A stretch of 64,000 nucleotides of DNA from Candidatus Bathyarchaeota archaeon (GTDB taxonomy: Archaea > Thermoproteota > Bathyarchaeia > Bathyarchaeales > Bathycorpusculaceae). The translations under genes were made by a program, and so were the position numbers. Below are positions 1 to 64,000 of this stretch, piece after piece. Within the stretch, counting starts at the first letter, position 1; every line of letters begins with the position of its first letter. The stretch spans positions 1 to 64,000 of the forward strand of contig JAOZHU010000025.1 in NCBI GenBank assembly GCA_026014705.1, given 5' to 3'. Under the pieces are notes generated by a model. That model saw only the letters and a list, made by a program, of their open reading frames with translations. It was not told where the DNA came from and did no database searches.

Positions 1-555
1 GCGAAAGGCATAATGTCCAAACCCGTAATTACCGCCCAAGCTGAAGACAGCCTGAAGGAAGCTGAAGATAAAATGCATAAACATGACATTTCATGCTTGC
101 CCATAATGTCGCAGGAAAAACTGATAGGCATCGTCACAAAACTGGACTTTCTCGAGCCAATTTCGCAGATGGAGGTTTCTGAAAGAAAATTCACAGTTCA
201 ATTCTCAGTGAAAAACATCAAAATCAACCCCGACGAGCAGGCTTTCATGATGGAGGACTTCGACACGTTCGCGCGCAAATACGAAAACGTCTTCAAAACA
301 GGAACTTTGTTCGCTTACGTTAAAACGCACGGCACAAACCTCAAGGGCGTCCCGCTTATCCACTGCCGCTTGCAGCTGCGAACGGCAAAAGGCGCCTTCT
401 ACAGTTCAAGTGAAGGCTGGGGAATAGAACCAACCTTCCGCGTGGCATTAGATAGGCTTGACAGGAGAATCTTGCGTAGCAAAGAACTGAACCATGACCC
501 AACATTCGCTAGGGATTACCTGCGGAAAATAGGCTTCCCAGAAGAAGAACTGTGA
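1..555 (+). CDS. CBS domain - HPF-like ribosome-associated protein (5' partial)
   Basis: The reading frame is open to the window edge, and the first residues (AKGIMSKPVIT) are the middle of a CBS domain, so the N-terminus lies outside. After the CBS remnant (to about residue 55) comes a domain resembling the S30AE/HPF fold, with a basic segment around HCRLQLRTAKGAFYSS and RVALDRLDRRILR. CBS domains bind adenine nucleotides and HPF-type domains bind the ribosome decoding region. The fusion therefore suggests an energy-sensing ribosome hibernation or dimerization factor (inference). It is followed after about 75 bp by a VapBC pair. Family assignment is by motif pattern only. Confidence 0.7.
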   Translation, partial: AKGIMSKPVITAQAEDSLKEAEDKMHKHDISCLPIMSQEKLIGIVTKLDFLEPISQMEVSERKFTVQFSVKNIKINPDEQAFMMEDFDTFARKYENVFKTGTLFAYVKTHGTNLKGVPLIHCRLQLRTAKGAFYSSSEGWGIEPTFRVALDRLDRRILRSKELNHDPTFARDYLRKIGFPEEEL

Positions 556-589
556 TACAGCTTACGTGTAGGATTCGAGCTGTTCAAAG

Positions 590-611
590 TGTTTAAATGT
601 ATGTTCAAACA
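590..611. promoter_or_regulatory. Candidate vapBC operator (imperfect palindrome)
   Basis: TGTTTAAA and TTCAAACA flank a 6-nt centre and match as inverted arms at 7 of 8 positions. TGTTCAAA also occurs as a direct repeat at 581 and 602. The TTTAAATG inside the left arm could be the TATA box, about 40 nt before the vapB start. This is the expected place for VapB autorepression, but that function is inferred. Confidence 0.4.
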
Positions 612-632
612 TATATTTAATTGTGATCCCCT

Positions 633-845
633 TTGGTTAAGACAATTACAATCCGAGACGAGGTATACCAAAAACTGCTAGCTGTTAAAAAGAAAAACGA
701 GAGCTTCAGCAAGTTGTTCGAAAGACTTGCAGAGAACAGAGACCCAATAGAGACGCTCTTAAAGCTTAGGGCGCAGGTGGAATTTACAGAAAAAGAAAAA
801 ATGCTGTCTGAACTACGTTCTTTAAGGGCTGAACGAAGACGATGA
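633..845 (+). CDS. vapB: VapB-type antitoxin
   Basis: This 70-residue protein begins with a strand-helix-helix DNA-binding pattern (VKTITIRDEVYQKLLAVK) typical of the archaeal DUF217/VapB antitoxin family. A charged, helical C-terminal part (residues 40-70) would wrap the toxin. The start is TTG at 633. There is no ATG in the N-terminal part, and the family normally begins with this KTITI strand. It overlaps the following PIN-domain toxin by 4 nt (ATGA), the usual translational coupling of a toxin-antitoxin operon. A palindromic candidate operator lies just upstream. Confidence 0.85.
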   Translation: MVKTITIRDEVYQKLLAVKKKNESFSKLFERLAENRDPIETLLKLRAQVEFTEKEKMLSELRSLRAERRR

Positions 846-1222
846 TTATCATAGACTCCGACGTGTTGATTGAGATATTAGACAAGAAATCCGAAAAAGG
901 CGAAGAAGCTCTCAAACATATTCTTCAAAGCGGCGAAGAAATAGCTACCACAGTCATCAATTTACATGAGGTTCTGTATGGCTTGGATAAATATGGAAAA
1001 CCAGTGAAAGATCTTCTGCTGCTGCCAATTCTTGACTTCATAAAAAAAGACGCCGTGCTTTCGAGCAAAATCGAACGGGAAGCGGAAGAAAAAGGTAATT
1101 CAATACGTAGAACTGATGCCATGATAGCCGCCATAACAATCAGCAGTGGCGCTAGACTCTACACCTTCGACTTAAAACATTTCAATGCGCTAAAACCCCT
1201 TGGGCTGAAACTCTTTCCTTGA
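842..1222 (+). CDS. vapC: VapC-type PIN-domain ribonuclease toxin
   Basis: This is a 126-residue PIN domain. The acidic residues expected for the Mg-binding site are visible: D5 (IIIDSDVL), E43 (NLHEVLYG), D92 (RRTDAMIAA) and D110 (LYTFDLKHF). VapC proteins cut tRNA or rRNA and are neutralised by the cognate VapB, encoded immediately upstream with a 4-nt overlap. The gene looks intact and full length. The cellular RNA target cannot be told from the sequence. Confidence 0.9.
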   Translation: MIIIDSDVLIEILDKKSEKGEEALKHILQSGEEIATTVINLHEVLYGLDKYGKPVKDLLLLPILDFIKKDAVLSSKIEREAEEKGNSIRRTDAMIAAITISSGARLYTFDLKHFNALKPLGLKLFP

Positions 1223-1249
1223 CGCAATCGAAGCCATATACCACGGTGT

Positions 1250-1549
1250 TCAGGCCCTTGCTTGTCGCTCATTTTTAATTTTGTAGTCTGCTTCGATGCT
1301 TCGTGGGCTCATCTGCCGGGTTTTATCGATTTTCAGTTTCACCTTGTCGGTTAATGTTTCAAAATCATGGATGAAAGCTTCAACGTAGCCTATGACGCTG
1401 CAGCTACTGCAGAAGGCGCCTGAAAAAGCGATGGTGACGCTGTCCGGTGACACGCGGACAAGCTTGGCGATGGCTTCAGGGCTCCTAAATCGGTTGTAGC
1501 GGGCGATTGCACGGCGGAGGGTTTCTTCCAGCTCGGTCTGAGAAGACAT
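1250..1549 (-). CDS. Small conserved-type protein with CxxC motif
   Basis: This 99-residue soluble protein has a central FCSSCSVIGYVEAF segment. The CSSC pair could bind a metal or form a disulfide. Residues 1-35 are amphipathic and helical, followed by a beta-rich stretch (SPDSVTIAFSGAFC). The C-terminus is basic. I do not recognise a named family. The organisation recalls small archaeal proteins with a single redox-active or metal-binding CxxC. It is convergent with vapC and has its own ATG. No function is assigned. Confidence 0.55.
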   Translation of the reverse strand: MSSQTELEETLRRAIARYNRFRSPEAIAKLVRVSPDSVTIAFSGAFCSSCSVIGYVEAFIHDFETLTDKVKLKIDKTRQMSPRSIEADYKIKNERQARA

Positions 1550-1626
1550 GTGTATGCCTGCTTAACAAGAAAGCGCTTTCGGTATTTTGAGTTTTCCTTG
1601 TTTTGTTCCGCGGGTTCAGGTGGCGG

Positions 1627-2133
1627 TCAAGGTTTCCAGTCTCTCGACCAGCAGTAAACCGAGTAGAGCGCCAAAACTATCACTAACAGTTCAACTATTC
1701 CAGATGCCTGCCCGAGGAAAAAGGGGTTGCCGAAAACCAGAGGATACACAACGTAGGGCATGACTTCATGAGTGAACATGTCGAAGAATATGTGGCTTAA
1801 GCCACCGATTAAGCAGCAGGCGTAAATGGTTAACAGCGAATACCTGACCTTCGCTGGCTTCAGCCGCAGCACATTGTATGTTGACCAGAGCTTTTTCTCT
1901 AAGAATCGTTCTACAAGATACACTACTAAGCTAATCAGCAATGGGTAAACTGTCAACGCCAAAGCGTAGCCGTGCCAAATTCTGTGGTCAAACGGCTCGC
2001 CGAGCAAAGTGAAGTAAAGCGGCTCCAAATCAATTATTGTTGCTGAGGCGAAGAGGGCAAGCGGATCCACGCTGCGCTTATTTTTGAAGTAAAGAAACAT
2101 CACGGCGAGTCCGTGAATCGGAGTCAGAGGCAT
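1627..2133 (-). CDS. Membrane protein, metal-dependent hydrolase-like (YdjM/DUF4184 type)
   Basis: The protein starts MPLTPIHG and contains WHG near residue 60 and SHIFFDMFTHE further on. This spaced His/Asp pattern in a multi-spanning protein is seen in the YdjM/DUF457/DUF4184 membrane-bound putative hydrolases. About four hydrophobic helices are visible. A TTG at 2148 would add five residues, but the family N-terminus and the ATG at 2133 argue for the shorter form (168 aa). It lies 15 bp downstream of pyrK in the same direction, with no obvious functional link to pyrimidine synthesis. Confidence 0.65.
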   Translation of the reverse strand: MPLTPIHGLAVMFLYFKNKRSVDPLALFASATIIDLEPLYFTLLGEPFDHRIWHGYALALTVYPLLISLVVYLVERFLEKKLWSTYNVLRLKPAKVRYSLLTIYACCLIGGLSHIFFDMFTHEVMPYVVYPLVFGNPFFLGQASGIVELLVIVLALYSVYCWSRDWKP

Positions 2134-2148
2134 CTTTGCGACCTGCAA

Positions 2149-2937
2149 TCATATTGGGATTCTGGCGCCGTCGAAACCCAACTTGGACACGCCTAACTCA
2201 GCTGTGACTTCGCGTAGTCGTGTAGCATTGAACACTGGTCCGTCGCGGCAGACGCGGTATTTGCCTATGACGCAGCTTCCGCAGATGCCTATGCTGCAGC
2301 GCATTAGCCGCTCCAAACTAGCTTCCACGGCTACGCCATGCTGTTCTGCGAGCTCGAAAACTTTTCGCACCATAAGTTCTGGTCCACACGTATAAACCAT
2401 GTCGAATTTTTCTTGGGCAAACAGGGCTTCTAAGGGTTCGGTTGCTAAACATTTGAGCCCGTAGCTGCCGTCTTCCGTAGCTGCAACAACGCTTTTTCCA
2501 GTACATAACGCTTCAATCTCGCGTAGAAACAGCAGTTCATCTTTTGTTTTGGCGCCCATGACGAAAATCAAACGTTTCACCTTCGCAGCGAGTTTTTTAG
2601 CTAGAAACAGCAGAGGCGCTGTGCCTGTTCCGCCGCCTGCTAGCAAGATTCTGCCATCGTTTTCCGTGAAGCTTGTGCCGAATGGACCGCGCACGCCAAC
2701 TGTGTCGCCGCTCTTTAGCATATGCAACGCGCGTGTGGCTTCGCCGACCGCTTTAACTGCCACGGACACTGCACCATCTCCAGCGTCAAGTATGCTCAGC
2801 GGAATCTCATCAACACGCGGTGCCCACAGCATTAGAAATTGTCCGGGTTTAGCCTTAGAGCACAACGTGTCCTTTACGATGAAGGTTTTCACTGTTGGGC
2901 TCTCAGTTTTAACGGTTATGATGCGTGTGGTTCGCAT
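2149..2937 (-). CDS. pyrK: Dihydroorotate dehydrogenase electron-transfer subunit
   Basis: PyrK passes electrons from dihydroorotate dehydrogenase B to NAD through FAD and a [2Fe-2S] cluster. The N-terminal half is a ferredoxin-reductase-type FAD domain (GQFLMLW; PLSILD; GVRGPFG). The middle carries the nucleotide-binding motif LAGGGTGTAPLL, and the C-terminal part has the four-cysteine cluster in MRCSIGICGSCVIGKYRVC. A GTG- or TTG-type start further out would overlap pyrD by 26 nt. The ATG at 2937 (MRTTRIITVK) fits the family and leaves 4 nt after the pyrD stop. It forms an operon with pyrD. Confidence 0.93.
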   Translation of the reverse strand: MRTTRIITVKTESPTVKTFIVKDTLCSKAKPGQFLMLWAPRVDEIPLSILDAGDGAVSVAVKAVGEATRALHMLKSGDTVGVRGPFGTSFTENDGRILLAGGGTGTAPLLFLAKKLAAKVKRLIFVMGAKTKDELLFLREIEALCTGKSVVAATEDGSYGLKCLATEPLEALFAQEKFDMVYTCGPELMVRKVFELAEQHGVAVEASLERLMRCSIGICGSCVIGKYRVCRDGPVFNATRLREVTAELGVSKLGFDGARIPI

Positions 2938-2941
2938 CGTG

Positions 2942-3862
2942 TTAGCTGCGGTGAGATAAGCCGACAATCTCGTTCACGCTCCTAAATCCTTTCTTTCTCA
3001 AATACGCGGACACTCCGCGGTTTACAGCTTCGAACACGCTGGAATTTCTCAGCGCTATTGCGGTGCCTATTTGGACAGCAGAGGCGCCTGCGAGGAGAAA
3101 CTCCACGGCGTCTCGCCATGTGGTTACGCCGCCGCATCCCATTATGGGTGCTTTCACTTTCTCGTAAATGTCGTAGACGCATCTGAGGGCGACTGGTTTT
3201 ATGGCTGGTCCTGACAAGCCGCCGCGTTTGTTGCTGAGTATGGGCAGGGCGGTTTCAGCGTCAATCGCCATGGCTTTGATGGTGTTAACCGCTGTTAATG
3301 CGTCTGCGCCTGCTTTCACTGCGGCTTCGGCTGTTGCTGTAATGTCGGTGACGTTTGGGGACAATTTGACTATGACGGGGGTGTGTACTGTAGCTTTTAC
3401 TTTTTTGACGACTTCTGCGAGTAATGCGGGGTTTTGTCCGATTTCTGAGCCTGTTTCTTTCACGTGTGGGCATGAGACGTTTAGTTCTATGGCGTCTGCA
3501 CCTGCTTCTGCTGCTTTGTGGGCGGTTGCTGCGTATTCTTCGGCTGAGAAGCCGTAGACGCTTACGATGAGTGGCACGGTTAAGATGGTTTTGGCGTGGC
3601 GGATTTCGTGGACGTAAGTGTCTATGCCTGGGTTGGGGAGTCCCATGGCGTTTATTAGTCCGCATTTTGCTTGAATCACGGTTGGGTTTGCGTAGCCTGT
3701 TCGCGGTTTTAAGCCGACGGATTTTGTGACTAATGCTCCGGCGCCGGCTTCAACGATGCTTTGCATGGACTCGGCGGAGTAGCCTAGGATTCCAGAAGCC
3801 AAAGCCGTTGGGCTTTTAAGGTTTAATCCTGCGAAGTTTAGGTTTAACCTGTGGCTGTTCAA
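2942..3862 (-). CDS. pyrD: Dihydroorotate dehydrogenase B, catalytic subunit
   Basis: This is the class 1B enzyme, an FMN-dependent TIM barrel that oxidises dihydroorotate to orotate in pyrimidine synthesis. Visible are the FMN-contact segment at the N-terminus (TALASGILGYS), the active-site loop NVSCPHVKETG with the catalytic cysteine typical of class 1B, and the C-terminal phosphate-binding GCGGVTTW...GASAVQIGTA. At 306 residues it is the usual family length. The start is TTG at 3862, preceded by AAGGTGA at good spacing. It is the first gene of a pyrD-pyrK operon. Confidence 0.95.
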   Translation of the reverse strand: MNSHRLNLNFAGLNLKSPTALASGILGYSAESMQSIVEAGAGALVTKSVGLKPRTGYANPTVIQAKCGLINAMGLPNPGIDTYVHEIRHAKTILTVPLIVSVYGFSAEEYAATAHKAAEAGADAIELNVSCPHVKETGSEIGQNPALLAEVVKKVKATVHTPVIVKLSPNVTDITATAEAAVKAGADALTAVNTIKAMAIDAETALPILSNKRGGLSGPAIKPVALRCVYDIYEKVKAPIMGCGGVTTWRDAVEFLLAGASAVQIGTAIALRNSSVFEAVNRGVSAYLRKKGFRSVNEIVGLSHRS

Positions 3863-4127
3863 AGGCGTTTTTCACCTTGAATCGTTGCTTGTAGGTTTAC
3901 GCCTTTAACAGAGATAAAGCTTCGTTTAAACTGGCTGATCCTTTTGGTTTCAAATTTCAGGAAACGAGTTTTGTCCATGGCGCGGCAGGAGTTTTCGTTC
4001 AGTCAGCGTGCGGTTTTGGGTTGTGGATTGTCAGAAGAACCACTGATTGCTAGTGTTTAAGATTACTCGTGGGATGGTTTAGCGTGTTGCGACTGTAGGT
4101 CCAGTTAGAAAAGAAGGAGGACCTATA
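3863..4127. other. Divergent intergenic region, pyrD / FkbM methyltransferase
   Basis: This 265-bp stretch lies between diverging genes. No coding frame is convincing. AAGGTGA near 3870-3877 (minus strand) is the pyrD ribosome binding site. AAGGAGGA at about 4113-4120 is a strong site placed 7 nt before the TTG start of the methyltransferase and decides that start. I see no RNA gene or repeat here. Confidence 0.5.
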
Positions 4128-5024
4128 TTGCTTGAGAAATCCATACGCGAGTTTAAGAGGCTTACTTACACGGAAGGGGTTCGTTCAGGTTTACGTTTTT
4201 GGTGCAGTTCTGCAGACGCTTATGTGTTTTCGCGTTTAGCTCAATGTCTGGTTTATCACAGGATGAATGGTTACGTTTTGAAGAAGTTGAATAATTCAGG
4301 CGTTCGCATGATTTTGAATGCTGCTGACGAGGGGATATCTCAGGAGTTGATGCTTAAGGGTTCACATGAACCGTTATCGACTAAGATTTTGATGGAGAAT
4401 TTGCGTGAGGGCATGCACGTCGTGGAGGTTGGCGCCAACCTCGGCTATTTCGCTCTGCAGGAAGCAAAAGCTATTGGTCCTGAAGGTGTGGTTTACGCCA
4501 TAGAGCCTGTTCCCGAGAACTATTTTCTGTTGAAACATAATGTGGCTCTTAACAATCTTGACAATGTTCAGGTTTTTAACTTGGCTGTTAGCGGAGAAAA
4601 TGGTTTCTTGGACTTGTTTTTAGGTCGCGCGTCTAACTGGGCGTCAGCAATCAAAACGGATTTGAATATAAGTCGGAAAATCACTGTGCCTGCTCAAAGT
4701 TTGGATACTTTTCTTGAAGATAAGGGCAGGGTCGATTTGGTTCGCATGGATGTGGAAGGCTACGAAACGAGAATTGTGGAAGGAATGACTGAGACTTTGA
4801 AGCAGAAGGATTTGATGCTGTTTATGGAGATTCACCCCATATTCACAGATGAGCGGGAGCATCTGAAGTTGCTGGAGCGGTTGGATGAGGCGGGGTTTGA
4901 GCCTTTCGCGGTGGTTGTTGGCAACCATCCGGGAAAACTAGTTAAGAACGTCACAAGCATGGAATCGTTGATTAGGAACAGGTATTTGCGAAGCACTATT
5001 TTTCACGGTTTCTTCCGAAACTAG
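4128..5024 (+). CDS. FkbM-family SAM-dependent methyltransferase
   Basis: This 298-residue protein has the FkbM fold from about residue 95. The SAM-binding motif I is VVEVGANLGYF (E100 to F108), motif II is YAIEPVPENY, and the characteristic late motif is RMDVEGYE. FkbM enzymes usually methylate hydroxyls of sugars, polyketides or glycoconjugates, so a surface-glycan substrate is plausible. The N-terminal 90 residues are a helical extension without a recognised domain. The TTG start is set by a very good Shine-Dalgarno sequence (AAGGAGGA). The gene stands alone in its strand neighbourhood. Confidence 0.85.
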   Translation: MLEKSIREFKRLTYTEGVRSGLRFWCSSADAYVFSRLAQCLVYHRMNGYVLKKLNNSGVRMILNAADEGISQELMLKGSHEPLSTKILMENLREGMHVVEVGANLGYFALQEAKAIGPEGVVYAIEPVPENYFLLKHNVALNNLDNVQVFNLAVSGENGFLDLFLGRASNWASAIKTDLNISRKITVPAQSLDTFLEDKGRVDLVRMDVEGYETRIVEGMTETLKQKDLMLFMEIHPIFTDEREHLKLLERLDEAGFEPFAVVVGNHPGKLVKNVTSMESLIRNRYLRSTIFHGFFRN

Positions 5025-5158
5025 AGTGGCGCAAAACAAAAAAAGCGAAGGCGGTGCGCGAGACAGGGGAATAGCGTATTTGTAGTCTAATAAAAATAGA
5101 ATGCAGAAGCAATAGAGGGGTCTGCTGTTCACGTGGTTTTCGCGTTGGACAGTTATGG

Positions 5159-6448
5159 TTACTCGGTTGGTTCTGCTGTTTTTCTGAAGCCTTTGCGCTT
5201 GAATATCAGTTTCGCTGTTAAGATTTTTTCGGTGGCAAACAGCCGCGAAGCAATGTACATGACGACGACGGTGAACACGGCGACGTAGACTATGCCGAAT
5301 ATGACTGTTGCGTAATCATTCATTATCACGGCTTTGGAAGCAATCATCGGTTGGCTGTACGGAATCGCTAGGAATACGGCTTTGATTGCCAGCGGCAGCG
5401 TGTTGATGTCTAAGTACATCAGAGCCATGGCAGGAAGGAAAATCAGCGGGTAAATATAGCCTACCATGGCGGTTGCACCGCGGACATCTGAGGCGAACGC
5501 TGACAGGATAACCGCCAAGGCTAAGCCTGAGAGCAGCGTTATGAAAAGTGATATGCCTAGGAGCAGGTAGCCGAATGGTGAGGGCACTAGACCGAGTTTT
5601 ACCAAGTCAACTGACAGTTCAGTGGGCATGCCTATGGTCATGGAACCGATGACGTAGTTGTAGCCTACCATCATTGCCACGGAGGCTAAGCCTGCGACGA
5701 TTATGGTGCTAGATAGTTTGCCCATTAGTATGGCGAAGCGGTCTACTGGCACGGTTAGCAGGGTTTCTAGGGTTTTTTCTTCTTTCTCCATTGCCACTGA
5801 GGTGGCGGCTATCTGCATTGAGTAAGTGAGCATAATCATTATTGTGATTGGTAGGGCGATTGATTGCAGCATCATTAAGCCTGAAAGCGTAGCTGGGTCT
5901 ATGCCTGTTTGGATTTCGCCTTTGATGATGGTTGACTGCGTGGTGCGAACGAGGTCAGGCGCTATGTACCTGTTGAAGCTGCTTACGAGAACGCTGAATG
6001 CTGATGAGCCGATGTCGGAGAATATGCCTCCGCCTTGGAAGACGCCGTAGACGTTTACTGTGGCGGTGATGGCGAGGTTGCCGTTTGTGTGCGCGGTCAT
6101 GTTTGCGCTGAAGCCTGCGGGAATCTCGATGAACTGGGTGCTGTTGTTCTGGGTTAACAGACCTTGCTCTAGGACTTGTTGGGGAGTGATGTTGTTGACG
6201 ACTATTGTTCTTATTGAAGACCCGAGGAAGGTGATGAATGTTTGCGACCAGTTGCCGCCGTCGTTGTCGATGACGAGGTATGTGGCTTTTTGAGCCTGCT
6301 CCTGCGCGGTTTGCGCTGCGTAGCCGAGGACAAGACCGAGAATGGGGAACAACACCAGCGGGATAACGAGCATGCCGAGGAGGATTTTTGGGTCGCGGAT
6401 GAGTTCTTTTAGTTCCTTGATAAAGATTGATTGGAATCCTTTAAGCAT
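5159..6448 (-). CDS. ABC-2 type exporter permease (NatB-like)
   Basis: This 429-residue membrane subunit has one N-terminal helix (residues about 20-45), a large extracytoplasmic domain rich in N-x-T sequons (about 50-185), and five or six C-terminal helices from about residue 190. The coupling segment EKEEKTLETLLTVPVDR is the hallmark of NatB/CcmB-like ABC-2 permeases. The start overlaps the ATPase gene by 8 nt, so the two subunits form one exporter. The substrate is unknown. NatAB relatives export sodium or small toxic molecules. Confidence 0.87.
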   Translation of the reverse strand: MLKGFQSIFIKELKELIRDPKILLGMLVIPLVLFPILGLVLGYAAQTAQEQAQKATYLVIDNDGGNWSQTFITFLGSSIRTIVVNNITPQQVLEQGLLTQNNSTQFIEIPAGFSANMTAHTNGNLAITATVNVYGVFQGGGIFSDIGSSAFSVLVSSFNRYIAPDLVRTTQSTIIKGEIQTGIDPATLSGLMMLQSIALPITIMIMLTYSMQIAATSVAMEKEEKTLETLLTVPVDRFAILMGKLSSTIIVAGLASVAMMVGYNYVIGSMTIGMPTELSVDLVKLGLVPSPFGYLLLGISLFITLLSGLALAVILSAFASDVRGATAMVGYIYPLIFLPAMALMYLDINTLPLAIKAVFLAIPYSQPMIASKAVIMNDYATVIFGIVYVAVFTVVVMYIASRLFATEKILTAKLIFKRKGFRKTAEPTE

Positions 6449-7172
6449 AGCCGACCACCTTTGCGAAAACTTCTTCCAAGTTTGCGCTTTTGAATTTGGT
6501 TTTTAGTTCTTGCGGTTCGCCTTCAACTACGATTTTTCCTTTGTTTACTAAGGCTACGCGGTTGCAGAGGTACTCGACTTCCAGCATGTTGTGGCTGCTC
6601 AGCAGCACGGTTACGCCGTAGTCTTTCACGTAGCGCTTTATTATTTCTCTAACGTGGTAGGCGTGTAAGACATCTAAGCCGCTGGCTGGCTCGTCTAATA
6701 CGGCAAGTTTCGGGCGCGTCATTAAGGCGCGGGCGACGAGGAGGCGGCGTTTCATGCCTTTGCTGTAGGTTTTTGCTTTGTCTTTCAAGCGTTCGCCTAG
6801 TCCGCTTATTGCGGCGGCTTCGTTTATGGTTTGTTTGATGTCGGTTGCGGTGGTTTTGCTGAATTTTGCCATGAATTCGAGGTATTCCCAGCCTGAAAGG
6901 TTTGGGTATGCTCCTGCTTCTTCGGGTAAGTAGCTTATGATTTTGCGGACTTCAGCGGCTTGAGTCACCGCGTCTAAGTCGAAAATTTTCACGGTGCCTG
7001 AGGTAGGCAGAATAAGCGTGCATATTATGCGGAGGGTAGTGGTTTTTCCCGCGCCGTTCGGTCCGATGAGCCCGAAAATCTCGCCCTGTTTAATGTTGAA
7101 GCTTGCCCCATCAAGGGCGCGGATGTTGCCGAATTGTTTAACCAGCGAGCGCGCGTCCACTGCTAAGCTCAA
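6441..7172 (-). CDS. ABC transporter ATP-binding protein (NatA-like)
   Basis: This 243-residue nucleotide-binding subunit of an ABC-2 exporter has Walker A GPNGAGKTT near residue 38 and an ABC signature present as TYSKGMKRRL, a known variant in which SKGM replaces SGGQ. Walker B is LAVLDEPASGLD and the H-loop is LLSSHNMLEVE. The SKGM variant is common in NatA/CcmA-like exporters. It is co-transcribed with the permease downstream (8-nt overlap). Energises export; cargo unknown. Confidence 0.92.
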   Translation of the reverse strand: MSLAVDARSLVKQFGNIRALDGASFNIKQGEIFGLIGPNGAGKTTTLRIICTLILPTSGTVKIFDLDAVTQAAEVRKIISYLPEEAGAYPNLSGWEYLEFMAKFSKTTATDIKQTINEAAAISGLGERLKDKAKTYSKGMKRRLLVARALMTRPKLAVLDEPASGLDVLHAYHVREIIKRYVKDYGVTVLLSSHNMLEVEYLCNRVALVNKGKIVVEGEPQELKTKFKSANLEEVFAKVVGYA

Positions 7173-7267
7173 TATTAGTCACCTTTGCCTTGGTGCAAGT
7201 ATCTTGGGTATATATAAGATTTTTTTGGTGCAAAATTTTACAGGTAAGCGAACACTGAAAAGTGTGC

Positions 7268-7633
7268 CTAGCGGAATTTGTTTGCGAAGATGCTTCTGGA
7301 CAAGTAGGCAAACGCCGCAGCGTTTAGGGCTATGCGCAGCACATTAACGGGTGCGAAAATTAGTTGCGCTGGGGAAGAATTGTACGCCAGCAGCAGATGC
7401 CCTAAACTTATTCCCAGAGTGATACCCAGTGTAGCGGTTGACAAGGCGGCGCCCCATTTCTTCATCAGCCATAAGCCAGCGATTGAGGGCAGCCACAGAG
7501 CCATCTCTATGAAGTTGTTGGGTTCTTCAGGGTGGGTTAACATCATGTACGTAAGCATGCCTATGTTCACGGTCATCCACAGCACTATCAAGTATATGCC
7601 TAGCGGCTTCTTAGGTTTTGAAATCTTGGACAA
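7268..7633 (-). CDS. Small integral membrane protein, unknown
   Basis: This 121-residue protein has four hydrophobic segments (about residues 12-32, 43-55, 62-80 and 90-110) and a basic N-terminus (SKISKPKKP), which suggests a cytoplasmic N-terminus. The sequence is of clean coding type with an ATG start. It does not match a family I can name. It follows arsM by about 70 bp in the same direction, so it may be read through from the arsM transcript. No function is assigned. Confidence 0.55.
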   Translation of the reverse strand: MSKISKPKKPLGIYLIVLWMTVNIGMLTYMMLTHPEEPNNFIEMALWLPSIAGLWLMKKWGAALSTATLGITLGISLGHLLLAYNSSPAQLIFAPVNVLRIALNAAAFAYLSRSIFANKFR

Positions 7634-7703
7634 ACAGCGCTCCCTGAATAAGGATGTTGCGTTAATTCTGATATGTTTTGCGGAAAACTGGGAAAAAAGA
7701 GGG

Positions 7704-8513
7704 CTACTCTGATGGTTTTGTTGCCGAGATTTTGACGCTTACCACAGGAGTTACGAGTTCTTCAGCGAGTTCTTTGGTCAAGCTCATTTCCTTAATCATG
7801 GCCTCTACTGTGGCATCGCTGAAAACCAATTCAGCCGAGAGCGGTGTTTCCTCGACAACATGCACTTCTTTGAAGCCAGCGTTCGCGATAAGCTTCAAGT
7901 ATTCAGTTTTCATTTCTGCGCCCGAAACGCAGGCGATGTAGCCTAAAACGCTTTTCTTCACAGTTTCAGGAATAGGCTTCAGTAGCACCATGTCTGAAAT
8001 CAGCATTCTGCCGCCGGGTTTCAGCACGCGGAACGCCTCGTTGAACACGCGTTGCTTTTCAGGTGACAAGTTGATTACGCAGTTAGAGATGACTACGTCT
8101 GCGGTGTTGTCGGCAATGGGCAAATTTTCAATTTCGCCTAGGCGGAACTCCACGTTCTTGTAGCCGCTTTTTCTGCAGTTAGCGCGTGCTTTGTCAAGCA
8201 TTTCAGGCGTCATGTCCACGCCGATTACCCTGCCTGCTGAGCCTACTTTTTTCGCGGCTAAGAAACAGTCTAAGCCTGCGCCTGAGCCTAAGTCAATCAC
8301 GGTTTCGCCTTCGCGCAGCGAGGCTAACGCGGTTGGGTTGCCGCAGCCTAAGCCTAAATCCGCGCCTTCAGGCACCGAGCGCAATTCATCGCTGGTGTAG
8401 CCTATTTGTTTGCTTACCTGTGAACCGCATCCACAGCCGCAGCCGCATTTTTCTGCTTTGGCGATTTTGCCGTAGCCTTCGCGCACCATTTTCCTTACTT
8501 TTTCTTCTTTCAT
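7704..8513 (-). CDS. arsM: ArsM-type arsenite S-adenosylmethyltransferase
   Basis: The SAM-binding motif is VIDLGSGAGLDCF, and the three cysteines that hold trivalent arsenic in ArsM appear in recognisable contexts: an early cysteine in LGLGCGNP, then ISNCVINLS and IACVSGAE. A cysteine-glycine run near residues 23-29 is an extra metal-binding candidate. Of three possible starts, ATG at 8513 has GAGGAG nine nt upstream; ATG at 8522 sits directly on that site. The upstream AbrB gene ends 13 bp before, so the two form an operon. The product would methylate arsenite. Confidence 0.88.
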   Translation of the reverse strand: MKEEKVRKMVREGYGKIAKAEKCGCGCGCGSQVSKQIGYTSDELRSVPEGADLGLGCGNPTALASLREGETVIDLGSGAGLDCFLAAKKVGSAGRVIGVDMTPEMLDKARANCRKSGYKNVEFRLGEIENLPIADNTADVVISNCVINLSPEKQRVFNEAFRVLKPGGRMLISDMVLLKPIPETVKKSVLGYIACVSGAEMKTEYLKLIANAGFKEVHVVEETPLSAELVFSDATVEAMIKEMSLTKELAEELVTPVVSVKISATKPSE

Positions 8514-8526
8514 ACTTTTCATCTCC

Positions 8527-8766
8527 TCATTTGAGGGCTTCTGTGAGCATTGGTCCAAGCATGTTCTTCACTGTGCCTCCGAGGTGCTCAGCTTTGACCA
8601 TGACTATGCAGCATATTTCGCCGTCGCGTTCGAAGCCAATTACTGCCAGTTTGTCGTTTGGTTTGAGTTTTGCGCGTTCGCGTAAGTCTTTCGGCAGGAC
8701 TATCTGTCCTTTTGTGTCTATGTTGACTACTGCGTCTATTTTGCAGCATTCTCTTTTGGTTGCCAT
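8527..8766 (-). CDS. AbrB/SpoVT-type regulator with CC pairs (HgcAB-associated-like)
   Basis: This 79-residue protein is a swapped-hairpin AbrB DNA-binding domain (VVNIDTKGQIVLPKDLRERAKLKPNDKLAVI). Vicinal cysteine pairs, C7-C8 and C52-C53, flank the domain. The arrangement CCKIDA...EICCI matches the small AbrB proteins described as HgcAB-associated, often found beside ArsM-like methyltransferases. Cysteine pairs suggest thiophilic metal(loid) sensing, for example As(III) or Hg(II) (inference). It is the first gene of the arsM operon. A palindrome over its TATA box is a likely autoregulatory site. Confidence 0.8.
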   Translation of the reverse strand: MATKRECCKIDAVVNIDTKGQIVLPKDLRERAKLKPNDKLAVIGFERDGEICCIVMVKAEHLGGTVKNMLGPMLTEALK

Positions 8767-8796
8767 TGTTTATCACTGCCGTAGACCCAATGCGTG

Positions 8797-8819
8797 TCAG
8801 AATATTTATACTTTTCTGA
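8797..8819. promoter_or_regulatory. Promoter with candidate operator of the AbrB-arsM operon
   Basis: TCAGAA at 8797-8802 and TTCTGA at 8814-8819 form a perfect 6-bp inverted repeat. The 11-nt spacer contains the minus-strand TATA box (AGTATAAATA), about 40 nt before the AbrB start. A regulator bound here would block TBP. A separate plus-strand TATA-like stretch (GCATAAATATC, about 8873-8883) precedes the divergent V4R gene. Confidence 0.5.
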
Positions 8820-8917
8820 AAATTCAGATAAATCCTATGAATAACGCTGTGTACCTGCACGCACACTCAAAAGCATAAATATCATAACACGCCAAAAGCA
8901 TACGGCGTGACCAAAGC

Positions 8918-9412
8918 ATGGATTACGAGTTCGACGAAAAAAACGGTGTAATCCACGACAAGGTAACAGGCGACAGATGCTTCATAATAACAAAAGCCAG
9001 ATTGAGCCAAATCCTTTCAAGGCTCACAGACCTTTTCCAGTCAGGCGCCCAAGTCATAATCACTGAAGCATCCAAAGCAGCAGGCATGCAGTACGCCGCC
9101 AAAATGCCTAAACAAACTCAAACCGACGCGGCGCTGTTCCTGAAGTCGGCAGCTCAAAGGTTCACGGACGCAGGCTTAGGAAAAATAGAAATCGTGCACT
9201 TCAACATAGAAGCCGCTGAACTCACGCTTAGAATCTGGAACAACTTTTTTGCCGAACTCCGCAGCGACCAAGGCACATGCTGCAACATTGTAGGCGCCTT
9301 CGCAGCTGGCGCATACAAGCAAATCACCTCGATAACTCCTGACGTCAAAGAAACCAAATGCATCGAAAGAGGCGACGCTTACTGCGAATGGCGCATAAAA
9401 CCCGAAAAATAG
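8918..9412 (+). CDS. V4R-domain small-molecule-binding protein
   Basis: This 164-residue protein has the C-terminal signature of V4R (vinyl-4-reductase-like) domains, with ETKCIERGDAYCEWRI as the last conserved strand. C-rich segments TCCNIVGAFAAG and KCIERGDAYC could hold a metal or sense redox state. V4R domains are ligand-binding modules of bacteriochlorophyll-related reductases and of many archaeal regulators. Standing alone, it is most likely a sensor. It is transcribed divergently from the AbrB-arsM operon through a shared short promoter region. Confidence 0.75.
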   Translation: MDYEFDEKNGVIHDKVTGDRCFIITKARLSQILSRLTDLFQSGAQVIITEASKAAGMQYAAKMPKQTQTDAALFLKSAAQRFTDAGLGKIEIVHFNIEAAELTLRIWNNFFAELRSDQGTCCNIVGAFAAGAYKQITSITPDVKETKCIERGDAYCEWRIKPEK

Positions 9413-9430
9413 CAAACGAAGCGCGCGTGG

Positions 9431-9874
9431 CTAGAGTTTCTTGAGCACGAATTCACTTGCCCGCTTATGCCTATTCAGATAGTTTACGATTCGTTTTGAA
9501 AGCGCAATAATCTGCTTGTCCAGCAGCCTAGACAGCACAAGCGAAGCGGCAAACAAGGAAATTCCGAGAAACACGGCTTGAACCACATTCACCGTGCCCA
9601 AATACAAAACTGCAACAAAAAAAATCAAAGCACTAATCGAACTCATAATCGCTGACCGAATGACAAAATACAGCCGTTGCGTGCGAACGGACGCAGCGAG
9701 AACGCTCATCATGACGCTTTTTCGCCGCTCGCGTTCAGCATCAGCGTCATCGCCAAGCCCATCGTAAGTTTCTTCGCTGAATGCGCCTTCAAGCTCATCC
9801 CGCATCGCCTGAATCAACTCGTCCTCAAAATCTACAGCCGTCTCCACCATAACTGAAACCTCTACACGTGTCAC
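9431..9874 (-). CDS. Two-helix membrane protein, unknown
   Basis: This is a 147-residue protein. Residues 1-55 are acidic and soluble (DDADAERERRK). Two hydrophobic helices follow (about 75-95 and 100-120), and the tail is basic (RIVNYLNRHKRASEFVLKKL). Both termini would be cytoplasmic. I do not recognise a family. It converges with the V4R gene, and the next gene (DUF488) is divergent. Confidence 0.5.
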   Translation of the reverse strand: MTRVEVSVMVETAVDFEDELIQAMRDELEGAFSEETYDGLGDDADAERERRKSVMMSVLAASVRTQRLYFVIRSAIMSSISALIFFVAVLYLGTVNVVQAVFLGISLFAASLVLSRLLDKQIIALSKRIVNYLNRHKRASEFVLKKL

Positions 9875-9991
9875 CTAACGCTAACACATGTTGAACAAGC
9901 TATTTATGCCATTCCCGAACGCTGAACAACGCAAGCCACGCGTGCGTTAATATAACACATCACTCCATAAGCGAAAGCGGAAGCAAAACGC

Positions 9992-10573
9992 ATGCCACGC
10001 GAGTCGGAAACCACCGTACTAACCGTGGGGCACTCCACGCGGACGCTACCAGAATTCATCGCCATATTGAAGGCGCACAGTGTGGCGTTAGTGGTGGATG
10101 TGCGCACGGTTCCGCGTTCCAGACACAATCCGCAATTCAACAAGGAAACATTGCCTGACGCGCTGAAAGCAGAAGGCATACGGTACATTCACATGCCTGA
10201 GCTGGGAGGACTGCGCAGAGCAATCAGCGATTCAGTTAACAAGGCATGGCGAAACAAAAGCTTCAGAGGCTACGCAGACTACATGCAGAGCCGCGAGTTT
10301 ACGGACAACCTGCTTAAGCTGATGGCGCTTGCCCGAGAAAACCGCGCTGCAGTGATGTGTGCGGAAGCGTTGCCATGGCGCTGCCACCGCATACTAATCT
10401 CAGACGCCCTCACCGTCAGACACATAAAAGTAGAGCACATCCTCAACAGCGAGCAAAAATTTAATCACGAATTAAGTCCAAGCGCCGTTGTAGAGGGAAC
10501 AAAAATCACGTATCCACTCTACGCTAAGGGAACACCGCAGAGAACCTTAACTGATTTCGGCGCGTCTGCATAG
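9992..10573 (+). CDS. DUF488 domain protein
   Basis: The DUF488 motifs are all visible: the N-terminal TVGHSTRTLPEF, the arginine-rich DVRTVPRSRHNPQFN, YIHMPELGGLRR, and the cysteine-containing VMCAEALPWRCHR. The family is widespread and uncharacterised. The conserved Cys/Arg residues suggest phosphate or nucleic-acid chemistry, but no reaction is established. At 193 residues it is somewhat longer than the minimal domain of about 120-170, with a C-terminal extension (about 150-193). It has its own ATG and no operon partner. Confidence 0.85.
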   Translation: MPRESETTVLTVGHSTRTLPEFIAILKAHSVALVVDVRTVPRSRHNPQFNKETLPDALKAEGIRYIHMPELGGLRRAISDSVNKAWRNKSFRGYADYMQSREFTDNLLKLMALARENRAAVMCAEALPWRCHRILISDALTVRHIKVEHILNSEQKFNHELSPSAVVEGTKITYPLYAKGTPQRTLTDFGASA

Positions 10574-10745
10574 ACAATTCAAAGTTGAAATTGAAGCCTT
10601 TAAAGTAAAAAAAGAAAATGGGGGCTGGGTTATTCAACCGAGTTGACGACTGATACAATGTTCGGATGCACACGCATACCTATATTAGGTTAAGATTCTT
10701 CACTTAAAGAAGCCAAACATACAACGGCTAACAGAGGTTCAAAAA

Positions 10746-11096
10746 ATGGAGTTCTGCCCTGAATGCGGCTCAGTCCTGAGACCCAAAAAAACCGAAACAA
10801 GCAACGGCGCCTCAATAGTGCTTGCCTGCAGCAAATGCACATACATGAAACAAGACGCAGCCAAAAATGTCAGCGCTGACGCAGGCAAGATTATCACCCG
10901 CAACCGACAGGAAGCCGTAACGGTTATCCCAAAAAACCAAGACGTCAAAACCATGCCAACAATCAAAATGGAATGCCCAAAATGCGGAAACCGCCTATGC
11001 TACGTCTGGCAAGTGCAAACACGCGGCGGAGACGAAGCGTCAACACAGTTTTTCCGCTGCACAAAATGCAACCACACCTTCCGCGAATACAGCTAA
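10746..11096 (+). CDS. tfs: Transcription factor S (TFIIS-like RNA cleavage factor)
   Basis: This 116-residue protein has two zinc ribbons. The N-terminal one uses C4, C7, C28 and C31. The C-terminal one uses C77, C80, C105 and C108. The D96-E97 pair at the tip (TRGGDEASTQFFRC) is the catalytic dipeptide that enters the RNA polymerase secondary channel and triggers cleavage of backtracked RNA. This marks it as an active TFS rather than RPB9. It is followed 170 bp later by tRNA-Trp. The start ATG is unambiguous. Confidence 0.95.
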   Translation: MEFCPECGSVLRPKKTETSNGASIVLACSKCTYMKQDAAKNVSADAGKIITRNRQEAVTVIPKNQDVKTMPTIKMECPKCGNRLCYVWQVQTRGGDEASTQFFRCTKCNHTFREYS

Positions 11097-11265
11097 ACCA
11101 CAACCCGCACTTCACACGCACTTACAATACCCAACAACAACTCACAGCAACTAACCGCAACATAAAAGACCCAAATTACAAAAAACCATCCATCACCACA
11201 GCTTATCTTTCTATGTTCCCATACTGAACGGTTAAATATTCGTTGCTCGATGTAAAAAGCTGGTC

Positions 11266-11406
11266 GGGGTCGTAGTCTAATCAGGCATGACGTTGGGCTC
11301 CAGAAACAGCTCTGGGTATGCTGACCCCTCACGGGGGATGACTTAATTCTGGAGCTTGCTTGAAGATACCCAAAGGCTGAGTGTTCAAATCACTCCGACC
11401 CCACCA
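11266..11406 (+). tRNA. tRNA-Trp (CCA anticodon), intron-containing, 3' CCA encoded
   Basis: The acceptor stem pairs GGGGTCG (11266-11272) with CGACCCC (11396-11402). The D stem is GTC/GAC. The anticodon stem is TTGGG (11293-11297) with CCCAA (11369-11373). The loop CTCCAGA carries anticodon CCA at 11300-11302, and the T arm is GAGTG-TTCAAAT-CACTC. The discriminator A at 11403 is followed by an encoded CCA. The loop is interrupted after G37 by a 64-nt intron. The cognate synthetase gene trpS lies 10 kb downstream. Confidence 0.95.
11304..11367 (+). other. tRNA-Trp intron with box D'/C'-like hairpin
   Basis: The 64-nt intron sits between positions 37 and 38. A bulge-helix-bulge can be drawn in which C32, U33 and C35 pair with GAAG (11362-11365), with one C-A mismatch at C34. 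The two 3-nt bulges are then cut after their second base, as archaeal splicing requires. Inside, CTGA (11321-11324) and GGATGA (11336-11341) flank a CCCC/GGGG hairpin, like a D'-C' pair of a box C/D guide. The 7 nt upstream of CTGA (from 11313) pair with 11366-11372 and would target C39. Confidence 0.7.
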
Positions 11407-11449
11407 TTTACGCTACAGGCAACAAAAAAGTAGCCGAGGTAATCCCTAA

Positions 11450-11677
11450 TTGAAGAATTCTGAATGCACCATCTACATCCTGTACAAAGACAGATGGATA
11501 CAAAAGTTCAGAAAAGAAGAAGACAACTGGAAAGAGTACACCCGAAAAAACACAGTTCACCCATGTACCGCCGAACAAGTCATCTCCCATCTCCTCCCGC
11601 CCCTAGCTGGAATAAAAGGACAATACGTATCCGTCAAAGTTGTACCAGACAAAAAAGTAACGCACAGCAACGAATGA
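11450..11677 (+). CDS. Small hypothetical protein
   Basis: This 75-residue protein starts with TTG at 11450, with GAGGT nine nt upstream. It has a plausible coding composition: an N-terminal strand (CTIYILYKDRW), a charged helix, and a final strand (QYVSVKVVPDKK). A second open frame overlaps it but is rich in Arg/Pro/Ser and looks like a shadow. No family is recognised. It lies between tRNA-Trp and the nucleotidyltransferase-like gene in the same direction. Confidence 0.4.
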   Translation: MKNSECTIYILYKDRWIQKFRKEEDNWKEYTRKNTVHPCTAEQVISHLLPPLAGIKGQYVSVKVVPDKKVTHSNE

Positions 11678-11724
11678 AATTCTAATCTTTACTTAAAGCT
11701 TTTATGCTCAACACATAAAATAAC

Positions 11725-12831
11725 GTGAGTATTCGCCAACGGAGCGGGGCAACAACGGGAAAAAAAATCGTTCTCTACGAAGACTTAGACGGCACCACCT
11801 ACGACGTAGATTTACCCTTAACCAACACCGCCAACCCAGCCGAATTCAAAGAAGCCCTAGAAATCCCCGCCTACGTGGACTTGGACTATTTCCCCATGAA
11901 AAGCGCCATGGTCACCCTCTGGGCAGCCCTAAACGCACCCAAACTACACGAACAATACCCAGCAGCATTCGACAAAAAAATAAGCGATAAACCGATTCCC
12001 GCACTGCTTTTCGGCGGTGCTGCAGTAAAAATCCACTGCCAAAGCGCCAACAGCACAGGCAAACTAACCCGAGCGATAAAAGACACAGACTTCATAGTAC
12101 CCAAGAAACAAGGCATACACTTCTACAAACTGCTATTAGGCATGGCTAAGGCTTTTGGAACCATGTACACTTCTTTCGCAACAGCCAACGACAGACGCTT
12201 CAACACATGGCGATACGGCAACCGCTACAGGCTAACCACAATAAACGGCATAACCACAGACGGGCTACCCATGATAACCGTGCTGGACCTGTTCTGCGAC
12301 GAAATAAACCTGAGACACAACATCAAAATCAAAGACATGAACCTCTTCGAACACTACAAAGAAAACCTCTACACCATCGGCTTAGAAGCCATGCTGCTCT
12401 CAAAAGGCCAATTCATCTTCGACATGCCCAAAGAAACCGCTGAAGAACTCAAACAGAAAAAACAAGAATACAGAATCCTCAACTACCCTCACTTCCCAAA
12501 AGACCGCATAATCATAGGCATGGAAGAAAAAGACCTAAGAGACGTAGCCGCCATATTCCTCGACCACGACCTCGGCAAAGGAAAAGAAAAAATCGACCCG
12601 CAACTGATACGCAAAGCCTTCGATAAAGATAAGAAACTCGCCTTAACAGTCACGCTGAACCTCAAAAACCTTGCCGAGAGACCAGAAATCCTCGCAAAGT
12701 GGCTTCCGCGAAACGAAGCAACAGCAGTAGCCGACAAAATCGAGACGCTCCTGAAAGAAACACCCAAAATTGACGGCAAATGGGATAAGCCATGGTGGAA
12801 CACCGAAGTCGAAACGCCCACAATCCAGTAG
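11725..12831 (+). CDS. Predicted nucleotidyltransferase-fold protein
   Basis: This 368-residue protein starts with GTG. The pattern LLFGGAAVKIHC (G97-G98), then IKDTDFIV (D120, D122), then VLDLFCDE (D188) reproduces the GG...DxD...D layout of Pol-beta-type nucleotidyltransferases of the AbiEii/MNT kind. The C-terminal half is helical and ends in a Trp-rich tail (DGKWDKPWWNTEVE). Family naming would need a profile search. Such proteins act as toxins, tRNA or protein nucleotidylating enzymes, or antibiotic adenylyltransferases. A second protein with the same motif layout lies at 16613. Confidence 0.6.
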   Translation: MSIRQRSGATTGKKIVLYEDLDGTTYDVDLPLTNTANPAEFKEALEIPAYVDLDYFPMKSAMVTLWAALNAPKLHEQYPAAFDKKISDKPIPALLFGGAAVKIHCQSANSTGKLTRAIKDTDFIVPKKQGIHFYKLLLGMAKAFGTMYTSFATANDRRFNTWRYGNRYRLTTINGITTDGLPMITVLDLFCDEINLRHNIKIKDMNLFEHYKENLYTIGLEAMLLSKGQFIFDMPKETAEELKQKKQEYRILNYPHFPKDRIIIGMEEKDLRDVAAIFLDHDLGKGKEKIDPQLIRKAFDKDKKLALTVTLNLKNLAERPEILAKWLPRNEATAVADKIETLLKETPKIDGKWDKPWWNTEVETPTIQ

Positions 12832-12834
12832 ACA

Positions 12835-13740
12835 CTACTTCTGCCGCATCAACTGCCTAACCATATTATACGTTTCGCGCCTAGGCAAACCAACCCGCGA
12901 CAAAGGCAAATCAAATGTTGCATCCTTCGACTTCAACCGCAAAAAGGTTTCAACCTTCGGCGAGACAAATATCCACACGCCCGAAAAATCGCTCCACTTG
13001 CCCTCTTTCAGCTTCTTGCCTTCACGCAGCTGAAAACCTTTACTGTTTATTGTAACAGACATGTGATAACGGGACTTATAGATAACTTGACCTACAATTA
13101 CCGATAAAACCAGCAAAATCATAATCGCCACAGGCAACTGCGCAGCCAACTGCCGCACACCAGACATCGCGAGAAAAACCAGCAAAAACACACCTAAAGC
13201 AAAAGTCGCCGTGAAACTCTTCAAGTAATTCGGCACATCAAACTGCTCATACTTAGCCTCATGCAGCTTCAACTGTTTAGAAAGACCCCTGCCGAGAACA
13301 TTATTAGAAGTCACCATCTCTTTTGTGCCGACACCGTAAGCAGCAATACCAACAGTCTTATCCTCAACGCCTTCGATGCTTTCCTTCAACGCTTTCCCCA
13401 CAGGCTGACCCTGCGCCAGAACCAAAAAAACCCAGTCTTCAGACCCAAATTTATGCTTAAGCGCCAAAATAATCTTCCTAAGAACACTTGGGTTAATCTC
13501 AGGCGAAGTGTAAAGCAACAAGTGCACCTTATACTTTGGCACAACTAAAGTTGAGTATATCTTAGAGAGAAAAAACCCTTTCTCCTGCAAACCGCCCGAA
13601 GCATAAACAGGAAAAGTTACGTCTTCCACAGCAAAATCCTTGCGGATTTCATTAAAATTAGCCAGCCACCGCAAATGACCCTTAACAAGTTGCTCCTCAA
13701 CAAGATCAGCGATAAATCTCAATTCATACATGCAAGACAC
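12835..13740 (-). CDS. Membrane protein with soluble N-domain, unknown
   Basis: In this 301-residue protein, residues 1-175 look like a cytoplasmic alpha/beta domain (VYASGGLQEKGFFLSK; HLLLYTSPEINPSVLRKIILALKHKF; EDWVFLVLAQGQPVGKAL). Two transmembrane helices follow (about 178-200 and 205-222). The C-terminal domain of about 75 residues resembles a PH-like sheet (MSVTINSKGFQLREGKKLKEG). I recognise no family. It is convergent with the upstream nucleotidyltransferase-like gene, with 3 bp between the stops. Confidence 0.55.
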   Translation of the reverse strand: MSCMYELRFIADLVEEQLVKGHLRWLANFNEIRKDFAVEDVTFPVYASGGLQEKGFFLSKIYSTLVVPKYKVHLLLYTSPEINPSVLRKIILALKHKFGSEDWVFLVLAQGQPVGKALKESIEGVEDKTVGIAAYGVGTKEMVTSNNVLGRGLSKQLKLHEAKYEQFDVPNYLKSFTATFALGVFLLVFLAMSGVRQLAAQLPVAIMILLVLSVIVGQVIYKSRYHMSVTINSKGFQLREGKKLKEGKWSDFSGVWIFVSPKVETFLRLKSKDATFDLPLSRVGLPRRETYNMVRQLMRQK

Positions 13741-13792
13741 CTTTCACATGTGGCGCTTAAAAAAATAAAAAGGGGAGGGAGAGTATTTAAGA

Positions 13793-15499
13793 CTATTCAG
13801 GCGGGATGGCAATGTACAGCGTCCGCATATCCATGCCGCGAGTCGAGTTCTTGTACATGTGGTAGACATACAACAGAACCCCAGCCACAATGCAGCCTAT
13901 GAACCCAATAGCACTCGCAACATCGCCCGCGCTTGCGCCGCTTGTGAACAGCGACCATATCCACGGCGACTGCTGTATGAATATGTACAGGCAGAAGCCA
14001 GCGCCGAGAGTAGCAACCAAGCCTAAGAGAACAACGAACCACACCGAATGCTTCACAGCTGCTCTATCATAGATGTCTCTTCTCTCAAGCGGCAACAGCA
14101 TACAAGACACACAGAACATCAGCAGAAAAGCAGCATCAAATATGTCGGTTCCAACAACGCCGGCAAACCCTAAGTAAGTAGCCGCGCCAGCGGGGAAGTT
14201 GGCTTCAGCCATACACGCAGGAACAGCGAAAGCCGCGGTGATTATCAACGACCACACAGGAGCATGCCAGCGCTCGCTCACGTAGGAGAATTTCTCAGGC
14301 ATCATTCTGTCAAAAGACATAGCAAAGAACGTTCTCGAAGCAACAAGCAGGAACGGTGGAATGTCGTTAGCAACCCAGAACACGCCGCCGATGGCAATGA
14401 TTATCGAAAGCCAACCGAGACCCATACCCTGCGCGATGATTGAGGCGATTCCCGTGCTCCACGCGTTCTGGAAGTTAGTAATTCCTGCCGCAGCAATCGT
14501 CGCCTTGTCAACTCCGCCGTAGCTTAGCCAACTGTAAGCTTGGAAGAGACCCCAAGTATGCCCATCCGAAGTCGTGACAGTGGCCACGTTCAAAACAGAC
14601 AGCGCAGACAGCGATGAAGCAATAAGGTAAACTGCCATAATCACCAGTCCAGAAACCAGCAGAACTTTCGGTAGTTTCTTGTTTGCTTCCTTAACTTCGC
14701 CCGCTAAGAACGTAGTCGCATACCAACCCATGTACGCCCAGAACGCGCCTCCAAGCGCAAATGAGAAGGCATCAAAGAATCCAGCAGCGTTTTCAGCCAT
14801 TCCCGTATCGAGAGCAGTCTGCACGTACACATCTGGCGCTGCGCCAGTGACAGTCGTAAAACCATCAACGACGACGCTTGGATTCAAGGCGCCAGCTATC
14901 CACATAGCAAAGAAAACCACAGTAATCGCCGCAGGAATATAGAACATCAACTCCATCAGTCGCCCATAAAGCTTCGTGCCCAACAACGCAATAAACGCAA
15001 ATACCCAAACTAGCAGCAAACCGCCGACAAAGATTACTGCAGGGTCACCCATTGCGCTTAGCCATTCAGCACCAGGCAATGCTATATTGAAGAATATTCC
15101 GATACCCTCGAACACCGCGACGCCGATGAGCCCATACGAGAAGGCTTCAGCCAAGAACATCAGCCACCCTGAAATGTACCCGACTACAGGATGAATTACT
15201 CTCGAGATGGTAACGTAGCCACCTCCAGACCTTGGCATAGCCGCTGCAACGTAGCCTGACGCGTAGCCTGTAACGAGCACCACTAAGCCTACTGCGAGGA
15301 ATGCCCAGAACATTGCTGGAAGACCCAACGGCATCATATCCGTTGGCATTGGCATTGGACCTGAAAACTGAAATGCACGTTTTTGCCAGCCTAAGCCGAT
15401 GACGTGGCTGAGGATGATGATGACTCCCAGAGTAAAGCCGATCTCCCTTACTAGTCCAGTAGCTTCTCTTGCGAACAATCCCGGTTTACTTGAAGACAT
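13793..15499 (-). CDS. APC-superfamily amino acid/polyamine permease
   Basis: About twelve to fourteen hydrophobic segments span the 568-residue protein. The first helix contains GLVREIGFTLGVIIIL and a following glycine-rich break, and the second region has GYASGYVAAAMPRSGGGYVTISRVIHP, the consensus second helix of APC transporters with SGG. The ATG at 15499 (MSSSKPGLFAREATG) is preferred over the TTG at 15523. Substrate is likely an amino acid or polyamine but cannot be specified. It stands alone, with its promoter facing the divergent phosphoesterase gene. Confidence 0.88.
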   Translation of the reverse strand: MSSSKPGLFAREATGLVREIGFTLGVIIILSHVIGLGWQKRAFQFSGPMPMPTDMMPLGLPAMFWAFLAVGLVVLVTGYASGYVAAAMPRSGGGYVTISRVIHPVVGYISGWLMFLAEAFSYGLIGVAVFEGIGIFFNIALPGAEWLSAMGDPAVIFVGGLLLVWVFAFIALLGTKLYGRLMELMFYIPAAITVVFFAMWIAGALNPSVVVDGFTTVTGAAPDVYVQTALDTGMAENAAGFFDAFSFALGGAFWAYMGWYATTFLAGEVKEANKKLPKVLLVSGLVIMAVYLIASSLSALSVLNVATVTTSDGHTWGLFQAYSWLSYGGVDKATIAAAGITNFQNAWSTGIASIIAQGMGLGWLSIIIAIGGVFWVANDIPPFLLVASRTFFAMSFDRMMPEKFSYVSERWHAPVWSLIITAAFAVPACMAEANFPAGAATYLGFAGVVGTDIFDAAFLLMFCVSCMLLPLERRDIYDRAAVKHSVWFVVLLGLVATLGAGFCLYIFIQQSPWIWSLFTSGASAGDVASAIGFIGCIVAGVLLYVYHMYKNSTRGMDMRTLYIAIPPE

Positions 15500-15624
15500 T
15501 CGTTTCAAGCACCCGAACCACAAGTTTTGTTGCTATATACATTTAAGATTTTCCATTACGCCTAGACTTAAATAGGCAAATTGATGATTAAGCATGGTAA
15601 AAAATACAGGAATGAACAGCAATA

Positions 15625-16602
15625 ATGTCGTTTCTGTTGAGAAAGAAAAAAGAAGAAGAAAACACAAGAATCCTCTTCGCCACAGACATGCACGGCTCCG
15701 AAGGCGTCTGGAGAAAATTTCTAAATGCAGCAGCCATGCTCAAAGTCAACGCAGCAATATGCGGCGGAGACTTAACTGGAAAAATGATCGTGCCCATTGT
15801 CGAACAAGACGACAAGAAATACGCGTATTACTTCATGGGAAAAAACCACATCGTCGAAAAAAACGAATTAGACGCTGCCTTCAGAAACATACGAGGAATA
15901 GGTTACTACCCATACTTAACCAACTCCGCGAAATATGAAGAGATGACCAGAGACTCAAAGAAAGTTGACGAAGTTTTCCACGAAGTAATGATATCCACAC
16001 TTAAGAACTGGCTGGACCTCATACCGCAGAAGCTCCCGCCAGAAACAAAAGTAATTGTCTGCCCGGGAAACGATGACCGCTCAGGCGTAGACGAGCTTGT
16101 CAACAGCCACAAAGCAGTGCTCAACGGTGAAGGAAACATAATAAACATTGATGAAACACACGAAATGGTCAGTTGCGGCTGGGTGAACCCGAGCCCGTGG
16201 AAAACAGCACGCGAGGAGGAAGAAGACAAACTCGAAGAGCGCTTGGAAAAATACATTTCAAAGGTAAAAAACAAGGAAAACGCAATATTCAACTTTCACG
16301 CGCCGCCTTACAAGACAAAACTTGACGACGCCCCACAGTTGGATGAAAACCTTAACCCCATAATTCAAAGCGGAAGCGTCGTAATGGTTCCCGTAGGCTC
16401 CAAAGCTGTGAGAAAAACAATCGAGAAACATCAGCCGTTCTTGGCGCTGCATGGACACATACACGAAAGCGCAGGCTCAATGAAAATCGGCAGAACCTAC
16501 TGCGTTAACCCTGGCAGCGAATACGCTGAAGGAATTCTCCGTGCGTTCCTCGTAGAGTTCAAGGGCACGCGCATCTCCAAACTTCAACGAATCGAAGGGT
16601 GA
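15625..16602 (+). CDS. Calcineurin-like metallophosphoesterase
   Basis: The five metal-binding blocks are in order: FATDMHGS, CGGDLTG, CPGNDDRS, FNFHAPPY and LHGHIHES. The N of PGND stands where NHD/NHE is usual. At 325 residues there are insertions between blocks 2 and 3 (about residues 65-140), including a YYFMGKNHIVEKNEL segment. Substrate unknown: phosphodiester or nucleotide. It lies 10 bp upstream of a nucleotidyltransferase-like gene, so the two are almost surely co-transcribed, and a transferase/phosphodiesterase couple is possible. Confidence 0.85.
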   Translation: MSFLLRKKKEEENTRILFATDMHGSEGVWRKFLNAAAMLKVNAAICGGDLTGKMIVPIVEQDDKKYAYYFMGKNHIVEKNELDAAFRNIRGIGYYPYLTNSAKYEEMTRDSKKVDEVFHEVMISTLKNWLDLIPQKLPPETKVIVCPGNDDRSGVDELVNSHKAVLNGEGNIINIDETHEMVSCGWVNPSPWKTAREEEEDKLEERLEKYISKVKNKENAIFNFHAPPYKTKLDDAPQLDENLNPIIQSGSVVMVPVGSKAVRKTIEKHQPFLALHGHIHESAGSMKIGRTYCVNPGSEYAEGILRAFLVEFKGTRISKLQRIEG

Positions 16603-16612
16603 GCACGAAACA

Positions 16613-17542
16613 ATGTCGTGGCTGCTGGAAAAAGAAATCACGCGCGACTTGCCCAAAGAATGGAACGACATAGTTCCCACTGAAGTTTTCATGCACGAGT
16701 CCCAAGCGATAGCGGAAGCAGCCCAGAAAGAGGGCTTAACGCTGCGAATAATCGGCGGTTTAGGCATCGCAATGCACTGTCAACAACTCGGCGAATTTGC
16801 ACGAAACCTGTGCAGAACTGGAACAGGCGTAGCTAAAGGGCAAGAGTACAGCGACTTGGACTTCGTCTCTTACCGCAAGCAAAGAGACAAAGTGAAAGAG
16901 CTTTTCGGCAAACTGGGTTACGTGAAAAGGCGGGCTACGCTGTCTTCTGCCGCTTCTGAGAGACAAATATACTATCACCCGAAAGGTTGGTTTTACGTTG
17001 ACGTGTTCTTCGACCAGTTGATAGTGGCAAATCACCCCATTGATTTCCGCGGAAGGCTGGAACTGGATTACCCAACAATCACGGTTACGGATATGCTTCT
17101 TGAAAAAATTCAGATGTGGGAAGCCTTCGGCGTCAAAGACTTGAAGGACTGTTTGCTGCTCCTGAGAGCCCACAGCATAAGCGAGCAGAACGAGAAAGAA
17201 TGCATAGACGCAGGCTACATTGCCAAACTGCTTTCGCAAGACTGGGGCTTTTGGTATACGGCCACAACAAACCTTCAAAACATTAAAAGCTTCGTCGCTG
17301 AACTGGACAGGCTGGGTCCAGACGCACAGATTAATCCAGCCTTAATTCCAAACGAAGAACGTGCCGTCATCAGCGAAAAAATCACGGCACTTTTGAACAG
17401 GATAGACGCGGAGCCAAAATCTTTCGGCTGGAAAATGCGAGCGAAAGTAGGCGCCAAGAAACAGTGGTATAATCATGTGGAACGCCCTGAAACGGTTGGC
17501 GGCTTCGGCATATGGGAAGCCATGCTGCGAAAGGGCGCTTAA
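16613..17542 (+). CDS. Predicted nucleotidyltransferase-fold protein (AbiEii-like)
   Basis: This is a 309-residue protein. LRIIGGLGIAMHC (G48-G49), YSDLDFVSY (D81, D83) and FYVDVFFDQL (D130) form the GG...DxD...D active-site layout of minimal nucleotidyltransferases. The long middle part is helical. The basic tail (GWKMRAKVGAKKQWYNHVE) could bind nucleic acid. It is coupled to the metallophosphoesterase 10 bp upstream. It resembles the protein at 11725 in motif order and in a Trp-containing tail; whether they are true paralogs needs alignment. It ends shortly before 5S rRNA. Confidence 0.65.
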   Translation: MSWLLEKEITRDLPKEWNDIVPTEVFMHESQAIAEAAQKEGLTLRIIGGLGIAMHCQQLGEFARNLCRTGTGVAKGQEYSDLDFVSYRKQRDKVKELFGKLGYVKRRATLSSAASERQIYYHPKGWFYVDVFFDQLIVANHPIDFRGRLELDYPTITVTDMLLEKIQMWEAFGVKDLKDCLLLLRAHSISEQNEKECIDAGYIAKLLSQDWGFWYTATTNLQNIKSFVAELDRLGPDAQINPALIPNEERAVISEKITALLNRIDAEPKSFGWKMRAKVGAKKQWYNHVERPETVGGFGIWEAMLRKGA

Positions 17543-17613
17543 CACTATAACCATACGCATATGCGCATTCGAAAAGCGAAAGGTTAATGAAGGGAAGTTT
17601 AACGTTTATTGCT

Positions 17614-17737
17614 GGGTTTGCCGGTCAGAGGGCGCGGGTCCCACCTGATCCCATTCCGAACTCAGAAGTTAAACCGCGTTCCGTTCCCAACTGTAGTGTG
17701 GTCTTCGGCCACGTGAACTTGGGAAAGCTGGCAGCCC
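17614..17737 (+). rRNA. rrf: 5S ribosomal RNA
   Basis: Conserved 5S landmarks are present: GGTCCCACCTGATCCCATTCCGAACTCAGAAGTTAAACC in helix II/loop B/helix III (17637-17675), and the TTGGGAAAGC region near 17719-17728. The ends pair (GGGTTTGCCGG near 17614 with CTGGCAGCCC near 17728-17737), with one bulged base. Length is about 124 nt. No 16S or 23S rRNA is in the window, so the 5S gene is unlinked, as is common in TACK archaea. End positions are accurate to a few bases. Confidence 0.93.
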
Positions 17738-17785
17738 ACTTATTCCTGCAAAAAGAGGAGAGAATTAGCCAAGATTTATAACTAA

Positions 17786-18961
17786 GTGCCAACAGTTTTG
17801 GGAGAAGATGGTGAAATCTTGAACACGCTGGCTGTGCTTCCTGCCTTAGAGAATGAGCTTTTCCAGCTGCCTACAGGCGACACCATATCGCAGATTCTCA
17901 GCATGCTATTCTACGTTGTCTTTATAGTTTTCCTGTTCTACGGACAACGCATTCAAATGTACGTCATGATACGTGAAGTTGAAGGGTCACTTTACAAGCT
18001 GAAGTATATACGGGACGAAGGACGAAAAACAGCCATAGAAACAATAAAGGAAATCGGGAAGACGCAAACTGACCCGTCGGCGCGGGTTGACCGCTATTTA
18101 GAGTATTTCACGATTTCACCACAGAGCATGGATCCAGCGGGAATAGTCTACAAGCTTGACCACATATTGGACGTAAGAGATACCCGCTTGAAAGATGAAG
18201 TTAAATTAATGGCGCCTGCAGTCGACGAAGTGCAAACAAACAATTTGGAGAACACTTTGGAAGCAGCCATGGCTCTTAATTACATTTACAAAGTTGTACG
18301 GCACTATTACATTCAAGGAAAGAAGACGCTCAGTCTCTACACGATAATGCAGCTGCAGATGATTTTGCCCTTGGTTATGAAGGAGGCAGAAGCCTACGCG
18401 AACGCACTGAAGGCTTTTGCTTACGGGCAGCCCATAGGCGACGGCGCTGGACCGCTTTTAGCGGCAAAATTGATGCATGGCTACGAAGTTCGGAAAGTGC
18501 CCAAAGACTGCGTTGTCGCCACCGTGCCCATCGAAGGACGCACAGCGCTGGTCATAAAGGCTGAGGGACCAGGTGGAAACGTAGGAAAACCAGGTGACGC
18601 CGTGAAAGCCGTCATCGACGAGAACAACGGGCAGATTGCTTCAGTAATCATGATTGATGCTGGTTTGAAGCTTGAAGGTGAAGGCGTCGGCGAAGTGGCT
18701 GAGGGCATAGGTGCAGCCATTGGTGGACCAGGCGTAGACCAGTTCAAGATTGAAGAATCCATCTCCCAGTATCATATCCCGATTAACGCAGTTATTGTTA
18801 AGGAAGACATAGGAGACGCTGTTTCTCCGATGCGGAAGGAAATCTCTGACGCAATAGACAAAGCAATTGAGAGGGTGAAAAGCGTTATCCTTGAGAGAAC
18901 CAAAGAGGGAGACAAAGTCATAATTGTCGGGGTAGGTAACACCATCGGCATCGGACAATGA
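17786..18961 (+). CDS. DUF1512-type membrane-associated protein
   Basis: This 391-residue protein has one transmembrane helix (about residues 38-55, ILSMLFYVVFIVFLFYG). A long cytoplasmic part follows, with helical (60-210) and alpha/beta glycine-rich (from 230: GAGPLLAAKLMHGYEV) sections. It ends in KVIIVGVGNTIGIGQ, a nucleotide-binding-like loop. The overall pattern matches the archaeal DUF1512 family, of unknown function. The GTG at 17786 is very close to a TATA-like TTTATAAC (17774). TTG at 17819 with GGTGA upstream is an alternative start. It overlaps the next gene by 4 nt. Confidence 0.7.
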   Translation: MPTVLGEDGEILNTLAVLPALENELFQLPTGDTISQILSMLFYVVFIVFLFYGQRIQMYVMIREVEGSLYKLKYIRDEGRKTAIETIKEIGKTQTDPSARVDRYLEYFTISPQSMDPAGIVYKLDHILDVRDTRLKDEVKLMAPAVDEVQTNNLENTLEAAMALNYIYKVVRHYYIQGKKTLSLYTIMQLQMILPLVMKEAEAYANALKAFAYGQPIGDGAGPLLAAKLMHGYEVRKVPKDCVVATVPIEGRTALVIKAEGPGGNVGKPGDAVKAVIDENNGQIASVIMIDAGLKLEGEGVGEVAEGIGAAIGGPGVDQFKIEESISQYHIPINAVIVKEDIGDAVSPMRKEISDAIDKAIERVKSVILERTKEGDKVIIVGVGNTIGIGQ

Positions 18962-19392
18962 GGGGGAACCAAAAAGTGAGCAAAACCGCATCAGCACCTG
19001 GAACTGCTAAAATCTCAACTTTCGTTCTGCTAACTGTGCTTATCGTCTTAGCGTTGTCCATAGTGGCGCTTGGAATGGCAGCTAACGCTTTTTTGACTGG
19101 GCAAGAAATTGTAGCTGGTTATCTAGCGGTCATCGGCGCTATCGCCATGACATTGTCAGTTTACGTGTTGATTCAATCGCGTAGGCATGTGGCAAACATC
19201 AAGATTGCGAACCCAGCGATGATGACGACCATTGAGTGCAGAAAATGCGGGTTCAAGAATGTCAGAGAGTTTCAGCGCGGCGACTACGTGTTTAAGGAGC
19301 TGGAATCCTGCCAGAAATGTCTAGACACAAAGATGATGATAACGGCGATTTACAAGGAAATTAAGGAAAAAGAAAAGCAGTATCCGTTCTAA
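18958..19392 (+). CDS. Membrane protein with C-terminal zinc-ribbon-like motif
   Basis: This 144-residue protein has two hydrophobic helices (about residues 22-45 and 52-72), then a cytoplasmic domain with ECRKCGF and ESCQKC, a C-x2-C...C-x2-C pair spaced by about 26 residues that could bind zinc. Its ATG overlaps the DUF1512 stop (ATGA), so the two are translationally coupled and probably work in one membrane complex. It converges on map with a 4-nt overlap of stops. No named family. Confidence 0.65.
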   Translation: MRGNQKVSKTASAPGTAKISTFVLLTVLIVLALSIVALGMAANAFLTGQEIVAGYLAVIGAIAMTLSVYVLIQSRRHVANIKIANPAMMTTIECRKCGFKNVREFQRGDYVFKELESCQKCLDTKMMITAIYKEIKEKEKQYPF

Positions 19393-20306
19393 GTCAAGAT
19401 TTCGCAGCCGTCGTCAGTTATGAGCACTGTGTGTTCAGCTTGGGTAACAGTTTTTCTGCTGACTTCAATGAAAACAGGGTAGCCCATGATGGATTTGGAC
19501 GATAGCAACTCTTTGAAAGCTGTGTCATGCTGTTGTTGAGGCACTATCCCTTCGAGCCAGCGTTCAGTGAAGGGCAGCGTCCGGAAGGTTTTTTCAATGT
19601 ATTTCAATAGTTGTTTTGCGTAGGGGTTTTTTGTTGATTTGGCTTTGACTAAGCGGAAAATTGTCACTTCATTGCTGTCTTCCACCCGTCCAACAGCGTC
19701 TGGCAACGTCACGAAGGGTTCTATGGCGTAAACATCGCCCGTTTTGATTTTCGTTAAGGAGAACTGGGCGACGTTTGGTATTGAGGTTCCAGCGTGTATC
19801 AAGTATCTGCCCACTGAGTGCCCAGTTAGGTTGGATATAGGTTTGAAGCCGCGGTTTTTTATGTCAGTTTCGATTGCGCTGCCGATTTTTGAGGTAGTTA
19901 TTTCTGGGCGAATATTGTCTATGGCTGTTTTCAATGCGTGCTCTGCTGCGGCGGTCATGCTTGCGTGTTCTGGGTTGAAGCAAGCTGTAAAGGCAGTGTC
20001 GGTTACGTAGCCGTCTACGTGAACGCCTATGTCCACTTTGACCACGGCTTTCTCAGGTATCCGCTTCGTATCGTTCGGCGGCGAGGTGTAATGTGCCGCT
20101 GCTTCGTTTATGGAGACATTGCAGGGGAAAGCGGGTTTTCCGCCTTTTTCGCGTATGAGCGCTTCGGCTTTTTCACATACTTGTATTACAGGCATGTTTT
20201 CTCTGACGTAACTGCGCATTTCCTCTCGGGTTTCGCGGAGAATCTTGCCTGACAAGCGAAATTTCTCAAGGGTTTCTTCATCGTAGAGAGGCATTTGCGT
20301 CTTCAC
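19389..20306 (-). CDS. map: Methionine aminopeptidase, type II
   Basis: This enzyme removes the initiator methionine from nascent proteins. The pita-bread metal ligands are visible: VKVDIGVHVDGYVTDTA (two Asp), the GHSVGRYLIH region (His), YAIEPF (Glu) and AEHTVLI (Glu near the end). The insertion between the second and third ligand blocks (NPYAKQLLKYIEKTF...) is the type II/archaeal subdomain. Length 305 aa is normal. GTG at 20306 gives MKTQMPLY; ATG at 20294 is an equally plausible start. Confidence 0.95.
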   Translation of the reverse strand: MKTQMPLYDEETLEKFRLSGKILRETREEMRSYVRENMPVIQVCEKAEALIREKGGKPAFPCNVSINEAAAHYTSPPNDTKRIPEKAVVKVDIGVHVDGYVTDTAFTACFNPEHASMTAAAEHALKTAIDNIRPEITTSKIGSAIETDIKNRGFKPISNLTGHSVGRYLIHAGTSIPNVAQFSLTKIKTGDVYAIEPFVTLPDAVGRVEDSNEVTIFRLVKAKSTKNPYAKQLLKYIEKTFRTLPFTERWLEGIVPQQQHDTAFKELLSSKSIMGYPVFIEVSRKTVTQAEHTVLITDDGCEILT

Positions 20307-20389
20307 TTCGTTTCTTCATCAAGCCTGCTTAGTTTTACGTGTTAGATGCTTAAATGCATAACTTGCTGATACCCAAATGGGAATGCGTT

Positions 20390-20941
20390 TTACGGCTTGT
20401 AGGTTTTCGGGTCGAGAACTACAAAATTGTTTCCGCCAGCGTGGTACAGCATCCGCGCATTTTGCAAATTATAGCTTTCCGTGAAAACGCCCGGGTTAGC
20501 GTAAGCTGCAGCGACTTTGCCAACGAAAACCGTGTGGTCACCACTTGCAATTTGGTTTTCCACTGTGCATTCGAGGTGAGCTATGCATTCTCGGATTATT
20601 GGCGCCTTAACTTTTTTGGCAAGCATCGGCGTTAAGTTTGCTTTTTTGAACTTGTCGAAGCTTCGCCCGCTGAATGAGCCGCATGCGTAAACCGACTGCA
20701 GAAGCTCCAGCGTGGGTATGTTTATTACGAATTCCTGTGATTCCTCGATTAGCGTGTGCGAGTGCCGTTTGGGTGAAACGCTTATGGCGACTAATGGCGG
20801 CTCGTTGCTGGTCGGCATCGTCCACGCTAACGTGGTCACGTTGGGTTTGCCTGCTTTTCCCACGCAAGAGACAAGCACGGTGTGCATTGGGTGAAGTAGC
20901 CTGTAGGCGTAGGCTGTTTTAACTTCGAGTTTTTCAGACAT
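20390..20941 (-). CDS. Flavin reductase-like FMN-binding protein
   Basis: This 183-residue protein is of the flavin reductase-like (split-barrel) family. It shows the FMN contact segment NVTTLAWTMPTSNEPPLVAISVSPKRHSHTLI and the later EFVINIP, plus SGRSFDKFKKANLTP. ATG at 20941 has GGAG nine nt upstream; the alternative TTG at 20950 lies directly on that site. Archaeal members serve as NADPH-FMN oxidoreductases or flavoredoxins. It faces no operon partner; map lies downstream in the same direction. Confidence 0.87.
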   Translation of the reverse strand: MSEKLEVKTAYAYRLLHPMHTVLVSCVGKAGKPNVTTLAWTMPTSNEPPLVAISVSPKRHSHTLIEESQEFVINIPTLELLQSVYACGSFSGRSFDKFKKANLTPMLAKKVKAPIIRECIAHLECTVENQIASGDHTVFVGKVAAAYANPGVFTESYNLQNARMLYHAGGNNFVVLDPKTYKP

Positions 20942-21098
20942 GACAGTCAACTCCTATTGCATTCTAATCGGCATTTAAGTAATTTCAGTTACCCAGCTTA
21001 TTTCTCTTTTTCCATTCGATATAACCGACGACATCATGAGACTTCAATGACAATTTGCATTCCTTATTCTTAACGCAACCAACCGCATCGGAGCGCGG

Positions 21099-22205
21099 TT
21101 ACCGCTTTACATGGAATTTTTCTATTACATCCTTAGCTTTTTCCCGTTTTTCACGGTGCTCCTCAAGAAATTTGTTAAGCCTGCCTGCCAACTCGTTTTT
21201 GCATTCGCCACAGAGGATTTCGCCTGCCCTGCATTTGCGTTCTCTCTCGACGAGTTTCACGTCGTCTTCTTCGAAAAGGTAGAAGTAGTACTGGAAAATC
21301 GAGCAGACGGCTGGGTCAGCACCTGTCTTGCGTTGTTCCGCTGCTGTGCCTTTGCCTCCTGTGAAAGCGTTCCAGATTTTGCGTTTCACCAGTTCAGGCG
21401 GATCCATGGTAAATATGCTTGTTTCAGGCATGGAGGCGCTCATTTTTCCGCCGACGCCTAAGCCCGGGAGGAACCGGCAGTGGATTTGGGCTGGCTTGTA
21501 GTAGCCGAGTTTTTGCGCTATGTCTCGTGTTACGCGCCAGTATGGGTCTTGATCTATCGCCGCAGGTATCAGCGCTGGCACGTTTTCGCCTGTTAGCTTC
21601 TTGTGGATGAAGCATGGTGCTGCTTGTATGGCTGGCCAGAATACCCAGCCGATGTTGGTGCTGTCTTGGAAGCCGAATGTGGCTTTTGCGGTGGAGTAGG
21701 TTATGCGTTTTGCCACTTCCAAAGTTACGTCGTAAAGCAGGTCCATGTCTTCGACATCGTAGATTATGAATGTGTTTTCTGGTTTGAAGCCGAGGGCGAT
21801 GAGGTCTAGGGCGTTCTCGTAAGCGTATTTCCGAGTTTCTGTAAGCGATGCGTCGTCGTCTATTAGGAATTTTTCGTCGTCTGTCATCTGGAAATAGAGC
21901 CTAGTGCCAAATTTCTCTTGCAAGTGTAATGTGAAAATCCATGGTACGAGATGCCCTATGTGCACTGGTCCTGATGGGCCTCTGCCTGTGTATAGAACGA
22001 ATTTTGTTCCTTGCTCGTAAAGGTTAAGCACGGTGTCTAGGTCGCGGTGGGAGAAGAAAAGATGTCTTTGAAGTTGAAGGTGAAGCTTGCCCGTGTAATG
22101 CACTATTTTGCTGAGCAGTTCTTCGGTTAACGGCTGCGTGCCAAACTCGCGTATCAAGCGTTCGTAGTCTACTTTGCCCTTGACTTCCCAAGGCGTGACT
22201 ACCAT
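21099..22205 (-). CDS. trpS: Tryptophanyl-tRNA synthetase
   Basis: This class I synthetase charges tRNA-Trp. The HIGH signature is present as GPSGPVHIGHLVPW and the KMSKS loop as GKMSASMPE. The archaeal/eukaryotic-type C-terminal anticodon domain follows, with the cysteine pair CGECKNELAGRLNKFLEEH. Several earlier in-frame codons exist, but ATG at 22205 (MVVTPWEVKGKVDYERL) has GGAG at good spacing and matches the family N-terminus, giving 368 residues. Its substrate tRNA gene is at 11266, in the opposite orientation. Confidence 0.96.
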   Translation of the reverse strand: MVVTPWEVKGKVDYERLIREFGTQPLTEELLSKIVHYTGKLHLQLQRHLFFSHRDLDTVLNLYEQGTKFVLYTGRGPSGPVHIGHLVPWIFTLHLQEKFGTRLYFQMTDDEKFLIDDDASLTETRKYAYENALDLIALGFKPENTFIIYDVEDMDLLYDVTLEVAKRITYSTAKATFGFQDSTNIGWVFWPAIQAAPCFIHKKLTGENVPALIPAAIDQDPYWRVTRDIAQKLGYYKPAQIHCRFLPGLGVGGKMSASMPETSIFTMDPPELVKRKIWNAFTGGKGTAAEQRKTGADPAVCSIFQYYFYLFEEDDVKLVERERKCRAGEILCGECKNELAGRLNKFLEEHREKREKAKDVIEKFHVKR

Positions 22206-22355
22206 CTCGTTTTCTCCACTGTTAGGCGTGACCGTCTTAATCACCGAGCCCTTTTTGACAAGAAAGAAAGTGACAGTCATATATCCTTTTTTCGCAAAGT
22301 CAAAGCGTGTTTTCCTATGCAACCAGCAACCGTTAGCAGTTTTAGGAAAAGAGGT

Positions 22356-23609
22356 TTACTTTTCTTTCCATCGGGTTACAAGCGAGCCGATGATTATGAA
22401 GACGACAGCGAGCACTGCAACTATAGCCATGTTCAGGTATACGCCTTCAGGGTTCTGGTAAATCATCGCGTGCTTAAGCCCTTCAGAAAAGTAAGTCAGC
22501 GGCAGTGCTTTCGAGATTGCTTGCACGTAAGAGGGCATTATTTCCAGCGGGAAATACGTTCCCGAGAGGAACATCATGGGGAAGGCTATGGCGTTGCCTA
22601 TCGCTGAGGCAGCTTCGACATCCTTTATGAAGCCTGAAAGCGTCATGCCGATGCCTGAGAACATTATTGAACCCAAGAGAATCAAAACTATGGAGAGAAC
22701 ATCGGGTATCACGCGCACATTGAAGATTACCCAGCCGAGGGCAATCATTATCCCTGTCAGCAACAAGTTAAGCAAGGTTTGACTGAGAACGTTGCCTATT
22801 ATCCAATCCAGCTTCGTAAGCGGCGTTATTGACAAGCGTTTTATGATGCCTCTTCGCTTGAATTCCGTGGTCGTGGCGGTCAAGGCAATTATGCCGTTGG
22901 TCATTATGAAAGCTGCGGTAATGCCGGGGATGTAGAAATCCACGTTACTGTAACGCTTGGTCGTTACTGAGGTCTCATTGAACTCCACGACGTTCTCTGC
23001 GCCTATAAGTTCGTAGTTGAACGCGTTTGCTACGCTCATGACTATGCTTTTCACCATGGCGGCGGATTGGTCGGCTGGATCAAGCATAATCATCAGAGAG
23101 GCTTTCGCGTCGGGGATTGAGGCGTTAAACTGCTGTATCTGCGTTAGCCCTTGCATGACAGCCATTTTCTGCTCGCTGGTTAGATAGGGCTCGAAGTACT
23201 GAATTGTGTCGTAGATTATGCCTATTCTCACCTTAAGCGTGCCATTAAGTAGGTCTCCTTGGAAGCCTTCGGAGATTTGGAGGATACGCATGTTCCCGCC
23301 TAAAGGTCCAAGCACTTCGCGGGCGTATTCTGTAGCGTTTTCGCCTGCAGGTATGTCCGTTATGCCGAAGGCTTCAGTGCTGTTTAATGCTTGAATGAAT
23401 GCCTTTGACAGGTCGCTGAGTTCGCCGTTTGCTGTGTTCAAGTCAAAATTCTGTATGAAGAGGCGGTACTGGGAAGAGCCGCCAATTCCTGAGAAAATAG
23501 AGCCGAACACGATTAGCAGTAGCACTGGGAATAGTATGCTGAAGAAGAGTCCTGAACGGCTTCTCATCCAGTTCTTGGTTACGGCTTTGAATATGGTAAG
23601 GGCTTTCAT
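22356..23609 (-). CDS. ABC-2 type exporter permease
   Basis: This 417-residue permease has an N-terminal helix (about residues 20-40) and an extracytoplasmic domain to about residue 230. Five or six C-terminal helices follow, containing the typical coupling sequence EFKRRGIIKRLSITPLTKLDWIIG and the late LSGFIKDVEAASAIGNAIAFPMMFLSGTYFPLEIMP motif of drug/daunorubicin-type ABC-2 permeases. The start codon overlaps the ATPase stop (TAATG), so the pair forms one exporter. Substrate unknown. Confidence 0.88.
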   Translation of the reverse strand: MKALTIFKAVTKNWMRSRSGLFFSILFPVLLLIVFGSIFSGIGGSSQYRLFIQNFDLNTANGELSDLSKAFIQALNSTEAFGITDIPAGENATEYAREVLGPLGGNMRILQISEGFQGDLLNGTLKVRIGIIYDTIQYFEPYLTSEQKMAVMQGLTQIQQFNASIPDAKASLMIMLDPADQSAAMVKSIVMSVANAFNYELIGAENVVEFNETSVTTKRYSNVDFYIPGITAAFIMTNGIIALTATTTEFKRRGIIKRLSITPLTKLDWIIGNVLSQTLLNLLLTGIMIALGWVIFNVRVIPDVLSIVLILLGSIMFSGIGMTLSGFIKDVEAASAIGNAIAFPMMFLSGTYFPLEIMPSYVQAISKALPLTYFSEGLKHAMIYQNPEGVYLNMAIVAVLAVVFIIIGSLVTRWKEK

Positions 23610-24541
23610 TACTTCAGTTCTCCCTCTTCGGTTATTCGTGCTCCAGTTATTTTGAGGAAAACATCTTCTATGGTAGGCGTCTGGATTTCAATGTCTTTGC
23701 CGACTTTGATGTCCGTCAGCGTAGTCATGACCCTCCAAAACTCGTCTACATCATCTATCTTGACAAGAACGTCGCCGTTGCCGTTCAAAGCAACCTTATC
23801 ATATTTCTTCTGAAGCAAACCCGCAAGCTTCTTGTCTCCGCCGCAGATTTTGAGGACCTTCAATCCCCCGTATTGTGAAATCAGCTCTTGCGGAGAACCG
23901 ATTACGGCAATTTTGCCCTTGTTTATTATGGCGACTCGGTCAGCTAACGTCTGTGCCTCCTCCATGTAATGCGTGGTTAAAAACACGGTTTTGCCAAGTT
24001 TCTTGAGGTTTGCAATCACAGCCCAAACGTCGCGTCTTGCTTTGGGGTCGAGCCCTGTCGTAGGTTCATCTAAGAATATAAGTTGTGGGTCGCTTACAAG
24101 CGCTGCTGCAACGCCGACTCGCTGTTTTAATCCGCCTGAAAGATTCTCGAATTTCTCGTTGGTTTTGTCTTCCAAATCAAGCAGTTTTATTACTTCGGCA
24201 ATGTCGAGGTGCTTGGCGTACATGTCGCCGATTAATGCTATGTTCTCCTTTACCGTAAGCTTGTCCAACGCACAGAATTCTTGAGGTAAAACGCCTATTC
24301 GTTTCTTGATTTCTTTCACATCTTCATTGCGGGTCACATCATAACCGAGAACATGTGCGGTTCCGCTGGTGAGCGGTCTGATACACTCGAGAATTTCCAC
24401 TGTAGTGGTTTTCCCCGCGCCGTTGGGACCCAGAAAAGCGAAGACTTCGCCCTCGTAAACTTGAAAGGAAATGCCGTCAACAGCCATTAACTGCCCATAC
24501 TGCTTGACAAGCGAGTCAACCGTTACAACGTCCTTGCTCAT
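23609..24541 (-). CDS. ABC transporter ATP-binding protein (drug-export type)
   Basis: This 310-residue ATPase has Walker A GPNGAGKTT (near residue 38), signature LSGGLKQRVGVAAALV, Walker B LIFLDEPTTGLDP and H-loop LTTHYMEEAQ. The C-terminal extension of about 80 residues (ending in TPTIEDVFLKITG) is the DrrA-type domain typical of ABC-2 drug or lipid exporters. It is the first gene of a two-gene operon, coupled to the permease by TAATG. This second exporter belongs to a different subfamily from the pair at 5159-7172. Confidence 0.93.
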   Translation of the reverse strand: MSKDVVTVDSLVKQYGQLMAVDGISFQVYEGEVFAFLGPNGAGKTTTVEILECIRPLTSGTAHVLGYDVTRNEDVKEIKKRIGVLPQEFCALDKLTVKENIALIGDMYAKHLDIAEVIKLLDLEDKTNEKFENLSGGLKQRVGVAAALVSDPQLIFLDEPTTGLDPKARRDVWAVIANLKKLGKTVFLTTHYMEEAQTLADRVAIINKGKIAVIGSPQELISQYGGLKVLKICGGDKKLAGLLQKKYDKVALNGNGDVLVKIDDVDEFWRVMTTLTDIKVGKDIEIQTPTIEDVFLKITGARITEEGELK

Positions 24542-24738
24542 TCTCTTTCCCCATTTTTAGCGACGATGTATGGTGCGCTGCGGATTTAAGATTTTTGTGG
24601 AACATGTTCTGCAATTGTTAGCACCGACGAGTACATTCAAAAGAACTAAGTACACCTTCCATTTAACAGCGGTAGCTGATTCGCGCCTTCGAGTCTGTGG
24701 AGATTTGGGAGAGAATCTGGAGATTCTGGGGGTGAATT

Positions 24739-25362
24739 TTGAAAAATCATTTAATAAGCGTTCTGACATCGCTTGTTTCAGAACAAAAATGGAGGTGGAA
24801 GAAAATAGAAAGAAAAACTATGGCGCTAACACTCATACTGCTAACAGCCATCGCAGCCGTATTCGGAGGACTAGCAGTAACGGCGTTCGCAGCAGAAACG
24901 GAAAACAAAACCACGGACACGAGCACAACGTCAACAGCGAATTCAGTCACCAGCGGCGCCAGCAACGGTCAATCGTGGGGCATGGAAGGAATGATGATGA
25001 ATGAGCAAGGATTCGGAGGCAGAGGACACGGATTCGGAAGAGGACCCAGAGGTTGTGGAGCAGGCGATATGGGAACAATCGAGGTTAGCTCAGAATACAC
25101 TGACGCAGTGAGCGCTATACTTGAAAGCGACGCGGACGTGCAGAACCTCATCGCAGAAGGCTACAATGTGACTTCAATTAGACCAATCATCAAGACGGTC
25201 ATAGGGGCTGACGGAACAGTCACTACGAAAGCAACCACAGCCATGGCAACATTGCAGAACGGCACTTCAGGTTTCGCAGTCGTCAAAGTGGATGTTTCGC
25301 AGGCAAAAGTCACTGAGATAACGATATTCACGAAGACAGTAATTGACAAAGCCACAAGCTAA
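24739..25362 (+). CDS. Secreted glycine-rich protein, unknown
   Basis: The protein has a signal-like hydrophobic stretch (MALTLILLTAIAAVFGGLAVTAFAAE). A Ser/Thr linker follows, then a Gly/Arg segment (GFGGRGHGFGRGPRGCG) and a C-terminal domain of about 95 residues that could be PepSY-like. The start is uncertain. TTG at 24739 has GGGGGTGA upstream but gives a long basic n-region. ATG at 24820 would omit the basic WKKIERK segment. A GGAGGT at 24791 has no normal start codon in frame behind it. It is likely an extracytoplasmic, membrane-attached or secreted protein. Confidence 0.55.
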   Translation: MKNHLISVLTSLVSEQKWRWKKIERKTMALTLILLTAIAAVFGGLAVTAFAAETENKTTDTSTTSTANSVTSGASNGQSWGMEGMMMNEQGFGGRGHGFGRGPRGCGAGDMGTIEVSSEYTDAVSAILESDADVQNLIAEGYNVTSIRPIIKTVIGADGTVTTKATTAMATLQNGTSGFAVVKVDVSQAKVTEITIFTKTVIDKATS

Positions 25363-25562
25363 ACAGCAAACGACTATGCCGCAGCTGAGAAAAGCCATAG
25401 AAGGAGAAACGCGCTCTGAAGCTTTCTTCTCTCTTTCACCCTTTCTTCACAAATGATTCAAAACAGATTTTATTAAATTTGTAAAGCTTGCTGCACAGCA
25501 ACCGCTCTCAATGCGGATTTGGATAGGACTTATTTTTCCTCGCAACCTCTGTTAACAGCAGG

Positions 25563-26045
25563 ATTACTTTGGCTATTCAGGCAGCAACAGCTGAAGACAT
25601 TCCAGTCATTGTGCAAGTCAGGCTGGTATCGTTGAGTGATGAGTAAATAATCAGGTTCTCCGCTGCAGAATTCGCCACTTTCTCTTCTGTCAAAAGACTG
25701 CGCGGCGCGTGGAGCAAAGAAAACAGGTTAACCGAGGGCTTTGAAGTGTTTATGGCTGAGATTGAAGGGAAAATTGTTGGCTTCACGGTTTTCAAGATTG
25801 AGCGTGATTACGGCTATATAGGTAACATTGTTGTTGCCAGAGTGCGGCGGAGAAAAGGCGTAGGCCAGGCGCTTGTGGCTTTTGTAGAAGACACAGCAAA
25901 AAACAAGGGCTATAATTCGGTGAAAACGGACACGACCGAGAACGCTGAGGGTGCCCCTTGGAAGGCATATGGGTTCTGGATTAAACTGGGCTACGAAGAC
26001 AAGGAGAAGCGGTTGGGGAAAACAGAGGTAGCCGCGATGTGCACC
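25563..26045 (+). pseudogene. GNAT acetyltransferase with in-frame stop
   Basis: One frame reads as a GNAT N-acetyltransferase: an N-terminal AIQAATAEDIPVIVQVRLVSL, then after TAA at 25644-25646 the frame continues with EFATFSSVKRLRGAWSKEN, EIEGKIVGFTVFKIE, and the acetyl-CoA loop VRRRKGVGQALV. Only one nonsense codon separates conserved segments, with no frame change. The first ATG in the rest (25752) lies inside the fold. The C-terminus drifts and runs into pheS. Upstream starts are TTG at 25569 at best. I read it as a recently inactivated gene. Confidence 0.75.
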
Positions 26046-26118
26046 CAACATGCTTTTATTAGCGAAGCTAGAACTACAATTGGCAAAACCGTGCAGCATA
26101 TTAACGAAGGCACAAATC

Positions 26119-27633
26119 ATGGTGGAACTAAGAGCACAAGAACTTGAAATTCTCGCATTGTTAGCCGAATCGCCTGAAGACGTTACAGTTGAAGAGCTCA
26201 CGAGAAAAGGCAAACTGGCTGACGCTGCGGTAATGCGCACAGCCTTGACTCTTCAGGAGAAAGGGCTCGTAAAAATTTATGCAAAAACAGAAACCATTCT
26301 CAAGCTGAACACTGAAGGAAAACTTCATGCCGAGCGGGGCTTGCCTGAAAGGCGCTTGATTAATGCGTTGAACGCCATGGGCAGAAAAGCCACTTTGAGC
26401 GAAGCCGCCGAGAAAGCAGGTTTGGACGAGCAATTCGCGCGTATAGCACTGAGCTGGATTCTGCGCAAGAAATGGGCTATTTACGATTCGAAGGCAAACG
26501 TTTTGCAGGCGTCTTCTACGCCAACAGAGGGAAGCGACGAAAAACTGCTCAACAGCCTAAAAGGCAGAGAGCAAGTTGCCATTGGCGAATTGAATCCTGA
26601 GTCGCAGGATGCAGTTGTAATGTTGAAAAAGCGGCAACTGTTGACTATGGAGGAAAAAACACAGAGAACCTTGGCTGTTACTGCTGCTGGCAAGCAGGCA
26701 GTGCAGGCTGGGCAGAAAGCAGCAGCGGAGGTTGTGACGCAGCTTACTCCAGAGCTTATCATCACTGGCAAGTGGCGAAGCGTTAAACTTCAGAGGTATA
26801 ACATTGAAGCGCCTGTGGCTAAGACTTGGCCGGGCAAGAAGCATCCTTATTTGAGCTTTCTAGAGGAAGTTCATGCTAAGCTGGTTGCTTTGGGTTTTAA
26901 GGAGATGGTAGGCACAAGCGTTGAAACTTCGTTTTTCAATTTTGATGCGTTGTTTACTCCGCAGGACCATCCTGCCCGTGAGGAAGTGGGGATTTACTTT
27001 GTTAAGGAGCCAGAATTCGGAGACATAAGCGCATACGAGGCAGCGGTGGCGAATGTTAAAGCCACGCATGAGAACGGGTGGACAACCGGCTCGACGGGTT
27101 GGGGATACCAGTATTCAGTGCAGGAAGCTAAGCGGTTGATTCTTCGGGGGCATGGCACGTGTCTGAGCGCGCGGACATTGCTGAGCGAGAAGTTGGAGGT
27201 TCCGAGCAAGTACTTCTCTATTGCGCGTTGTTATAGGCCGGAGGTTGTGGATAAGACGCATTTGAGCGAGTTTAATCAGGTGGAGGGCATTGTGGTTGAT
27301 GAGTCGCTGACATTGAGGGATTTGCTGGGTGTGCTGGCGAAGTTTGCGTTGGAAATCGCTGGCGCTGACAAGGTACGGTTTAAGCCTGATTATTTCCCGT
27401 TCACTGAACCAAGCGTGGAGCTTAGCGCGTATAAGGAGGGCTACGGGTGGGTTGAGTTTGGCGGTTCAGGCATTTTCAGACCAGAGGTCACGTTGCCATT
27501 AGGCGTTAAGGTGCCTGTTATAGCTTGGGGTTTGGGCGTTGACCGCTTGTTTATGATGCGGGCAAGCGTTGATGACATCCGCGCGATTTTTTCGCAGGAT
27601 CTGGATTGGCTTAGGAGGAAGCAGGTGATTTAG
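26119..27633 (+). CDS. pheS: Phenylalanyl-tRNA synthetase alpha subunit
   Basis: This is the catalytic class II subunit. Residues about 1-200 are the archaeal/eukaryotic-type winged-helix DNA/tRNA-binding repeats (ELEILALLAESPEDVTVEELTRKG). The catalytic core has motif 1 HPYLSFLEEV, motif 2 FSIARCYRPEVVDKTHLSEFNQVEG and motif 3 GLGVDRLFMM. ATG at 26119 (MVELRAQELEIL) is chosen over the ATG at 26050, which lies inside the preceding pseudogene. It is followed after 3 bp by pheT, forming the alpha2-beta2 enzyme. Confidence 0.96.
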   Translation: MVELRAQELEILALLAESPEDVTVEELTRKGKLADAAVMRTALTLQEKGLVKIYAKTETILKLNTEGKLHAERGLPERRLINALNAMGRKATLSEAAEKAGLDEQFARIALSWILRKKWAIYDSKANVLQASSTPTEGSDEKLLNSLKGREQVAIGELNPESQDAVVMLKKRQLLTMEEKTQRTLAVTAAGKQAVQAGQKAAAEVVTQLTPELIITGKWRSVKLQRYNIEAPVAKTWPGKKHPYLSFLEEVHAKLVALGFKEMVGTSVETSFFNFDALFTPQDHPAREEVGIYFVKEPEFGDISAYEAAVANVKATHENGWTTGSTGWGYQYSVQEAKRLILRGHGTCLSARTLLSEKLEVPSKYFSIARCYRPEVVDKTHLSEFNQVEGIVVDESLTLRDLLGVLAKFALEIAGADKVRFKPDYFPFTEPSVELSAYKEGYGWVEFGGSGIFRPEVTLPLGVKVPVIAWGLGVDRLFMMRASVDDIRAIFSQDLDWLRRKQVI

Positions 27634-27636
27634 ACT

Positions 27637-29337
27637 ATGCCGACGATTGATGTCGATTATGCGGAGTTTGAGCGACTGCTGGGCGTTGCTGTTCAGGGTG
27701 ATATGGTAAAGTTGGATGAGATTTTGGCGTTCGTGAAGAGCGAAGTGAAGCTCTACGATAAGCAGGAAGGCGTTTTGAGCATTGAGATTAAGGATACAAG
27801 CCGCGCGGACTTGTGGAGCGCTGAAGGCTTAGCCCGTGCATTACGTGGTTTCCTGAACATTGCTAAAGGCTCTAAGCATTATTCTGTTGGCGAGCCTATT
27901 GTGGATGTGCATGTTGATGCGCGATTGAGGAGCATTCGCCCATTCATGGGCTGTGCTGTGGTTAAGAACGTCGTGTTGACGGATGCCATTATCCGCGGGC
28001 TCATGCATTTGCAGGATAAGCTGGATCAAACGTATGGTAGGAGCAGGCGGAAAACGTCTATTGGGCTTTACGAGTTTGGTTTGATTGAGCCGCCTTTGAA
28101 TTACACGGTGGCCAAACCAGACGGAATCAGTTTTGTGCCGCTTGGGTTTGAGGATGAGTTGAGTCTGGCGGAGATTTTGGAGCGTCACCCGAAGGGCATT
28201 GAGTACGGGCACATCGTGAAGAGGCATAGTGTTTACCCGATTATTTTGGATGCGAAGGGGAAGCCTTTGTCTTTTCCGCCTATTATTAATTCGAATGATT
28301 TGGGGCGTGTAACAGCGGAGACGCGGCATGTGCTGGTGGAAGTCACAGGCACGGTGCGTGAGACTGTGCTTAACACGTTGAAGCTGGTTGCTATGGCGTT
28401 GATTGACCGAGGCGGTGAGGCTTACGCTGCGACTGTGCATTATCCGCCTGAATATGCTGATGTTGCGCCAGCCGAAGACGTGACGCCTGACTTCGGCAGC
28501 AAGCGGATGGAGTTGGATGTGGATTATGCGAATAGGATTTTGGGGTTGCGGTTGACGGGCAAACGCATCGCTGAGTTGCTTTTGACGGCTGGTTTAGATG
28601 TTGAAGGGGTGACTGCGAAAAGTGTGAGTGTACTGGTTCCGTGTTACCGTGTTGATGTGATGCATATGGTGGATTTGGTGGAGGATGTCGCGGTGGCTTA
28701 CGGTTACAACAACATTGAGCCGTTGTGGCGTGAGTTGCCTACGACAGGAAGCGAAAGAGCGGAACAGCGTTTCATAAATATTGCCCGTGAACTCATGGTT
28801 GGGTTAGGCTATCAGGAGGTTTTGACGTACACGATGACTAATCCTGATAATCTTTTTGTTAAGATGAACTGCGAGAAGGCGCGCATCGTGGAGATTGCTA
28901 ATCCAAAGGTGGTTACGCTTACGTGTCTGAGGAGTTGGCTGTTGCCGGGCTTGATGGAGTTCCTGAGCAGAAACCAATCAGTCGAATTTCCACAGAGAAT
29001 CTTCGAACTGGGCAAAGTTTCACTGCTTGATGACACGCGGGAAACAAGAACAAGAGATGAAGAATGGCTTGCAGCAGCCGTGTCACATGCAGATGCAGGC
29101 TTCAGCGAAATCAAGTCGGCTTTGGATGCGTTTTTTGCGAATTTGGGCGTGAACTGGCAAATCAAAGCCACCAAGCACCCGAGCTTCATAGAGGGGCGCG
29201 TCGGCGCCGCCGTAATCAACGGCGAAAACGTAGGTGTGCTCGGCGAAGTCAGCCCAGAAGTGCTCAACGCGTGGAAACTAGAAAACCCCACCGCAGCCTT
29301 CGAAATAAACATGCAAAAAATAATCAAAACCAAATAA
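27637..29337 (+). CDS. pheT: Phenylalanyl-tRNA synthetase beta subunit
   Basis: This 566-residue beta subunit is of the short archaeal type. It has a B3/B4 editing-type domain (about residues 80-270, MGCAVVKNVVL...YEFGLIEPPLNY), the B5 domain (about 285-360, LDVDYANRILGLRLTGKRI) and a degenerate class II core (GLGYQEVLTYTMTNPDNLF...WLLPGLMEFL). It is coupled to pheS by 3 bp. Base use changes abruptly inside the gene at about 28975, from G/T-rich to A/C-rich on the coding strand. Confidence 0.96.
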   Translation: MPTIDVDYAEFERLLGVAVQGDMVKLDEILAFVKSEVKLYDKQEGVLSIEIKDTSRADLWSAEGLARALRGFLNIAKGSKHYSVGEPIVDVHVDARLRSIRPFMGCAVVKNVVLTDAIIRGLMHLQDKLDQTYGRSRRKTSIGLYEFGLIEPPLNYTVAKPDGISFVPLGFEDELSLAEILERHPKGIEYGHIVKRHSVYPIILDAKGKPLSFPPIINSNDLGRVTAETRHVLVEVTGTVRETVLNTLKLVAMALIDRGGEAYAATVHYPPEYADVAPAEDVTPDFGSKRMELDVDYANRILGLRLTGKRIAELLLTAGLDVEGVTAKSVSVLVPCYRVDVMHMVDLVEDVAVAYGYNNIEPLWRELPTTGSERAEQRFINIARELMVGLGYQEVLTYTMTNPDNLFVKMNCEKARIVEIANPKVVTLTCLRSWLLPGLMEFLSRNQSVEFPQRIFELGKVSLLDDTRETRTRDEEWLAAAVSHADAGFSEIKSALDAFFANLGVNWQIKATKHPSFIEGRVGAAVINGENVGVLGEVSPEVLNAWKLENPTAAFEINMQKIIKTK

Positions 29338-29432
29338 AACAATAACAGCGAGAAGCAGCACTGCTGTCCTTTTAAGGTGAGAAACTAAAATATAATTTGC
29401 ATGTTGAAAGAAAAAAAGAATGAGAGTAGTTG

Positions 29433-29612
29433 TTAGTCCATTACGACTACGTTGTCGAATTCGCCCCATGATGATGGTGTGTATAGTCCTGTGTAGCCGG
29501 CGATGCTTGCGAGGGTGTTGTCTGTGACGTCGTGGTATAGTGTTCCGTCTACCCATACCTTGGCGTTTGTCTCGATGATGCTGGCTGCCACAAATTTGAA
29601 TGCGAACCTGTA
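29433..29612 (-). pseudogene. C-terminal remnant of a LamG/concanavalin-like surface protein
   Basis: Read on the minus strand, the frame gives EVYRFAFKFVAASIIETN, then KVWVDGTLYHDVTDNTL, AGYTGLYTPSSWGEFDNVVV and a stop. This is the typical last strands of a LamG or glycoside-hydrolase-associated jelly-roll domain. A stop lies about 60 codons upstream, and there is no start codon or signal peptide. It therefore looks like the surviving 3' end of a secreted-protein gene. It lies in the 470-bp gap between pheT and the kelch gene; the rest of that gap holds no gene I can support. Confidence 0.5.
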
Positions 29613-29806
29613 AACTTCACTCAGAACGCTCCATCAGCTTGCCTCATTTACGTGTAAAACACAGCCTCAAGCCCGCCAGCCCTGTTAACACTGAATCTCC
29701 TTAACTGGTTATCAAGAAAACTTGACTAAAAAAAGCCCGTTTAGTCAAGAAACCTTGACAAAAACGTTTTTACCGTGGAAGAAGCTTTATGTGATGCGGG
29801 ATAAGC

Positions 29807-30996
29807 ATGGGTAAGAGCGCTGCTCTATTGCTTGTTCTGGTTTTGCTGGCGGCTTCGTGCACCGGCGTCGTTAAGCCCGTTTGGGTTTTTGCCAACGCAG
29901 TTGAGGATTCATGGGTGTCAAAGGCGCCGATGCAGGAGGCAAGAGGCGGCTTAGGCGTTGCTGCGGTTGACGGTAAAATCTATGCAATCGGAGGCTCTAT
30001 CGCAAGCGGGTCAGATACCCTTACCGGCGGGTTTGTGGGCACAAACGAGGAGTACAATCCAGAAACGGACACGTGGACTTTCAAGAAGTCTATGCCGACG
30101 CCGAGGAGGAGTTTTGCAATAGCCGCTTATCAAAACAAGATTTACTGTATAGGCGGGACCACGGGCTATTCCAGTGACACAGGATATGCGCATACGAGTG
30201 CAAACGAAGTCTATGACCCAGCAACAGACGCGTGGGAAACGAAAGCAGCTATGCCTACCGCCAGATCGGCAGTAGCAGCACACGTTGTGGACGGTAAAAT
30301 CTATCTGATAGGTGGAGATCCAAATGGGCTTCTTAATGAGGTTTACGACCCAGCGACCGACACGTGGGAAACAAAGACCCCCTGTCGACTGAAGCAGGTG
30401 GCTATGCTTCAGCCGTTGTTGATAATAAAATATACATTTTTTGGTACAGCCTCAACCACATTTACGATCCTGCAACCGACAGCTGGAGCCAAGGCGCATC
30501 CCCCCCTCGGGATGCATTAGGAGCGGCAGGAGCGACGACTGGCTCTTTAGCCCCTAAGAGAATCTACGTTATAAACGCGCCCGGATACATTGCTCCAGGC
30601 CCTCAACCGCCGTGCTTTACGCAAGTTTATAATCCTGCGAACAGCGAATGGACAACTGCTGCTAACATAACCACAAACCGCTCCTATTTCGGCGTTGCAG
30701 TTGTAAACGACAAACTATACGCGATTGGAGGCGTCATCTACAATTTCATAGGCCACGGCACACCAAGCGCCGTGAATGAGCAGTACACGCCGGTCGGCTA
30801 CGGCAAGCCTGACCCAACGCCGTCTCCTTCGCCATCGCCATCTGCTCCGTCTTCGCCTTCACCTTCTCCTTCACCGCCGTCCTCAAACCAGCAACCCGAA
30901 CTCATCTACGCCGCCGCAGCAAGCGCAGCAACCATCACAGCACTAACCATAACCGCAATAACACTTAGGAAACGGCGCAAGAAAAACACAAACTAA
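29807..30996 (+). pseudogene. Surface kelch-repeat protein, frameshifted
   Basis: Two overlapping frames form one protein of about 396 residues. The first frame has a signal peptide (SAALLLVLVLLAASCTG) and three complete kelch repeats (for example SWVSKAPMQEARGGLGVAAV). The fourth repeat breaks at the run of five C at 30378-30382 and continues in the other frame (LSTEAGGYASAVVDNKIY), followed by two more repeats. A Ser/Pro linker, a C-terminal helix and the basic tail RKRRKKNTN anchor it to the membrane. Adding one C restores the frame, so this may be a real mutation or a sequencing error. Confidence 0.85.
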
Positions 30997-31186
30997 ACCA
31001 CCACAACAACTCTCCACACACTCTCAACCAAAAGAAGCCATAAACTTCTCTTAACATAACAGCCCAAACCCAGCACAGCCTGAACCCAACCATCAACCAA
31101 CGCAGAAAAAACAAAAAGAAGTAATCCCAACCCCACAAGCCACAACCAGAACAACCACAGAAACAACAGCAAACACACCACCAGCA

Positions 31187-31219
31187 TATTTGCAGCCTAA
31201 TATCCAAACTATTCAGAAA
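31187..31219 (+). repeat. Short repeat motif, copy A
   Basis: TATTTGCAGCCTAATA (31187-31202) is identical over 16 nt to copy C at 55667-55682. It is followed at similar spacing by TTCAGAAA, which corresponds to TGCAGAAA in the other copies. Copy B starts 45 nt downstream. Part of the 395-bp gap between the kelch gene and hypA; the first 190 bp of that gap are A/C-rich and hold nothing I can identify. Confidence 0.5.
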
Positions 31220-31246
31220 AACGGGAGGAGGGCTCATTCAGCACAA

Positions 31247-31298
31247 GCCTATTTGGCGCCTATTAGAAATGATATGCAGAAACCTACAGGGGGGTAGG
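31247..31298 (+). repeat. Short repeat motif with hairpin, copy B
   Basis: GCCTATTTG, GCCTAnTAG and TATGCAGAAACC occur in the same order and spacing as in copy C (55664), with a 6-nt variable segment between the last two. The hairpin CCTAC-AGGGGG-GTAGG (31283-31298) follows immediately. The element ends about 95 nt before hypA. It could be an RNA element in the hypA leader or a small mobile/regulatory repeat. Confidence 0.55.
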
Positions 31299-31391
31299 TC
31301 ACCATTAACGTTTTCCATAACCAACAGCACGTTGAAAACGCAGCGTACTTCTGCAATATGTTTAATTTCCGCTACTCGCTAATGGCTTCCC

Positions 31392-31790
31392 ATGCACGAA
31401 TGGGCTCTAGCCGAAGCAGTAATCGCCGCAGCAACACAAATCGCCGCAAAAGAAAAACTAAAACAAATAACAGAAATCACCATTAAAATCGGCGAACTCC
31501 AACAAGTAGAAACAGACATACTCGAATTCGCCTTCCAACAGCTCAAACCCGCCAACCTCAAAAACACCAAATTCCACATAAAAAGCCAAAAAGCAACATT
31601 GAAGTGCCGAGTCTGCGGCAACACATGGCTCTTCGCAAGACAGCAACTAGACCCCGCCATCGTCGAAGCCATACACTTCATCCCTGAAACAGCCCACACA
31701 TACATCAAATGCCCAAAATGCAGCAGCCCAGACTTCGAAATCACCGAAGGACGCGGGATACAGCTTGAAAAAGTAACAGGAGTACGCTAA
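31392..31790 (+). CDS. hypA: Hydrogenase/urease nickel chaperone HypA
   Basis: HypA delivers nickel to [NiFe]-hydrogenase maturation. The protein begins MHEWALAEAV, with the conserved His2 and Glu3 that bind nickel. The zinc site is made by C72/C75 (CRVC) and C107/C110 (CPKC). At 132 residues it is slightly longer than the usual 113-120. It leads an operon with an Mrp-like ATPase (2 bp) and a HAD hydrolase (1 bp). No hydrogenase structural gene is in the window. Two copies of a repeated motif lie in its upstream region. Confidence 0.95.
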   Translation: MHEWALAEAVIAAATQIAAKEKLKQITEITIKIGELQQVETDILEFAFQQLKPANLKNTKFHIKSQKATLKCRVCGNTWLFARQQLDPAIVEAIHFIPETAHTYIKCPKCSSPDFEITEGRGIQLEKVTGVR

Positions 31791-31792
31791 AC

Positions 31793-32518
31793 GTGGCAGA
31801 CCCCAGAACAAGCATCATAAACCAACGCCTAAAACACATAAACCGCATAATCGCCGTCACATCAGGCAAAGGCGGAGTAGGAAAAAGCCTAATCGCGACC
31901 ACACTCGCCCTAACACTCTCAAAGCAACACCGCAAAGTCGGCTTATTCGACCTAGACTTCACCAGCCCATCAACACACCTAATACTAGGCACCAAAGACG
32001 CCCAACCAAAAGAAGAAAAAGGCATAGTGCCGCCCACCATTAACGGCATAGAGTACATGTCACTCATCTACTATTGCAGCGACAAACCAACACCACTACG
32101 CGGCGCAGACACATCAAACGTCCTAATCGAACTCCTCGCCATAACACGATGGAGTCCACTGGACTACCTAATCATCGACATGCCACCCGGCATCGGCGAC
32201 GCAGTGCTCGACCTAATCAGACTCGTAAACCGCATAGAATTCCTAATAGTCACCACACCCTCACAACTGGCTTTCGAAACCGTCAAAAAACAAGCAATCC
32301 TACTGCAACAACTCCACGCGCCGATAATCGGTATAATAGAAAACATGAAAATGACCAACACAAAAAACATCCAGCAGCAAACCGAGAAACTGAACTTGGC
32401 GTATATAGGAGAAATCCCCTACGACCCGCAAGTAGAAGACGCCATCGGCGACGAAACCAAACTCCTAAGCACAGTGATAGCCCAAAAAATCACCGAAATA
32501 ACCCACAGAAGGCTCTAG
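31793..32518 (+). CDS. Mrp/MinD-family P-loop ATPase
   Basis: This 241-residue protein has the deviant Walker A SGKGGVGKS (residues 24-32), FDLDFTSPS (switch I), and IDMPPGIGDAVLDLI (Walker B/switch II), as in Mrp/Nbp35 Fe-S carrier ATPases. The CxxC that Mrp proteins carry after ENM is missing here (IIENMKMTNTKN), and no N-terminal cysteine cluster exists. Classical Fe-S transfer is therefore doubtful. Sitting directly behind hypA, it may take the role of a HypB-like or MinD-like nickel-insertion ATPase (inference). GTG start. Confidence 0.85.
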   Translation: MADPRTSIINQRLKHINRIIAVTSGKGGVGKSLIATTLALTLSKQHRKVGLFDLDFTSPSTHLILGTKDAQPKEEKGIVPPTINGIEYMSLIYYCSDKPTPLRGADTSNVLIELLAITRWSPLDYLIIDMPPGIGDAVLDLIRLVNRIEFLIVTTPSQLAFETVKKQAILLQQLHAPIIGIIENMKMTNTKNIQQQTEKLNLAYIGEIPYDPQVEDAIGDETKLLSTVIAQKITEITHRRL

Positions 32519-32519
32519 A

Positions 32520-33311
32520 GTGACTGAAATCAAAGCCGTAATCACAGACTACATCGGCACATTAACCAACGCCCGCAACTACAGCCTCGAAACCTCCAGA
32601 ACCCAACTGCAGCGCATCTTAACAGAAGCAGGCTTCGACACGAGTTTAACAGCGTTCCTCGCAGCATACAACAGAGCCCACGAAAAATACCGTAGAATAC
32701 GCTACGAGCAACTGCGAGAAGTAACAAACGCCGTTTGGGTCTCCGAGGCACTGAACACACTCAGCTACCAAACAACCCCCGAAGACCCGCGTCTAAAAGC
32801 AGCACTCAACATCTTCTTCCAACACTACGTGGACACGCTGGAACTCAGACCCCACGCGAAAAGCCTACTACGCAAACTAGCCCAAAACCACAAACTGGGC
32901 TTAATCTCCAACTTCACATACGCACCCGCAATCCACGCAAGCCTCAGAAAACTGGACATAAACCACTTCTTCAACGCCATAATAATCTCAGAAGACATCG
33001 GATGGCGAAAACCGCACAAACTCATCTTCCAAACAGCCCTACAGAAACTCCACGTGACACCTGAAGAAACAATGTACATAGGAGACAGCCCAAAAGAAGA
33101 CATCGAAGGCGCAAAAACAGTCGGAATAAAAACAATCTTCGTTCCATCCCAATTCTACTCAACGCAAGACTTACGCGAAATCCATCCACCACCAGACATC
33201 ATAGCCGAAGACTTACAAGAAATCTGCGAAAACCTCAACAAAATCCTAACAACAATCAATAAAAAACCTACACAAAACCACAACTCACAGCAAACCAAAA
33301 CCACACCTTAA
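32520..33311 (+). CDS. HAD-superfamily hydrolase
   Basis: Haloacid-dehalogenase-type phosphatase, 263 residues. Motif I is TDYIGTL (nucleophile D10). The usual second aspartate two residues later is isoleucine (I12), which would remove the general acid. Motif II is LISNFT, motif III is the lysine in GWRKPHKLIF, and motif IV is YIGDSPKEDIEGAK. The helical cap lies between residues 15 and 100. The GTG start follows the Mrp-like gene by 1 nt. The C-terminal 30 residues are a polar, unstructured tail. Substrate unknown. Confidence 0.88.
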   Translation: MTEIKAVITDYIGTLTNARNYSLETSRTQLQRILTEAGFDTSLTAFLAAYNRAHEKYRRIRYEQLREVTNAVWVSEALNTLSYQTTPEDPRLKAALNIFFQHYVDTLELRPHAKSLLRKLAQNHKLGLISNFTYAPAIHASLRKLDINHFFNAIIISEDIGWRKPHKLIFQTALQKLHVTPEETMYIGDSPKEDIEGAKTVGIKTIFVPSQFYSTQDLREIHPPPDIIAEDLQEICENLNKILTTINKKPTQNHNSQQTKTTP

Positions 33312-33385
33312 ATAGGAAAGGTTTTTAGTTAAGTAGTCACATCAAAGACTGCAAAAGCGTAAAGAGTTAATGCGAGGTTAATGTC

Positions 33386-34114
33386 ATGTCCGTGTTCGCA
33401 GCACCAGGAGCATATGACCGTGCAATTACAGTATTCTCACCAGACGGGCGGCTATTTCAAGTAGAATATGCCATGGAACTGGTAAACCGTGGCGCCACAA
33501 TCATAGGAATCAAATGTGCGGGGGGAGTGGTCCTGGGCGCAGAAGAAAACATCGAAAACCTTGAAGAAGCAGAATACTCGTGGAAAATCTTCAGGGTCGA
33601 CGAACACATAGGCGCCGCAATAGTAGGCTTGAGCTCCGACGCCAGAATACTCATAGATCAAGCGCGAATCTACGCGCAAAGCAACAAGCTAACCTACGAC
33701 GAACCCATCGACGCAGAAGTCGTTACGAAACGAATATGCGACATACAGCAGATGTATACGCAGCATTCAGGTGTGAGACCCTTCGGAGTATCCATAATCT
33801 TCGCGGGAGTAGACAAAACTGGAACCCGCGTTTTCGGGACTCACCCAAGCGGAACCTACAGAGGCTATAAAGCCACGGCATTAGGCGCTGGAAGAGAAAC
33901 AGTTTTAGCTATACTGAAAGGTGAATACCGCGAAGACATGAGCTTGGAGGAAACCACGAAGCTCGCAGTAAAATGCTTAGTAAAAGCCTTGGAAGCAAGA
34001 CAGTTGCCGCCCAGAATAAAAATCGCTGTTATCCCCGCAGCCACAAAGAAGATGGAAATGCTAACGGACGAAAAAATAGAAGACATCATCAAAGAGCAGG
34101 GTTCGAGCAAGTGA
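33386..34114 (+). CDS. psmA: 20S proteasome alpha subunit
   Basis: Alpha subunits form the outer rings and gate of the proteasome. The N-terminal gate and signature are [26 protein letters not shown], followed by the [19 protein letters not shown] strand pair and the conserved [13 protein letters not shown]. At 242 residues with no propeptide or catalytic N-terminal threonine, it is alpha and not beta. It starts the proteasome-exosome superoperon and is followed after 7 bp by SBDS. No beta subunit gene is in the window. Confidence 0.97.
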
Positions 34115-34121
34115 AACTTTA

Positions 34122-34811
34122 ATGAGTGATAAGTACACCGTTGCACGATTAACAAAAGATAACGAACACTTTGAGGTTTTGGTTAAATCCCAGAAGGCGT
34201 TGGACTACCGCAACGGAAAAATTGCAGCAATAACCGAAGCCATAGCAACAGAAACAATCTTTTCAGACGCAAACAAGGGAACACGCGTCGCTGAGGAACA
34301 ACTCCGCAAAGCCTTCGGCACAACAGACCCGCTTAAAATCGCAGACATAATACTAAAAAAAGGCACATTACAGCTCACAACAGAACAGAGACGCAAAATG
34401 GTAGAAGACAAACGAAAACAAATAATCGACTTCATATCACGACAGGCAGTTGACCCAAAAACCAACCTGCCGCACCCACCGCTGCGCATAGAAAACGCCA
34501 TGGAACAAATCCACTACCCAATAGACCCTTACAAGCCCGTGGAAGAACAAGCCAAAGACATAGTGAAACTTTTACGTCCCATTTTGCCCTTAAAAATAGA
34601 GCAAATATCCGTTGGTATCCACATACCCGCCGAATACTCCGCAAGAGCGTATGGCGCAATCAAAACTTTCGGTACGATAAAACGAGAAGAATGGCGCGGC
34701 GACGGCTCATGGTACGGCATAATGGAAATGCCAGCTGGCTCTTACGCTTCGTTTCTGAACAAACTTGGAGAAGCCACAAAAGGAAGTGGAGAAGCAAAAA
34801 TAGTAACCTGA
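34122..34811 (+). CDS. sdo1: Ribosome maturation factor SBDS
   Basis: SBDS is the archaeal Sdo1 homologue, which helps release the anti-association factor aIF6 from the large subunit. The N-terminal FYSH domain is at residues 1-90 ([18 protein letters not shown]...[17 protein letters not shown]). The helical middle domain follows ([25 protein letters not shown]), then the C-terminal ferredoxin-like domain (from about 165). Length 229 is normal. It is placed between psmA and rrp4, as in most archaea. Confidence 0.95.
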
Positions 34812-34843
34812 AAAATGAATTAAACTGGAGGATAGATGAAATT

Positions 34844-35554
34844 ATGCCAACATTTTTTGAAAAGAAGCAGCTTGTAACACCAGGAGAACTGCTTGCAGAA
34901 GGTGACTACATCGCAGGCGAAAACACCTATAAAGAAGGAAACAAAATCTACGCCTCAAGAATCGGGCTTGTAGACTGCGACAACAAAAACGTAAACATCG
35001 TCGCTTTAAGGGCATTTTATGTTCCCAAAATAGGCGACATTGTTATAGGCACAGTGGTGGAAGTCGGATTTAACGGTTGGACAGTAGACATCGAATCACC
35101 CTACACGGCGCTCTTGCGAGCCTCAGACGTTCTAAGCAGACCGTTTAAACCGCAAAATGACGAGTTATCACAAGTTCTCAATGCAGGTGATTTGATAGTT
35201 GCCAAAATAGCTTCGTACGACAGAGCTCATGACCCGCAACTTACAGTAGGCGAGCCTGGCTTAGGAAAAATAACCCGTGGCCAGATAATGAAAGTGACGC
35301 CTACAAAGATTCCCCGAGTGATCGGCAGAAAAGGCTCCATGATTTCAATGATAAAGCAAGAAACAGGCTGCCAGATAATCTTGGGACTCAACGGGGTCAT
35401 ATTGGTCACTGGGAAAAACCTCGAAGACGAAGAACTTGCCTTGCTGGCGATTCGAAAAATCGAAGAAGAGTCCCACACAAGCGGTCTAACAGATCGCATC
35501 ACGCAATTGCTTAAAGAAGAAAAATCAAAACGGGAGGAAAAGAAGAATGAGTGA
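34844..35554 (+). CDS. rrp4: Exosome RNA-binding subunit Rrp4
   Basis: Rrp4 forms part of the cap of the archaeal exosome and feeds RNA into the Rrp41/Rrp42 ring. The N-terminal domain is [23 protein letters not shown], then an S1 domain ([21 protein letters not shown]) and a KH domain with the [20 protein letters not shown] core. The start is ATG at 34844; an upstream in-frame extension would lie inside the SBDS gene in another frame. GGAGG is 12 nt upstream. It overlaps rrp41 by 8 nt. Confidence 0.95.
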
Positions 35555-36284
35555 AAAACCAGAAAAACTAATTGACAAAAAAGGTTTGAGATTGGATGGA
35601 AGAAAAATAGACGAATTAAGACCTGTAAAAATCGAAGTAGGCGTTTTATCAAACGCTGATGGTTCAGCATACATTGAGCATGGAAAAAACAAAATTCTCG
35701 CAGCAGTGTTCGGTCCAAGAGAAATGCATCCTAAGCATTTGTCGCTTCCAGACCGCATGGTGCTGAGGTGCCGTTACCACATGGCGCCTTTTTCAGTGCA
35801 GGAACGCAAGTCGCCAGCGCCGTCCAGAAGAGAAGTTGAACTTTCAAAAGTAATCCGAGAAGCACTTGAACCAGCCGTGTTCGTAGAATATTACCCGCGG
35901 TCAGGCATAGACATCTTCGTTGAAGTTCTGCAGGCTGACGGCGGAACACGATGTGCAAGCATAACCGCTGCCGCATTGGCTATAGCTGACGCAGGCATTC
36001 CAATGCGCGATTTAGTGGTTGCGTGTGCAGCTGGCAAGATTGATGATAAAGTGGTTTTGGATTTGATGGATACTGAGGATAAGGTAGGCGTTGCTGATGT
36101 TCCTGTGGCTTTCATGCCTAATTTGAATGCCGTAACGCTGTTGCAGATGGACGGAATCCTCACACCAGACGAGTTCGAGAGCGCCGTGAATTTGGCGATT
36201 GAGGGCTGCAAAAAGATTTACGCTTTGCAGAAGGAAGCGTTAAAGACAAAGTACATGAACACTAAGGAGGAGGTCGAAGAGTAA
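35547..36284 (+). CDS. rrp41: Exosome catalytic subunit Rrp41
   Basis: This is the RNase PH-like catalytic subunit: 3'-5' phosphorolysis and tailing of RNA. Visible are [14 protein letters not shown] at the start, the phosphate-binding/catalytic core [24 protein letters not shown], and the downstream acidic [15 protein letters not shown] with the catalytic aspartates. The C-terminal helix is charged. It overlaps rrp4 by 8 nt and is coupled to rrp42 by TAATG, fixing the usual 1:1 expression of the hexameric ring. Confidence 0.96.
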
Positions 36285-37075
36285 TGTCGACGCTTGTTAC
36301 TCGCGTGAGACAGAGGCAGATAGGTCAGTTAATTGACGCTGGGAAACGCTTGGACGGAAGAGGCTTAGGCGACTACCGTGAAATCAAAGTTGAACAAGGA
36401 ATAATTGAGCGAGCAGAAGGCTCCGCTAGAGTGTTGCTGGGAAAAACCGAGGTTCTGGTTGGTACAAAAATTGAGACTGGCGAACCGTTCCCAGATACAC
36501 CGAACGAAGGAGTGCAGACAGTGAACGCGGAGCTTGTGCCGTTGGCTTCAGCAGCGTTCGAACCGGGACCGCCAGACGAGAACTCAATAGAATTGGCTCG
36601 TATAGTGGACAGAGGCATAAGAGAATCAAAAGCTATTGACACCGCAAAACTATGCATTGAAGCCGGCAAGAAAGTGTTCGTCGTTTTCGTTGATGTCTAC
36701 GTGCTTAATCACGACGGAAACTTGATAGATGCCTCTGCTTTAGCGGCAGTGGCTGCGTTGCTTAACACGAAAATGCCCAACTACGAAATCAAAGACGGTG
36801 AAGTAATATTGAAGGCTGGATACACGCCTTTACCTATGAAGAGTCGTCCCATAACGGTGACTCTTGGGAAAATAGGCGATAAGCTGATTGTTGATCCATG
36901 GTTGGAAGAGGAGCAAATAATTGACGCACGGCTTTCGATAGCGATAAATGACGACGGCAACATCTGTGCCATACAGAAAGGCGGCTCGGGATATTTCACG
37001 CCGAAGCAGATTGTGGAAGCTACAAAAATAGCAAGAGAAAAAGCAGTTGAACTGCGGAAAAAACTGGAGTGGTGA
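36284..37075 (+). CDS. rrp42: Exosome subunit Rrp42
   Basis: This is the non-catalytic RNase PH-like partner of Rrp41, 263 residues. The fold is recognisable from KRLDGRGLGDYREIKVEQG, GSARVLLGKTEVLVGTK and FPDTPNEGVQTVNAELVPLASAAFEPGPPDENSIELARIVDRGIRES. The acidic residues used for catalysis in Rrp41 are not preserved (LIDASALAAVAAL instead), as expected. Start and stop are coupled to rrp41 and to the L37Ae gene. Confidence 0.96.
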   Translation: MSTLVTRVRQRQIGQLIDAGKRLDGRGLGDYREIKVEQGIIERAEGSARVLLGKTEVLVGTKIETGEPFPDTPNEGVQTVNAELVPLASAAFEPGPPDENSIELARIVDRGIRESKAIDTAKLCIEAGKKVFVVFVDVYVLNHDGNLIDASALAAVAALLNTKMPNYEIKDGEVILKAGYTPLPMKSRPITVTLGKIGDKLIVDPWLEEEQIIDARLSIAINDDGNICAIQKGGSGYFTPKQIVEATKIAREKAVELRKKLEW

Positions 37076-37080
37076 CAGAA

Positions 37081-37383
37081 TTGGCAAAAATGAAGAAAGT
37101 AGGTCCGACCCGGGGACTTGGCACACGTTACGGTTCCACTGTAAGAAAGCGTTACATTAAAGTGATTACGGAACTAAAGAAACCCCACAAGTGCCCACAA
37201 TGCGGTTTTGCAAGAGTCAAACGCGAAAGCGTAGGCGTCTGGAAATGCAAAAAGTGCAGTTTCACTTTCACGGGTGGAGCTTACACGCCTGTCACTAAGC
37301 TGGGCGTAGTCGCTAAACGAGCGGCGAAAGGTGCTCCCGTAGAAGAATCGTCGAAGGCAGTTGCAGAAGAGGAAACTGAGTAA
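37081..37383 (+). CDS. rpl37ae: Large ribosomal subunit protein eL43 (L37Ae)
   Basis: This small zinc-ribbon ribosomal protein has KKVGPTRGLGTRYGSTVRKRY, then CPQCGFARVKRESVGVWKCKKC (C4 zinc site) and FTGGAYTP. The most likely start is TTG at 37081 (MAKMKKVGPT), because GGTGA stands 5 nt upstream and the family starts here; GTG at 37069 would overlap the rrp42 stop. The C-terminus carries an acidic, low-complexity tail (VEESSKAVAEEETE). In many archaea rpoP follows directly; it is absent here. Confidence 0.93.
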   Translation: MAKMKKVGPTRGLGTRYGSTVRKRYIKVITELKKPHKCPQCGFARVKRESVGVWKCKKCSFTFTGGAYTPVTKLGVVAKRAAKGAPVEESSKAVAEEETE

Positions 37384-37481
37384 GCTTCCCCCTTTTCTTC
37401 TTTTCTTTCAGTTTTTTGTTTGTTGGCGCCTTAACTATTTTAAGTAGGCTTTCGTTTCATAATTGTATCAGGCTAGGCACC

Positions 37482-37736
37482 ATGAAGACTAAAGCTACTG
37501 TTCGCTTGCAGCTTGCATCAGAAAAGCAGTTGGCAACGTTGCTTAATGCTTTAGCGCCAGAAACCGCGGTTCCAGCTACCAAGCGTTCTAGAGCGGTTAT
37601 AGAGAAAGAAGACAAGTTTTTGATTCTGAATGTTGAAGCTGAGGATACAGTTGCTCTACGCGCCATGTTAAACGCTTACCTGAGATGGATTAGTTCAGCG
37701 TTGAATGTAATGGAAGTTATCGAAAACACTGGTTAG
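37482..37736 (+). CDS. pcc1: KEOPS complex subunit Pcc1
   Basis: Pcc1 is the dimerisation subunit of KEOPS, which makes the t6A modification of tRNA. The 84-residue protein from ATG 37482 has the strand-helix-strand fold: ATVRLQLASEKQLATLLNALAPE, the RSRAVIEKEDKFLILNVEAEDTVALRAMLNAYLRW core, then a final helix. An upstream in-frame extension is unlikely, since the family begins at MKTKATV. It is the last gene of the cluster that starts with psmA. No other KEOPS subunit is present. Confidence 0.88.
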   Translation: MKTKATVRLQLASEKQLATLLNALAPETAVPATKRSRAVIEKEDKFLILNVEAEDTVALRAMLNAYLRWISSALNVMEVIENTG

Positions 37737-37823
37737 ATAAGAGTTCGGAAAATATTCTGCGACTTCTGTTTCAATACATTCCTGCGGAGCACAGCGAACT
37801 TGTTTTCGGGTGCTCCCTCTACC

Positions 37824-38717
37824 TTAATGGCTCGCAGACGCGGAAAAGCTTTGCTTATCAGCGATTTCCAAAAAGATATTACGCATTTTCACAGCGTCAA
37901 TATCAAGCAGCGGCGTTTCGCAGATTACAACTGGTCGCAACTTGAACTCGGCAATGACCTCCGCGAGCAGTCTGAAGTCTGGGCCATACGCAGCTTCCTC
38001 CAGAATGTGGTGGCGTCTTTCACCTGTCTTGTAAGTGAACTCAATTTTGCTGAAGTGACAATGCATATTTCGCACGGCTTCGGTGCCCAGCTTTTCCTCG
38101 GCTCTTGCAACTGTTTCGCGGAAGTCTTCAGCGGTTCTGAGTGCGCCGCCACTGCGGGCATGCAGGTGCGACCAGTCAATTACTAGGTGAGTTTGCTCTA
38201 CTTGTTCGCATATGGCTAAAACTTCGTCTAAAGTGCCGAGTTGGAAGTGTCTGCCCATGGTTTCTGGACCCAGTTTGACATTGCCGATTCCTAACTCCCG
38301 CATGGTTTCGGTTACGCTGTTTAATTCTCTGATGCAGTTTTTTAGGGCTTCTTTTTTGTCTGCGTTTCCGTAAAATCCCGTGTGAAAAACTACAATGTAA
38401 GCGTTCATCCAGTGAGCCGCGGTGGCGCAAGCAATTAGGCGCTGCTTGCTTGCCTCAACTACATCTTTTTTTCCGCAGAGGTTAATGAAGTAGGAGCCGT
38501 GGAGGCTTAGCAGAACGTCGTTTTTTTCCGCCTCGACTTTCAGTTGCTCAGCGTCTTGCTGCTTCATCTGGGGTTTTTGTCCCCATCTAACGGCTTGGTA
38601 CTCAAAGGCGTCTAATCCTTCCGCCTTTAGGAGTGCTGGAACGTTTGCCAATTGCGCGCTCATTAGCCTGAAAAACGGTGGAACTCCGGCTGGACCAAAA
38701 CGCGGGCGGTCTGCCAT
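37824..38717 (-). CDS. Endonuclease IV-type AP endonuclease (TIM barrel)
   Basis: This 297-residue TIM-barrel protein has the metal-binding layout of endonuclease IV. LLSLHGSYFINLCG (His), IVVFHTGFYGN (His), KLGPETMGR (Glu), HLVIDWSHLHARSGG (Asp and His), NMHCHFSKIEFT (His pair) and VICETPLLDIDA (Glu) are in the expected order. Nfo enzymes cut DNA 5' to abasic sites with three zinc ions. The sequence is closer to archaeal Nfo-like proteins than to bacterial Nfo. It is monocistronic, converging on pcc1. Confidence 0.85.
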   Translation of the reverse strand: MADRPRFGPAGVPPFFRLMSAQLANVPALLKAEGLDAFEYQAVRWGQKPQMKQQDAEQLKVEAEKNDVLLSLHGSYFINLCGKKDVVEASKQRLIACATAAHWMNAYIVVFHTGFYGNADKKEALKNCIRELNSVTETMRELGIGNVKLGPETMGRHFQLGTLDEVLAICEQVEQTHLVIDWSHLHARSGGALRTAEDFRETVARAEEKLGTEAVRNMHCHFSKIEFTYKTGERRHHILEEAAYGPDFRLLAEVIAEFKLRPVVICETPLLDIDAVKMRNIFLEIADKQSFSASASH

Positions 38718-39096
38718 CTAGTTTCCTCTTTTCTTTCGCAGCTTACAGGTGAATACATTTTCCTCATTTAAGAGCATCGCTTTGAGGCGCCAAAAGAGGC
38801 GTTTTTAATCTGCGGTTTGTATGGCGTTGGTTTTCCTGTGCCCAGCTAAGTCACAGTTCATAGGTGGTGAAAATGTTGGTTAGTGCTTGCAACTAAAAGG
38901 ACTTGTCCATTGGATGTCATTTTGAGAAGAGTCATTGATTTAGTTTTTGTTCATTCTGCAGTTGTTCATTCGGTGTTAAAACGCGAAATGCTTAAACACT
39001 GCTATGTAAACGTATTAACAGCGTATAATACCTCTATGCCCTGTGGTTAAGGTCAATAAAAAGTTTATAAGCCCTGCCTATGAAAGAGGAGAAAAC
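38718..39096. other. Intergenic region, endonuclease IV / zinc-rich regulator
   Basis: This stretch of about 380 bp lies between divergent genes. A weak stem GCGCC/GGCGT (38787-38802) followed by TTTTT reads like a small plus-strand terminator, although no plus-strand gene ends nearby. GAGGAG at about 39086-39091 sets the ATG at 39097. No coding frame or RNA gene is convincing. Confidence 0.35.
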
Positions 39097-40074
39097 ATGC
39101 AGAAGGCAAACGCCAAAGAGCCGCTTGAACTCTACAAAGACTCTGATGCTCAGTTGTTGTTAAGCAAATTTCTAAGCGGCGAAATCAAGAAGCTGGAACC
39201 CGTCTATGACCATCGGACTGGTTACACTTATCCAGCAGTGGAAGCAATCGTTGGCGATTCTTCGCTTGTGCAGCCTTTCTTAAACAAGCTTCTACAGGCA
39301 GGTGTCTTGGAGAAGAAACTTTACGATAAAACCATTTCTTGCCCAAGTTGCGGCTCAGCGGATGTTTCGTTTCGTTATTGTTGCCCTTTCTGTAAATCTT
39401 TTGATATTCAAAGAAGCTCTTTGATTGAGCATGTTAAGTGCGGTTACATGGATATAGAAGTTAACTTCCGAGACGGCGACAGGTACATATGCCCGAAGTG
39501 CCATACAGAGTTGAAGAAGATTGATGTTGACTACAGGAAAGCGGGGATTTGGTGTTCCTGTAATGACTGTAAAAAGAATTTTGACATACCTGTGCCTGAA
39601 CATTTCTGTCGAAACTGCGGTACAGTCTCCGCTTTTGAAGGCGCGGTCATAAGAGACGTTTACGCATACACTGTGAAAGAAAGCCTCAGAAACACAGTCA
39701 CTTTGAACTGGCTTTTGGTTTCGCCCATACGAGATTTCCTAACGGATGAAGGATTCACTGTTGAGAGCCCCGCTTTGCTCAAGGGCAAATCTGGAACAAA
39801 CCACTCTTTTGACATCGCGGCATACAAGGACAAATCGAGGCAGAAAGCGATAGTGGTTGATTTGGCGAAATCAAATGAAGACTTCGTGTCGGAACAGCCT
39901 GTTATTGCGCTTTTTGCAAAAATCTTTGACGTTTCGCCAGACAGAGCCTACTTAATAGCGATTCCGCAGCTTAACGAGAATGGAAGAAAAATGGCGCAAC
40001 TGTACAATATACGCGCAGTAGAGGCTAAAGACGCAAAAGAAGCAGTGAAAACGTTTAAAGAAAAACTCAGATAG
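39097..40074 (+). CDS. Zinc-ribbon-rich protein with nuclease-like C-domain (TackOD1-like)
   Basis: This 325-residue protein can be divided in three. Residues 1-75 are helical. Residues 80-175 carry a chain of cysteine pairs (SCPSC, CCPFC, CPKC, WCSCNDC, CRNC) around a conserved HVKCGYMDIEVNF block, which resembles the TackOD1 output domain of TACK archaea. From about residue 195 an alpha/beta domain with HSFDIAAY...AIVVDLAKS recalls an inactive restriction-endonuclease fold. ATG at 39097 has GAGGAG at 6 nt. It converges on the pilus operon and may regulate it (inference). Confidence 0.6.
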   Translation: MQKANAKEPLELYKDSDAQLLLSKFLSGEIKKLEPVYDHRTGYTYPAVEAIVGDSSLVQPFLNKLLQAGVLEKKLYDKTISCPSCGSADVSFRYCCPFCKSFDIQRSSLIEHVKCGYMDIEVNFRDGDRYICPKCHTELKKIDVDYRKAGIWCSCNDCKKNFDIPVPEHFCRNCGTVSAFEGAVIRDVYAYTVKESLRNTVTLNWLLVSPIRDFLTDEGFTVESPALLKGKSGTNHSFDIAAYKDKSRQKAIVVDLAKSNEDFVSEQPVIALFAKIFDVSPDRAYLIAIPQLNENGRKMAQLYNIRAVEAKDAKEAVKTFKEKLR

Positions 40075-40078
40075 GCAG

Positions 40079-42721
40079 TTAACCGTTTGAAAAAACGGCT
40101 ACGTTGCCTCTTTCCGTAACGATTTTAACTACAAAAGCGGTTTGCGGCAGACTTGGCTCAATGGTTTTTTCGGCGGTTTCTCCAGAATTCAAGAACCAGT
40201 CAACAGGATAACGTTGATGGGTAACGTCATTAATCCAGATAGCCACAATATGAACGGTCAAGGGACTGGTGTTCTCTATCACCAACACTGTGCCGCGTGT
40301 CATTGCTCTTACACCGAAAAAGTCTACGCTTACGACGGCTTGCTCTGTGCTCAAACCTGCGTCAGAAAATTCGATGCGCATGACGCCTTCATCGTTGACG
40401 TAGTCAGCCCAGTTGCCCGTTACGATTATGGCGTACTCGTTCCATTCACCCAACGCTGGGTACTGTCCCTCCGTGACGTTGAAGCCGATGTAGCTAAAGC
40501 TAGCTGTTGCCCAGTTATACGCTTTCAGGAACCATCTTTCTCCGTTTTTCGTCACGTTGTATCTGATTCGCATTTCAACTCCATAGATATCGCTTTTCGG
40601 GTAGGCAACTGAGTCTATGGCGAAGTTGTTGCTGATGACGAGGCGACAAACATCAGACGGGGACACCTTGAATTGTATCCAGTCGATTTTTAGTTCAAAC
40701 GGCGCAGTGTCCATTTTGGTTCCTGTAATCTTTATTTGCCATTTGTTCCCTGAATCTCTGAAATTAGCTGGATTGATTGTTATTGTCTGATTTTTTGTTA
40801 CGCCTGTTTGCCCGATAACAGCTGTCATGTATCCATCGCCTGATGTCGGATATTGGCTGGCGCTAAAATTGTACAATTGAAGCGTTGTCGACACGTTCGG
40901 AGCAGAAAAAGCCAAACCGACAGCCCACTCGATTTGTGTCCAGTTTTGAGCGTTTGCCGTTCCAGATAGTTCTACTTCGCAGGTAAACTGCGTGGGAGGT
41001 TCAAAAATTCTGAACTCGATGTCAAAGCATTCATACGAAATTACTGTTGTATCTGCTGAAATTGTGTTTGTGCCTATAACTGTGAAGGTTGCGCCGTCCC
41101 ATCTTATGGCGCCCAAGTCAAAAACTGTCCCTTCAAGGACAACGCCAAGTATTAGCGTGTCGCCTGCTATGCTCCGCGTGTTGGTTCTCAGCTGTATCCA
41201 TGGGTGAATATTTGCGCCCATCGTGGGGTTCTGTTGTGATCCCCATGTATTTGGGGCTGTGAATGTCTTATAGGTTATTTGCCCAGCGGTGGTGCCCCAC
41301 ACAAGTAAGCCTTTGCCTTCTGTGGGTTCCCACGCGAAATCTGCTGGTCGCTGAGCGTTAGTGTCAACTGCAGCGTCGTGTTCCTCATGTACTAACCAGT
41401 TATCTCCGTCCCAATACGCAGTGTTAAGGTCTGAGCCGCCATCAACCACCATGAACAGTAAATCATCTGAAGCAGGGTCAGCTTTCAATGTTACCCAGTT
41501 ACCCACACCGCCAGCAGCGGCTATGTCTAGCAGAGTGTTTGAACTAAGCGCCGCGCCATTCCAAGTTCTGTAGTAGAAGTCTGTGCTGACTGAATCTGCC
41601 CAGATGAACATTGCTTCGCCCGTGGTCTGCTCATACGCAACGGCTAAGCATTCCTCTGTGGCTAATGCCGCAGTAGCATCCCAAACAGCGGTTGCACCCA
41701 TGTTTTCCCAAGCGGAACCGTTCCAGGTGAAACCGTAAACGTCAACGTTTGCATCAAGGTAGATCAGCGCTATCTCGTTGTCATCGCTTGCGCCGGCGCG
41801 TGTTCCTGGGCAAGAGGCTAAACTAACCCAGTATACTATGCCAGACGTGTATGGAAGGTCTAGAAGTTGCTCAGATCCCCAGCCGCTACCGTATGTCCAG
41901 ATTTTATAGCCGATTTCGTTTGTTGTTGTGCCTCTTGAGTAAACGAGCAGCGCTCTGCCGCTTGTTTTCTCGTAAGCCACATCAAAACATTTGTAAGCGT
42001 TTGCAGTTGTTCCCGTAGAAGCGATGTTATTTGTCGCCGTCCATGTTGTCCCAGTCCAAACGTAAGCGTCTAAGTAGCCGTCATCAGACAATGTTACAAC
42101 GATTTTCTCGTAACTTCTTGATTCAAGCGGGCAATAGGCTACTCTTACCCAGCGAACGGGGCTGCCAGCGGTTGGCAAATCACTTTGTGAACTCCATGTC
42201 GCATTTGTGCCGTTCCATGTGCGTTCTTTAGGCGTTGCAAGTGTCGTTGTTGAATCTCTGTAGGCAATGAAAGCGCTAGTTTGGAGAGTAGACGAGTAAC
42301 TGCGGAAATTCATGTAAACGCCGTCATTTGAAGCCAAATTTGTTATGCTGCCTGAAACAAGGCTGGTCGCTCCTAGTGGGAGGTAAGTTGAAGGATTAAA
42401 GCTGGCAAAACCCTGAGGTTCCTCTCTGAAGGTTTCAAACGAGTTGTCTGGACTCTGGGTGTCGGCGTATGTTCCGCTGAGTATTTTGCCAGCGCTCACG
42501 GCAAACTCGTTTTGGGCAGTAAACCATGGGGAGCGGGGGCGGTCAACGTGTGTGAGGTTTACGGTTTCTTGCTGTCTGTCTATGTCGACTTGGTTCATCT
42601 GGAAGTTCCAGAGGATGATGTTGCTTACTATGATGACTACTAGAACCAGGCTTAGCATGACGACTATGACGGTGCTTATGCCTCGTTTGCCGCGTTTAAG
42701 GCGCTTTGTAATAGCTTGCAA
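40079..42721 (-). CDS. Type IV pilin-like protein fused to a repeat (propeller-like) ectodomain
   Basis: This 880-residue surface protein has a class III signal (KRLKRGKRGISTVIVVML) with cleavage expected before ISTV, then the pilin hydrophobic helix. From about residue 120 to 580 there are five or six repeats of 60-75 residues containing WNG-type turns, Y-K-x-W and -x-G-x-A-L/M-x-x-W blocks (RTWNGAALSS; AFIWADS), probably a beta-propeller. Jelly-roll-like domains follow, and then a short C-terminal strand pair. TTG at 42721 has GGGGGA upstream and overlaps the pilin gene by 26 nt. Confidence 0.75.
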   Translation of the reverse strand: MQAITKRLKRGKRGISTVIVVMLSLVLVVIIVSNIILWNFQMNQVDIDRQQETVNLTHVDRPRSPWFTAQNEFAVSAGKILSGTYADTQSPDNSFETFREEPQGFASFNPSTYLPLGATSLVSGSITNLASNDGVYMNFRSYSSTLQTSAFIAYRDSTTTLATPKERTWNGTNATWSSQSDLPTAGSPVRWVRVAYCPLESRSYEKIVVTLSDDGYLDAYVWTGTTWTATNNIASTGTTANAYKCFDVAYEKTSGRALLVYSRGTTTNEIGYKIWTYGSGWGSEQLLDLPYTSGIVYWVSLASCPGTRAGASDDNEIALIYLDANVDVYGFTWNGSAWENMGATAVWDATAALATEECLAVAYEQTTGEAMFIWADSVSTDFYYRTWNGAALSSNTLLDIAAAGGVGNWVTLKADPASDDLLFMVVDGGSDLNTAYWDGDNWLVHEEHDAAVDTNAQRPADFAWEPTEGKGLLVWGTTAGQITYKTFTAPNTWGSQQNPTMGANIHPWIQLRTNTRSIAGDTLILGVVLEGTVFDLGAIRWDGATFTVIGTNTISADTTVISYECFDIEFRIFEPPTQFTCEVELSGTANAQNWTQIEWAVGLAFSAPNVSTTLQLYNFSASQYPTSGDGYMTAVIGQTGVTKNQTITINPANFRDSGNKWQIKITGTKMDTAPFELKIDWIQFKVSPSDVCRLVISNNFAIDSVAYPKSDIYGVEMRIRYNVTKNGERWFLKAYNWATASFSYIGFNVTEGQYPALGEWNEYAIIVTGNWADYVNDEGVMRIEFSDAGLSTEQAVVSVDFFGVRAMTRGTVLVIENTSPLTVHIVAIWINDVTHQRYPVDWFLNSGETAEKTIEPSLPQTAFVVKIVTERGNVAVFSNG

Positions 42722-43109
42722 TATGAGTCCCCCTGCTCGTGACGATGTCGATATAATATGTTTCGCCAGTGCCCCAAGCATAGTAAATTTCAAGGTCACG
42801 GTGCTGATCCAACCCCAAATGGAAAGGTGAGTTGAAACTTTGACTGGCATGGTTAACGTAAACGGCAGAAACGTGAATGGACACCTTTCCCACATTTAAC
42901 AGATGAACCTTAATCGCGCCGCCAGTAAACCATACATCCTCAACTACTACGCGCTCGCTCATGTTATCCTTCAGATTCGCCGTTATCATGTACGTGGCAG
43001 AGGTGGCAATGGCCATGGCTGCAACCGCCAAGACCGTGAGCAAGAGACTGCTGAGCACAGGCGTTAAAGCCCGTTTGCCACGCAGCAACCGTTTAGACAT
43101 GAGCTTCAT
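42696..43109 (-). CDS. Type IV pilin-like protein
   Basis: A pilin-type protein with a basic leader and hydrophobic helix: LLRGKRALTPVLSSLLLTVLAVAAMAIATS, with prepilin peptidase cleavage expected after the KRA region. The C-terminal domain of about 90 residues is a small beta fold with FTGGAIKVHLLNVGKVSIHVSAVYV. The ATG at 43109 (MKLMSKRLLRG) is chosen. A GTG at 43130, inside the ATGA overlap with the gene upstream, would add seven residues, and a third ATG lies at 43100. It would be the major or minor subunit of the pilus built by the genes upstream. Confidence 0.8.
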   Translation of the reverse strand: MKLMSKRLLRGKRALTPVLSSLLLTVLAVAAMAIATSATYMITANLKDNMSERVVVEDVWFTGGAIKVHLLNVGKVSIHVSAVYVNHASQSFNSPFHLGLDQHRDLEIYYAWGTGETYYIDIVTSRGTHIASYYKAP

Positions 43110-43126
43110 CTCTTTTTTCCGCCTCC

Positions 43127-43990
43127 TCACAGGAAGAATTTCAACGCTGCAAAGCTGAGCAGCATCATGATTAGGCTGTGCTTTAGCCCGGCGCTTATTG
43201 TGCCTTCACCCATTTTTCCTGCAACTAGCCCGCCGAAGAAGCCCTGAATGAGCGATAAATGTATGAATATCCGCTGCATCTCCGCGGGCGCCATGGTCGG
43301 CGTCGACAATAACGGCACGCCTTCGCCGCTTGTGAAAAATGTTTTAAACAGCAGCACTATGGTGAACAGGAACACAAACAGCGCCACGTATATGATTGCA
43401 ATGTACGGTCTCGTCTGTGTTCTGCGTTCTTTTTCCAGCAGGTTGGTTGTTTGGATAAACTTGCCCATGGGGTCAAAGACTTTCTCTACGCTGCCTCCTG
43501 CGCGGCTGGCTTCAATTATCATGGGGACGGCGCGCTGAGTTAACACGGTGCCCACGCGTTTGCCAAACGCCAATAGCGCGTCTTCAAAGCTGGCGCCCCA
43601 AGAAATCTGCACAGTCATTCGCTTAAGCTCAGACGTCAACGGTCCATAGTCTCGTTTCGCCGCTTCCTCCAACGCGTTAGGCAAAGTCATACCCACCTCC
43701 TGCGCTTGCACGATGCTTCTGAAAAGGTCAGGCAAGCGTTCGTCGACGGCTTTTCGCCACCTGTAATCGACATACTCCAGAACGGCTATGGGCGATATGG
43801 CTGCGAGAAAAGCGAAGAACACGTAGTCATCCAAAGTTATGGTAATGTCGATGTTGAAATAGCCGAGGATGTCGAGATATCCATAGATGTTCAAGTAGCC
43901 GATGAGAATTATGGCGGAGGCTACGGCAACTGAAACGGCGACCGCGATTTTCTTGGTTTTTCGCTCTACTTTCGGCGTTTTTCTCACCAT
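43127..43990 (-). CDS. tadC: Type II/IV secretion platform protein (TadC-like)
   Basis: This 287-residue inner-membrane protein is of the T2SS-F/TadC type. It has hydrophobic helices near residues 15-35 and 53-70, a cytoplasmic helical domain with LFRSIVQAQEVGMTLPNALEEAAKRDYGPL...ISWGASFEDALLAFGKRVG, and three helices at the C-terminus. This is the archaeal pattern of paired platform proteins next to TadA. Its start overlaps the upstream TadB-like gene by 7 nt and its stop overlaps the pilin region. Role: assembly platform of an archaeal pilus. Confidence 0.85.
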   Translation of the reverse strand: MVRKTPKVERKTKKIAVAVSVAVASAIILIGYLNIYGYLDILGYFNIDITITLDDYVFFAFLAAISPIAVLEYVDYRWRKAVDERLPDLFRSIVQAQEVGMTLPNALEEAAKRDYGPLTSELKRMTVQISWGASFEDALLAFGKRVGTVLTQRAVPMIIEASRAGGSVEKVFDPMGKFIQTTNLLEKERRTQTRPYIAIIYVALFVFLFTIVLLFKTFFTSGEGVPLLSTPTMAPAEMQRIFIHLSLIQGFFGGLVAGKMGEGTISAGLKHSLIMMLLSFAALKFFL

Positions 43991-44961
43991 TTCGGCGTGG
44001 TTGAATCCAAGATTAGGAGGAAGATTATGGCAGCGACTGGTATGCCGATGTAAGTCATGAGATTCAACAGCAAATCAGAGCTGAACATGCCTATGGCGCC
44101 TCCGCCCAGCATCGACATAACCGAAAGCATAATAATCAAAAGCAGCGGTCCCGTCAGAAGCAGCGCCACGTAGACTTCTGACATGACTGAGAGGCTGTCG
44201 GCGTATTTTTTCAGACTTACTTTTTTCAGTTTCATGTGGGTTTTGAACTTTTCACGCAGGTAAGCGCCCAAGTTGCCGCCCGTGTGAATTGTGGAAATCA
44301 TGCCTTCGATGGTTTCCTGCAGTTTCTTTGAAGGCGTTACTGTTGACACTTTCTCCAATGCGGAAATTATGTCTAAACCGAACAGGTTGATGTTTTTGAT
44401 GATTTCTTTGGTTTCGCTGGACGCCGCTAAGGGCGCGCTCAAATTTGAAAGCGAGTGAAAAATTTTTTCAGGGGAAACCCCTGCGCTGGCGAGAATAGCC
44501 ATGTAACCTGTCGTGAAAGGCAATTCGTCGTCCAATTCCCGTTTGTGCTTGTCAGCGCGGTAGACAGGGTACAAGTAGAAGCCGCCGATGGAAATCGCCC
44601 ATGCGAATAAGGCAGCGCCGACGCCGAATAAAAGGGCAGTGATTAGGGGCATGTTGAATAGGAAGTACAGCAGCAACGACGTGGCAACCGCAACTGGCAC
44701 TGCAATGGCGAAAGAGGCAACCAACGTTAAGCTTACGTACGCTTTGAAGTTAGCTTTCAAGCCTGATTTTTGCAGTGTTTGGTCTAAGTCTTTGAAAAGA
44801 GGCAGAAAACCGTGGCTCTTGCTGCCCATTACGCGGTAAGCTGTAGCTAAAGGTTTTTCCAGTCCAGTTGCCGCGTCTTTTTTGGGTTCTTGCGGCTTCT
44901 GTTTTGCTTTTTTTGCTTTGGGCTCTTGTGATCTTGCCTTTTCGCGTTCGCTGTCGCTCAT
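43984..44961 (-). CDS. tadB: Type II/IV secretion platform protein (TadB-like)
   Basis: This is a 325-residue T2SS-F-domain protein. The basic, low-complexity N-terminus (KARSQEPKAKKAKQKPQEPKKD) is followed by two helices (about 75-115) and a cytoplasmic domain with ELPFTTGYMAILASAGVSPEKIFHSLS...NLFGLDIISALEKVSTVTPS. HTGGNLGAYLREKFKTH is the classical F-domain loop. Three C-terminal helices follow. The gene starts inside the ATPase gene end (ATGA overlap). It works with the TadC-like protein as the membrane platform. Confidence 0.87.
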   Translation of the reverse strand: MSDSEREKARSQEPKAKKAKQKPQEPKKDAATGLEKPLATAYRVMGSKSHGFLPLFKDLDQTLQKSGLKANFKAYVSLTLVASFAIAVPVAVATSLLLYFLFNMPLITALLFGVGAALFAWAISIGGFYLYPVYRADKHKRELDDELPFTTGYMAILASAGVSPEKIFHSLSNLSAPLAASSETKEIIKNINLFGLDIISALEKVSTVTPSKKLQETIEGMISTIHTGGNLGAYLREKFKTHMKLKKVSLKKYADSLSVMSEVYVALLLTGPLLLIIMLSVMSMLGGGAIGMFSSDLLLNLMTYIGIPVAAIIFLLILDSTTPKW

Positions 44962-46586
44962 TTTAACCCCACCCTTGCTTTTTGGAAGACGCGGGCGGGG
45001 TTAGCGTAGTATTCGCGGATGACTTTGGACACGTCGCTGTGGCTGCGGATGCCTTGCTGCACCATCCACTCTAGAACCGTTTTCCGGTATTGCAGTTCGC
45101 GTTTTATGTCTTCTTCTGTGAGGCTAGTTTTCTGCATGTGCTTCTCCAGTAGGGTGCTGTGACCTGAAAAGGTGAATTTGTCGAAGCGTGGGTTCCAGCG
45201 GAATATTTCCTCGATGAGAATTTCTCTTGTTTTTGGTTCGAGTTCCTTGATTTCAGTTGCAACTTTCACGCGTCTTGCAGGTTTCCCGTTAATTTCTGTC
45301 CTTTCCATGACGAGGATAACGTTTGTCATGGCGATGAGCGGTTTAGGAATGTTCATAGGTTCAGATTCCAGTCTGTTTATAACTGCCTCAGGGGATTCAG
45401 CGTGGATCGTGCACATTCCCAGATGCCCCGTAGCCATCGCTTGGAACAGCGTGTAGGCTTCTTCGCCGCGGACTTCTCCCACGATGATGTAGTCTGGTCT
45501 CTGCCTCACCGCAGCGCGTAGGAGGTCGAAAAGCGTAATGGTGCCACTGTGGCGCTCGTCGCCTTTGAATCCTGAACGCACAACCGAGGGTATCCAGTTT
45601 TCATGGGGCAGATTAATCTCTTGTGTGTCTTCGACGCTTACGATTTTCATTTCAGGCTTTATGAACATGGACAAGCAGTTCAGTATGGTTGTTTTCCCCG
45701 AGGCTACGCCTCCTGCTACCATGACTGAAGCGCGGTTTTCTATGAGATACCACAGGTACGCAGCCATTTCTGATGAAATCGTGTTGAAACTTATCAGGTC
45801 TGAAATCGTTAAAGGGTCAGCTTTGAAGCGTCTGATAGTGAAGGTTGAACCTCGCCGCGTGACTTCTTTGCCATAGGTTAATTGTATGCGACTTCCCTCT
45901 GGAAGTGACGCGTCAAGAATAGGCGCAGCCACGGAAATGTTTTTTCCAGCGAGATACGCTAGGCGAATCACGAAGGAATCCAGTTCCGCCGCGTCTGTGA
46001 ACGTGATGTTCGTTGGCAAGGACTCGTAAAGGCGGTGCCATACGTAGATGGGAATGTTTACGCCGTCCGCGGATATGTCTTCGATTAAGTGGTCTTTCAT
46101 TAATGGGTCGATTTTTCCGTAGCCTAAGAAATCGCGTATTATGAAATATGCAAGCTTATCCACTGCTTCTGGGGGGATTTTGAGCTTGTATTTTTTTACG
46201 AGTTCCCGTATTTTCTTGTTTAGGTAGTTTTCTGCTTTTTCTTTGCTTTCGATTTCTTTCAGGCTTACGTCTAATTCATCCATTAAGAAGGCTTTTATTT
46301 CGCAGAGATGCTTCTCTTCGTCAGGTTTAAGTGTGGGTTCTATTATTTCGTAGCGGGTTTTTTGGGTTTCTGGCTCTTTAACTATTGCCGCGTAAACATA
46401 TGGTTCCTGCAGAGGATAAACTTCTTGGAAAACAGCGGTTTTCTTCGCTTCGCTGCCTATAACTGCTGCGGGTTGGGGCTGTTCAAGAACTTCCGCTGCT
46501 TTTGCGTCTTCCTTTTTTGTCGTTGAAGTTTTCCTCCTTGATTTCAGGGTGTCTAGTAACGCCTTCGCAAATATAGAGCGTCGCAA
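44958..46586 (-). CDS. tadA: Pilus assembly ATPase (TadA/VirB11-like)
   Basis: This 542-residue secretion ATPase contains the Walker A VAGGVASGKTTILN, the Asp box VSVEDTQEINLPHENW, the His box ATGHLGMCTIHAESPEAVINRLE and Walker B RPDYIIVGEVRGEEAYTLF. These are the four hallmarks of the GspE/VirB11/TadA family. The N-terminal 90 residues are low-complexity and weakly conserved. The start is TTG at 46586; no better codon is close, so the exact N-terminus is uncertain. It powers pilus extension and leads the operon tadA-tadB-tadC-pilin-pilin. Confidence 0.93.
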   Translation of the reverse strand: MRRSIFAKALLDTLKSRRKTSTTKKEDAKAAEVLEQPQPAAVIGSEAKKTAVFQEVYPLQEPYVYAAIVKEPETQKTRYEIIEPTLKPDEEKHLCEIKAFLMDELDVSLKEIESKEKAENYLNKKIRELVKKYKLKIPPEAVDKLAYFIIRDFLGYGKIDPLMKDHLIEDISADGVNIPIYVWHRLYESLPTNITFTDAAELDSFVIRLAYLAGKNISVAAPILDASLPEGSRIQLTYGKEVTRRGSTFTIRRFKADPLTISDLISFNTISSEMAAYLWYLIENRASVMVAGGVASGKTTILNCLSMFIKPEMKIVSVEDTQEINLPHENWIPSVVRSGFKGDERHSGTITLFDLLRAAVRQRPDYIIVGEVRGEEAYTLFQAMATGHLGMCTIHAESPEAVINRLESEPMNIPKPLIAMTNVILVMERTEINGKPARRVKVATEIKELEPKTREILIEEIFRWNPRFDKFTFSGHSTLLEKHMQKTSLTEEDIKRELQYRKTVLEWMVQQGIRSHSDVSKVIREYYANPARVFQKARVGLK

Positions 46587-46700
46587 GTCTTAATAAGTTA
46601 TATGTATCGCTAATCAATACTCAACTTAACGCAAAACCGCCAAACACAAAGGGGCACCCCGCCGCTAACAGCAGAGCAAAACCACTCGACGCATTAACTT

Positions 46701-47510
46701 CTAAAGCCATCCCTGCAAGAGTTGACTCAAAGTCGGCACGTACACATACAAACGGACACAAATTGAGGCAGCCAAAACTCCGATAGCCAAGGCTAACAGG
46801 GCAAAGTCGCCTCTACGCAACCGCAACGTATACAGATTAGTGCGCTTCTTAGTTGCGCCCCAAGCGCGGGATTCCATAGCTTCAGCCAATTCGAGGCTTC
46901 GGCGGATAGCACTCACGATAAGCGGTATAAGCACTGGAATGTAGTTTCTGATTCTTTTCATGAAATTGCCCTTTTCCAGCTCTAAGCCCCTTGCCTTTTG
47001 TGCATCCATTATTGTCTGAGCCTCCTCAGCTAAAACTGGAACAAAACGCACGGCTGTTGTAAAGGCAAATGCAAACTCGTAAGGCACACGCGTCAGCTCC
47101 AGCGCCAAACCCAAATGGTCAGGTGATGTTGTCAAGAAGAAAACGGAGAAAGATTCAACAAGCACCACGAAGCGCAAGGTCATTGAAGCTGCCCATTCAA
47201 CATTGGAAGCTAAAACCACGTACCCTGCAGTAACAAACGAGAAAAGGAAATTGGTGAAGAATATAATCGCTGCAAGAAAAGCAGCACCGCGAAGAGAGCG
47301 CAGCCATTCCCTTTGCACACCCGCCAGCACAACAAAAGGAATCTGCATCAGCAACAGGGCGGTTAACGGCAAAATCTCGCCAAAAAGTATCGCTGCTACG
47401 AATATGGCGCAGACATAAATGAATTTCACCCGCGGGTCCAAATTGTGAATAGGCGAAGAGACTTTGCGGAACTTCAAGCCGTCGAAAACGCTCATTTCAA
47501 TCTTCTCCAA
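46701..47510 (-). CDS. ecfT: ECF transporter transmembrane T subunit
   Basis: EcfT is the scaffold that connects two ATPases to a substrate-binding S subunit. This 269-residue protein has about six hydrophobic helices. The two cytoplasmic coupling motifs contain the Ala-Arg-Gly-type signature (DAQKARGLELEKG; AMESRAWGATKKR). It overlaps the preceding ATPase gene by 19 nt. The operon ecfA1-ecfA2-ecfT lacks an S component. A candidate S protein lies about 10 kb away (58879), and others may exist elsewhere in the genome. Confidence 0.9.
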   Translation of the reverse strand: MEKIEMSVFDGLKFRKVSSPIHNLDPRVKFIYVCAIFVAAILFGEILPLTALLLMQIPFVVLAGVQREWLRSLRGAAFLAAIIFFTNFLFSFVTAGYVVLASNVEWAASMTLRFVVLVESFSVFFLTTSPDHLGLALELTRVPYEFAFAFTTAVRFVPVLAEEAQTIMDAQKARGLELEKGNFMKRIRNYIPVLIPLIVSAIRRSLELAEAMESRAWGATKKRTNLYTLRLRRGDFALLALAIGVLAASICVRLYVYVPTLSQLLQGWL

Positions 47511-48313
47511 GTTTTAAGCAGCAGCTCTTTCGCCTCGTACGTGTCAATAACGTCTTTCGGCAGCCCCAACGGCGATAGTTGGCTGAATACTTGAGCAATC
47601 TGCGGCAGCACAATCGACGACTGCGCCAAAGCCTCAGGATTTGTAAGAATCGCTCTTCCTTCTCCATCAGCGACGACTCGTCCATCCTTCATCAGCACCA
47701 CACGCGGGTTGCATTCAGCCACAAATTCCACATCATGAGTAACTATGACTATTGTTTTTCTCTGCGTCTGCATCTGAACGATGAACTGCCGCAGTTTCTC
47801 TTTCTGCTGATAATCCTGACCTATAGTCGGCTCGTCCAAAATCAGTATTTCCGGGTCCCACGCGAGAACAGAGGCTAAGGCTACACGTTTTCTTTCGCCA
47901 CCGCTAAGCATAAACGGCGAGGTTTTCCTGTACTGCGTCAACCCCAGAAGGTTCAGCGCCCAAGTAATCCGCTTTTCTATCGCGTCTTCTGTGAAACCAA
48001 AGTTCTTGAGCGCAAAAGAGATTTCCTCTTCAACGGTTTCGCTGAAAAGCTGGTGGTCAGGATTTTGGAACACAAAACCAACTTTTCTTGCGAGGGCAGC
48101 AACGCTTGTTTTGGTGGTTTCAACGCCGTCAACACGGATTATACCTTTGGTAGGCTTCAGCAGACCATTCAGGTGTTTGACAAGGGTCGTTTTTCCAGCG
48201 CCGTTCTGCCCCATCACAGCCGTGAACTCACCGTCGTTTATGGTTAATGAAACGTTTTTCAGGGCTTCCACACCGTTAGGGTAAGCGAAGCTGACTTGCT
48301 CAATTTCAATCAT
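47492..48313 (-). CDS. ecfA2: ECF transporter ATP-binding subunit A2
   Basis: This 273-residue ABC ATPase has Walker A GQNGAGKTT, a Q-loop (FVFQNPDHQLFSETVEEE), signature LSGGERKRVALASVL, Walker B ILILDEPTIGQD and H-loop IVTHDVEFVA. The Q-helix segment QNPDHQLF is characteristic of ECF ATPases. It pairs with EcfA1 encoded immediately upstream (4-nt overlap) to form the asymmetric ATPase dimer. The C-terminal tail of about 45 residues is longer than minimal. Confidence 0.94.
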   Translation of the reverse strand: MIEIEQVSFAYPNGVEALKNVSLTINDGEFTAVMGQNGAGKTTLVKHLNGLLKPTKGIIRVDGVETTKTSVAALARKVGFVFQNPDHQLFSETVEEEISFALKNFGFTEDAIEKRITWALNLLGLTQYRKTSPFMLSGGERKRVALASVLAWDPEILILDEPTIGQDYQQKEKLRQFIVQMQTQRKTIVIVTHDVEFVAECNPRVVLMKDGRVVADGEGRAILTNPEALAQSSIVLPQIAQVFSQLSPLGLPKDVIDTYEAKELLLKTWRRLK

Positions 48314-49161
48314 GCAGCTTCAAATGCCTCCAATATCAGCTTGGATAGTTCCTGCGAAGACAGCGGCGTGGTGTTGCTTAGGCTTAAACCGTCTCTTCGA
48401 AGCATCTGATAAAGCAACGTAGCTTTTGGGATTCCAATGCCTATTAAGCGTGGTTCTTCCCTGCTTAAGACGCCGCGGGGTTCACCGTCGAAGCATACTT
48501 TTCCTTCGTCCATAACTATTATGTGGTCTGCGTATTTTGCGGTTAAATCCAGCCTGTGCTCCACAAGCACAACGGTTATTCCGAGTTTCTTGTTAAATTC
48601 GTAGATTACTTCGAAAATTTTTTCAGCGCTTAGCGGGTCGAGGAACGATGTCGGTTCATCAAGCACTACTATTTCAGGCTGCATGGCCAAAACTGCGGCT
48701 ATGGCGACGCGCTGCTGTTGCCCACCTGACACTTCATGCGGCGACCTTTCCCGCAGGTCGTAAATTCCCGTTAGGTTCAGCGCCCAATCCACGCGTTTCC
48801 GCATTTCTTCTCTGGATAAACCTAGGTTTTCCAGTCCGAAGGCTACGTCTTTCTCGACTGATAATGCGAAAAGTTGATTCTCTGGGTTTTGAAAAACCAA
48901 ACCTACATGTTTCGCCATTTCGTATGTGGGGTGTTTGGTTGCGTCCATTCCTGCGACGGTGATTTCGCCTTTCAGTTCGCCTTGGTAAAAATGCGGAATC
49001 AGCCCGTTGAAGCATCGGCAGAGGGTTGTTTTTCCGCATCCGCTTGGCCCTGTGATTAGGACGAATTCGCCTTTTTCTATTTTTATGGAAACGCCGCTGA
49101 TTGAGGGTTTTGCCGCGTTTGGGTAGGTGTAGGTGAGATTTCTTGTTTCTATTACCGCCAT
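48310..49161 (-). CDS. ecfA1: ECF transporter ATP-binding subunit A1
   Basis: This 283-residue ABC ATPase has Walker A GPSGCGKTT, Q-helix VFQNPENQLFALSVEKD, signature VSGGQQQRVAIAAVL, Walker B IVVLDEPTSFLDP and H-loop LVEHRLDLTA. It is the first gene of the ECF operon and opens with ATG (MAVIETRNLTYTYP). The two ATPases differ in their signature motifs as usual for EcfA1/A2 pairs. The substrate depends on the S component. ECF systems import vitamins or metals such as Co, Ni or biotin. Confidence 0.94.
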   Translation of the reverse strand: MAVIETRNLTYTYPNAAKPSISGVSIKIEKGEFVLITGPSGCGKTTLCRCFNGLIPHFYQGELKGEITVAGMDATKHPTYEMAKHVGLVFQNPENQLFALSVEKDVAFGLENLGLSREEMRKRVDWALNLTGIYDLRERSPHEVSGGQQQRVAIAAVLAMQPEIVVLDEPTSFLDPLSAEKIFEVIYEFNKKLGITVVLVEHRLDLTAKYADHIIVMDEGKVCFDGEPRGVLSREEPRLIGIGIPKATLLYQMLRRDGLSLSNTTPLSSQELSKLILEAFEAA

Positions 49162-49216
49162 GTTTGTTTTGCCTGCCTAGGTTTAGCGCGCTGTTTTCCC
49201 ATTTAAGAGTAACTAC

Positions 49217-50212
49217 TCATTTCTGTTTAGATAGTTCTTCTTTCAGCAGCCGCAAGCAACGTTTTAATCCTGTTTCCACGTCTCCTGTACCGTTTACTCC
49301 CGCTGCTGTTGCGTGTCCGCCGCCCATGCCCTGTAGGAGTTCGCCTAATGGTTTTGCGATGTCTCTTCCTAAGTGGATGCCTGTTTTCTGGTTGAATTCG
49401 CGAGTGCAACGTAAGCTTAGCTCTATGCTGTCGTTTCTTTGTCCAGCCACCGCTGCCATGTGCGCGCCCAAATCGATTAGCGCTCGTGCCGCTGAGGCTT
49501 GATAGGCGCTGACGTGTGAGAGGGCTATTATCCACTCTCCGATTTTCAGCAGTTTAGCTCTTCGGCATGCTTTCATTCTGGCTACGCGTTCAGAAAAGTC
49601 CATCGGTAACGAAAGCAAGGCTACGGATTCTTGGGCGTTTACGCCAGCCTCGCAGAGTTCAGCAATTGCTTTGAATGTTGAGGAGTTAGCTAAAACAAAG
49701 TGACGCGTGTCGAATGCTATGCCCAAAAATAAGGCTTTTGCCACATCCAAATCAGGTTTTGCGCCAACTTGCTGATAAAAACTGTAAACTATCTCGCAGG
49801 TTGATGAAGCTTCCTCGTTAGTCACACAGAGCCTTGCCAACCGCTCTGTCTCAGGGTGCGCCGCATGATGGTCGATAACTATTATAGGCGCCGAAGCTTG
49901 CGCCACCTTTTCTGCCAATTTGCCCAGTTGCTGGATTGTGTTGGTATCCAGCAGGATGATAGCTTGTGCTTTCTCCACGTTCGGGTTGAAGTTTACACTT
50001 ATTGGAATGTAATTGAGAAGATGCTTCGAAAGCTTGCTTATGCCTTGCCCAGTCCCGATTTCCACGGTTACATGTGGTTTAAGCTTTGCCAGTAAGCCTT
50101 GAAAGGCGTAGGCGGAACATACAGCGTCAGGGTCTGAGTTATGGTGGCATAGCAAAAGAATTGAAGTGACGTTGGTTTCATCTATAATTTTAATTATTTC
50201 TGGGAATGTCAT
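49217..50212 (-). CDS. DHH-family phosphoesterase (oligoribonuclease-like)
   Basis: This 331-residue protein has the DHH domain (LLLCHHNSDPDAVCSAYAF near residue 22; IIVIDHHAAHPETE near 130) and a C-terminal DHHA1 domain with the substrate loop GGGHATAAGV. DHH-DHHA1 proteins of this type are RecJ-like exonucleases or NrnA-type oligoribonucleases; which one cannot be decided here. Its start overlaps the DUF3194 gene by 4 nt. In many archaea these genes follow rpl37ae-rpoP-pcc1; here they are 12 kb away on the other strand. Confidence 0.88.
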   Translation of the reverse strand: MTFPEIIKIIDETNVTSILLLCHHNSDPDAVCSAYAFQGLLAKLKPHVTVEIGTGQGISKLSKHLLNYIPISVNFNPNVEKAQAIILLDTNTIQQLGKLAEKVAQASAPIIVIDHHAAHPETERLARLCVTNEEASSTCEIVYSFYQQVGAKPDLDVAKALFLGIAFDTRHFVLANSSTFKAIAELCEAGVNAQESVALLSLPMDFSERVARMKACRRAKLLKIGEWIIALSHVSAYQASAARALIDLGAHMAAVAGQRNDSIELSLRCTREFNQKTGIHLGRDIAKPLGELLQGMGGGHATAAGVNGTGDVETGLKRCLRLLKEELSKQK

Positions 50213-50505
50213 GGTAATTTTCTCAGGTATTCTTCACTAACTTTCAAAGCTTCTCTAGCTGCTTCTCCTGCAAGTTTGTCCACGTCTGCATTCTTCGCCT
50301 GTGGCGACAGCAGAAGGTCTACCTCGATGGTCAAATTTACAGGTTTTGCGCCGTCAGCCTCCACGCTTATGTTCAGTTTCTCCACAAGTTTAGGGGAAAC
50401 TTTGGCGAGAATATACTTTTTGGCAGCGTTCTCTGCAGTTAAACATAACGTTTCGATTTGTTCAGCGGTCAACTCGGGTAAGCCTAATTCTTCCACGAGT
50501 TTCAC
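50209..50505 (-). CDS. DUF3194 family protein
   Basis: This 98-residue protein is of the DUF3194 type, which is found between prefoldin beta and a DHH phosphoesterase in many archaea; the position here is the same. The sequence is alpha/beta and compact (ENAAKKYILAKVSPKLVEKLNISVEADGAKPVNLTIEVDLLLSP) and has no catalytic motif that I can identify. It is coupled to the DHH gene by a 4-nt overlap and lies 10 nt behind the prefoldin gene. Function unknown; translation-linked by context. Confidence 0.8.
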   Translation of the reverse strand: MKLVEELGLPELTAEQIETLCLTAENAAKKYILAKVSPKLVEKLNISVEADGAKPVNLTIEVDLLLSPQAKNADVDKLAGEAAREALKVSEEYLRKLP

Positions 50506-50515
50506 CTTGCTGCGC

Positions 50516-50887
50516 TTACGGCGAAGGCGGTGAAACTTGGCTAAGGTCCTCTTGAAGTTTTGTTTGAACCTCTTTCACTTGGCTGCGTAGGCGCTCCTCT
50601 TGTTTTGCCAAAACCGTGCTGCGCGTGGTTAAAAGCTCCTTGCGTTCAACCAGTTCCTCAGTTACCTTGGCTTTTTCTGCTTTCACTAAAAGTGAACCAA
50701 TTCCTTTGTAAATCACGGCGTCGTCCGCCGTCTTCTGCAGTTCGGCAAGAGTCTGCTCGACTTCATTTTGCTCCATATCCACTTGCTGTTTCTGCGCTAA
50801 GACTGATTGCAGGGTCTGCTGCAGCTGCTGAAGCCTCAGAAAACGCTCTTGAACTTGAGGCGGCAACTTTGAAAGTTCATCACTCAC
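50516..50887 (-). CDS. pfdB: Prefoldin beta subunit
   Basis: This is a coiled-coil chaperone subunit that passes unfolded proteins to the thermosome. Two long helices (about 10-50 and 75-115) flank a beta-hairpin region with AVIYKGIGSLLVKAE, the prefoldin beta signature. The GTG at 50887 (MSDELSKLPPQVQERF) has GGAAGG at good spacing and matches the family start, giving 123 residues. A GTG at 50920 would add eleven residues of little similarity. It forms an operon with DUF3194 and the DHH gene. Confidence 0.9.
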   Translation of the reverse strand: MSDELSKLPPQVQERFLRLQQLQQTLQSVLAQKQQVDMEQNEVEQTLAELQKTADDAVIYKGIGSLLVKAEKAKVTEELVERKELLTTRSTVLAKQEERLRSQVKEVQTKLQEDLSQVSPPSP

Positions 50888-51037
50888 TTTGATTCCTTCC
50901 GTCTGCACAGAAAAAGGCACCGCTCTTAATTAAGCATTTTCCATGCCAAAACATTAAACATGCACTTCAAGTAGAGCGTCGAGTTTTTGATGTAGGCAAG
51001 GATTGACTTTGTCAGAGCAGCAAATCGCTGCAGTGGC

Positions 51038-51739
51038 TCACGTAACCTTAATTATTTGAGGAATCTTGCCCGCGGTTCCAGTAAAACCCCTGTAAATTAT
51101 TAACACGCCGTCAACACCTTGAATAGAAAAAGCTCGGTCTATTCCGCGTTGAACAGCAGCTTCGCAGTCTTCGCCTTTCACCACATTGCCCACAGCCGTA
51201 GCCGCAGCATCCGCTAATCCTGCATTCTTGCAGAAAACCGTTGCTGCTTCAGCATCGCCGAAGCTTAGCGCGTGACTGAAACGCCCCGAACTCGTGGCTA
51301 CGCCCATCGGGAAATCAGTTAGTCTGAAGCCGAAACGTTTCGAAAGCGGTATGTCTCCAGCAGCAAGCGCCACGTCAACTGGTTCGTCGGATACGGCTGA
51401 GATTTCGCCTCCGTTTTCTACAACAGCCACTTTGCAGCCTCCTGCAATCATGTCGTTCACTGCCAAGTCAGCTAGGACTCCCGCCACAGCAGCCATTGGA
51501 CCGACGTTTGCTTTTTCTGCGGCTTCAGCCATTAACCGCGCCACGAGGGGCTTTTCAGGTGCTGCTACGGGTTCAAGTGTGTAGAGGAAAATGGGGTTTT
51601 GTTCTGCGTATTTTTCCAGTGCTGCGCGATGGTGTTTTATGGATTTGATGGCGGTTTTGATGCCTTGTTTCGTGTCAGAGATTATTGTGCACTGCGTTTC
51701 CTTGATTTGGAAAGCTTCTTTGAAGAGTTTCCGTGTCAT
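51038..51739 (-). CDS. UPF0280 (COG2122) protein, sulfide assimilation
   Basis: This ApbE-related family of unknown chemistry has 233 residues here. Conserved segments include GPMAAVAGVLADLAVNDMIAGG and VENGGEISAVSDEPVDVALAAG, then MGVATSSGRFSHALSFGDAEAATVF and GNVVKGED. A Methanosarcina member (MA1715) is needed for efficient sulfide assimilation. Here the gene sits as the third member of an operon with a NIL ferredoxin and a DUF39 protein, the two other components of that route. This makes a homocysteine-forming complex likely (established family role plus context). Confidence 0.87.
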   Translation of the reverse strand: MTRKLFKEAFQIKETQCTIISDTKQGIKTAIKSIKHHRAALEKYAEQNPIFLYTLEPVAAPEKPLVARLMAEAAEKANVGPMAAVAGVLADLAVNDMIAGGCKVAVVENGGEISAVSDEPVDVALAAGDIPLSKRFGFRLTDFPMGVATSSGRFSHALSFGDAEAATVFCKNAGLADAAATAVGNVVKGEDCEAAVQRGIDRAFSIQGVDGVLIIYRGFTGTAGKIPQIIKVT

Positions 51740-51754
51740 TGCCGTTTGCCGTTT

Positions 51755-52189
51755 TCACTTTTTTGGGTTCAAGTCATTAGCAAGTTCCGAGTTGCCCTGT
51801 TTGACTGATTTTATGGCTCTGGCGGGGCAAGCTTCAACGCAGGCTCCGCAGGTGCTGCCGATGCATTTTTCCTTGTTGAATACTATTGAGTTGTCGTCAG
51901 CCAGCGTTATGGCTTCCACTGGGCAAAGCGCTACGCAGGCGCCGCAGCTGAAGCATTTTTCGCTGTCAACTTCGATGAGTTTTGGCAAGCTTACGGTGGC
52001 GCCTTTCTCGCGGTAGGCGGTAACCACTTTCTCCAGCGCTGCATCGGGGACTTCGGCTAGGACTTCGCCGCCTTTAGAGTTCACGTGCGCCGCGATGATG
52101 TTGATGGGCACTTTCAACGCGAGAATTATCTCGGCTGTAATCGGCTGTTCAACGATGTTTTCTGAAAATCTGAGAAGAATTCGCACCAT
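51755..52189 (-). CDS. NIL-domain ferredoxin, homocysteine synthesis
   Basis: This is a 144-residue protein. The N-terminal NIL domain (about residues 1-75, RILLRFSENIVEQPITAEIILALKV) is a ligand-binding ACT-like fold. The C-terminal two [4Fe-4S] clusters come from CFSCGACVALCP and CIGSTCGACVEACP. The same NIL-ferredoxin (MA1822 type) works with DUF39 proteins in the aspartate-semialdehyde plus sulfide route to homocysteine. ATG at 52189 is chosen; earlier codons overlap the DUF39 gene. It lies 7 nt behind that gene and 15 nt before UPF0280. Confidence 0.9.
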   Translation of the reverse strand: MVRILLRFSENIVEQPITAEIILALKVPINIIAAHVNSKGGEVLAEVPDAALEKVVTAYREKGATVSLPKLIEVDSEKCFSCGACVALCPVEAITLADDNSIVFNKEKCIGSTCGACVEACPARAIKSVKQGNSELANDLNPKK

Positions 52190-52196
52190 TGTTTTT

Positions 52197-53612
52197 TCAC
52201 CGCCCCAAGATTTTAGCGACATCTTCAGATGTGACTATGCCAAGCACTTTGCGTTCGCTGTTAATCACCGGTAGAGCGGAAATGTTATGCTGCGCCATCC
52301 GTTTGGAAGCTGTTTCCAATGGCTCGTCGATTTTTGCTGTGATTACTCGGCGGGTGACTACGTCGGCGAGTGCTTTTCTGCCCTCAGCCATGGCTCGTGT
52401 AATGTCCCATGAAGTCACTATTCCTGAGAGTTTGCCTGCATCGTCAATCACGACAATGTGGTTTACTGACTGTTTCACGATGCGTTCGGCGATTGCTTGT
52501 ATGGGCTCGTTCTCTTTGCATGTGACTGCGGCGTGTACGACGTTGGCTATGAAGGATGTTTCTTCTGTTTGCCGCATGAGCTTGAAGACGCTGTCAAGTG
52601 GAAGCCGCTCAACAGGCGTGGTCAAGTAGAACATGCCCTCTTCAATCCACGATTTCAGTGTTCCAGCGATTTTCTTGGCTGTTTTTAGGCTTGAAAGCGA
52701 GCTGACGCGGACTTTTTTCCCGTCGATGGTTATGGCGCCTGACTTCAGTTCTTTGTAGCTTATTTTGCCCAGTTTCGGGCGGTCTCTGCGTGGGACACCG
52801 TAATCGATTATGTTGGTGAAAATTTCTTCGTCCCGTATGGCTGTTTTCTTGGCTAAACCTTCGTTCAAAATCGGTATGGGTATGCCTATTCCCACGTACA
52901 TTGTAGTGCCGTACCTTGTGAAAGTTGCGCCGTGGAGAAATTCAGGGCTCATTTTCTTCGCGTTTCCGCGAACCATTAAAGTGCCGTTAAGATTCTGGGG
53001 GTCATGCTGGGTGCCTTCGCCGATAACGTATCCTTGTGCGCCGCCGAGGAAAATGCGCGTGCCTACGCCTATTGTCTCGTAGTCGGGGTCGTTCATTAAC
53101 GGGTTTAGTTCGCCAGCGCCTGAAAACGTGGCGTTTCGAAACCGCGGCAGCAGCTTGCCCATGTAAGTGTAAATTGTTTCGTCACGGCTATTCACTGCGC
53201 AAGCGTAGCGTTGATAGCAGTTGCGGAAGTTAAGCAGGTAGAACTGGTTCAAGTCGTCTTTCGTCAGATTCGTCTTTATTCTAGTCCGCGGGTAACAGTC
53301 GGTGCCGTATGCTGTGGCGCGAAGCTCGACTTCTTTTCCGCTGACTAAGTCTTCAATTACGTGTCCTCCGCCGTACTCGAAAGACTGCGTTTCCGATGTG
53401 GCAGTGGCGCCGATGTATAAGTCTACGGCTGCGCCCGGATGGCAAATTGGGACGTCGTTTATCCATGCTTTTTCAATTTTTATGGGTGGGTCAGAGTGCC
53501 CAATGTTTATGATGGCGCCTGAAGAACACATGGCTCCAAAAGTTCCTGTTGTTACGACGTCGACTTCTTTAAAAGCAACTTCGACGCCGCTGCTTTCAAC
53601 GAGTTTCTTCAT
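52197..53612 (-). CDS. DUF39-CBS protein, homocysteine biosynthesis
   Basis: The DUF39 domain occupies about residues 1-340 (DVVTTGTFGAMCSSGAIINIGHSDPPIK with two nearby reactive cysteines; GGAQGYVIGEGTQHDPQNLNGTLMVRGNA). Two CBS domains form the C-terminal 120 residues (ERIVKQSVNHIVVIDDAGKLSGIVTSWD). MA1821 of Methanosarcina is of this type and forms homocysteine with the ferredoxin. ATG at 53612 cuts off a conserved N-terminal segment of about 28 residues that is encoded in frame upstream without an ATG, GTG or TTG; the true start may be non-standard. Confidence 0.9.
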   Translation of the reverse strand: MKKLVESSGVEVAFKEVDVVTTGTFGAMCSSGAIINIGHSDPPIKIEKAWINDVPICHPGAAVDLYIGATATSETQSFEYGGGHVIEDLVSGKEVELRATAYGTDCYPRTRIKTNLTKDDLNQFYLLNFRNCYQRYACAVNSRDETIYTYMGKLLPRFRNATFSGAGELNPLMNDPDYETIGVGTRIFLGGAQGYVIGEGTQHDPQNLNGTLMVRGNAKKMSPEFLHGATFTRYGTTMYVGIGIPIPILNEGLAKKTAIRDEEIFTNIIDYGVPRRDRPKLGKISYKELKSGAITIDGKKVRVSSLSSLKTAKKIAGTLKSWIEEGMFYLTTPVERLPLDSVFKLMRQTEETSFIANVVHAAVTCKENEPIQAIAERIVKQSVNHIVVIDDAGKLSGIVTSWDITRAMAEGRKALADVVTRRVITAKIDEPLETASKRMAQHNISALPVINSERKVLGIVTSEDVAKILGR

Positions 53613-53704
53613 TTCTTGGGCGGTTAAAACTTGGGCATCGCCCTTTCTAATTTTCTGGTTTATTTCTTCTATTGTTCGGGTTTTTTGTTTGGGTTTGAGT
53701 TTCG

Positions 53705-53713
53705 TTTACCTCC
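53705..53713 (-). promoter_or_regulatory. Strong ribosome binding site with no standard start codon in range
   Basis: GGAGGT (minus strand, 53713-53708) precedes the frame that runs into the DUF39 protein. The frame opens after a TAA at 53706-53708 with ACG, AAA, CTC and reaches ATG only at 53612. CTC at 53699 has the best spacing (8 nt) and ACG at 53705 is 2 nt away. The coding continuity and this site argue that translation begins before the ATG. Confidence 0.5.
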
Positions 53714-53847
53714 AACCATGCCTAAGCGAATGGCTCATGCGCATATTAATACCTTTTGGGATTTTCGTATTTCGCCCTCTTTGTGGCGTAACAGGTGAGT
53801 CTTTATCAGCTTGGACGCATATACGAAGTTGACGAGAGGAAGTTCCC

Positions 53848-54684
53848 ATGGAGTTTCAGGATGAATGGTTGCAGATACTTCGACGCTGCAAAGACAACGT
53901 GAAATTGCGCATTCAACCGCTATTCGAAACCCTAAGCGAACCTCAACCCGACTTGGGGAAAGGCGCAGGAGGCGACTCGATGAAAGCTGTGGATTTGGCT
54001 GCGGAAAAAGCGATAATCGAAGTGCTGCAGCAGAGTAATGTTTCGTTTACGCTTATCAGCGAAGAGTCAGGCGTCATAGAGTTCGGCGCAAAGCCACGTC
54101 AATGCTATGTGACGGTTGACCCGATTGACGGCACCACTAACCTTGTCCGCGGCTTACCTTTTTACGCTTCGTCTATAGCGGTTTCCTCTGAGCCTGTGCT
54201 TTCGTCGGTTTACGCGGCGATGGTTGCGGATCTGTTTCACGATACTACGTACATGGCGCATGTGGGCAAAGGCGCTTATCGCGGCGACGAAAGAATCGCG
54301 CCTTCTTCACGTTTGTCTTTGGATGATGCGGTGGTTGGCTTGGATTTGAACACATATAGGGTTCGCGAGATTGCGCCGCAAGTAACGGGTCTTATTGAGG
54401 CAACTGGGCATATTCGTCATTTCGGCGCTAACGCCCTTGAGCTTTGCTATGTGGCTGAAGGCTTAACAGACGCGTTTGTGGATGTCCGCGGGAAGCTCCG
54501 CGCCACAGATTTGGCTGCTGCTTGGTTGATACTACGCGAGGCAGGAGGATTAATTACCACGCCGGAAGGCGATGCGTTGAACGTCAAGCTTGCACCTACA
54601 GAGAAAGTGAAGTTTGTGGCTGCTGGCAACCCGCAGATTCACAGGACCATTCTTAAACTAATTCAACCCCGAAAAAGGAAATGA
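53848..54684 (+). CDS. Inositol-monophosphatase/FBPase family enzyme
   Basis: This 278-residue lithium-sensitive-type phosphatase shows the metal-binding motifs LISEESGVI (E72/E73), VTVDPIDGTTNLVRG (D91, D94, G95, T96) and the C-terminal KLRATDLAAAWLILREAGG. Archaeal members act on inositol-1-phosphate and fructose-1,6-bisphosphate and serve gluconeogenesis or inositol-lipid synthesis. Here the substrate is undecided. GAGAGGAAG before ATG is a good binding site. It is followed by a phosphoesterase gene 1 nt later. Confidence 0.92.
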   Translation: MEFQDEWLQILRRCKDNVKLRIQPLFETLSEPQPDLGKGAGGDSMKAVDLAAEKAIIEVLQQSNVSFTLISEESGVIEFGAKPRQCYVTVDPIDGTTNLVRGLPFYASSIAVSSEPVLSSVYAAMVADLFHDTTYMAHVGKGAYRGDERIAPSSRLSLDDAVVGLDLNTYRVREIAPQVTGLIEATGHIRHFGANALELCYVAEGLTDAFVDVRGKLRATDLAAAWLILREAGGLITTPEGDALNVKLAPTEKVKFVAAGNPQIHRTILKLIQPRKRK

Positions 54685-54685
54685 A

Positions 54686-55540
54686 ATGTTAAAGTTACTG
54701 CTGCCCCACTCTGCGGCTTTGATTAAAACAGGAAAAACTCGGACTCTCGTTATCGCTGACCCGCACTTGGGCTGGGAAATGGCGCTTCAACCTAAAGGCA
54801 TCCACGTTCCAAGCCAAACGCATAGGCTGCTCAAGAAACTGGTGGCGCTCCTGTCAAGGCACAAGCCTGAAACCCTGCTAATTCTCGGCGATGTCAAGTA
54901 TACGGTTGTCAAAACCGAAGCAGGCGAATGGCGCGACATACCCGAATTCTTCACTGAACTCAAACGCCACGTAAACAACATAGCCATAGTACGCGGCAAC
55001 CACGACGCCAATCTTGAACCGCTACTGCCTGAAAACATAAAAATGCTCCCCGCAACAGGCACCGTTATTGGCAACATCGGGCTCTTCCATGGACACAAAT
55101 GGCCCTCGCCGACGTTGTTGCAGTGCAGAACGCTGGTTACGGGGCATGTGCACCCCATGGTGGTTTTCCGCGACCCCGCAGGTTTCAAAATAACCCGCCA
55201 AGTGTGGCTGAAACTCCGATGCAACACTGAGGCGTTAGCTAAGCTGCTGCTGCAGAAGCACGGCGCAAAAATCGAAGACACGCCTGAAGCCACAGTGCAA
55301 AGGCATTATGGAGCCAAGCCGCAGACAACTCGGCTGTTTATTATGCCCAGCTTCAACGATTTCCTCGGCGGCAGACCCATAAACGAAACAAAGGTCCAAA
55401 AAACGCCAAGGAATGAAGAATTGATTGGACCCGTTTTGCGCTCAGAAGCCGTAGACATCGGCAACGCAGAAATTTACCTGTTAGACGGCACATACCTCGG
55501 AACCATGAACCAGCTCAGAACATTGGGAAGCCCAAGCTAA
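54686..55540 (+). CDS. ICC-like metallophosphoesterase (COG1407 type)
   Basis: This 284-residue calcineurin-type phosphoesterase shows metal-binding residues in VIADPHLGWE (D25, H27), LLILGDVKY (D69), IVRGNHDAN (N105, H106), GLFHGHKWP (H135) and VTGHVHPMV (H154, H156). Archaeal COG1407 proteins are often near DNA-repair helicases; that neighbour is not present here. A C-terminal region beyond residue 190 (NTEALAKLLLQKHG) is extra. It follows the IMPase gene immediately and probably shares its transcript. Substrate unknown. Confidence 0.9.
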   Translation: MLKLLLPHSAALIKTGKTRTLVIADPHLGWEMALQPKGIHVPSQTHRLLKKLVALLSRHKPETLLILGDVKYTVVKTEAGEWRDIPEFFTELKRHVNNIAIVRGNHDANLEPLLPENIKMLPATGTVIGNIGLFHGHKWPSPTLLQCRTLVTGHVHPMVVFRDPAGFKITRQVWLKLRCNTEALAKLLLQKHGAKIEDTPEATVQRHYGAKPQTTRLFIMPSFNDFLGGRPINETKVQKTPRNEELIGPVLRSEAVDIGNAEIYLLDGTYLGTMNQLRTLGSPS

Positions 55541-55663
55541 AATTGTCCACAAAGCAAACCAAGCCAGCACGGCTAACAAGAAGCGCAAGGTTTCTTGAGA
55601 GAAGGAGTCAACGTTCGTCTATAGTGCAACAACGAAAGCAGCTTTGATGCATGACAAACACGC

Positions 55664-55715
55664 GCCTATTTGCAGCCTAATAGCAGTTCTATGCAGAAAC
55701 CAGTAGAAGGCCTAC
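55664..55715 (+). repeat. Short repeat motif with hairpin, copy C
   Basis: GCCTATTTG, GCCTAATAG and TATGCAGAAACC recur in the order and spacing of copy B (31247). TATTTGCAGCCTAATA is shared exactly with copy A (31187). The hairpin GTAG-AAGGC-CTAC (55703-55715) follows. It lies 20 nt before the 30-bp repeat at 55736. The rest of the 280-bp gap between the phosphoesterase and MazG-like genes holds no gene I can support. Confidence 0.6.
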
Positions 55716-55735
55716 CCTGCACAGCACTTTAAGCA

Positions 55736-55765
55736 CTATATAAACTATTTAAAAGGGGGCTATAG
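55736..55765 (+). repeat. 30-bp inverted repeat, left copy (probable promoter/operator of mazG-like gene)
   Basis: The element starts CTATATAAAC and ends GGGGGCTATAG. An exact reverse complement of all 30 nt stands at 58847-58876; the flanks of the two copies differ. Inside, TTTAAAAG could be the TATA box, about 70 nt before the mazG-like ATG. A small dyad TTTGTG-TTAG-CACAAA follows within about 20 nt. Confidence 0.8.
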
Positions 55766-55821
55766 ATTTGTGTTAGCACAAACACTCACAACCGACTAAA
55801 CAGCCAAGGAGAAAACTGAAT

Positions 55822-56130
55822 ATGCACTTGGAGGAAATGAAAAAGGAAATCGAAGCATTAGTCATCAAGAAAGGCTTTTACAACAAGCCTGAAGACATAC
55901 CGAAAAAGCTTCTTTTCGCGTTCATTGAGCTGGGCGAAGCCAGCGACTCATGGAAAAAAGGCACACCAGAAGAAAAAATAGCTGAGGAACTCATCGACGT
56001 AATCTTCTACATTTTAGACGCAAGCCGCCTAGCATGCCCAACCGTAGACATGGACGCCATGTTCAAAACAAAGCTGGAAAAGAACCACAGTAGACCCTAC
56101 CAATACGGCGAAGGACACCGAAACAAATAA
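55822..56130 (+). CDS. MazG-like nucleotide pyrophosphohydrolase
   Basis: This is a 102-residue all-alpha NTP-PPase. The Mg-binding acidic motif is IELGEASDSWKKG and EELIDVIFYILDASRLA (ExxxE ... ExxD). It belongs with MazG/dUTPase-like small enzymes that hydrolyse non-canonical or excess nucleoside triphosphates. Single-domain length is normal for archaeal members. The ATG is preceded by AAGGAGAA. Its promoter lies on the 30-bp repeat, which also occurs inverted 3 kb downstream. Confidence 0.85.
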   Translation: MHLEEMKKEIEALVIKKGFYNKPEDIPKKLLFAFIELGEASDSWKKGTPEEKIAEELIDVIFYILDASRLACPTVDMDAMFKTKLEKNHSRPYQYGEGHRNK

Positions 56131-56166
56131 CTCCGCTCGTATAGCAATTCATTCTGGGATTAAGAA

Positions 56167-56610
56167 GTGAACTTCGACTATCCAGCGCAACTGCGTTTTC
56201 AATGCACAAAATGCGGAATATGCTGCGGCGATACGCCAGAAAAAACCCGACACATCCTCCTCTTAACCGCCGAAGCAGAACAAATAGCCAAAGTCACCAA
56301 ACAGCCAATCGCCAAATTTGCAGAGAAAACCACTGGCAAAACACCCTACACCTACGAGATGAAAAAAACAGCGGAAAACGGCAAATGCGTCTTCTTAACC
56401 GAAAACAACCACTGCGCCATCTACCCGCTGAGACCATTAATCTGCACGTTCTACCCATTCGAGTTGAGAACCACTGCAAACGGAAAACACCAATTCCAGC
56501 ACACAACTGAATGCCCCAGCATCGGCAAAGGCGAAACGCTCAGAAAAAACTACTACATCAAACTGCTCAAGCAAGCGCAAGCCAAAACAAAAAACGCTGC
56601 TGAACACTAA
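56167..56610 (+). CDS. YkgJ-family cysteine-cluster protein
   Basis: This 147-residue protein contains FQCTKCGICCGD (C-x2-C-x2-CC) at the start, then CVFLTENNHCAIYPLRPLICTFYPF, and a late TTECPSIGKG. The pattern is that of YkgJ/UPF0153 Zn- or Fe-S-binding proteins of unknown function. The start is GTG at 56167. It converges with pyrI (4-nt overlap of stops). The coding strand is strongly A/C-rich, opposite to the G/T-rich hydrolase gene at 57658. Confidence 0.9.
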   Translation: MNFDYPAQLRFQCTKCGICCGDTPEKTRHILLLTAEAEQIAKVTKQPIAKFAEKTTGKTPYTYEMKKTAENGKCVFLTENNHCAIYPLRPLICTFYPFELRTTANGKHQFQHTTECPSIGKGETLRKNYYIKLLKQAQAKTKNAAEH

Positions 56611-57059
56611 AGCTGCCGCAGCACATCAGCCCTCTCCAGCAGCGAACCGCAATAGTGGCATTTCAACAACAGGGGCTCCTCGCATTCCACGTAAAACCGT
56701 GCCACAACAGGCTCACCACTATTACTCACGCAAGCAGGATTCACGCATCTAACTAAACCTTCAATGACTCGCGGCAACTTCACCACCAACTTCTCCACGA
56801 CCCGAAAATCGCGAATAATATTAATCGTGGCATGAGGCGCTACCAACGCAATACGGTTAACCTCGCTAGCATTCAATACTCGCCCTTCAACCTTCAAAAC
56901 ATCCTTGACGCCGAACCGCCTACTCGGCACGTTAACGCCAATAGTTAACACACGACCCTCACGTCCAGTGATCCCCAAAATCTTCACTACCTCCAATCCG
57001 TAACCGCCACAAATATGGTCAATAACCGTGCCATCATGAATTTTCGAAACCCGCAACAC
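56607..57059 (-). CDS. pyrI: Aspartate carbamoyltransferase regulatory chain
   Basis: PyrI is the allosteric nucleotide-binding subunit of aspartate transcarbamoylase. VSKIHDGTVIDHICGGYGLEVVKILG is the N-terminal allosteric domain and CVNPACV...CHYCG is the C-terminal zinc site (four cysteines) that contacts PyrB. GTG at 57059 or TTG at 57056 is the start that fits the family. A longer frame upstream would add a hydrophobic leader of about 30 residues, unlikely for PyrI. pyrB is not adjacent, so the subunits are encoded apart. Confidence 0.9.
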   Translation of the reverse strand: MLRVSKIHDGTVIDHICGGYGLEVVKILGITGREGRVLTIGVNVPSRRFGVKDVLKVEGRVLNASEVNRIALVAPHATINIIRDFRVVEKLVVKLPRVIEGLVRCVNPACVSNSGEPVVARFYVECEEPLLLKCHYCGSLLERADVLRQL

Positions 57060-57198
57060 GCGCCCAACCAACCCAAACACCACACAAGAAAACAACAGCA
57101 ACACATAAAAACCTACACCTACACCCGAAAAACACCAGGCACGACACAAAAAAATAAAAGCAGCAAATCAATTCACTACACACCGAAGGCGAAACACG

Positions 57199-57282
57199 GC
57201 GGGGTTGCCCTAGCCTGGTAGGGGGCAGGCCTGCTAAGTCTGTGGTCGAAAGGCCGCGTGGGTTCAAATCCCACACCCCGCG
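57199..57282 (+). tRNA. tRNA-Ser (GCT anticodon)
   Basis: This is a type II tRNA of 84 nt. Acceptor stem GCGGGGT (57199-57205) pairs with ACCCCGC (57275-57281), with discriminator G at 57282. Anticodon stem CAGGC pairs with GTCTG. The loop CTGCTAA gives anticodon GCT at 57233-57235. The long variable arm contains GGTC-GAAA-GGCC, and the T arm is GTGGG-TTCAAAT-CCCAC. No intron, and no encoded CCA, unlike the tRNA-Trp. Confidence 0.96.
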
Positions 57283-57657
57283 CTTTCAGAGACACTCATT
57301 GCTTCTTTGGTTTTCTGTAAATTGGGTCTTTGGTGTGTTTTTCTGGTATGCCGTGTGCGTTTGTGTGCTTCTGTGGGTTTTTTTGTTGTGTTTGGTTGTT
57401 GGATTGTGTGATTGTTTTTTGTTTTGTGGATTGCTTCTTGGACTGCAATATTGTTATATAAACGGGTTCGTGATTATTGGTGGATGCTGTGTGGGTTTGA
57501 GCGTGTGTTGCGGGAATTGAAGGGTTCGCGCATGTGTTCAAAGGTTGTCAGTATGTTGGTGGTTATTCTGCGAGGATGCTTTGGCGGCTAAGGGGGTGGC
57601 TGCGGCGGTTTGGGGAGTCGTGGTCGTCGTTGTTCAGGGGTTAGGGAAAGGTTAACA
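57283..57657. promoter_or_regulatory. G/T-rich leader region of the hydrolase gene
   Basis: This 375-bp stretch, strongly G/T-rich on the plus strand, has no supported gene. TTATATAAAC at about 57454-57463 is a good TATA box for a plus-strand transcript. The hydrolase start at 57658 (TTG) has GGGAAAGG a few nt upstream. An open frame on the minus strand here is only a by-product of the skewed composition. Confidence 0.4.
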
Positions 57658-58533
57658 TTGAAAGAGCAAGCGTTTTCTTTGTGTGATGGGCGACAGCTTG
57701 GTTACTGTGTAGTCGGTGATGGCGAGCCTGTGTTGTATTTTCATGGTACGGCTGGTAGTCGTTTGGAAGTTTTGCTTTTGGAGGATTTGGCGTTTGGTGG
57801 GGGTTTGCGGTTGGTTGGTGTGGACAGGTGCGGTTTTGGTTTGTCGAGTTTTAGGAGTGGGCAAAGCGTTGGAGGTTTTGCTGGTGATGTGGCTTGTCTT
57901 GTTAGGGGATTGGGGTTTAAGCGTGTTGGGGTTCTTGGGTGGTCGGGGGGTGGCGTTTTCGCGTTGGGGTTTGGGGCGCTTTTTCCTGAGCTTGTGAGCA
58001 GGATGGTTGTTGTGGGTGCGCCTGCGTTGCCTTTTGATGTGGCTGTTGCGCATAACAGTGGATTTGCGCGTTTTGCGGTGAAGTTTCCGTGGGTTGGGTT
58101 GTTGGCTTTGATGCGGATGCGCAGACAGGTTTTGCGTGCTAACGCGGATGTTGATGGTTTTTTGGTTTCCAAAGCGGGGAAGCGTTTGCTCAGTGGCTTG
58201 TGCAGGGCGGATGCGCAGTTTTTTTCTGATAGGCGTTGGGCAAGTTTGCTTTTTGTGTCTATGGCTGAGGCTTTTCGCCAAGGTAACCAGAGTGTTAAGG
58301 CTGTTTTGCAGGAGCATATGCTTTTTGTGAAGCCTTGGGATGTGCCCTTGGCGCGTATTCCGCGTGGCAAAGTGGTTGTGTGGCAGGGTGCTGAGGATAC
58401 GACTTGTCGTGTTGATAACGCTTTTCGGCTGGCGAGGGCTGTTCCCGGTGCGCAAGTTGAAGTTTTTGATGGGAAAGGGCATTTCGTAATGTTTGAGTTC
58501 TTGGTGAAGTTGGCTGGGCTTCTTCGTGGTTAA
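57658..58533 (+). CDS. Alpha/beta hydrolase
   Basis: This 291-residue alpha/beta-hydrolase has the oxyanion region LYFHGTAGSRLE and VDRCGFGLSS, and the nucleophile elbow GWSGGG (Ser). The acid is in GAEDTTC, and the catalytic His is in FDGKGHFVMFE. The TTG start at 57658 (MKEQAFSLCDGRQLGY) has GGGAAAGG upstream. The codon composition is strikingly G/T-rich compared with neighbours. Substrate unknown; no operon partner. Confidence 0.88.
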   Translation: MKEQAFSLCDGRQLGYCVVGDGEPVLYFHGTAGSRLEVLLLEDLAFGGGLRLVGVDRCGFGLSSFRSGQSVGGFAGDVACLVRGLGFKRVGVLGWSGGGVFALGFGALFPELVSRMVVVGAPALPFDVAVAHNSGFARFAVKFPWVGLLALMRMRRQVLRANADVDGFLVSKAGKRLLSGLCRADAQFFSDRRWASLLFVSMAEAFRQGNQSVKAVLQEHMLFVKPWDVPLARIPRGKVVVWQGAEDTTCRVDNAFRLARAVPGAQVEVFDGKGHFVMFEFLVKLAGLLRG

Positions 58534-58544
58534 TGTATGTGGTG

Positions 58545-58551
58545 AAAAAAA
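58545..58551 (-). terminator. T-run terminator of the ncRNA candidate
   Basis: Seven consecutive T on the minus strand follow the closing helix after eight nt (AACCACCC). Archaeal transcription ends at such T-runs with or without a hairpin. On the plus strand the same site reads as A7, so it does not serve the hydrolase gene upstream. Confidence 0.5.
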
Positions 58552-58731
58552 GGGTGGTTGAGGGAAAGAGTCTATTTTCGGGATTGTTTTTTTCAGAAAG
58601 CCGTGGCGAGCAAAGCGCTCATTGATATCCCCGTAAGCGTGATTTGCTTGTGGAACAGCCTCTTTGCAGCAATGGCGTTATTGCAGTTTTCTGAGGCTTT
58701 GAGATACTGAGACTTTGACTCTTTCCCTCAC
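58545..58731 (-). ncRNA. Candidate structured ncRNA, unknown class
   Basis: Two perfect 14-nt arms, 58559-58572 and 58717-58730 (TGAGGGAAAGAGTC on the minus strand's first arm), close a loop of 144 nt. Inside are further helices: AGCCTC/GAGGCT (58693-58698 with 58657-58662) around a GCAAT/ATTGC hairpin (58669-58684), AAGC/GCTT (58635-58649) and GAGC/GCTC (58608-58620). On the minus strand a TATA-like TTATATTC (58759-58752) lies about 24 nt before the 5' arm, and TTTTTTT (58551-58545) follows the 3' arm. No known RNA class is recognised. Confidence 0.6.
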
Positions 58732-58846
58732 GGTATATATACTCAGAGAAAGAATATAAGGTTTTAGTTTGTTGATTGTGTTCATTCGTTGCTGTTGCAT
58801 GTGGTTCATGTAAAAATAGCCTCTGCGAACTGGCGCGTGGAGAAAA

Positions 58847-58876
58847 CTATAGCCCCCTTTTAAATAGTTTATATAG
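58847..58876 (-). repeat. 30-bp inverted repeat, right copy
   Basis: Read on the minus strand this is identical over 30 nt to 55736-55765 (begins CTATATAAAC, ends GGGGGCTATAG). In that orientation it points toward the ncRNA candidate, 116 nt downstream. On the other side it ends 2 nt from the stop codon of the ECF S-component gene. A shared promoter/operator controlling the mazG-like gene and the ncRNA transcript is the simplest reading. Confidence 0.8.
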
Positions 58877-58878
58877 AG

Positions 58879-59430
58879 TCAGTTTGTCGTTAGAGTTTTG
58901 AAGTTTGCAGGCATAACTTTCAGTATTCTAGTTGCCAAGTAACCTCCGAAAATCACGCCTGACAGGAGAGCAGCGAGATACGCTGAAGCGTAAAGTGGAG
59001 TTGGCTGAGTTGGCAAGAAGAAAAACTGGACGAAGATGAAGTTGCTGGCTGAGGATAAACCGCCTGCAACATAAGCTGTATAGCGGCGCTTCGTTTTTGG
59101 AATGGCAAAGACAATGTCCACGACAGCGCCTTGCATTAAAGACACTGCAAAGGAAAAAATGCCTATGTGGCTGAAGAGTGACGCTTCAATCAATCCTTTT
59201 AATGCACCTGTCAGTGTGGCTGAGCCTCGGGTAGGCACTATTAGGGCTATTAAAATGAGCCAGAAAACGTGCAGCCCAGACAGTAATTGCGGAACAACGA
59301 AAGAAAAAATTGTCAACGTAGACAATAAACGACCAAAGTAGCCGACTGAAACGCTGCTTAAACTGCCGAGCGCGCTGAAAACTAGTATGATGGCGAGATT
59401 TCTATTCCAGAATCTTTTTTCTGTCTGCAA
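58879..59430 (-). CDS. ECF transporter S component (YkoE/ThiW-like)
   Basis: This is a 183-residue integral membrane protein with five or six helices. Segments LLSGLHVFWLILIALIVPTRGSATLTGALKGLIE and FAVSLMQGAVVDIVFAIPKTKRRYTAYVAGGLSS resemble the substrate-specific S subunits of ECF importers, in particular thiamine-precursor types. The N-terminal helix begins with a basic NRNLAIIL segment. An EcfA1A2T operon is encoded 10 kb upstream on the same strand. Assignment by overall pattern; substrate is uncertain. Its stop is next to the right 30-bp repeat. Confidence 0.65.
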   Translation of the reverse strand: MQTEKRFWNRNLAIILVFSALGSLSSVSVGYFGRLLSTLTIFSFVVPQLLSGLHVFWLILIALIVPTRGSATLTGALKGLIEASLFSHIGIFSFAVSLMQGAVVDIVFAIPKTKRRYTAYVAGGLSSASNFIFVQFFFLPTQPTPLYASAYLAALLSGVIFGGYLATRILKVMPANFKTLTTN

Positions 59431-59519
59431 ACTTGTGTTTCACGCTCAACAACTATGTGCCAGTGGACGCTTTTAACGTTTAAAATAGAACGTGTCTTCC
59501 AGCTATGGTTGCCGCATGT

Positions 59520-60182
59520 TCAAGCAGTTTGTGGCGGCGATTGCAGACGTTTTTTGGATAGGGCTACGACGGCTGTAGCGAGAACCAGTAAGAGGGCAAC
59601 TGCGAGTACGCCGAATTCGGGAATAACGTTAACAGAGCCGTCGACGGTCGTGTGCTCAATCAAGTTCGCGGGTTCACCGGCAGCGGGATAATCTGCGAGT
59701 TCTGACTCTAACTCGAGGGCAGTTTGCCCTAAGCCAGTGACGTTGAAAGTGATTATTGCTACGTTGCCGCTGCCGCTGAAAGAAGGTGCAGGATTAACAG
59801 ACGTAGCCACAATATGGTATTCACCGGTGGTTGGGGATAGAGTTTCTTCTATGATTTCAATTGGCGAATTAGGCAGTTGCTCATGGAGCACGCCGTCACT
59901 ATGCGATTCCACGCCTAACCGCGAGTTCACGCTTAACGCTTGGAGAACCGAAGCGTTCCAGCGAAGCGCGATATCTAAGCCATACAAATTCTGCACGTTA
60001 TTGATAGTGATGTTAACCACGAAGGTTTCGCCTAGAACAGGTGAACTTGCGGAGGGAACAACGCTCACTGTTACGCTTGACGCAGCCTGCGCCAGAGCAG
60101 CTTGAACCAGAAAGAATGCAACCAGCATCAGAAGTAACGTGAACACAAAGTTATAGAGCCTTAGGGAAAATTGGGTTTTCAT
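59520..60182 (-). CDS. Secreted cohesin-domain protein with PEF-CTERM-like anchor
   Basis: This 220-residue protein has a signal peptide at residues about 10-33 (LLLMLVAFFLVQAALAQA). A cohesin-like beta-sandwich follows (about 35-170), with FVVNITINNVQNLYGLDIALRWNASVLQAL and SGSGNVAIITFNVTGLG. The C-terminal end has VIPEFGVLAVALLLVLATAVVALSKKR, the arrangement of a PEF-CTERM surface-sorting signal. Cohesins bind dockerins; a dockerin-like protein is encoded at 61438. The gene overlaps a membrane-bound wHTH protein gene by 4 nt. Confidence 0.8.
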   Translation of the reverse strand: MKTQFSLRLYNFVFTLLLMLVAFFLVQAALAQAASSVTVSVVPSASSPVLGETFVVNITINNVQNLYGLDIALRWNASVLQALSVNSRLGVESHSDGVLHEQLPNSPIEIIEETLSPTTGEYHIVATSVNPAPSFSGSGNVAIITFNVTGLGQTALELESELADYPAAGEPANLIEHTTVDGSVNVIPEFGVLAVALLLVLATAVVALSKKRLQSPPQTA

Positions 60183-61126
60183 TTATGTTCACCTTTCACT
60201 TGCTCACTAAGCGTCACTATTTTATCTCGCCCGCTCTTATATCTTGCCACAACACCCTTCTGCTCCAACGCGGCTAAAATCTGGCTGGTCTTAGCCTTAG
60301 AAAACCTGCACTGCTCAGTTATTGCAGACTGCCGCATTCTGCCGCCTGAAGAACGAATCAGCTTCACAATTTTCTCAGCATCACTCTCAATGAATGGAAC
60401 CCCAGCAGCCATTGCAGTTTGGGAAACCGCACCAACCAATTTTCGACGCCTAAAAAAGTAAACAACCGCCACAACCGCTGCACTAGCCACCACGGCAACC
60501 ACAGCTATTGTGCCATATTGCTGCCACAAACCTCCGCTCCCACTCTCGGATTTGCTAATCAGAGTTATGCTGTGTTCAGCGTTAACGAAGTATTCAGTTC
60601 CAAACCACTTAAGCATCTGAGCCTCATCATCACGTTCATCCGCTTCAGGGGAAACCGACAGAACAACATACGCAGGCGAATAACGAATTTGCAGTACTCC
60701 CTCACCGTATAGTTGCCTAAAGAAACCAGCTACACTGAACACATCGCCGAGCATCAATTTGCCATCTTCAGCCACGCTGAAGTTACGCCACTTGAAGGCG
60801 TACACTGTTCTTCTGGATTGAGTCTCCCACGAGATATCATCGCTCAACTGTAGGGAAGTCTCATCTACAGCCATTTCTCTCCGAGTTTTGTTAGCTGCAG
60901 CGTCAACCAGCCCTATAATTTTCTGCTGAAAACCGCTTACGTCAATATCAGCATCAATGCTTGAAACTCTAGTTATCGTCCAGTCAGCTGATTGGTCGCC
61001 GTGGATTTGAACCTTGTATTCAACGTAACTTTGACAGCACGCCAAGTGAACAGGCAGAAGCAAAAGCAGTAATGCACTGAGGATGCAGTAGCTAGCCAAC
61101 CGACGTAGTCGCATTTCAGGTCTCAT
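60179..61126 (-). CDS. Membrane-anchored wHTH transcriptional regulator
   Basis: This is a 315-residue protein. A signal/anchor helix (about residues 12-32) leads to an extracytoplasmic domain to about 205. A transmembrane helix (YGTIAVVAVVASAAVVAVVYFF) follows. A cytoplasmic winged helix occupies the last 75 residues (DAEKIVKLIRSSGGRMRQSAITEQCRFSKAKTSQILAALEQKGVV). This arrangement allows a surface signal to control transcription directly. It is first in an operon with the cohesin gene (ATGA overlap). The signal is unknown; regulation of the neighbouring surface proteins is inferred. Confidence 0.85.
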   Translation of the reverse strand: MRPEMRLRRLASYCILSALLLLLLPVHLACCQSYVEYKVQIHGDQSADWTITRVSSIDADIDVSGFQQKIIGLVDAAANKTRREMAVDETSLQLSDDISWETQSRRTVYAFKWRNFSVAEDGKLMLGDVFSVAGFFRQLYGEGVLQIRYSPAYVVLSVSPEADERDDEAQMLKWFGTEYFVNAEHSITLISKSESGSGGLWQQYGTIAVVAVVASAAVVAVVYFFRRRKLVGAVSQTAMAAGVPFIESDAEKIVKLIRSSGGRMRQSAITEQCRFSKAKTSQILAALEQKGVVARYKSGRDKIVTLSEQVKGEHK

Positions 61127-61437
61127 TTAAGCTATGACTATGCATTATTTAAGAATTATAAAACTTCATTTTCACTGCTACAGGTTCTGGACATGTGCGA
61201 ACCGAGCCGCAATAGCCCTTTACGCCGTGCTTGCCTCAAAGTGAAGAGTGTTGCCGCAAAGCACTCTGGAGAGTTAACGAATACAAACAGACTCTTCTTG
61301 AATTTCAAAACCGTAAATAAACCTAAATGAACGTTATTGAACTAAAATAAACGATTATATAAACCATTATTCAAAAAAAGGCTCAGAAAAGCTTTTATTA
61401 GCCTCGAAACAATGTTCTCCCCAAGAATTCAGAGAGA
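61127..61437. promoter_or_regulatory. Divergent promoter region of the cohesin and dockerin genes
   Basis: This 311-bp stretch lies between the wHTH-cohesin operon and the dockerin-like gene. On the plus strand the stretch CGATTATATAAACC (61353-61366) carries a TATA box about 75 nt before the dockerin-like GTG start. The A/T-rich block 61310-61390 could bind the regulator encoded upstream. No gene or RNA structure is supported in it. Confidence 0.4.
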
Positions 61438-62283
61438 GTGGACACGAAATTGAGAAGAGAACTCGCGACAGTATTGCTGGCACTTGTCATGATAGGCAGC
61501 CTAAGCTTCGCTGCAAGCTATGCACAGGCATTCCCCATGAAAGGCCGCAATATGTTCAATCACTTCGCCGGGGCATACATGGCTAACAAGCCAATTCAGC
61601 AAAGTTGGGTGCAAATAAACGGCATAATAGCCAAATGGGGCTCAACCAACGTCACAGGTTTCCTCGCCGCACAAACCAGAACAACCCTTTTCAACAACAG
61701 CAACACACGCCAGTTGTCTCCAGCCAGCGCCACATGGACAACTGACAAATTCCGACCAATGGTCAACGCGGTTAGAACCAAAGAAAACCTAACCTATACT
61801 ATCTACTCTGCGAGACTGATGAACGCATCAGTCGCAGCGCTAAGCTACGAAGGCAACGACTTCTTCATGAATGGCACATGGCACGTCAACACAGTAACCA
61901 TCACCATCACCATCATCCTAGACGACAACGGCAACATAACCCGCGTCAACCGCAACACAGATGTTGTCCCCACAAAAGCTTACGGAGAACTCAACATCAC
62001 CAACAACTGGACCAAATTCACCCTCACAATCAACGGCATCGACCCACTAACAGGCACTGTACGACGCTCAATGATGAGGCAGATGCAATTTAACCCGTTC
62101 AAAATAACAGAAGACCTAACAGGCACCACAAGCGATAGCGTGACCAAAGCAGATTTAGCCGCAGTGGCAAAATGCTACGGCAACATGCCAGGCTGGGGCA
62201 ACTACGAGCAAAAAATGGACTTCAACTTCAACTACAGAATAGACATAGCCGACTTGGCAACCGTCGCAGCCAACGTGCAATAA
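61438..62283 (+). CDS. Secreted protein with dockerin-like C-terminus
   Basis: This 281-residue protein starts with GTG. Signal peptide: ELATVLLALVMIGSLSFAASYAQA. A domain of about 180 residues rich in N-x-T sites has no named family. The last 50 residues resemble a dockerin: a first half-site TKADLAAVAKCYGNM, then DFNFNYRIDIADLATVAANV with the calcium-loop pattern D-x-N-x-N-x-x-I-D-I. The first loop is degenerate. Its natural partner could be the cohesin protein at 59520. No membrane anchor is seen, so docking would keep it on the surface (inference). Confidence 0.75.
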   Translation: MDTKLRRELATVLLALVMIGSLSFAASYAQAFPMKGRNMFNHFAGAYMANKPIQQSWVQINGIIAKWGSTNVTGFLAAQTRTTLFNNSNTRQLSPASATWTTDKFRPMVNAVRTKENLTYTIYSARLMNASVAALSYEGNDFFMNGTWHVNTVTITITIILDDNGNITRVNRNTDVVPTKAYGELNITNNWTKFTLTINGIDPLTGTVRRSMMRQMQFNPFKITEDLTGTTSDSVTKADLAAVAKCYGNMPGWGNYEQKMDFNFNYRIDIADLATVAANVQ

Positions 62284-62344
62284 ACAACACCAGCCACTCA
62301 ACCCCTCTTTTTTCACAAACAAAAACACACATATGCTTACTAAG

Positions 62345-62734
62345 CTATCTGGAGCCGCTGGCACATAGTTTTTTGATGAAATCCTCACGCAGCGGATAAA
62401 AAACATCAAGCATCACAAACGGTTCATCTCCAATGCACACGTCACTGTGAGGCGTGCTAGCAGGAATACAATAAAAATCACCTTTCTTGACAACGCGTTC
62501 TTCCTCGCCGATTTTCAAAAGCGCCTGGCCACTGTAAACCACGCCGATTTGCTCATGCGGGTGAGAATGCGTTGGAACACTGTGACTGGGCAGAGTGGCG
62601 TTGAGAACCATCATCATCTTCTCGCCATGCAACCCCGTCAAAATCGTAGTTTCCAAACCTTCCATTTGCCGAAACTTCGGCGCGTTCTGCAGGTCGATGA
62701 AATACGGTGGTGAGGGTTTCTTCATAATTTTCAT
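62345..62734 (-). CDS. Cupin-fold protein
   Basis: This single-domain cupin of about 129 residues shows metal ligands in PTHSHPHEQIGVVYSG (His-x-His-x3-Glu pattern) and a second motif KKGDFYCIPASTPHSD (His). Cupins of this type are small oxygenases, isomerases or sensors. TTTAAAAA (62759-62766, minus-strand TATA) places the transcription start near 62736. ATG at 62734 would then be a leaderless start, preferred over the ATG at 62749. Monocistronic. Substrate unknown. Confidence 0.88.
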   Translation of the reverse strand: MKIMKKPSPPYFIDLQNAPKFRQMEGLETTILTGLHGEKMMMVLNATLPSHSVPTHSHPHEQIGVVYSGQALLKIGEEERVVKKGDFYCIPASTPHSDVCIGDEPFVMLDVFYPLREDFIKKLCASGSR

Positions 62735-62887
62735 CTTCGATAATCTCATAGCAGCAAGTGTTTTTAAACGTATACACGCATGAAGAATAAACAGAGCCTT
62801 TCCAGCAACTTAACTTATTTACTTGTTACCCATAATAGCTTGAAACACACAACACACCATAACCACACAGAGGAGGTGAAAAGCAGT

Positions 62888-63808
62888 ATGGAAGAAAGAA
62901 AAACAAGAACCTTTTGGTCTCCTAGAAAAAGCACATTCCTAATAGTGACATTGGTATTCCTACTCATTTTTTCAATAGGATTCGGCTTCTCCATGCTGGT
63001 CTCAGTCGGAGTGGGACACGCCGTAATACTGGTGGACCCACTCACGAAATCAACAAGCGACCCGACGATTGGACCAGCATACGTACTGAAGGCACCGTGG
63101 GTTACCGCCGTTGATGTTTACTACGCAACTGACACGTTTGAAGACACAATCGCTTGTTTCTCGTCAGACCAACTTGAAATGCAAATCCAAATCCTAGTCC
63201 GATGGTCACTGAACCCAGACAAACTGAAAGACCTCTACAGCAACTACCCCAGACTAAACTATAAACAAGCAGCAATCGAATCCATAATGGCAGAAACCAT
63301 AAGACTAGTAACCAAAAACTTCACCGCCCTCCAAACAATAGAATTCCGAGACATAGTAAGAAACCAAATCGAAACCACCGTCCGCCAAGAAGTAGATTCT
63401 GAACCGTCACTCGCTGGAGCCCTAACCAACTTCGAATTCGACCTGAGAAACATAGGTTACCCCGCAAAATACACCGCTGCCATAGAAGACAAACTCGTAG
63501 CTGAGCAACAGAAAATCCAAGCAGATTTCGAGAAGCAACGGATACTGATATTAGCCAACGCAACAGCCCAAGAAGTAATAATCAAAGCCTCGGGCGAAGC
63601 AGAAGCCAAAGTAATTGAAGCAAACGCGACAAGGCAAGCCATTGAACTCGTCTTATCCTCAGTAGGGCAAAATGGAAACGAAACACGAATCGCCGAACTT
63701 TACCTGTGGGTCCAAGCACTACAGAAAATCGCGCCCGACATAGACATACTCATAGTAGGCTCAGAAGGAACCCCCGTACTAATCCCAGCAAACTCCACCA
63801 AACCCTAA
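62888..63808 (+). CDS. SPFH/band-7 membrane protein (prohibitin-like)
   Basis: This 306-residue protein has one N-terminal membrane helix (about 15-40, FLIVTLVFLLIFSIGFGFSML). The SPFH domain follows (VGVGHAVILVDPLTKST...GPAYVLKAPWVTAVDVYYATDTFED), then a charged helix (EDKLVAEQQKIQADFEKQRILILANATAQE) and the GEAEAKVIEANATRQ motif of prohibitin-like proteins. AGGAGGTGA lies 8 nt before the ATG at 62888, fixing the start. Such proteins form ring scaffolds and protect or organise membrane proteins and proteases. Confidence 0.9.
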   Translation: MEERKTRTFWSPRKSTFLIVTLVFLLIFSIGFGFSMLVSVGVGHAVILVDPLTKSTSDPTIGPAYVLKAPWVTAVDVYYATDTFEDTIACFSSDQLEMQIQILVRWSLNPDKLKDLYSNYPRLNYKQAAIESIMAETIRLVTKNFTALQTIEFRDIVRNQIETTVRQEVDSEPSLAGALTNFEFDLRNIGYPAKYTAAIEDKLVAEQQKIQADFEKQRILILANATAQEVIIKASGEAEAKVIEANATRQAIELVLSSVGQNGNETRIAELYLWVQALQKIAPDIDILIVGSEGTPVLIPANSTKP

Positions 63809-63905
63809 TTTCTCACACCAAAAATTTTTCTTAAAACAAACAGAAAGTTAAAAACCACAACCACACAATGGTAAGACAGAACAAGCAAAACAGAAACGGT
63901 CACTC

Positions 63906-64000
63906 ATGAAGAAAACAAACCCACAAACAACAGACCCAGTTACATTGCCCTGCGGTTGCATATACCAAGACAAAGGCTGGATGCTAACCCGCATAAACGA
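63906..64000 (+). CDS. Unknown protein, 3' truncated by window end
   Basis: An open frame starts at ATG 63906 and runs to the end without a stop: KKTNPQTTDPVTLPCGCIY, then a DKGW motif and continuing. A CGC pair suggests a metal or zinc site, but 31 residues are too few for a family assignment. It is probably the first part of a longer gene in the same direction as the SPFH gene. Confidence 0.4.
   Translation, partial: MKKTNPQTTDPVTLPCGCIYQDKGWMLTRIN

Follow-up and report, generated by a model that had tools for sequence, protein, structure and literature searches.

The analysed window, a stretch of 64,000 nucleotides from a Candidatus Bathyarchaeota genome (G000), carries on its minus strand an element that, on comparative sequence grounds, is a genuine RNA gene belonging to a new family. 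The explanation that we favour, and consider rather probable, is a stand-alone structured non-coding RNA of ~180 nt, representing a new family as yet seen in one order of Bathyarchaeia and perhaps working as the trans-acting RNA part of a ribonucleoprotein (RNP). At the level of sequence, the support consists of a promoter whose position is conserved, covariation in a closing helix (P1) and in an inner hairpin (P2), conservation of the core and, in most members, a terminal U-run. Stand-alone structured small RNA genes are known as a general kind; this particular family has no counterpart among those described. Bathyarchaeia are abundant, mostly uncultured and little studied, and new archaeal structured RNAs of unknown function are rare leads; for this one, the alignment of 19 members, its covariation, the promoter and the end that resembles a terminator allow tests of expression and of binding partners to be designed at once.

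Two arms on the plus strand, TGAGGGAAAGAGTC at 58559-58572 and GACTCTTTCCCTCA at 58717-58730, delimit the element, and direct reading confirms the initial, sequence-only claim that they are exact 14-nt complements enclosing 144 nt. The minus strand of 58540-58740 folds with -51.6 kcal/mol, whereas its shuffles average -37.5 (sd 3.7; z = -3.78) and 0 of 200 fold as well, which bears out the proposal of a highly structured minus-strand RNA. The transcript would be ~180-190 nt long, with its 5' end near 58730-58735 and its 3' end within the U-run. Both signals proposed for such a gene are present, with small corrections of their spacing: the TATA-like box CTTATATT ends ~22 nt before the helix (~30 nt before P1 overall, on the minus strand), and 7 nt past P1 comes the A-run, which the minus-strand RNA would carry as U7. 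Other members show TTTATATA or CTTAAATA at the position that matches CTTATATT. The window also holds a second TATA-like candidate closer to P1 (TATATATA-like, ~58733-58741), and because the script chose this closer TATATATA, the box listed in Table 1 was taken by eye.

Table 1. Positions of the RNA gene and its parts in the window.
Feature	Position	Strand	Basis
RNA gene	58545..58735	-	covariance-model family (19 loci), placing of the promoter and of the U-run, fold z -3.8
TATA-like box CTTATATT	58753..58760	-	sequence and upstream comparison
P1 5' arm UGAGGGAAAGAGUC	58717..58730	-	sequence, fold, alignment
P1 3' arm GACUCUUUCCCUCA	58559..58572	-	sequence, fold, alignment
P2 5' strand AGCCUC (some relatives AGCUUC)	58693..58698	-	alignment
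P2 3' strand GAGGCU (some relatives GAAGCU)	58657..58662	-	alignment
Core segment AAUCACGCUUACGGGGAU, consensus YUCAAACUUACGCRAAUA	58627..58644	-	alignment columns
Hairpin at P3 position, GAGC-GCUUU-GCUC	58608..58620	-	fold and alignment, moderate pairing support
U7 run, presumed archaeal terminator (A-run on the plus strand)	58545..58551	-	sequence

Relatives were obtained through successive covariance models. When 61 related genomes were searched at the nucleotide level, two real homologues emerged, in G028 and G012, the former matching both ends of the element in register (E 4.7e-5 and 0.31). On inspection both carry the two arms, the same inner P2 hairpin and the U-run, with G012 showing AGCUUC/GAAGCU at P2 in place of AGCCUC/GAGGCU. 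A model built from these three sequences (R1: window, G028 and G012) was searched against 91 genomes of the family and found ten more loci with E-values from 6e-29 to 0.0018, the best matches within the same GTDB family having 6e-29, 5e-23, 7e-15 and 5e-14. A search of the order with its successor R2 brought four additional loci, of which L094, L096 and L097 belong to a second family. With R3 the search was extended to the class; it contributed L154 and lifted L153 to E 1.5e-13, a value to be read knowing that L153 (the same locus as L126, first found by synteny) was among the training rows of R3. Synteny thus shows that some copies had diverged past the reach of the earlier models. Of the 257 class genomes, 20 matched at E <= 0.01, or 19 after removal of one coding false positive. 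The family comprises 19 loci including the window (18 further copies), one per genome and all within one order of Bathyarchaeia.

The candidates L098 and L155 were rejected on inspection as false positives, while L099 and L100 (the latter at the same place as L155) have weak E-values of 0.015 and 0.033. Among 398 genomes of the phylum only members of the same family matched, a weak result as to wider spread because six candidates per genome were scored; the first-look filters applied genome-wide passed few candidates per genome to scoring, and absences elsewhere are to be read accordingly. A pattern scan of GTDB contigs recovered three Bathyarchaeota records (A05DMB-2, palsa_986 and SRBZ_5) together with three bacterial matches taken as chance. 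Among the titles listed by literature searches, none points to a comparable Bathyarchaeia RNA. The distribution is patchy, which counts against the favoured explanation.

What the members have in common is the P1 closing helix, usually the P2 hairpin, an unpaired core leading into P3 and usually the U-run. The core, whose consensus starts with a YUCAAACUUACGC-like segment, is drawn single-stranded and ranks among the most conserved interior columns. In P1 the letters vary while the pairing is kept, as in GAGGGAAAGAGUC/GACUCUUUCCCUC, GGGAGAGGGA/UCCCUCUCC, GAGGAUAAGAGC/GCUCUUAUCCUC and GGGGAGAGAAU/AUUCUCUCCCC, and in one variant with a single mismatch, GAGAAAAAAACC/GGUUUCUUUCUC. The sequence-only reading had named beforehand, as findings that would speak against it, arms missing in relatives and base changes that destroy the pairing; the arms are present and the changes preserve it. 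Its claim of at least four inner helices holds in part: P2 is conserved with compensatory changes and the hairpin at the P3 position, which in many relatives reads AUAGCA-loop-UGCUAU and is paired in 73% of cells across members, is weakly supported, whereas the remaining small helices of the single-sequence fold are unconserved across the members.

Covariation in helices P1, P2 and P3 was assessed on a structure-blind MAFFT alignment (A5) of all 19 members. With shuffles that do not keep the relatedness of the members, two-sided changes occur at 10 pairs against a shuffled mean of 5.8 (1 of 500 shuffles as high) and in 26 cells against 10.4, and the covariation score is 0.134 against 0.077 (0 of 500 as high). 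Paired cells amount to 86%, compared with 43-51% when the partners are slid, a percentage that leans in favour of the structure because this was drawn from the member sequences. Hence, the helices covary above both the shuffled and the slid controls, as a structured non-coding RNA should; P1 contributes most strongly, P2 is present and P3 is weak. For the first 13 sequences the pairs with two-sided changes (4, against 3.7 shuffled) were not above shuffles, therefore the covariation support came with the added sequences. It should be noted that the single-sequence folds of L086, L092 and L093 do not favour P1, which counts against the favoured explanation. Two subgroups (L081-L085, L087, L089, L094 and L096) have another possible partner for the 5' strand of P1, namely the segment just before P2 (UGAGG/CCUCA or GGAGAG/CUCUCC), with a combined shuffle p of ~7e-5 in which related members are counted as independent; the remaining members are without this alternative, perhaps a switch or an intermediate of folding.

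Concerning gene anatomy, nearly all members have a TATA-like element 30-33 nt upstream of P1, weak in L094, and most have a run of 4-7 U after P1, weak or missing in L094 and L096. No long open frame is common to the members. Nor is any gene neighbour constant across groups, since neighbour families and downstream orientation differ between them, while the position is stable within groups; this combination speaks for a self-contained gene that is passed on vertically. The copies in L110, L111, L112 and L116 lie between rpl30 and rpl15 in the ribosomal operon, where the extra genes fam4 and fam5 are found alongside the RNA, and the G081 copy has the same fam4-like gene nearby. With a covariance family and preserved pairing in relatives, the initial proposal of an independent RNA gene of unknown class gains support.

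In the mechanism that we propose, the RNA would be transcribed from its own TATA box and would end in the U-run, P1 would close it into a stable particle, and the closed helix would bring the core (the ACUUAC segment and P3) beside P2. With less certainty, the RNA may then serve a ribonucleoprotein as its trans-acting RNA component; the core and P3 would form a putative protein or target contact, and the letters of P1 could change freely provided that the pairing is kept. We infer action in trans because no neighbour gene is constant, and our best guess is an RNP scaffold with the core as putative binding site, because the core letters are kept while the helix letters drift. A further step, possible but doubtful, is that of a lineage-specific Bathyarchaeia RNP whose RNA is unrelated to described families and whose function is unlike that of any known archaeal RNP.

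The main rival, which we regard as unlikely, is a base-pairing regulatory sRNA, in which the unpaired core (CAAACUUACGC-like) would pair with mRNAs and P1 would guard the ends. A core that is conserved and drawn unpaired, and a gene with its own promoter and U-run, are what such an sRNA would show; however, this core is fixed across two families, and most mRNA-targeting sRNAs are less conserved than that. In addition, complementarity to rRNA is at chance, the longest stretches complementary to the own rRNAs of six genomes being at the level of shuffled RNA. A cis-acting, riboswitch-like leader that controls the adjacent gene and uses the alternative P1 pairing to switch could account for that pairing before P2 in two subgroups and for the terminator-like end, but it is disfavoured and highly improbable, as the RNA in the window heads for a convergent gene from its 3' side and, in place of the constant gene that a leader calls for, the downstream gene family and its orientation differ between groups. 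Least probable of all is a MITE-like non-autonomous mobile element with the arms as terminal inverted repeats. The perfection of these repeats, the patchy distribution and the different loci between groups would suit it; against this, there is one full-scoring copy per genome, with second rows at noise level, where a mobile element would be multi-copy, the arm letters change with the pairing kept, the arms enclose neither the promoter nor the U-run, syntenic positions are stable within groups, and two exact patterns searched against viral contigs found no copy.

Strong divergence from one of the known classes (RNase P or SRP RNA, a guide of the box C/D or H/ACA type, or a Y RNA) is also a very unlikely origin of the element, even if its size fits some of these classes and archaeal RNAs can diverge. 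An Rfam search of the window reports a 5S rRNA and two tRNAs and nothing at the element, a permissive search of the element gives two chance-level matches only, and the 19 members have no convincing family match in Rfam 15. Archaeal RNase P RNA (RF00373) and SRP RNA (RF01857) are likewise stand-alone, structured, single-copy archaeal genes, but they are longer (~300 nt) and have conserved motifs of their own. Neither matches the element, and both sit elsewhere in G000 (C24:59567-59880 and C42:8872-9187, respectively), in agreement with the original observation that it lacks the features expected of them; among the 16 genomes tested, RNase P RNA was located at other places in 15 and SRP RNA in all 16. 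Archaeal box C/D and H/ACA guide RNAs share with the element a small size and stand-alone archaeal genes, but box C (RUGAUGA) occurs in 0 of 19 members, D-like CUGA is only sporadic, and no member has an Rfam match to H/ACA sRNAs. Y RNAs, which go with Ro60, are similar to the element in the long closing helix that joins their two ends, in an interior that varies and in the U-run at the 3' end; the element differs in that its conserved letters include an unpaired core, its P1 letters change and it lacks a Ro partner, the TROVE protein (PF05731) being absent in the 91 family genomes in a search whose positive control was found in one control genome. The stand-alone RNA of a new family remains our preferred reading. 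It resembles the orphan structured RNA candidates of Weinberg et al. 2010 (PMC2864571), which are likewise intergenic, found by covariation and of unknown function; compared with these, the element has no Rfam 15 match and, as far as searched, belongs to one Bathyarchaeia order.

A final point concerns other features of the window and genome. The genes for 5S (window 17617-17736, C38), 16S (G000:C14:5599-7093) and 23S rRNA (G000:C1:33249-36270) are on different contigs, so that the assembly, at any rate, does not place them near one another. Rfam assigns a 138-nt tRNA to window positions 11266-11403, which ARAGORN (bacterial settings) does not report and whose length suggests that it carries an intron. 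The gene at 59520-60182 adjoins a gene for a MarR/DUF7343-type regulator; its product has a cohesin domain (PF00963, E 1.5e-9), and the tail at the C-terminus resembles a membrane anchor.
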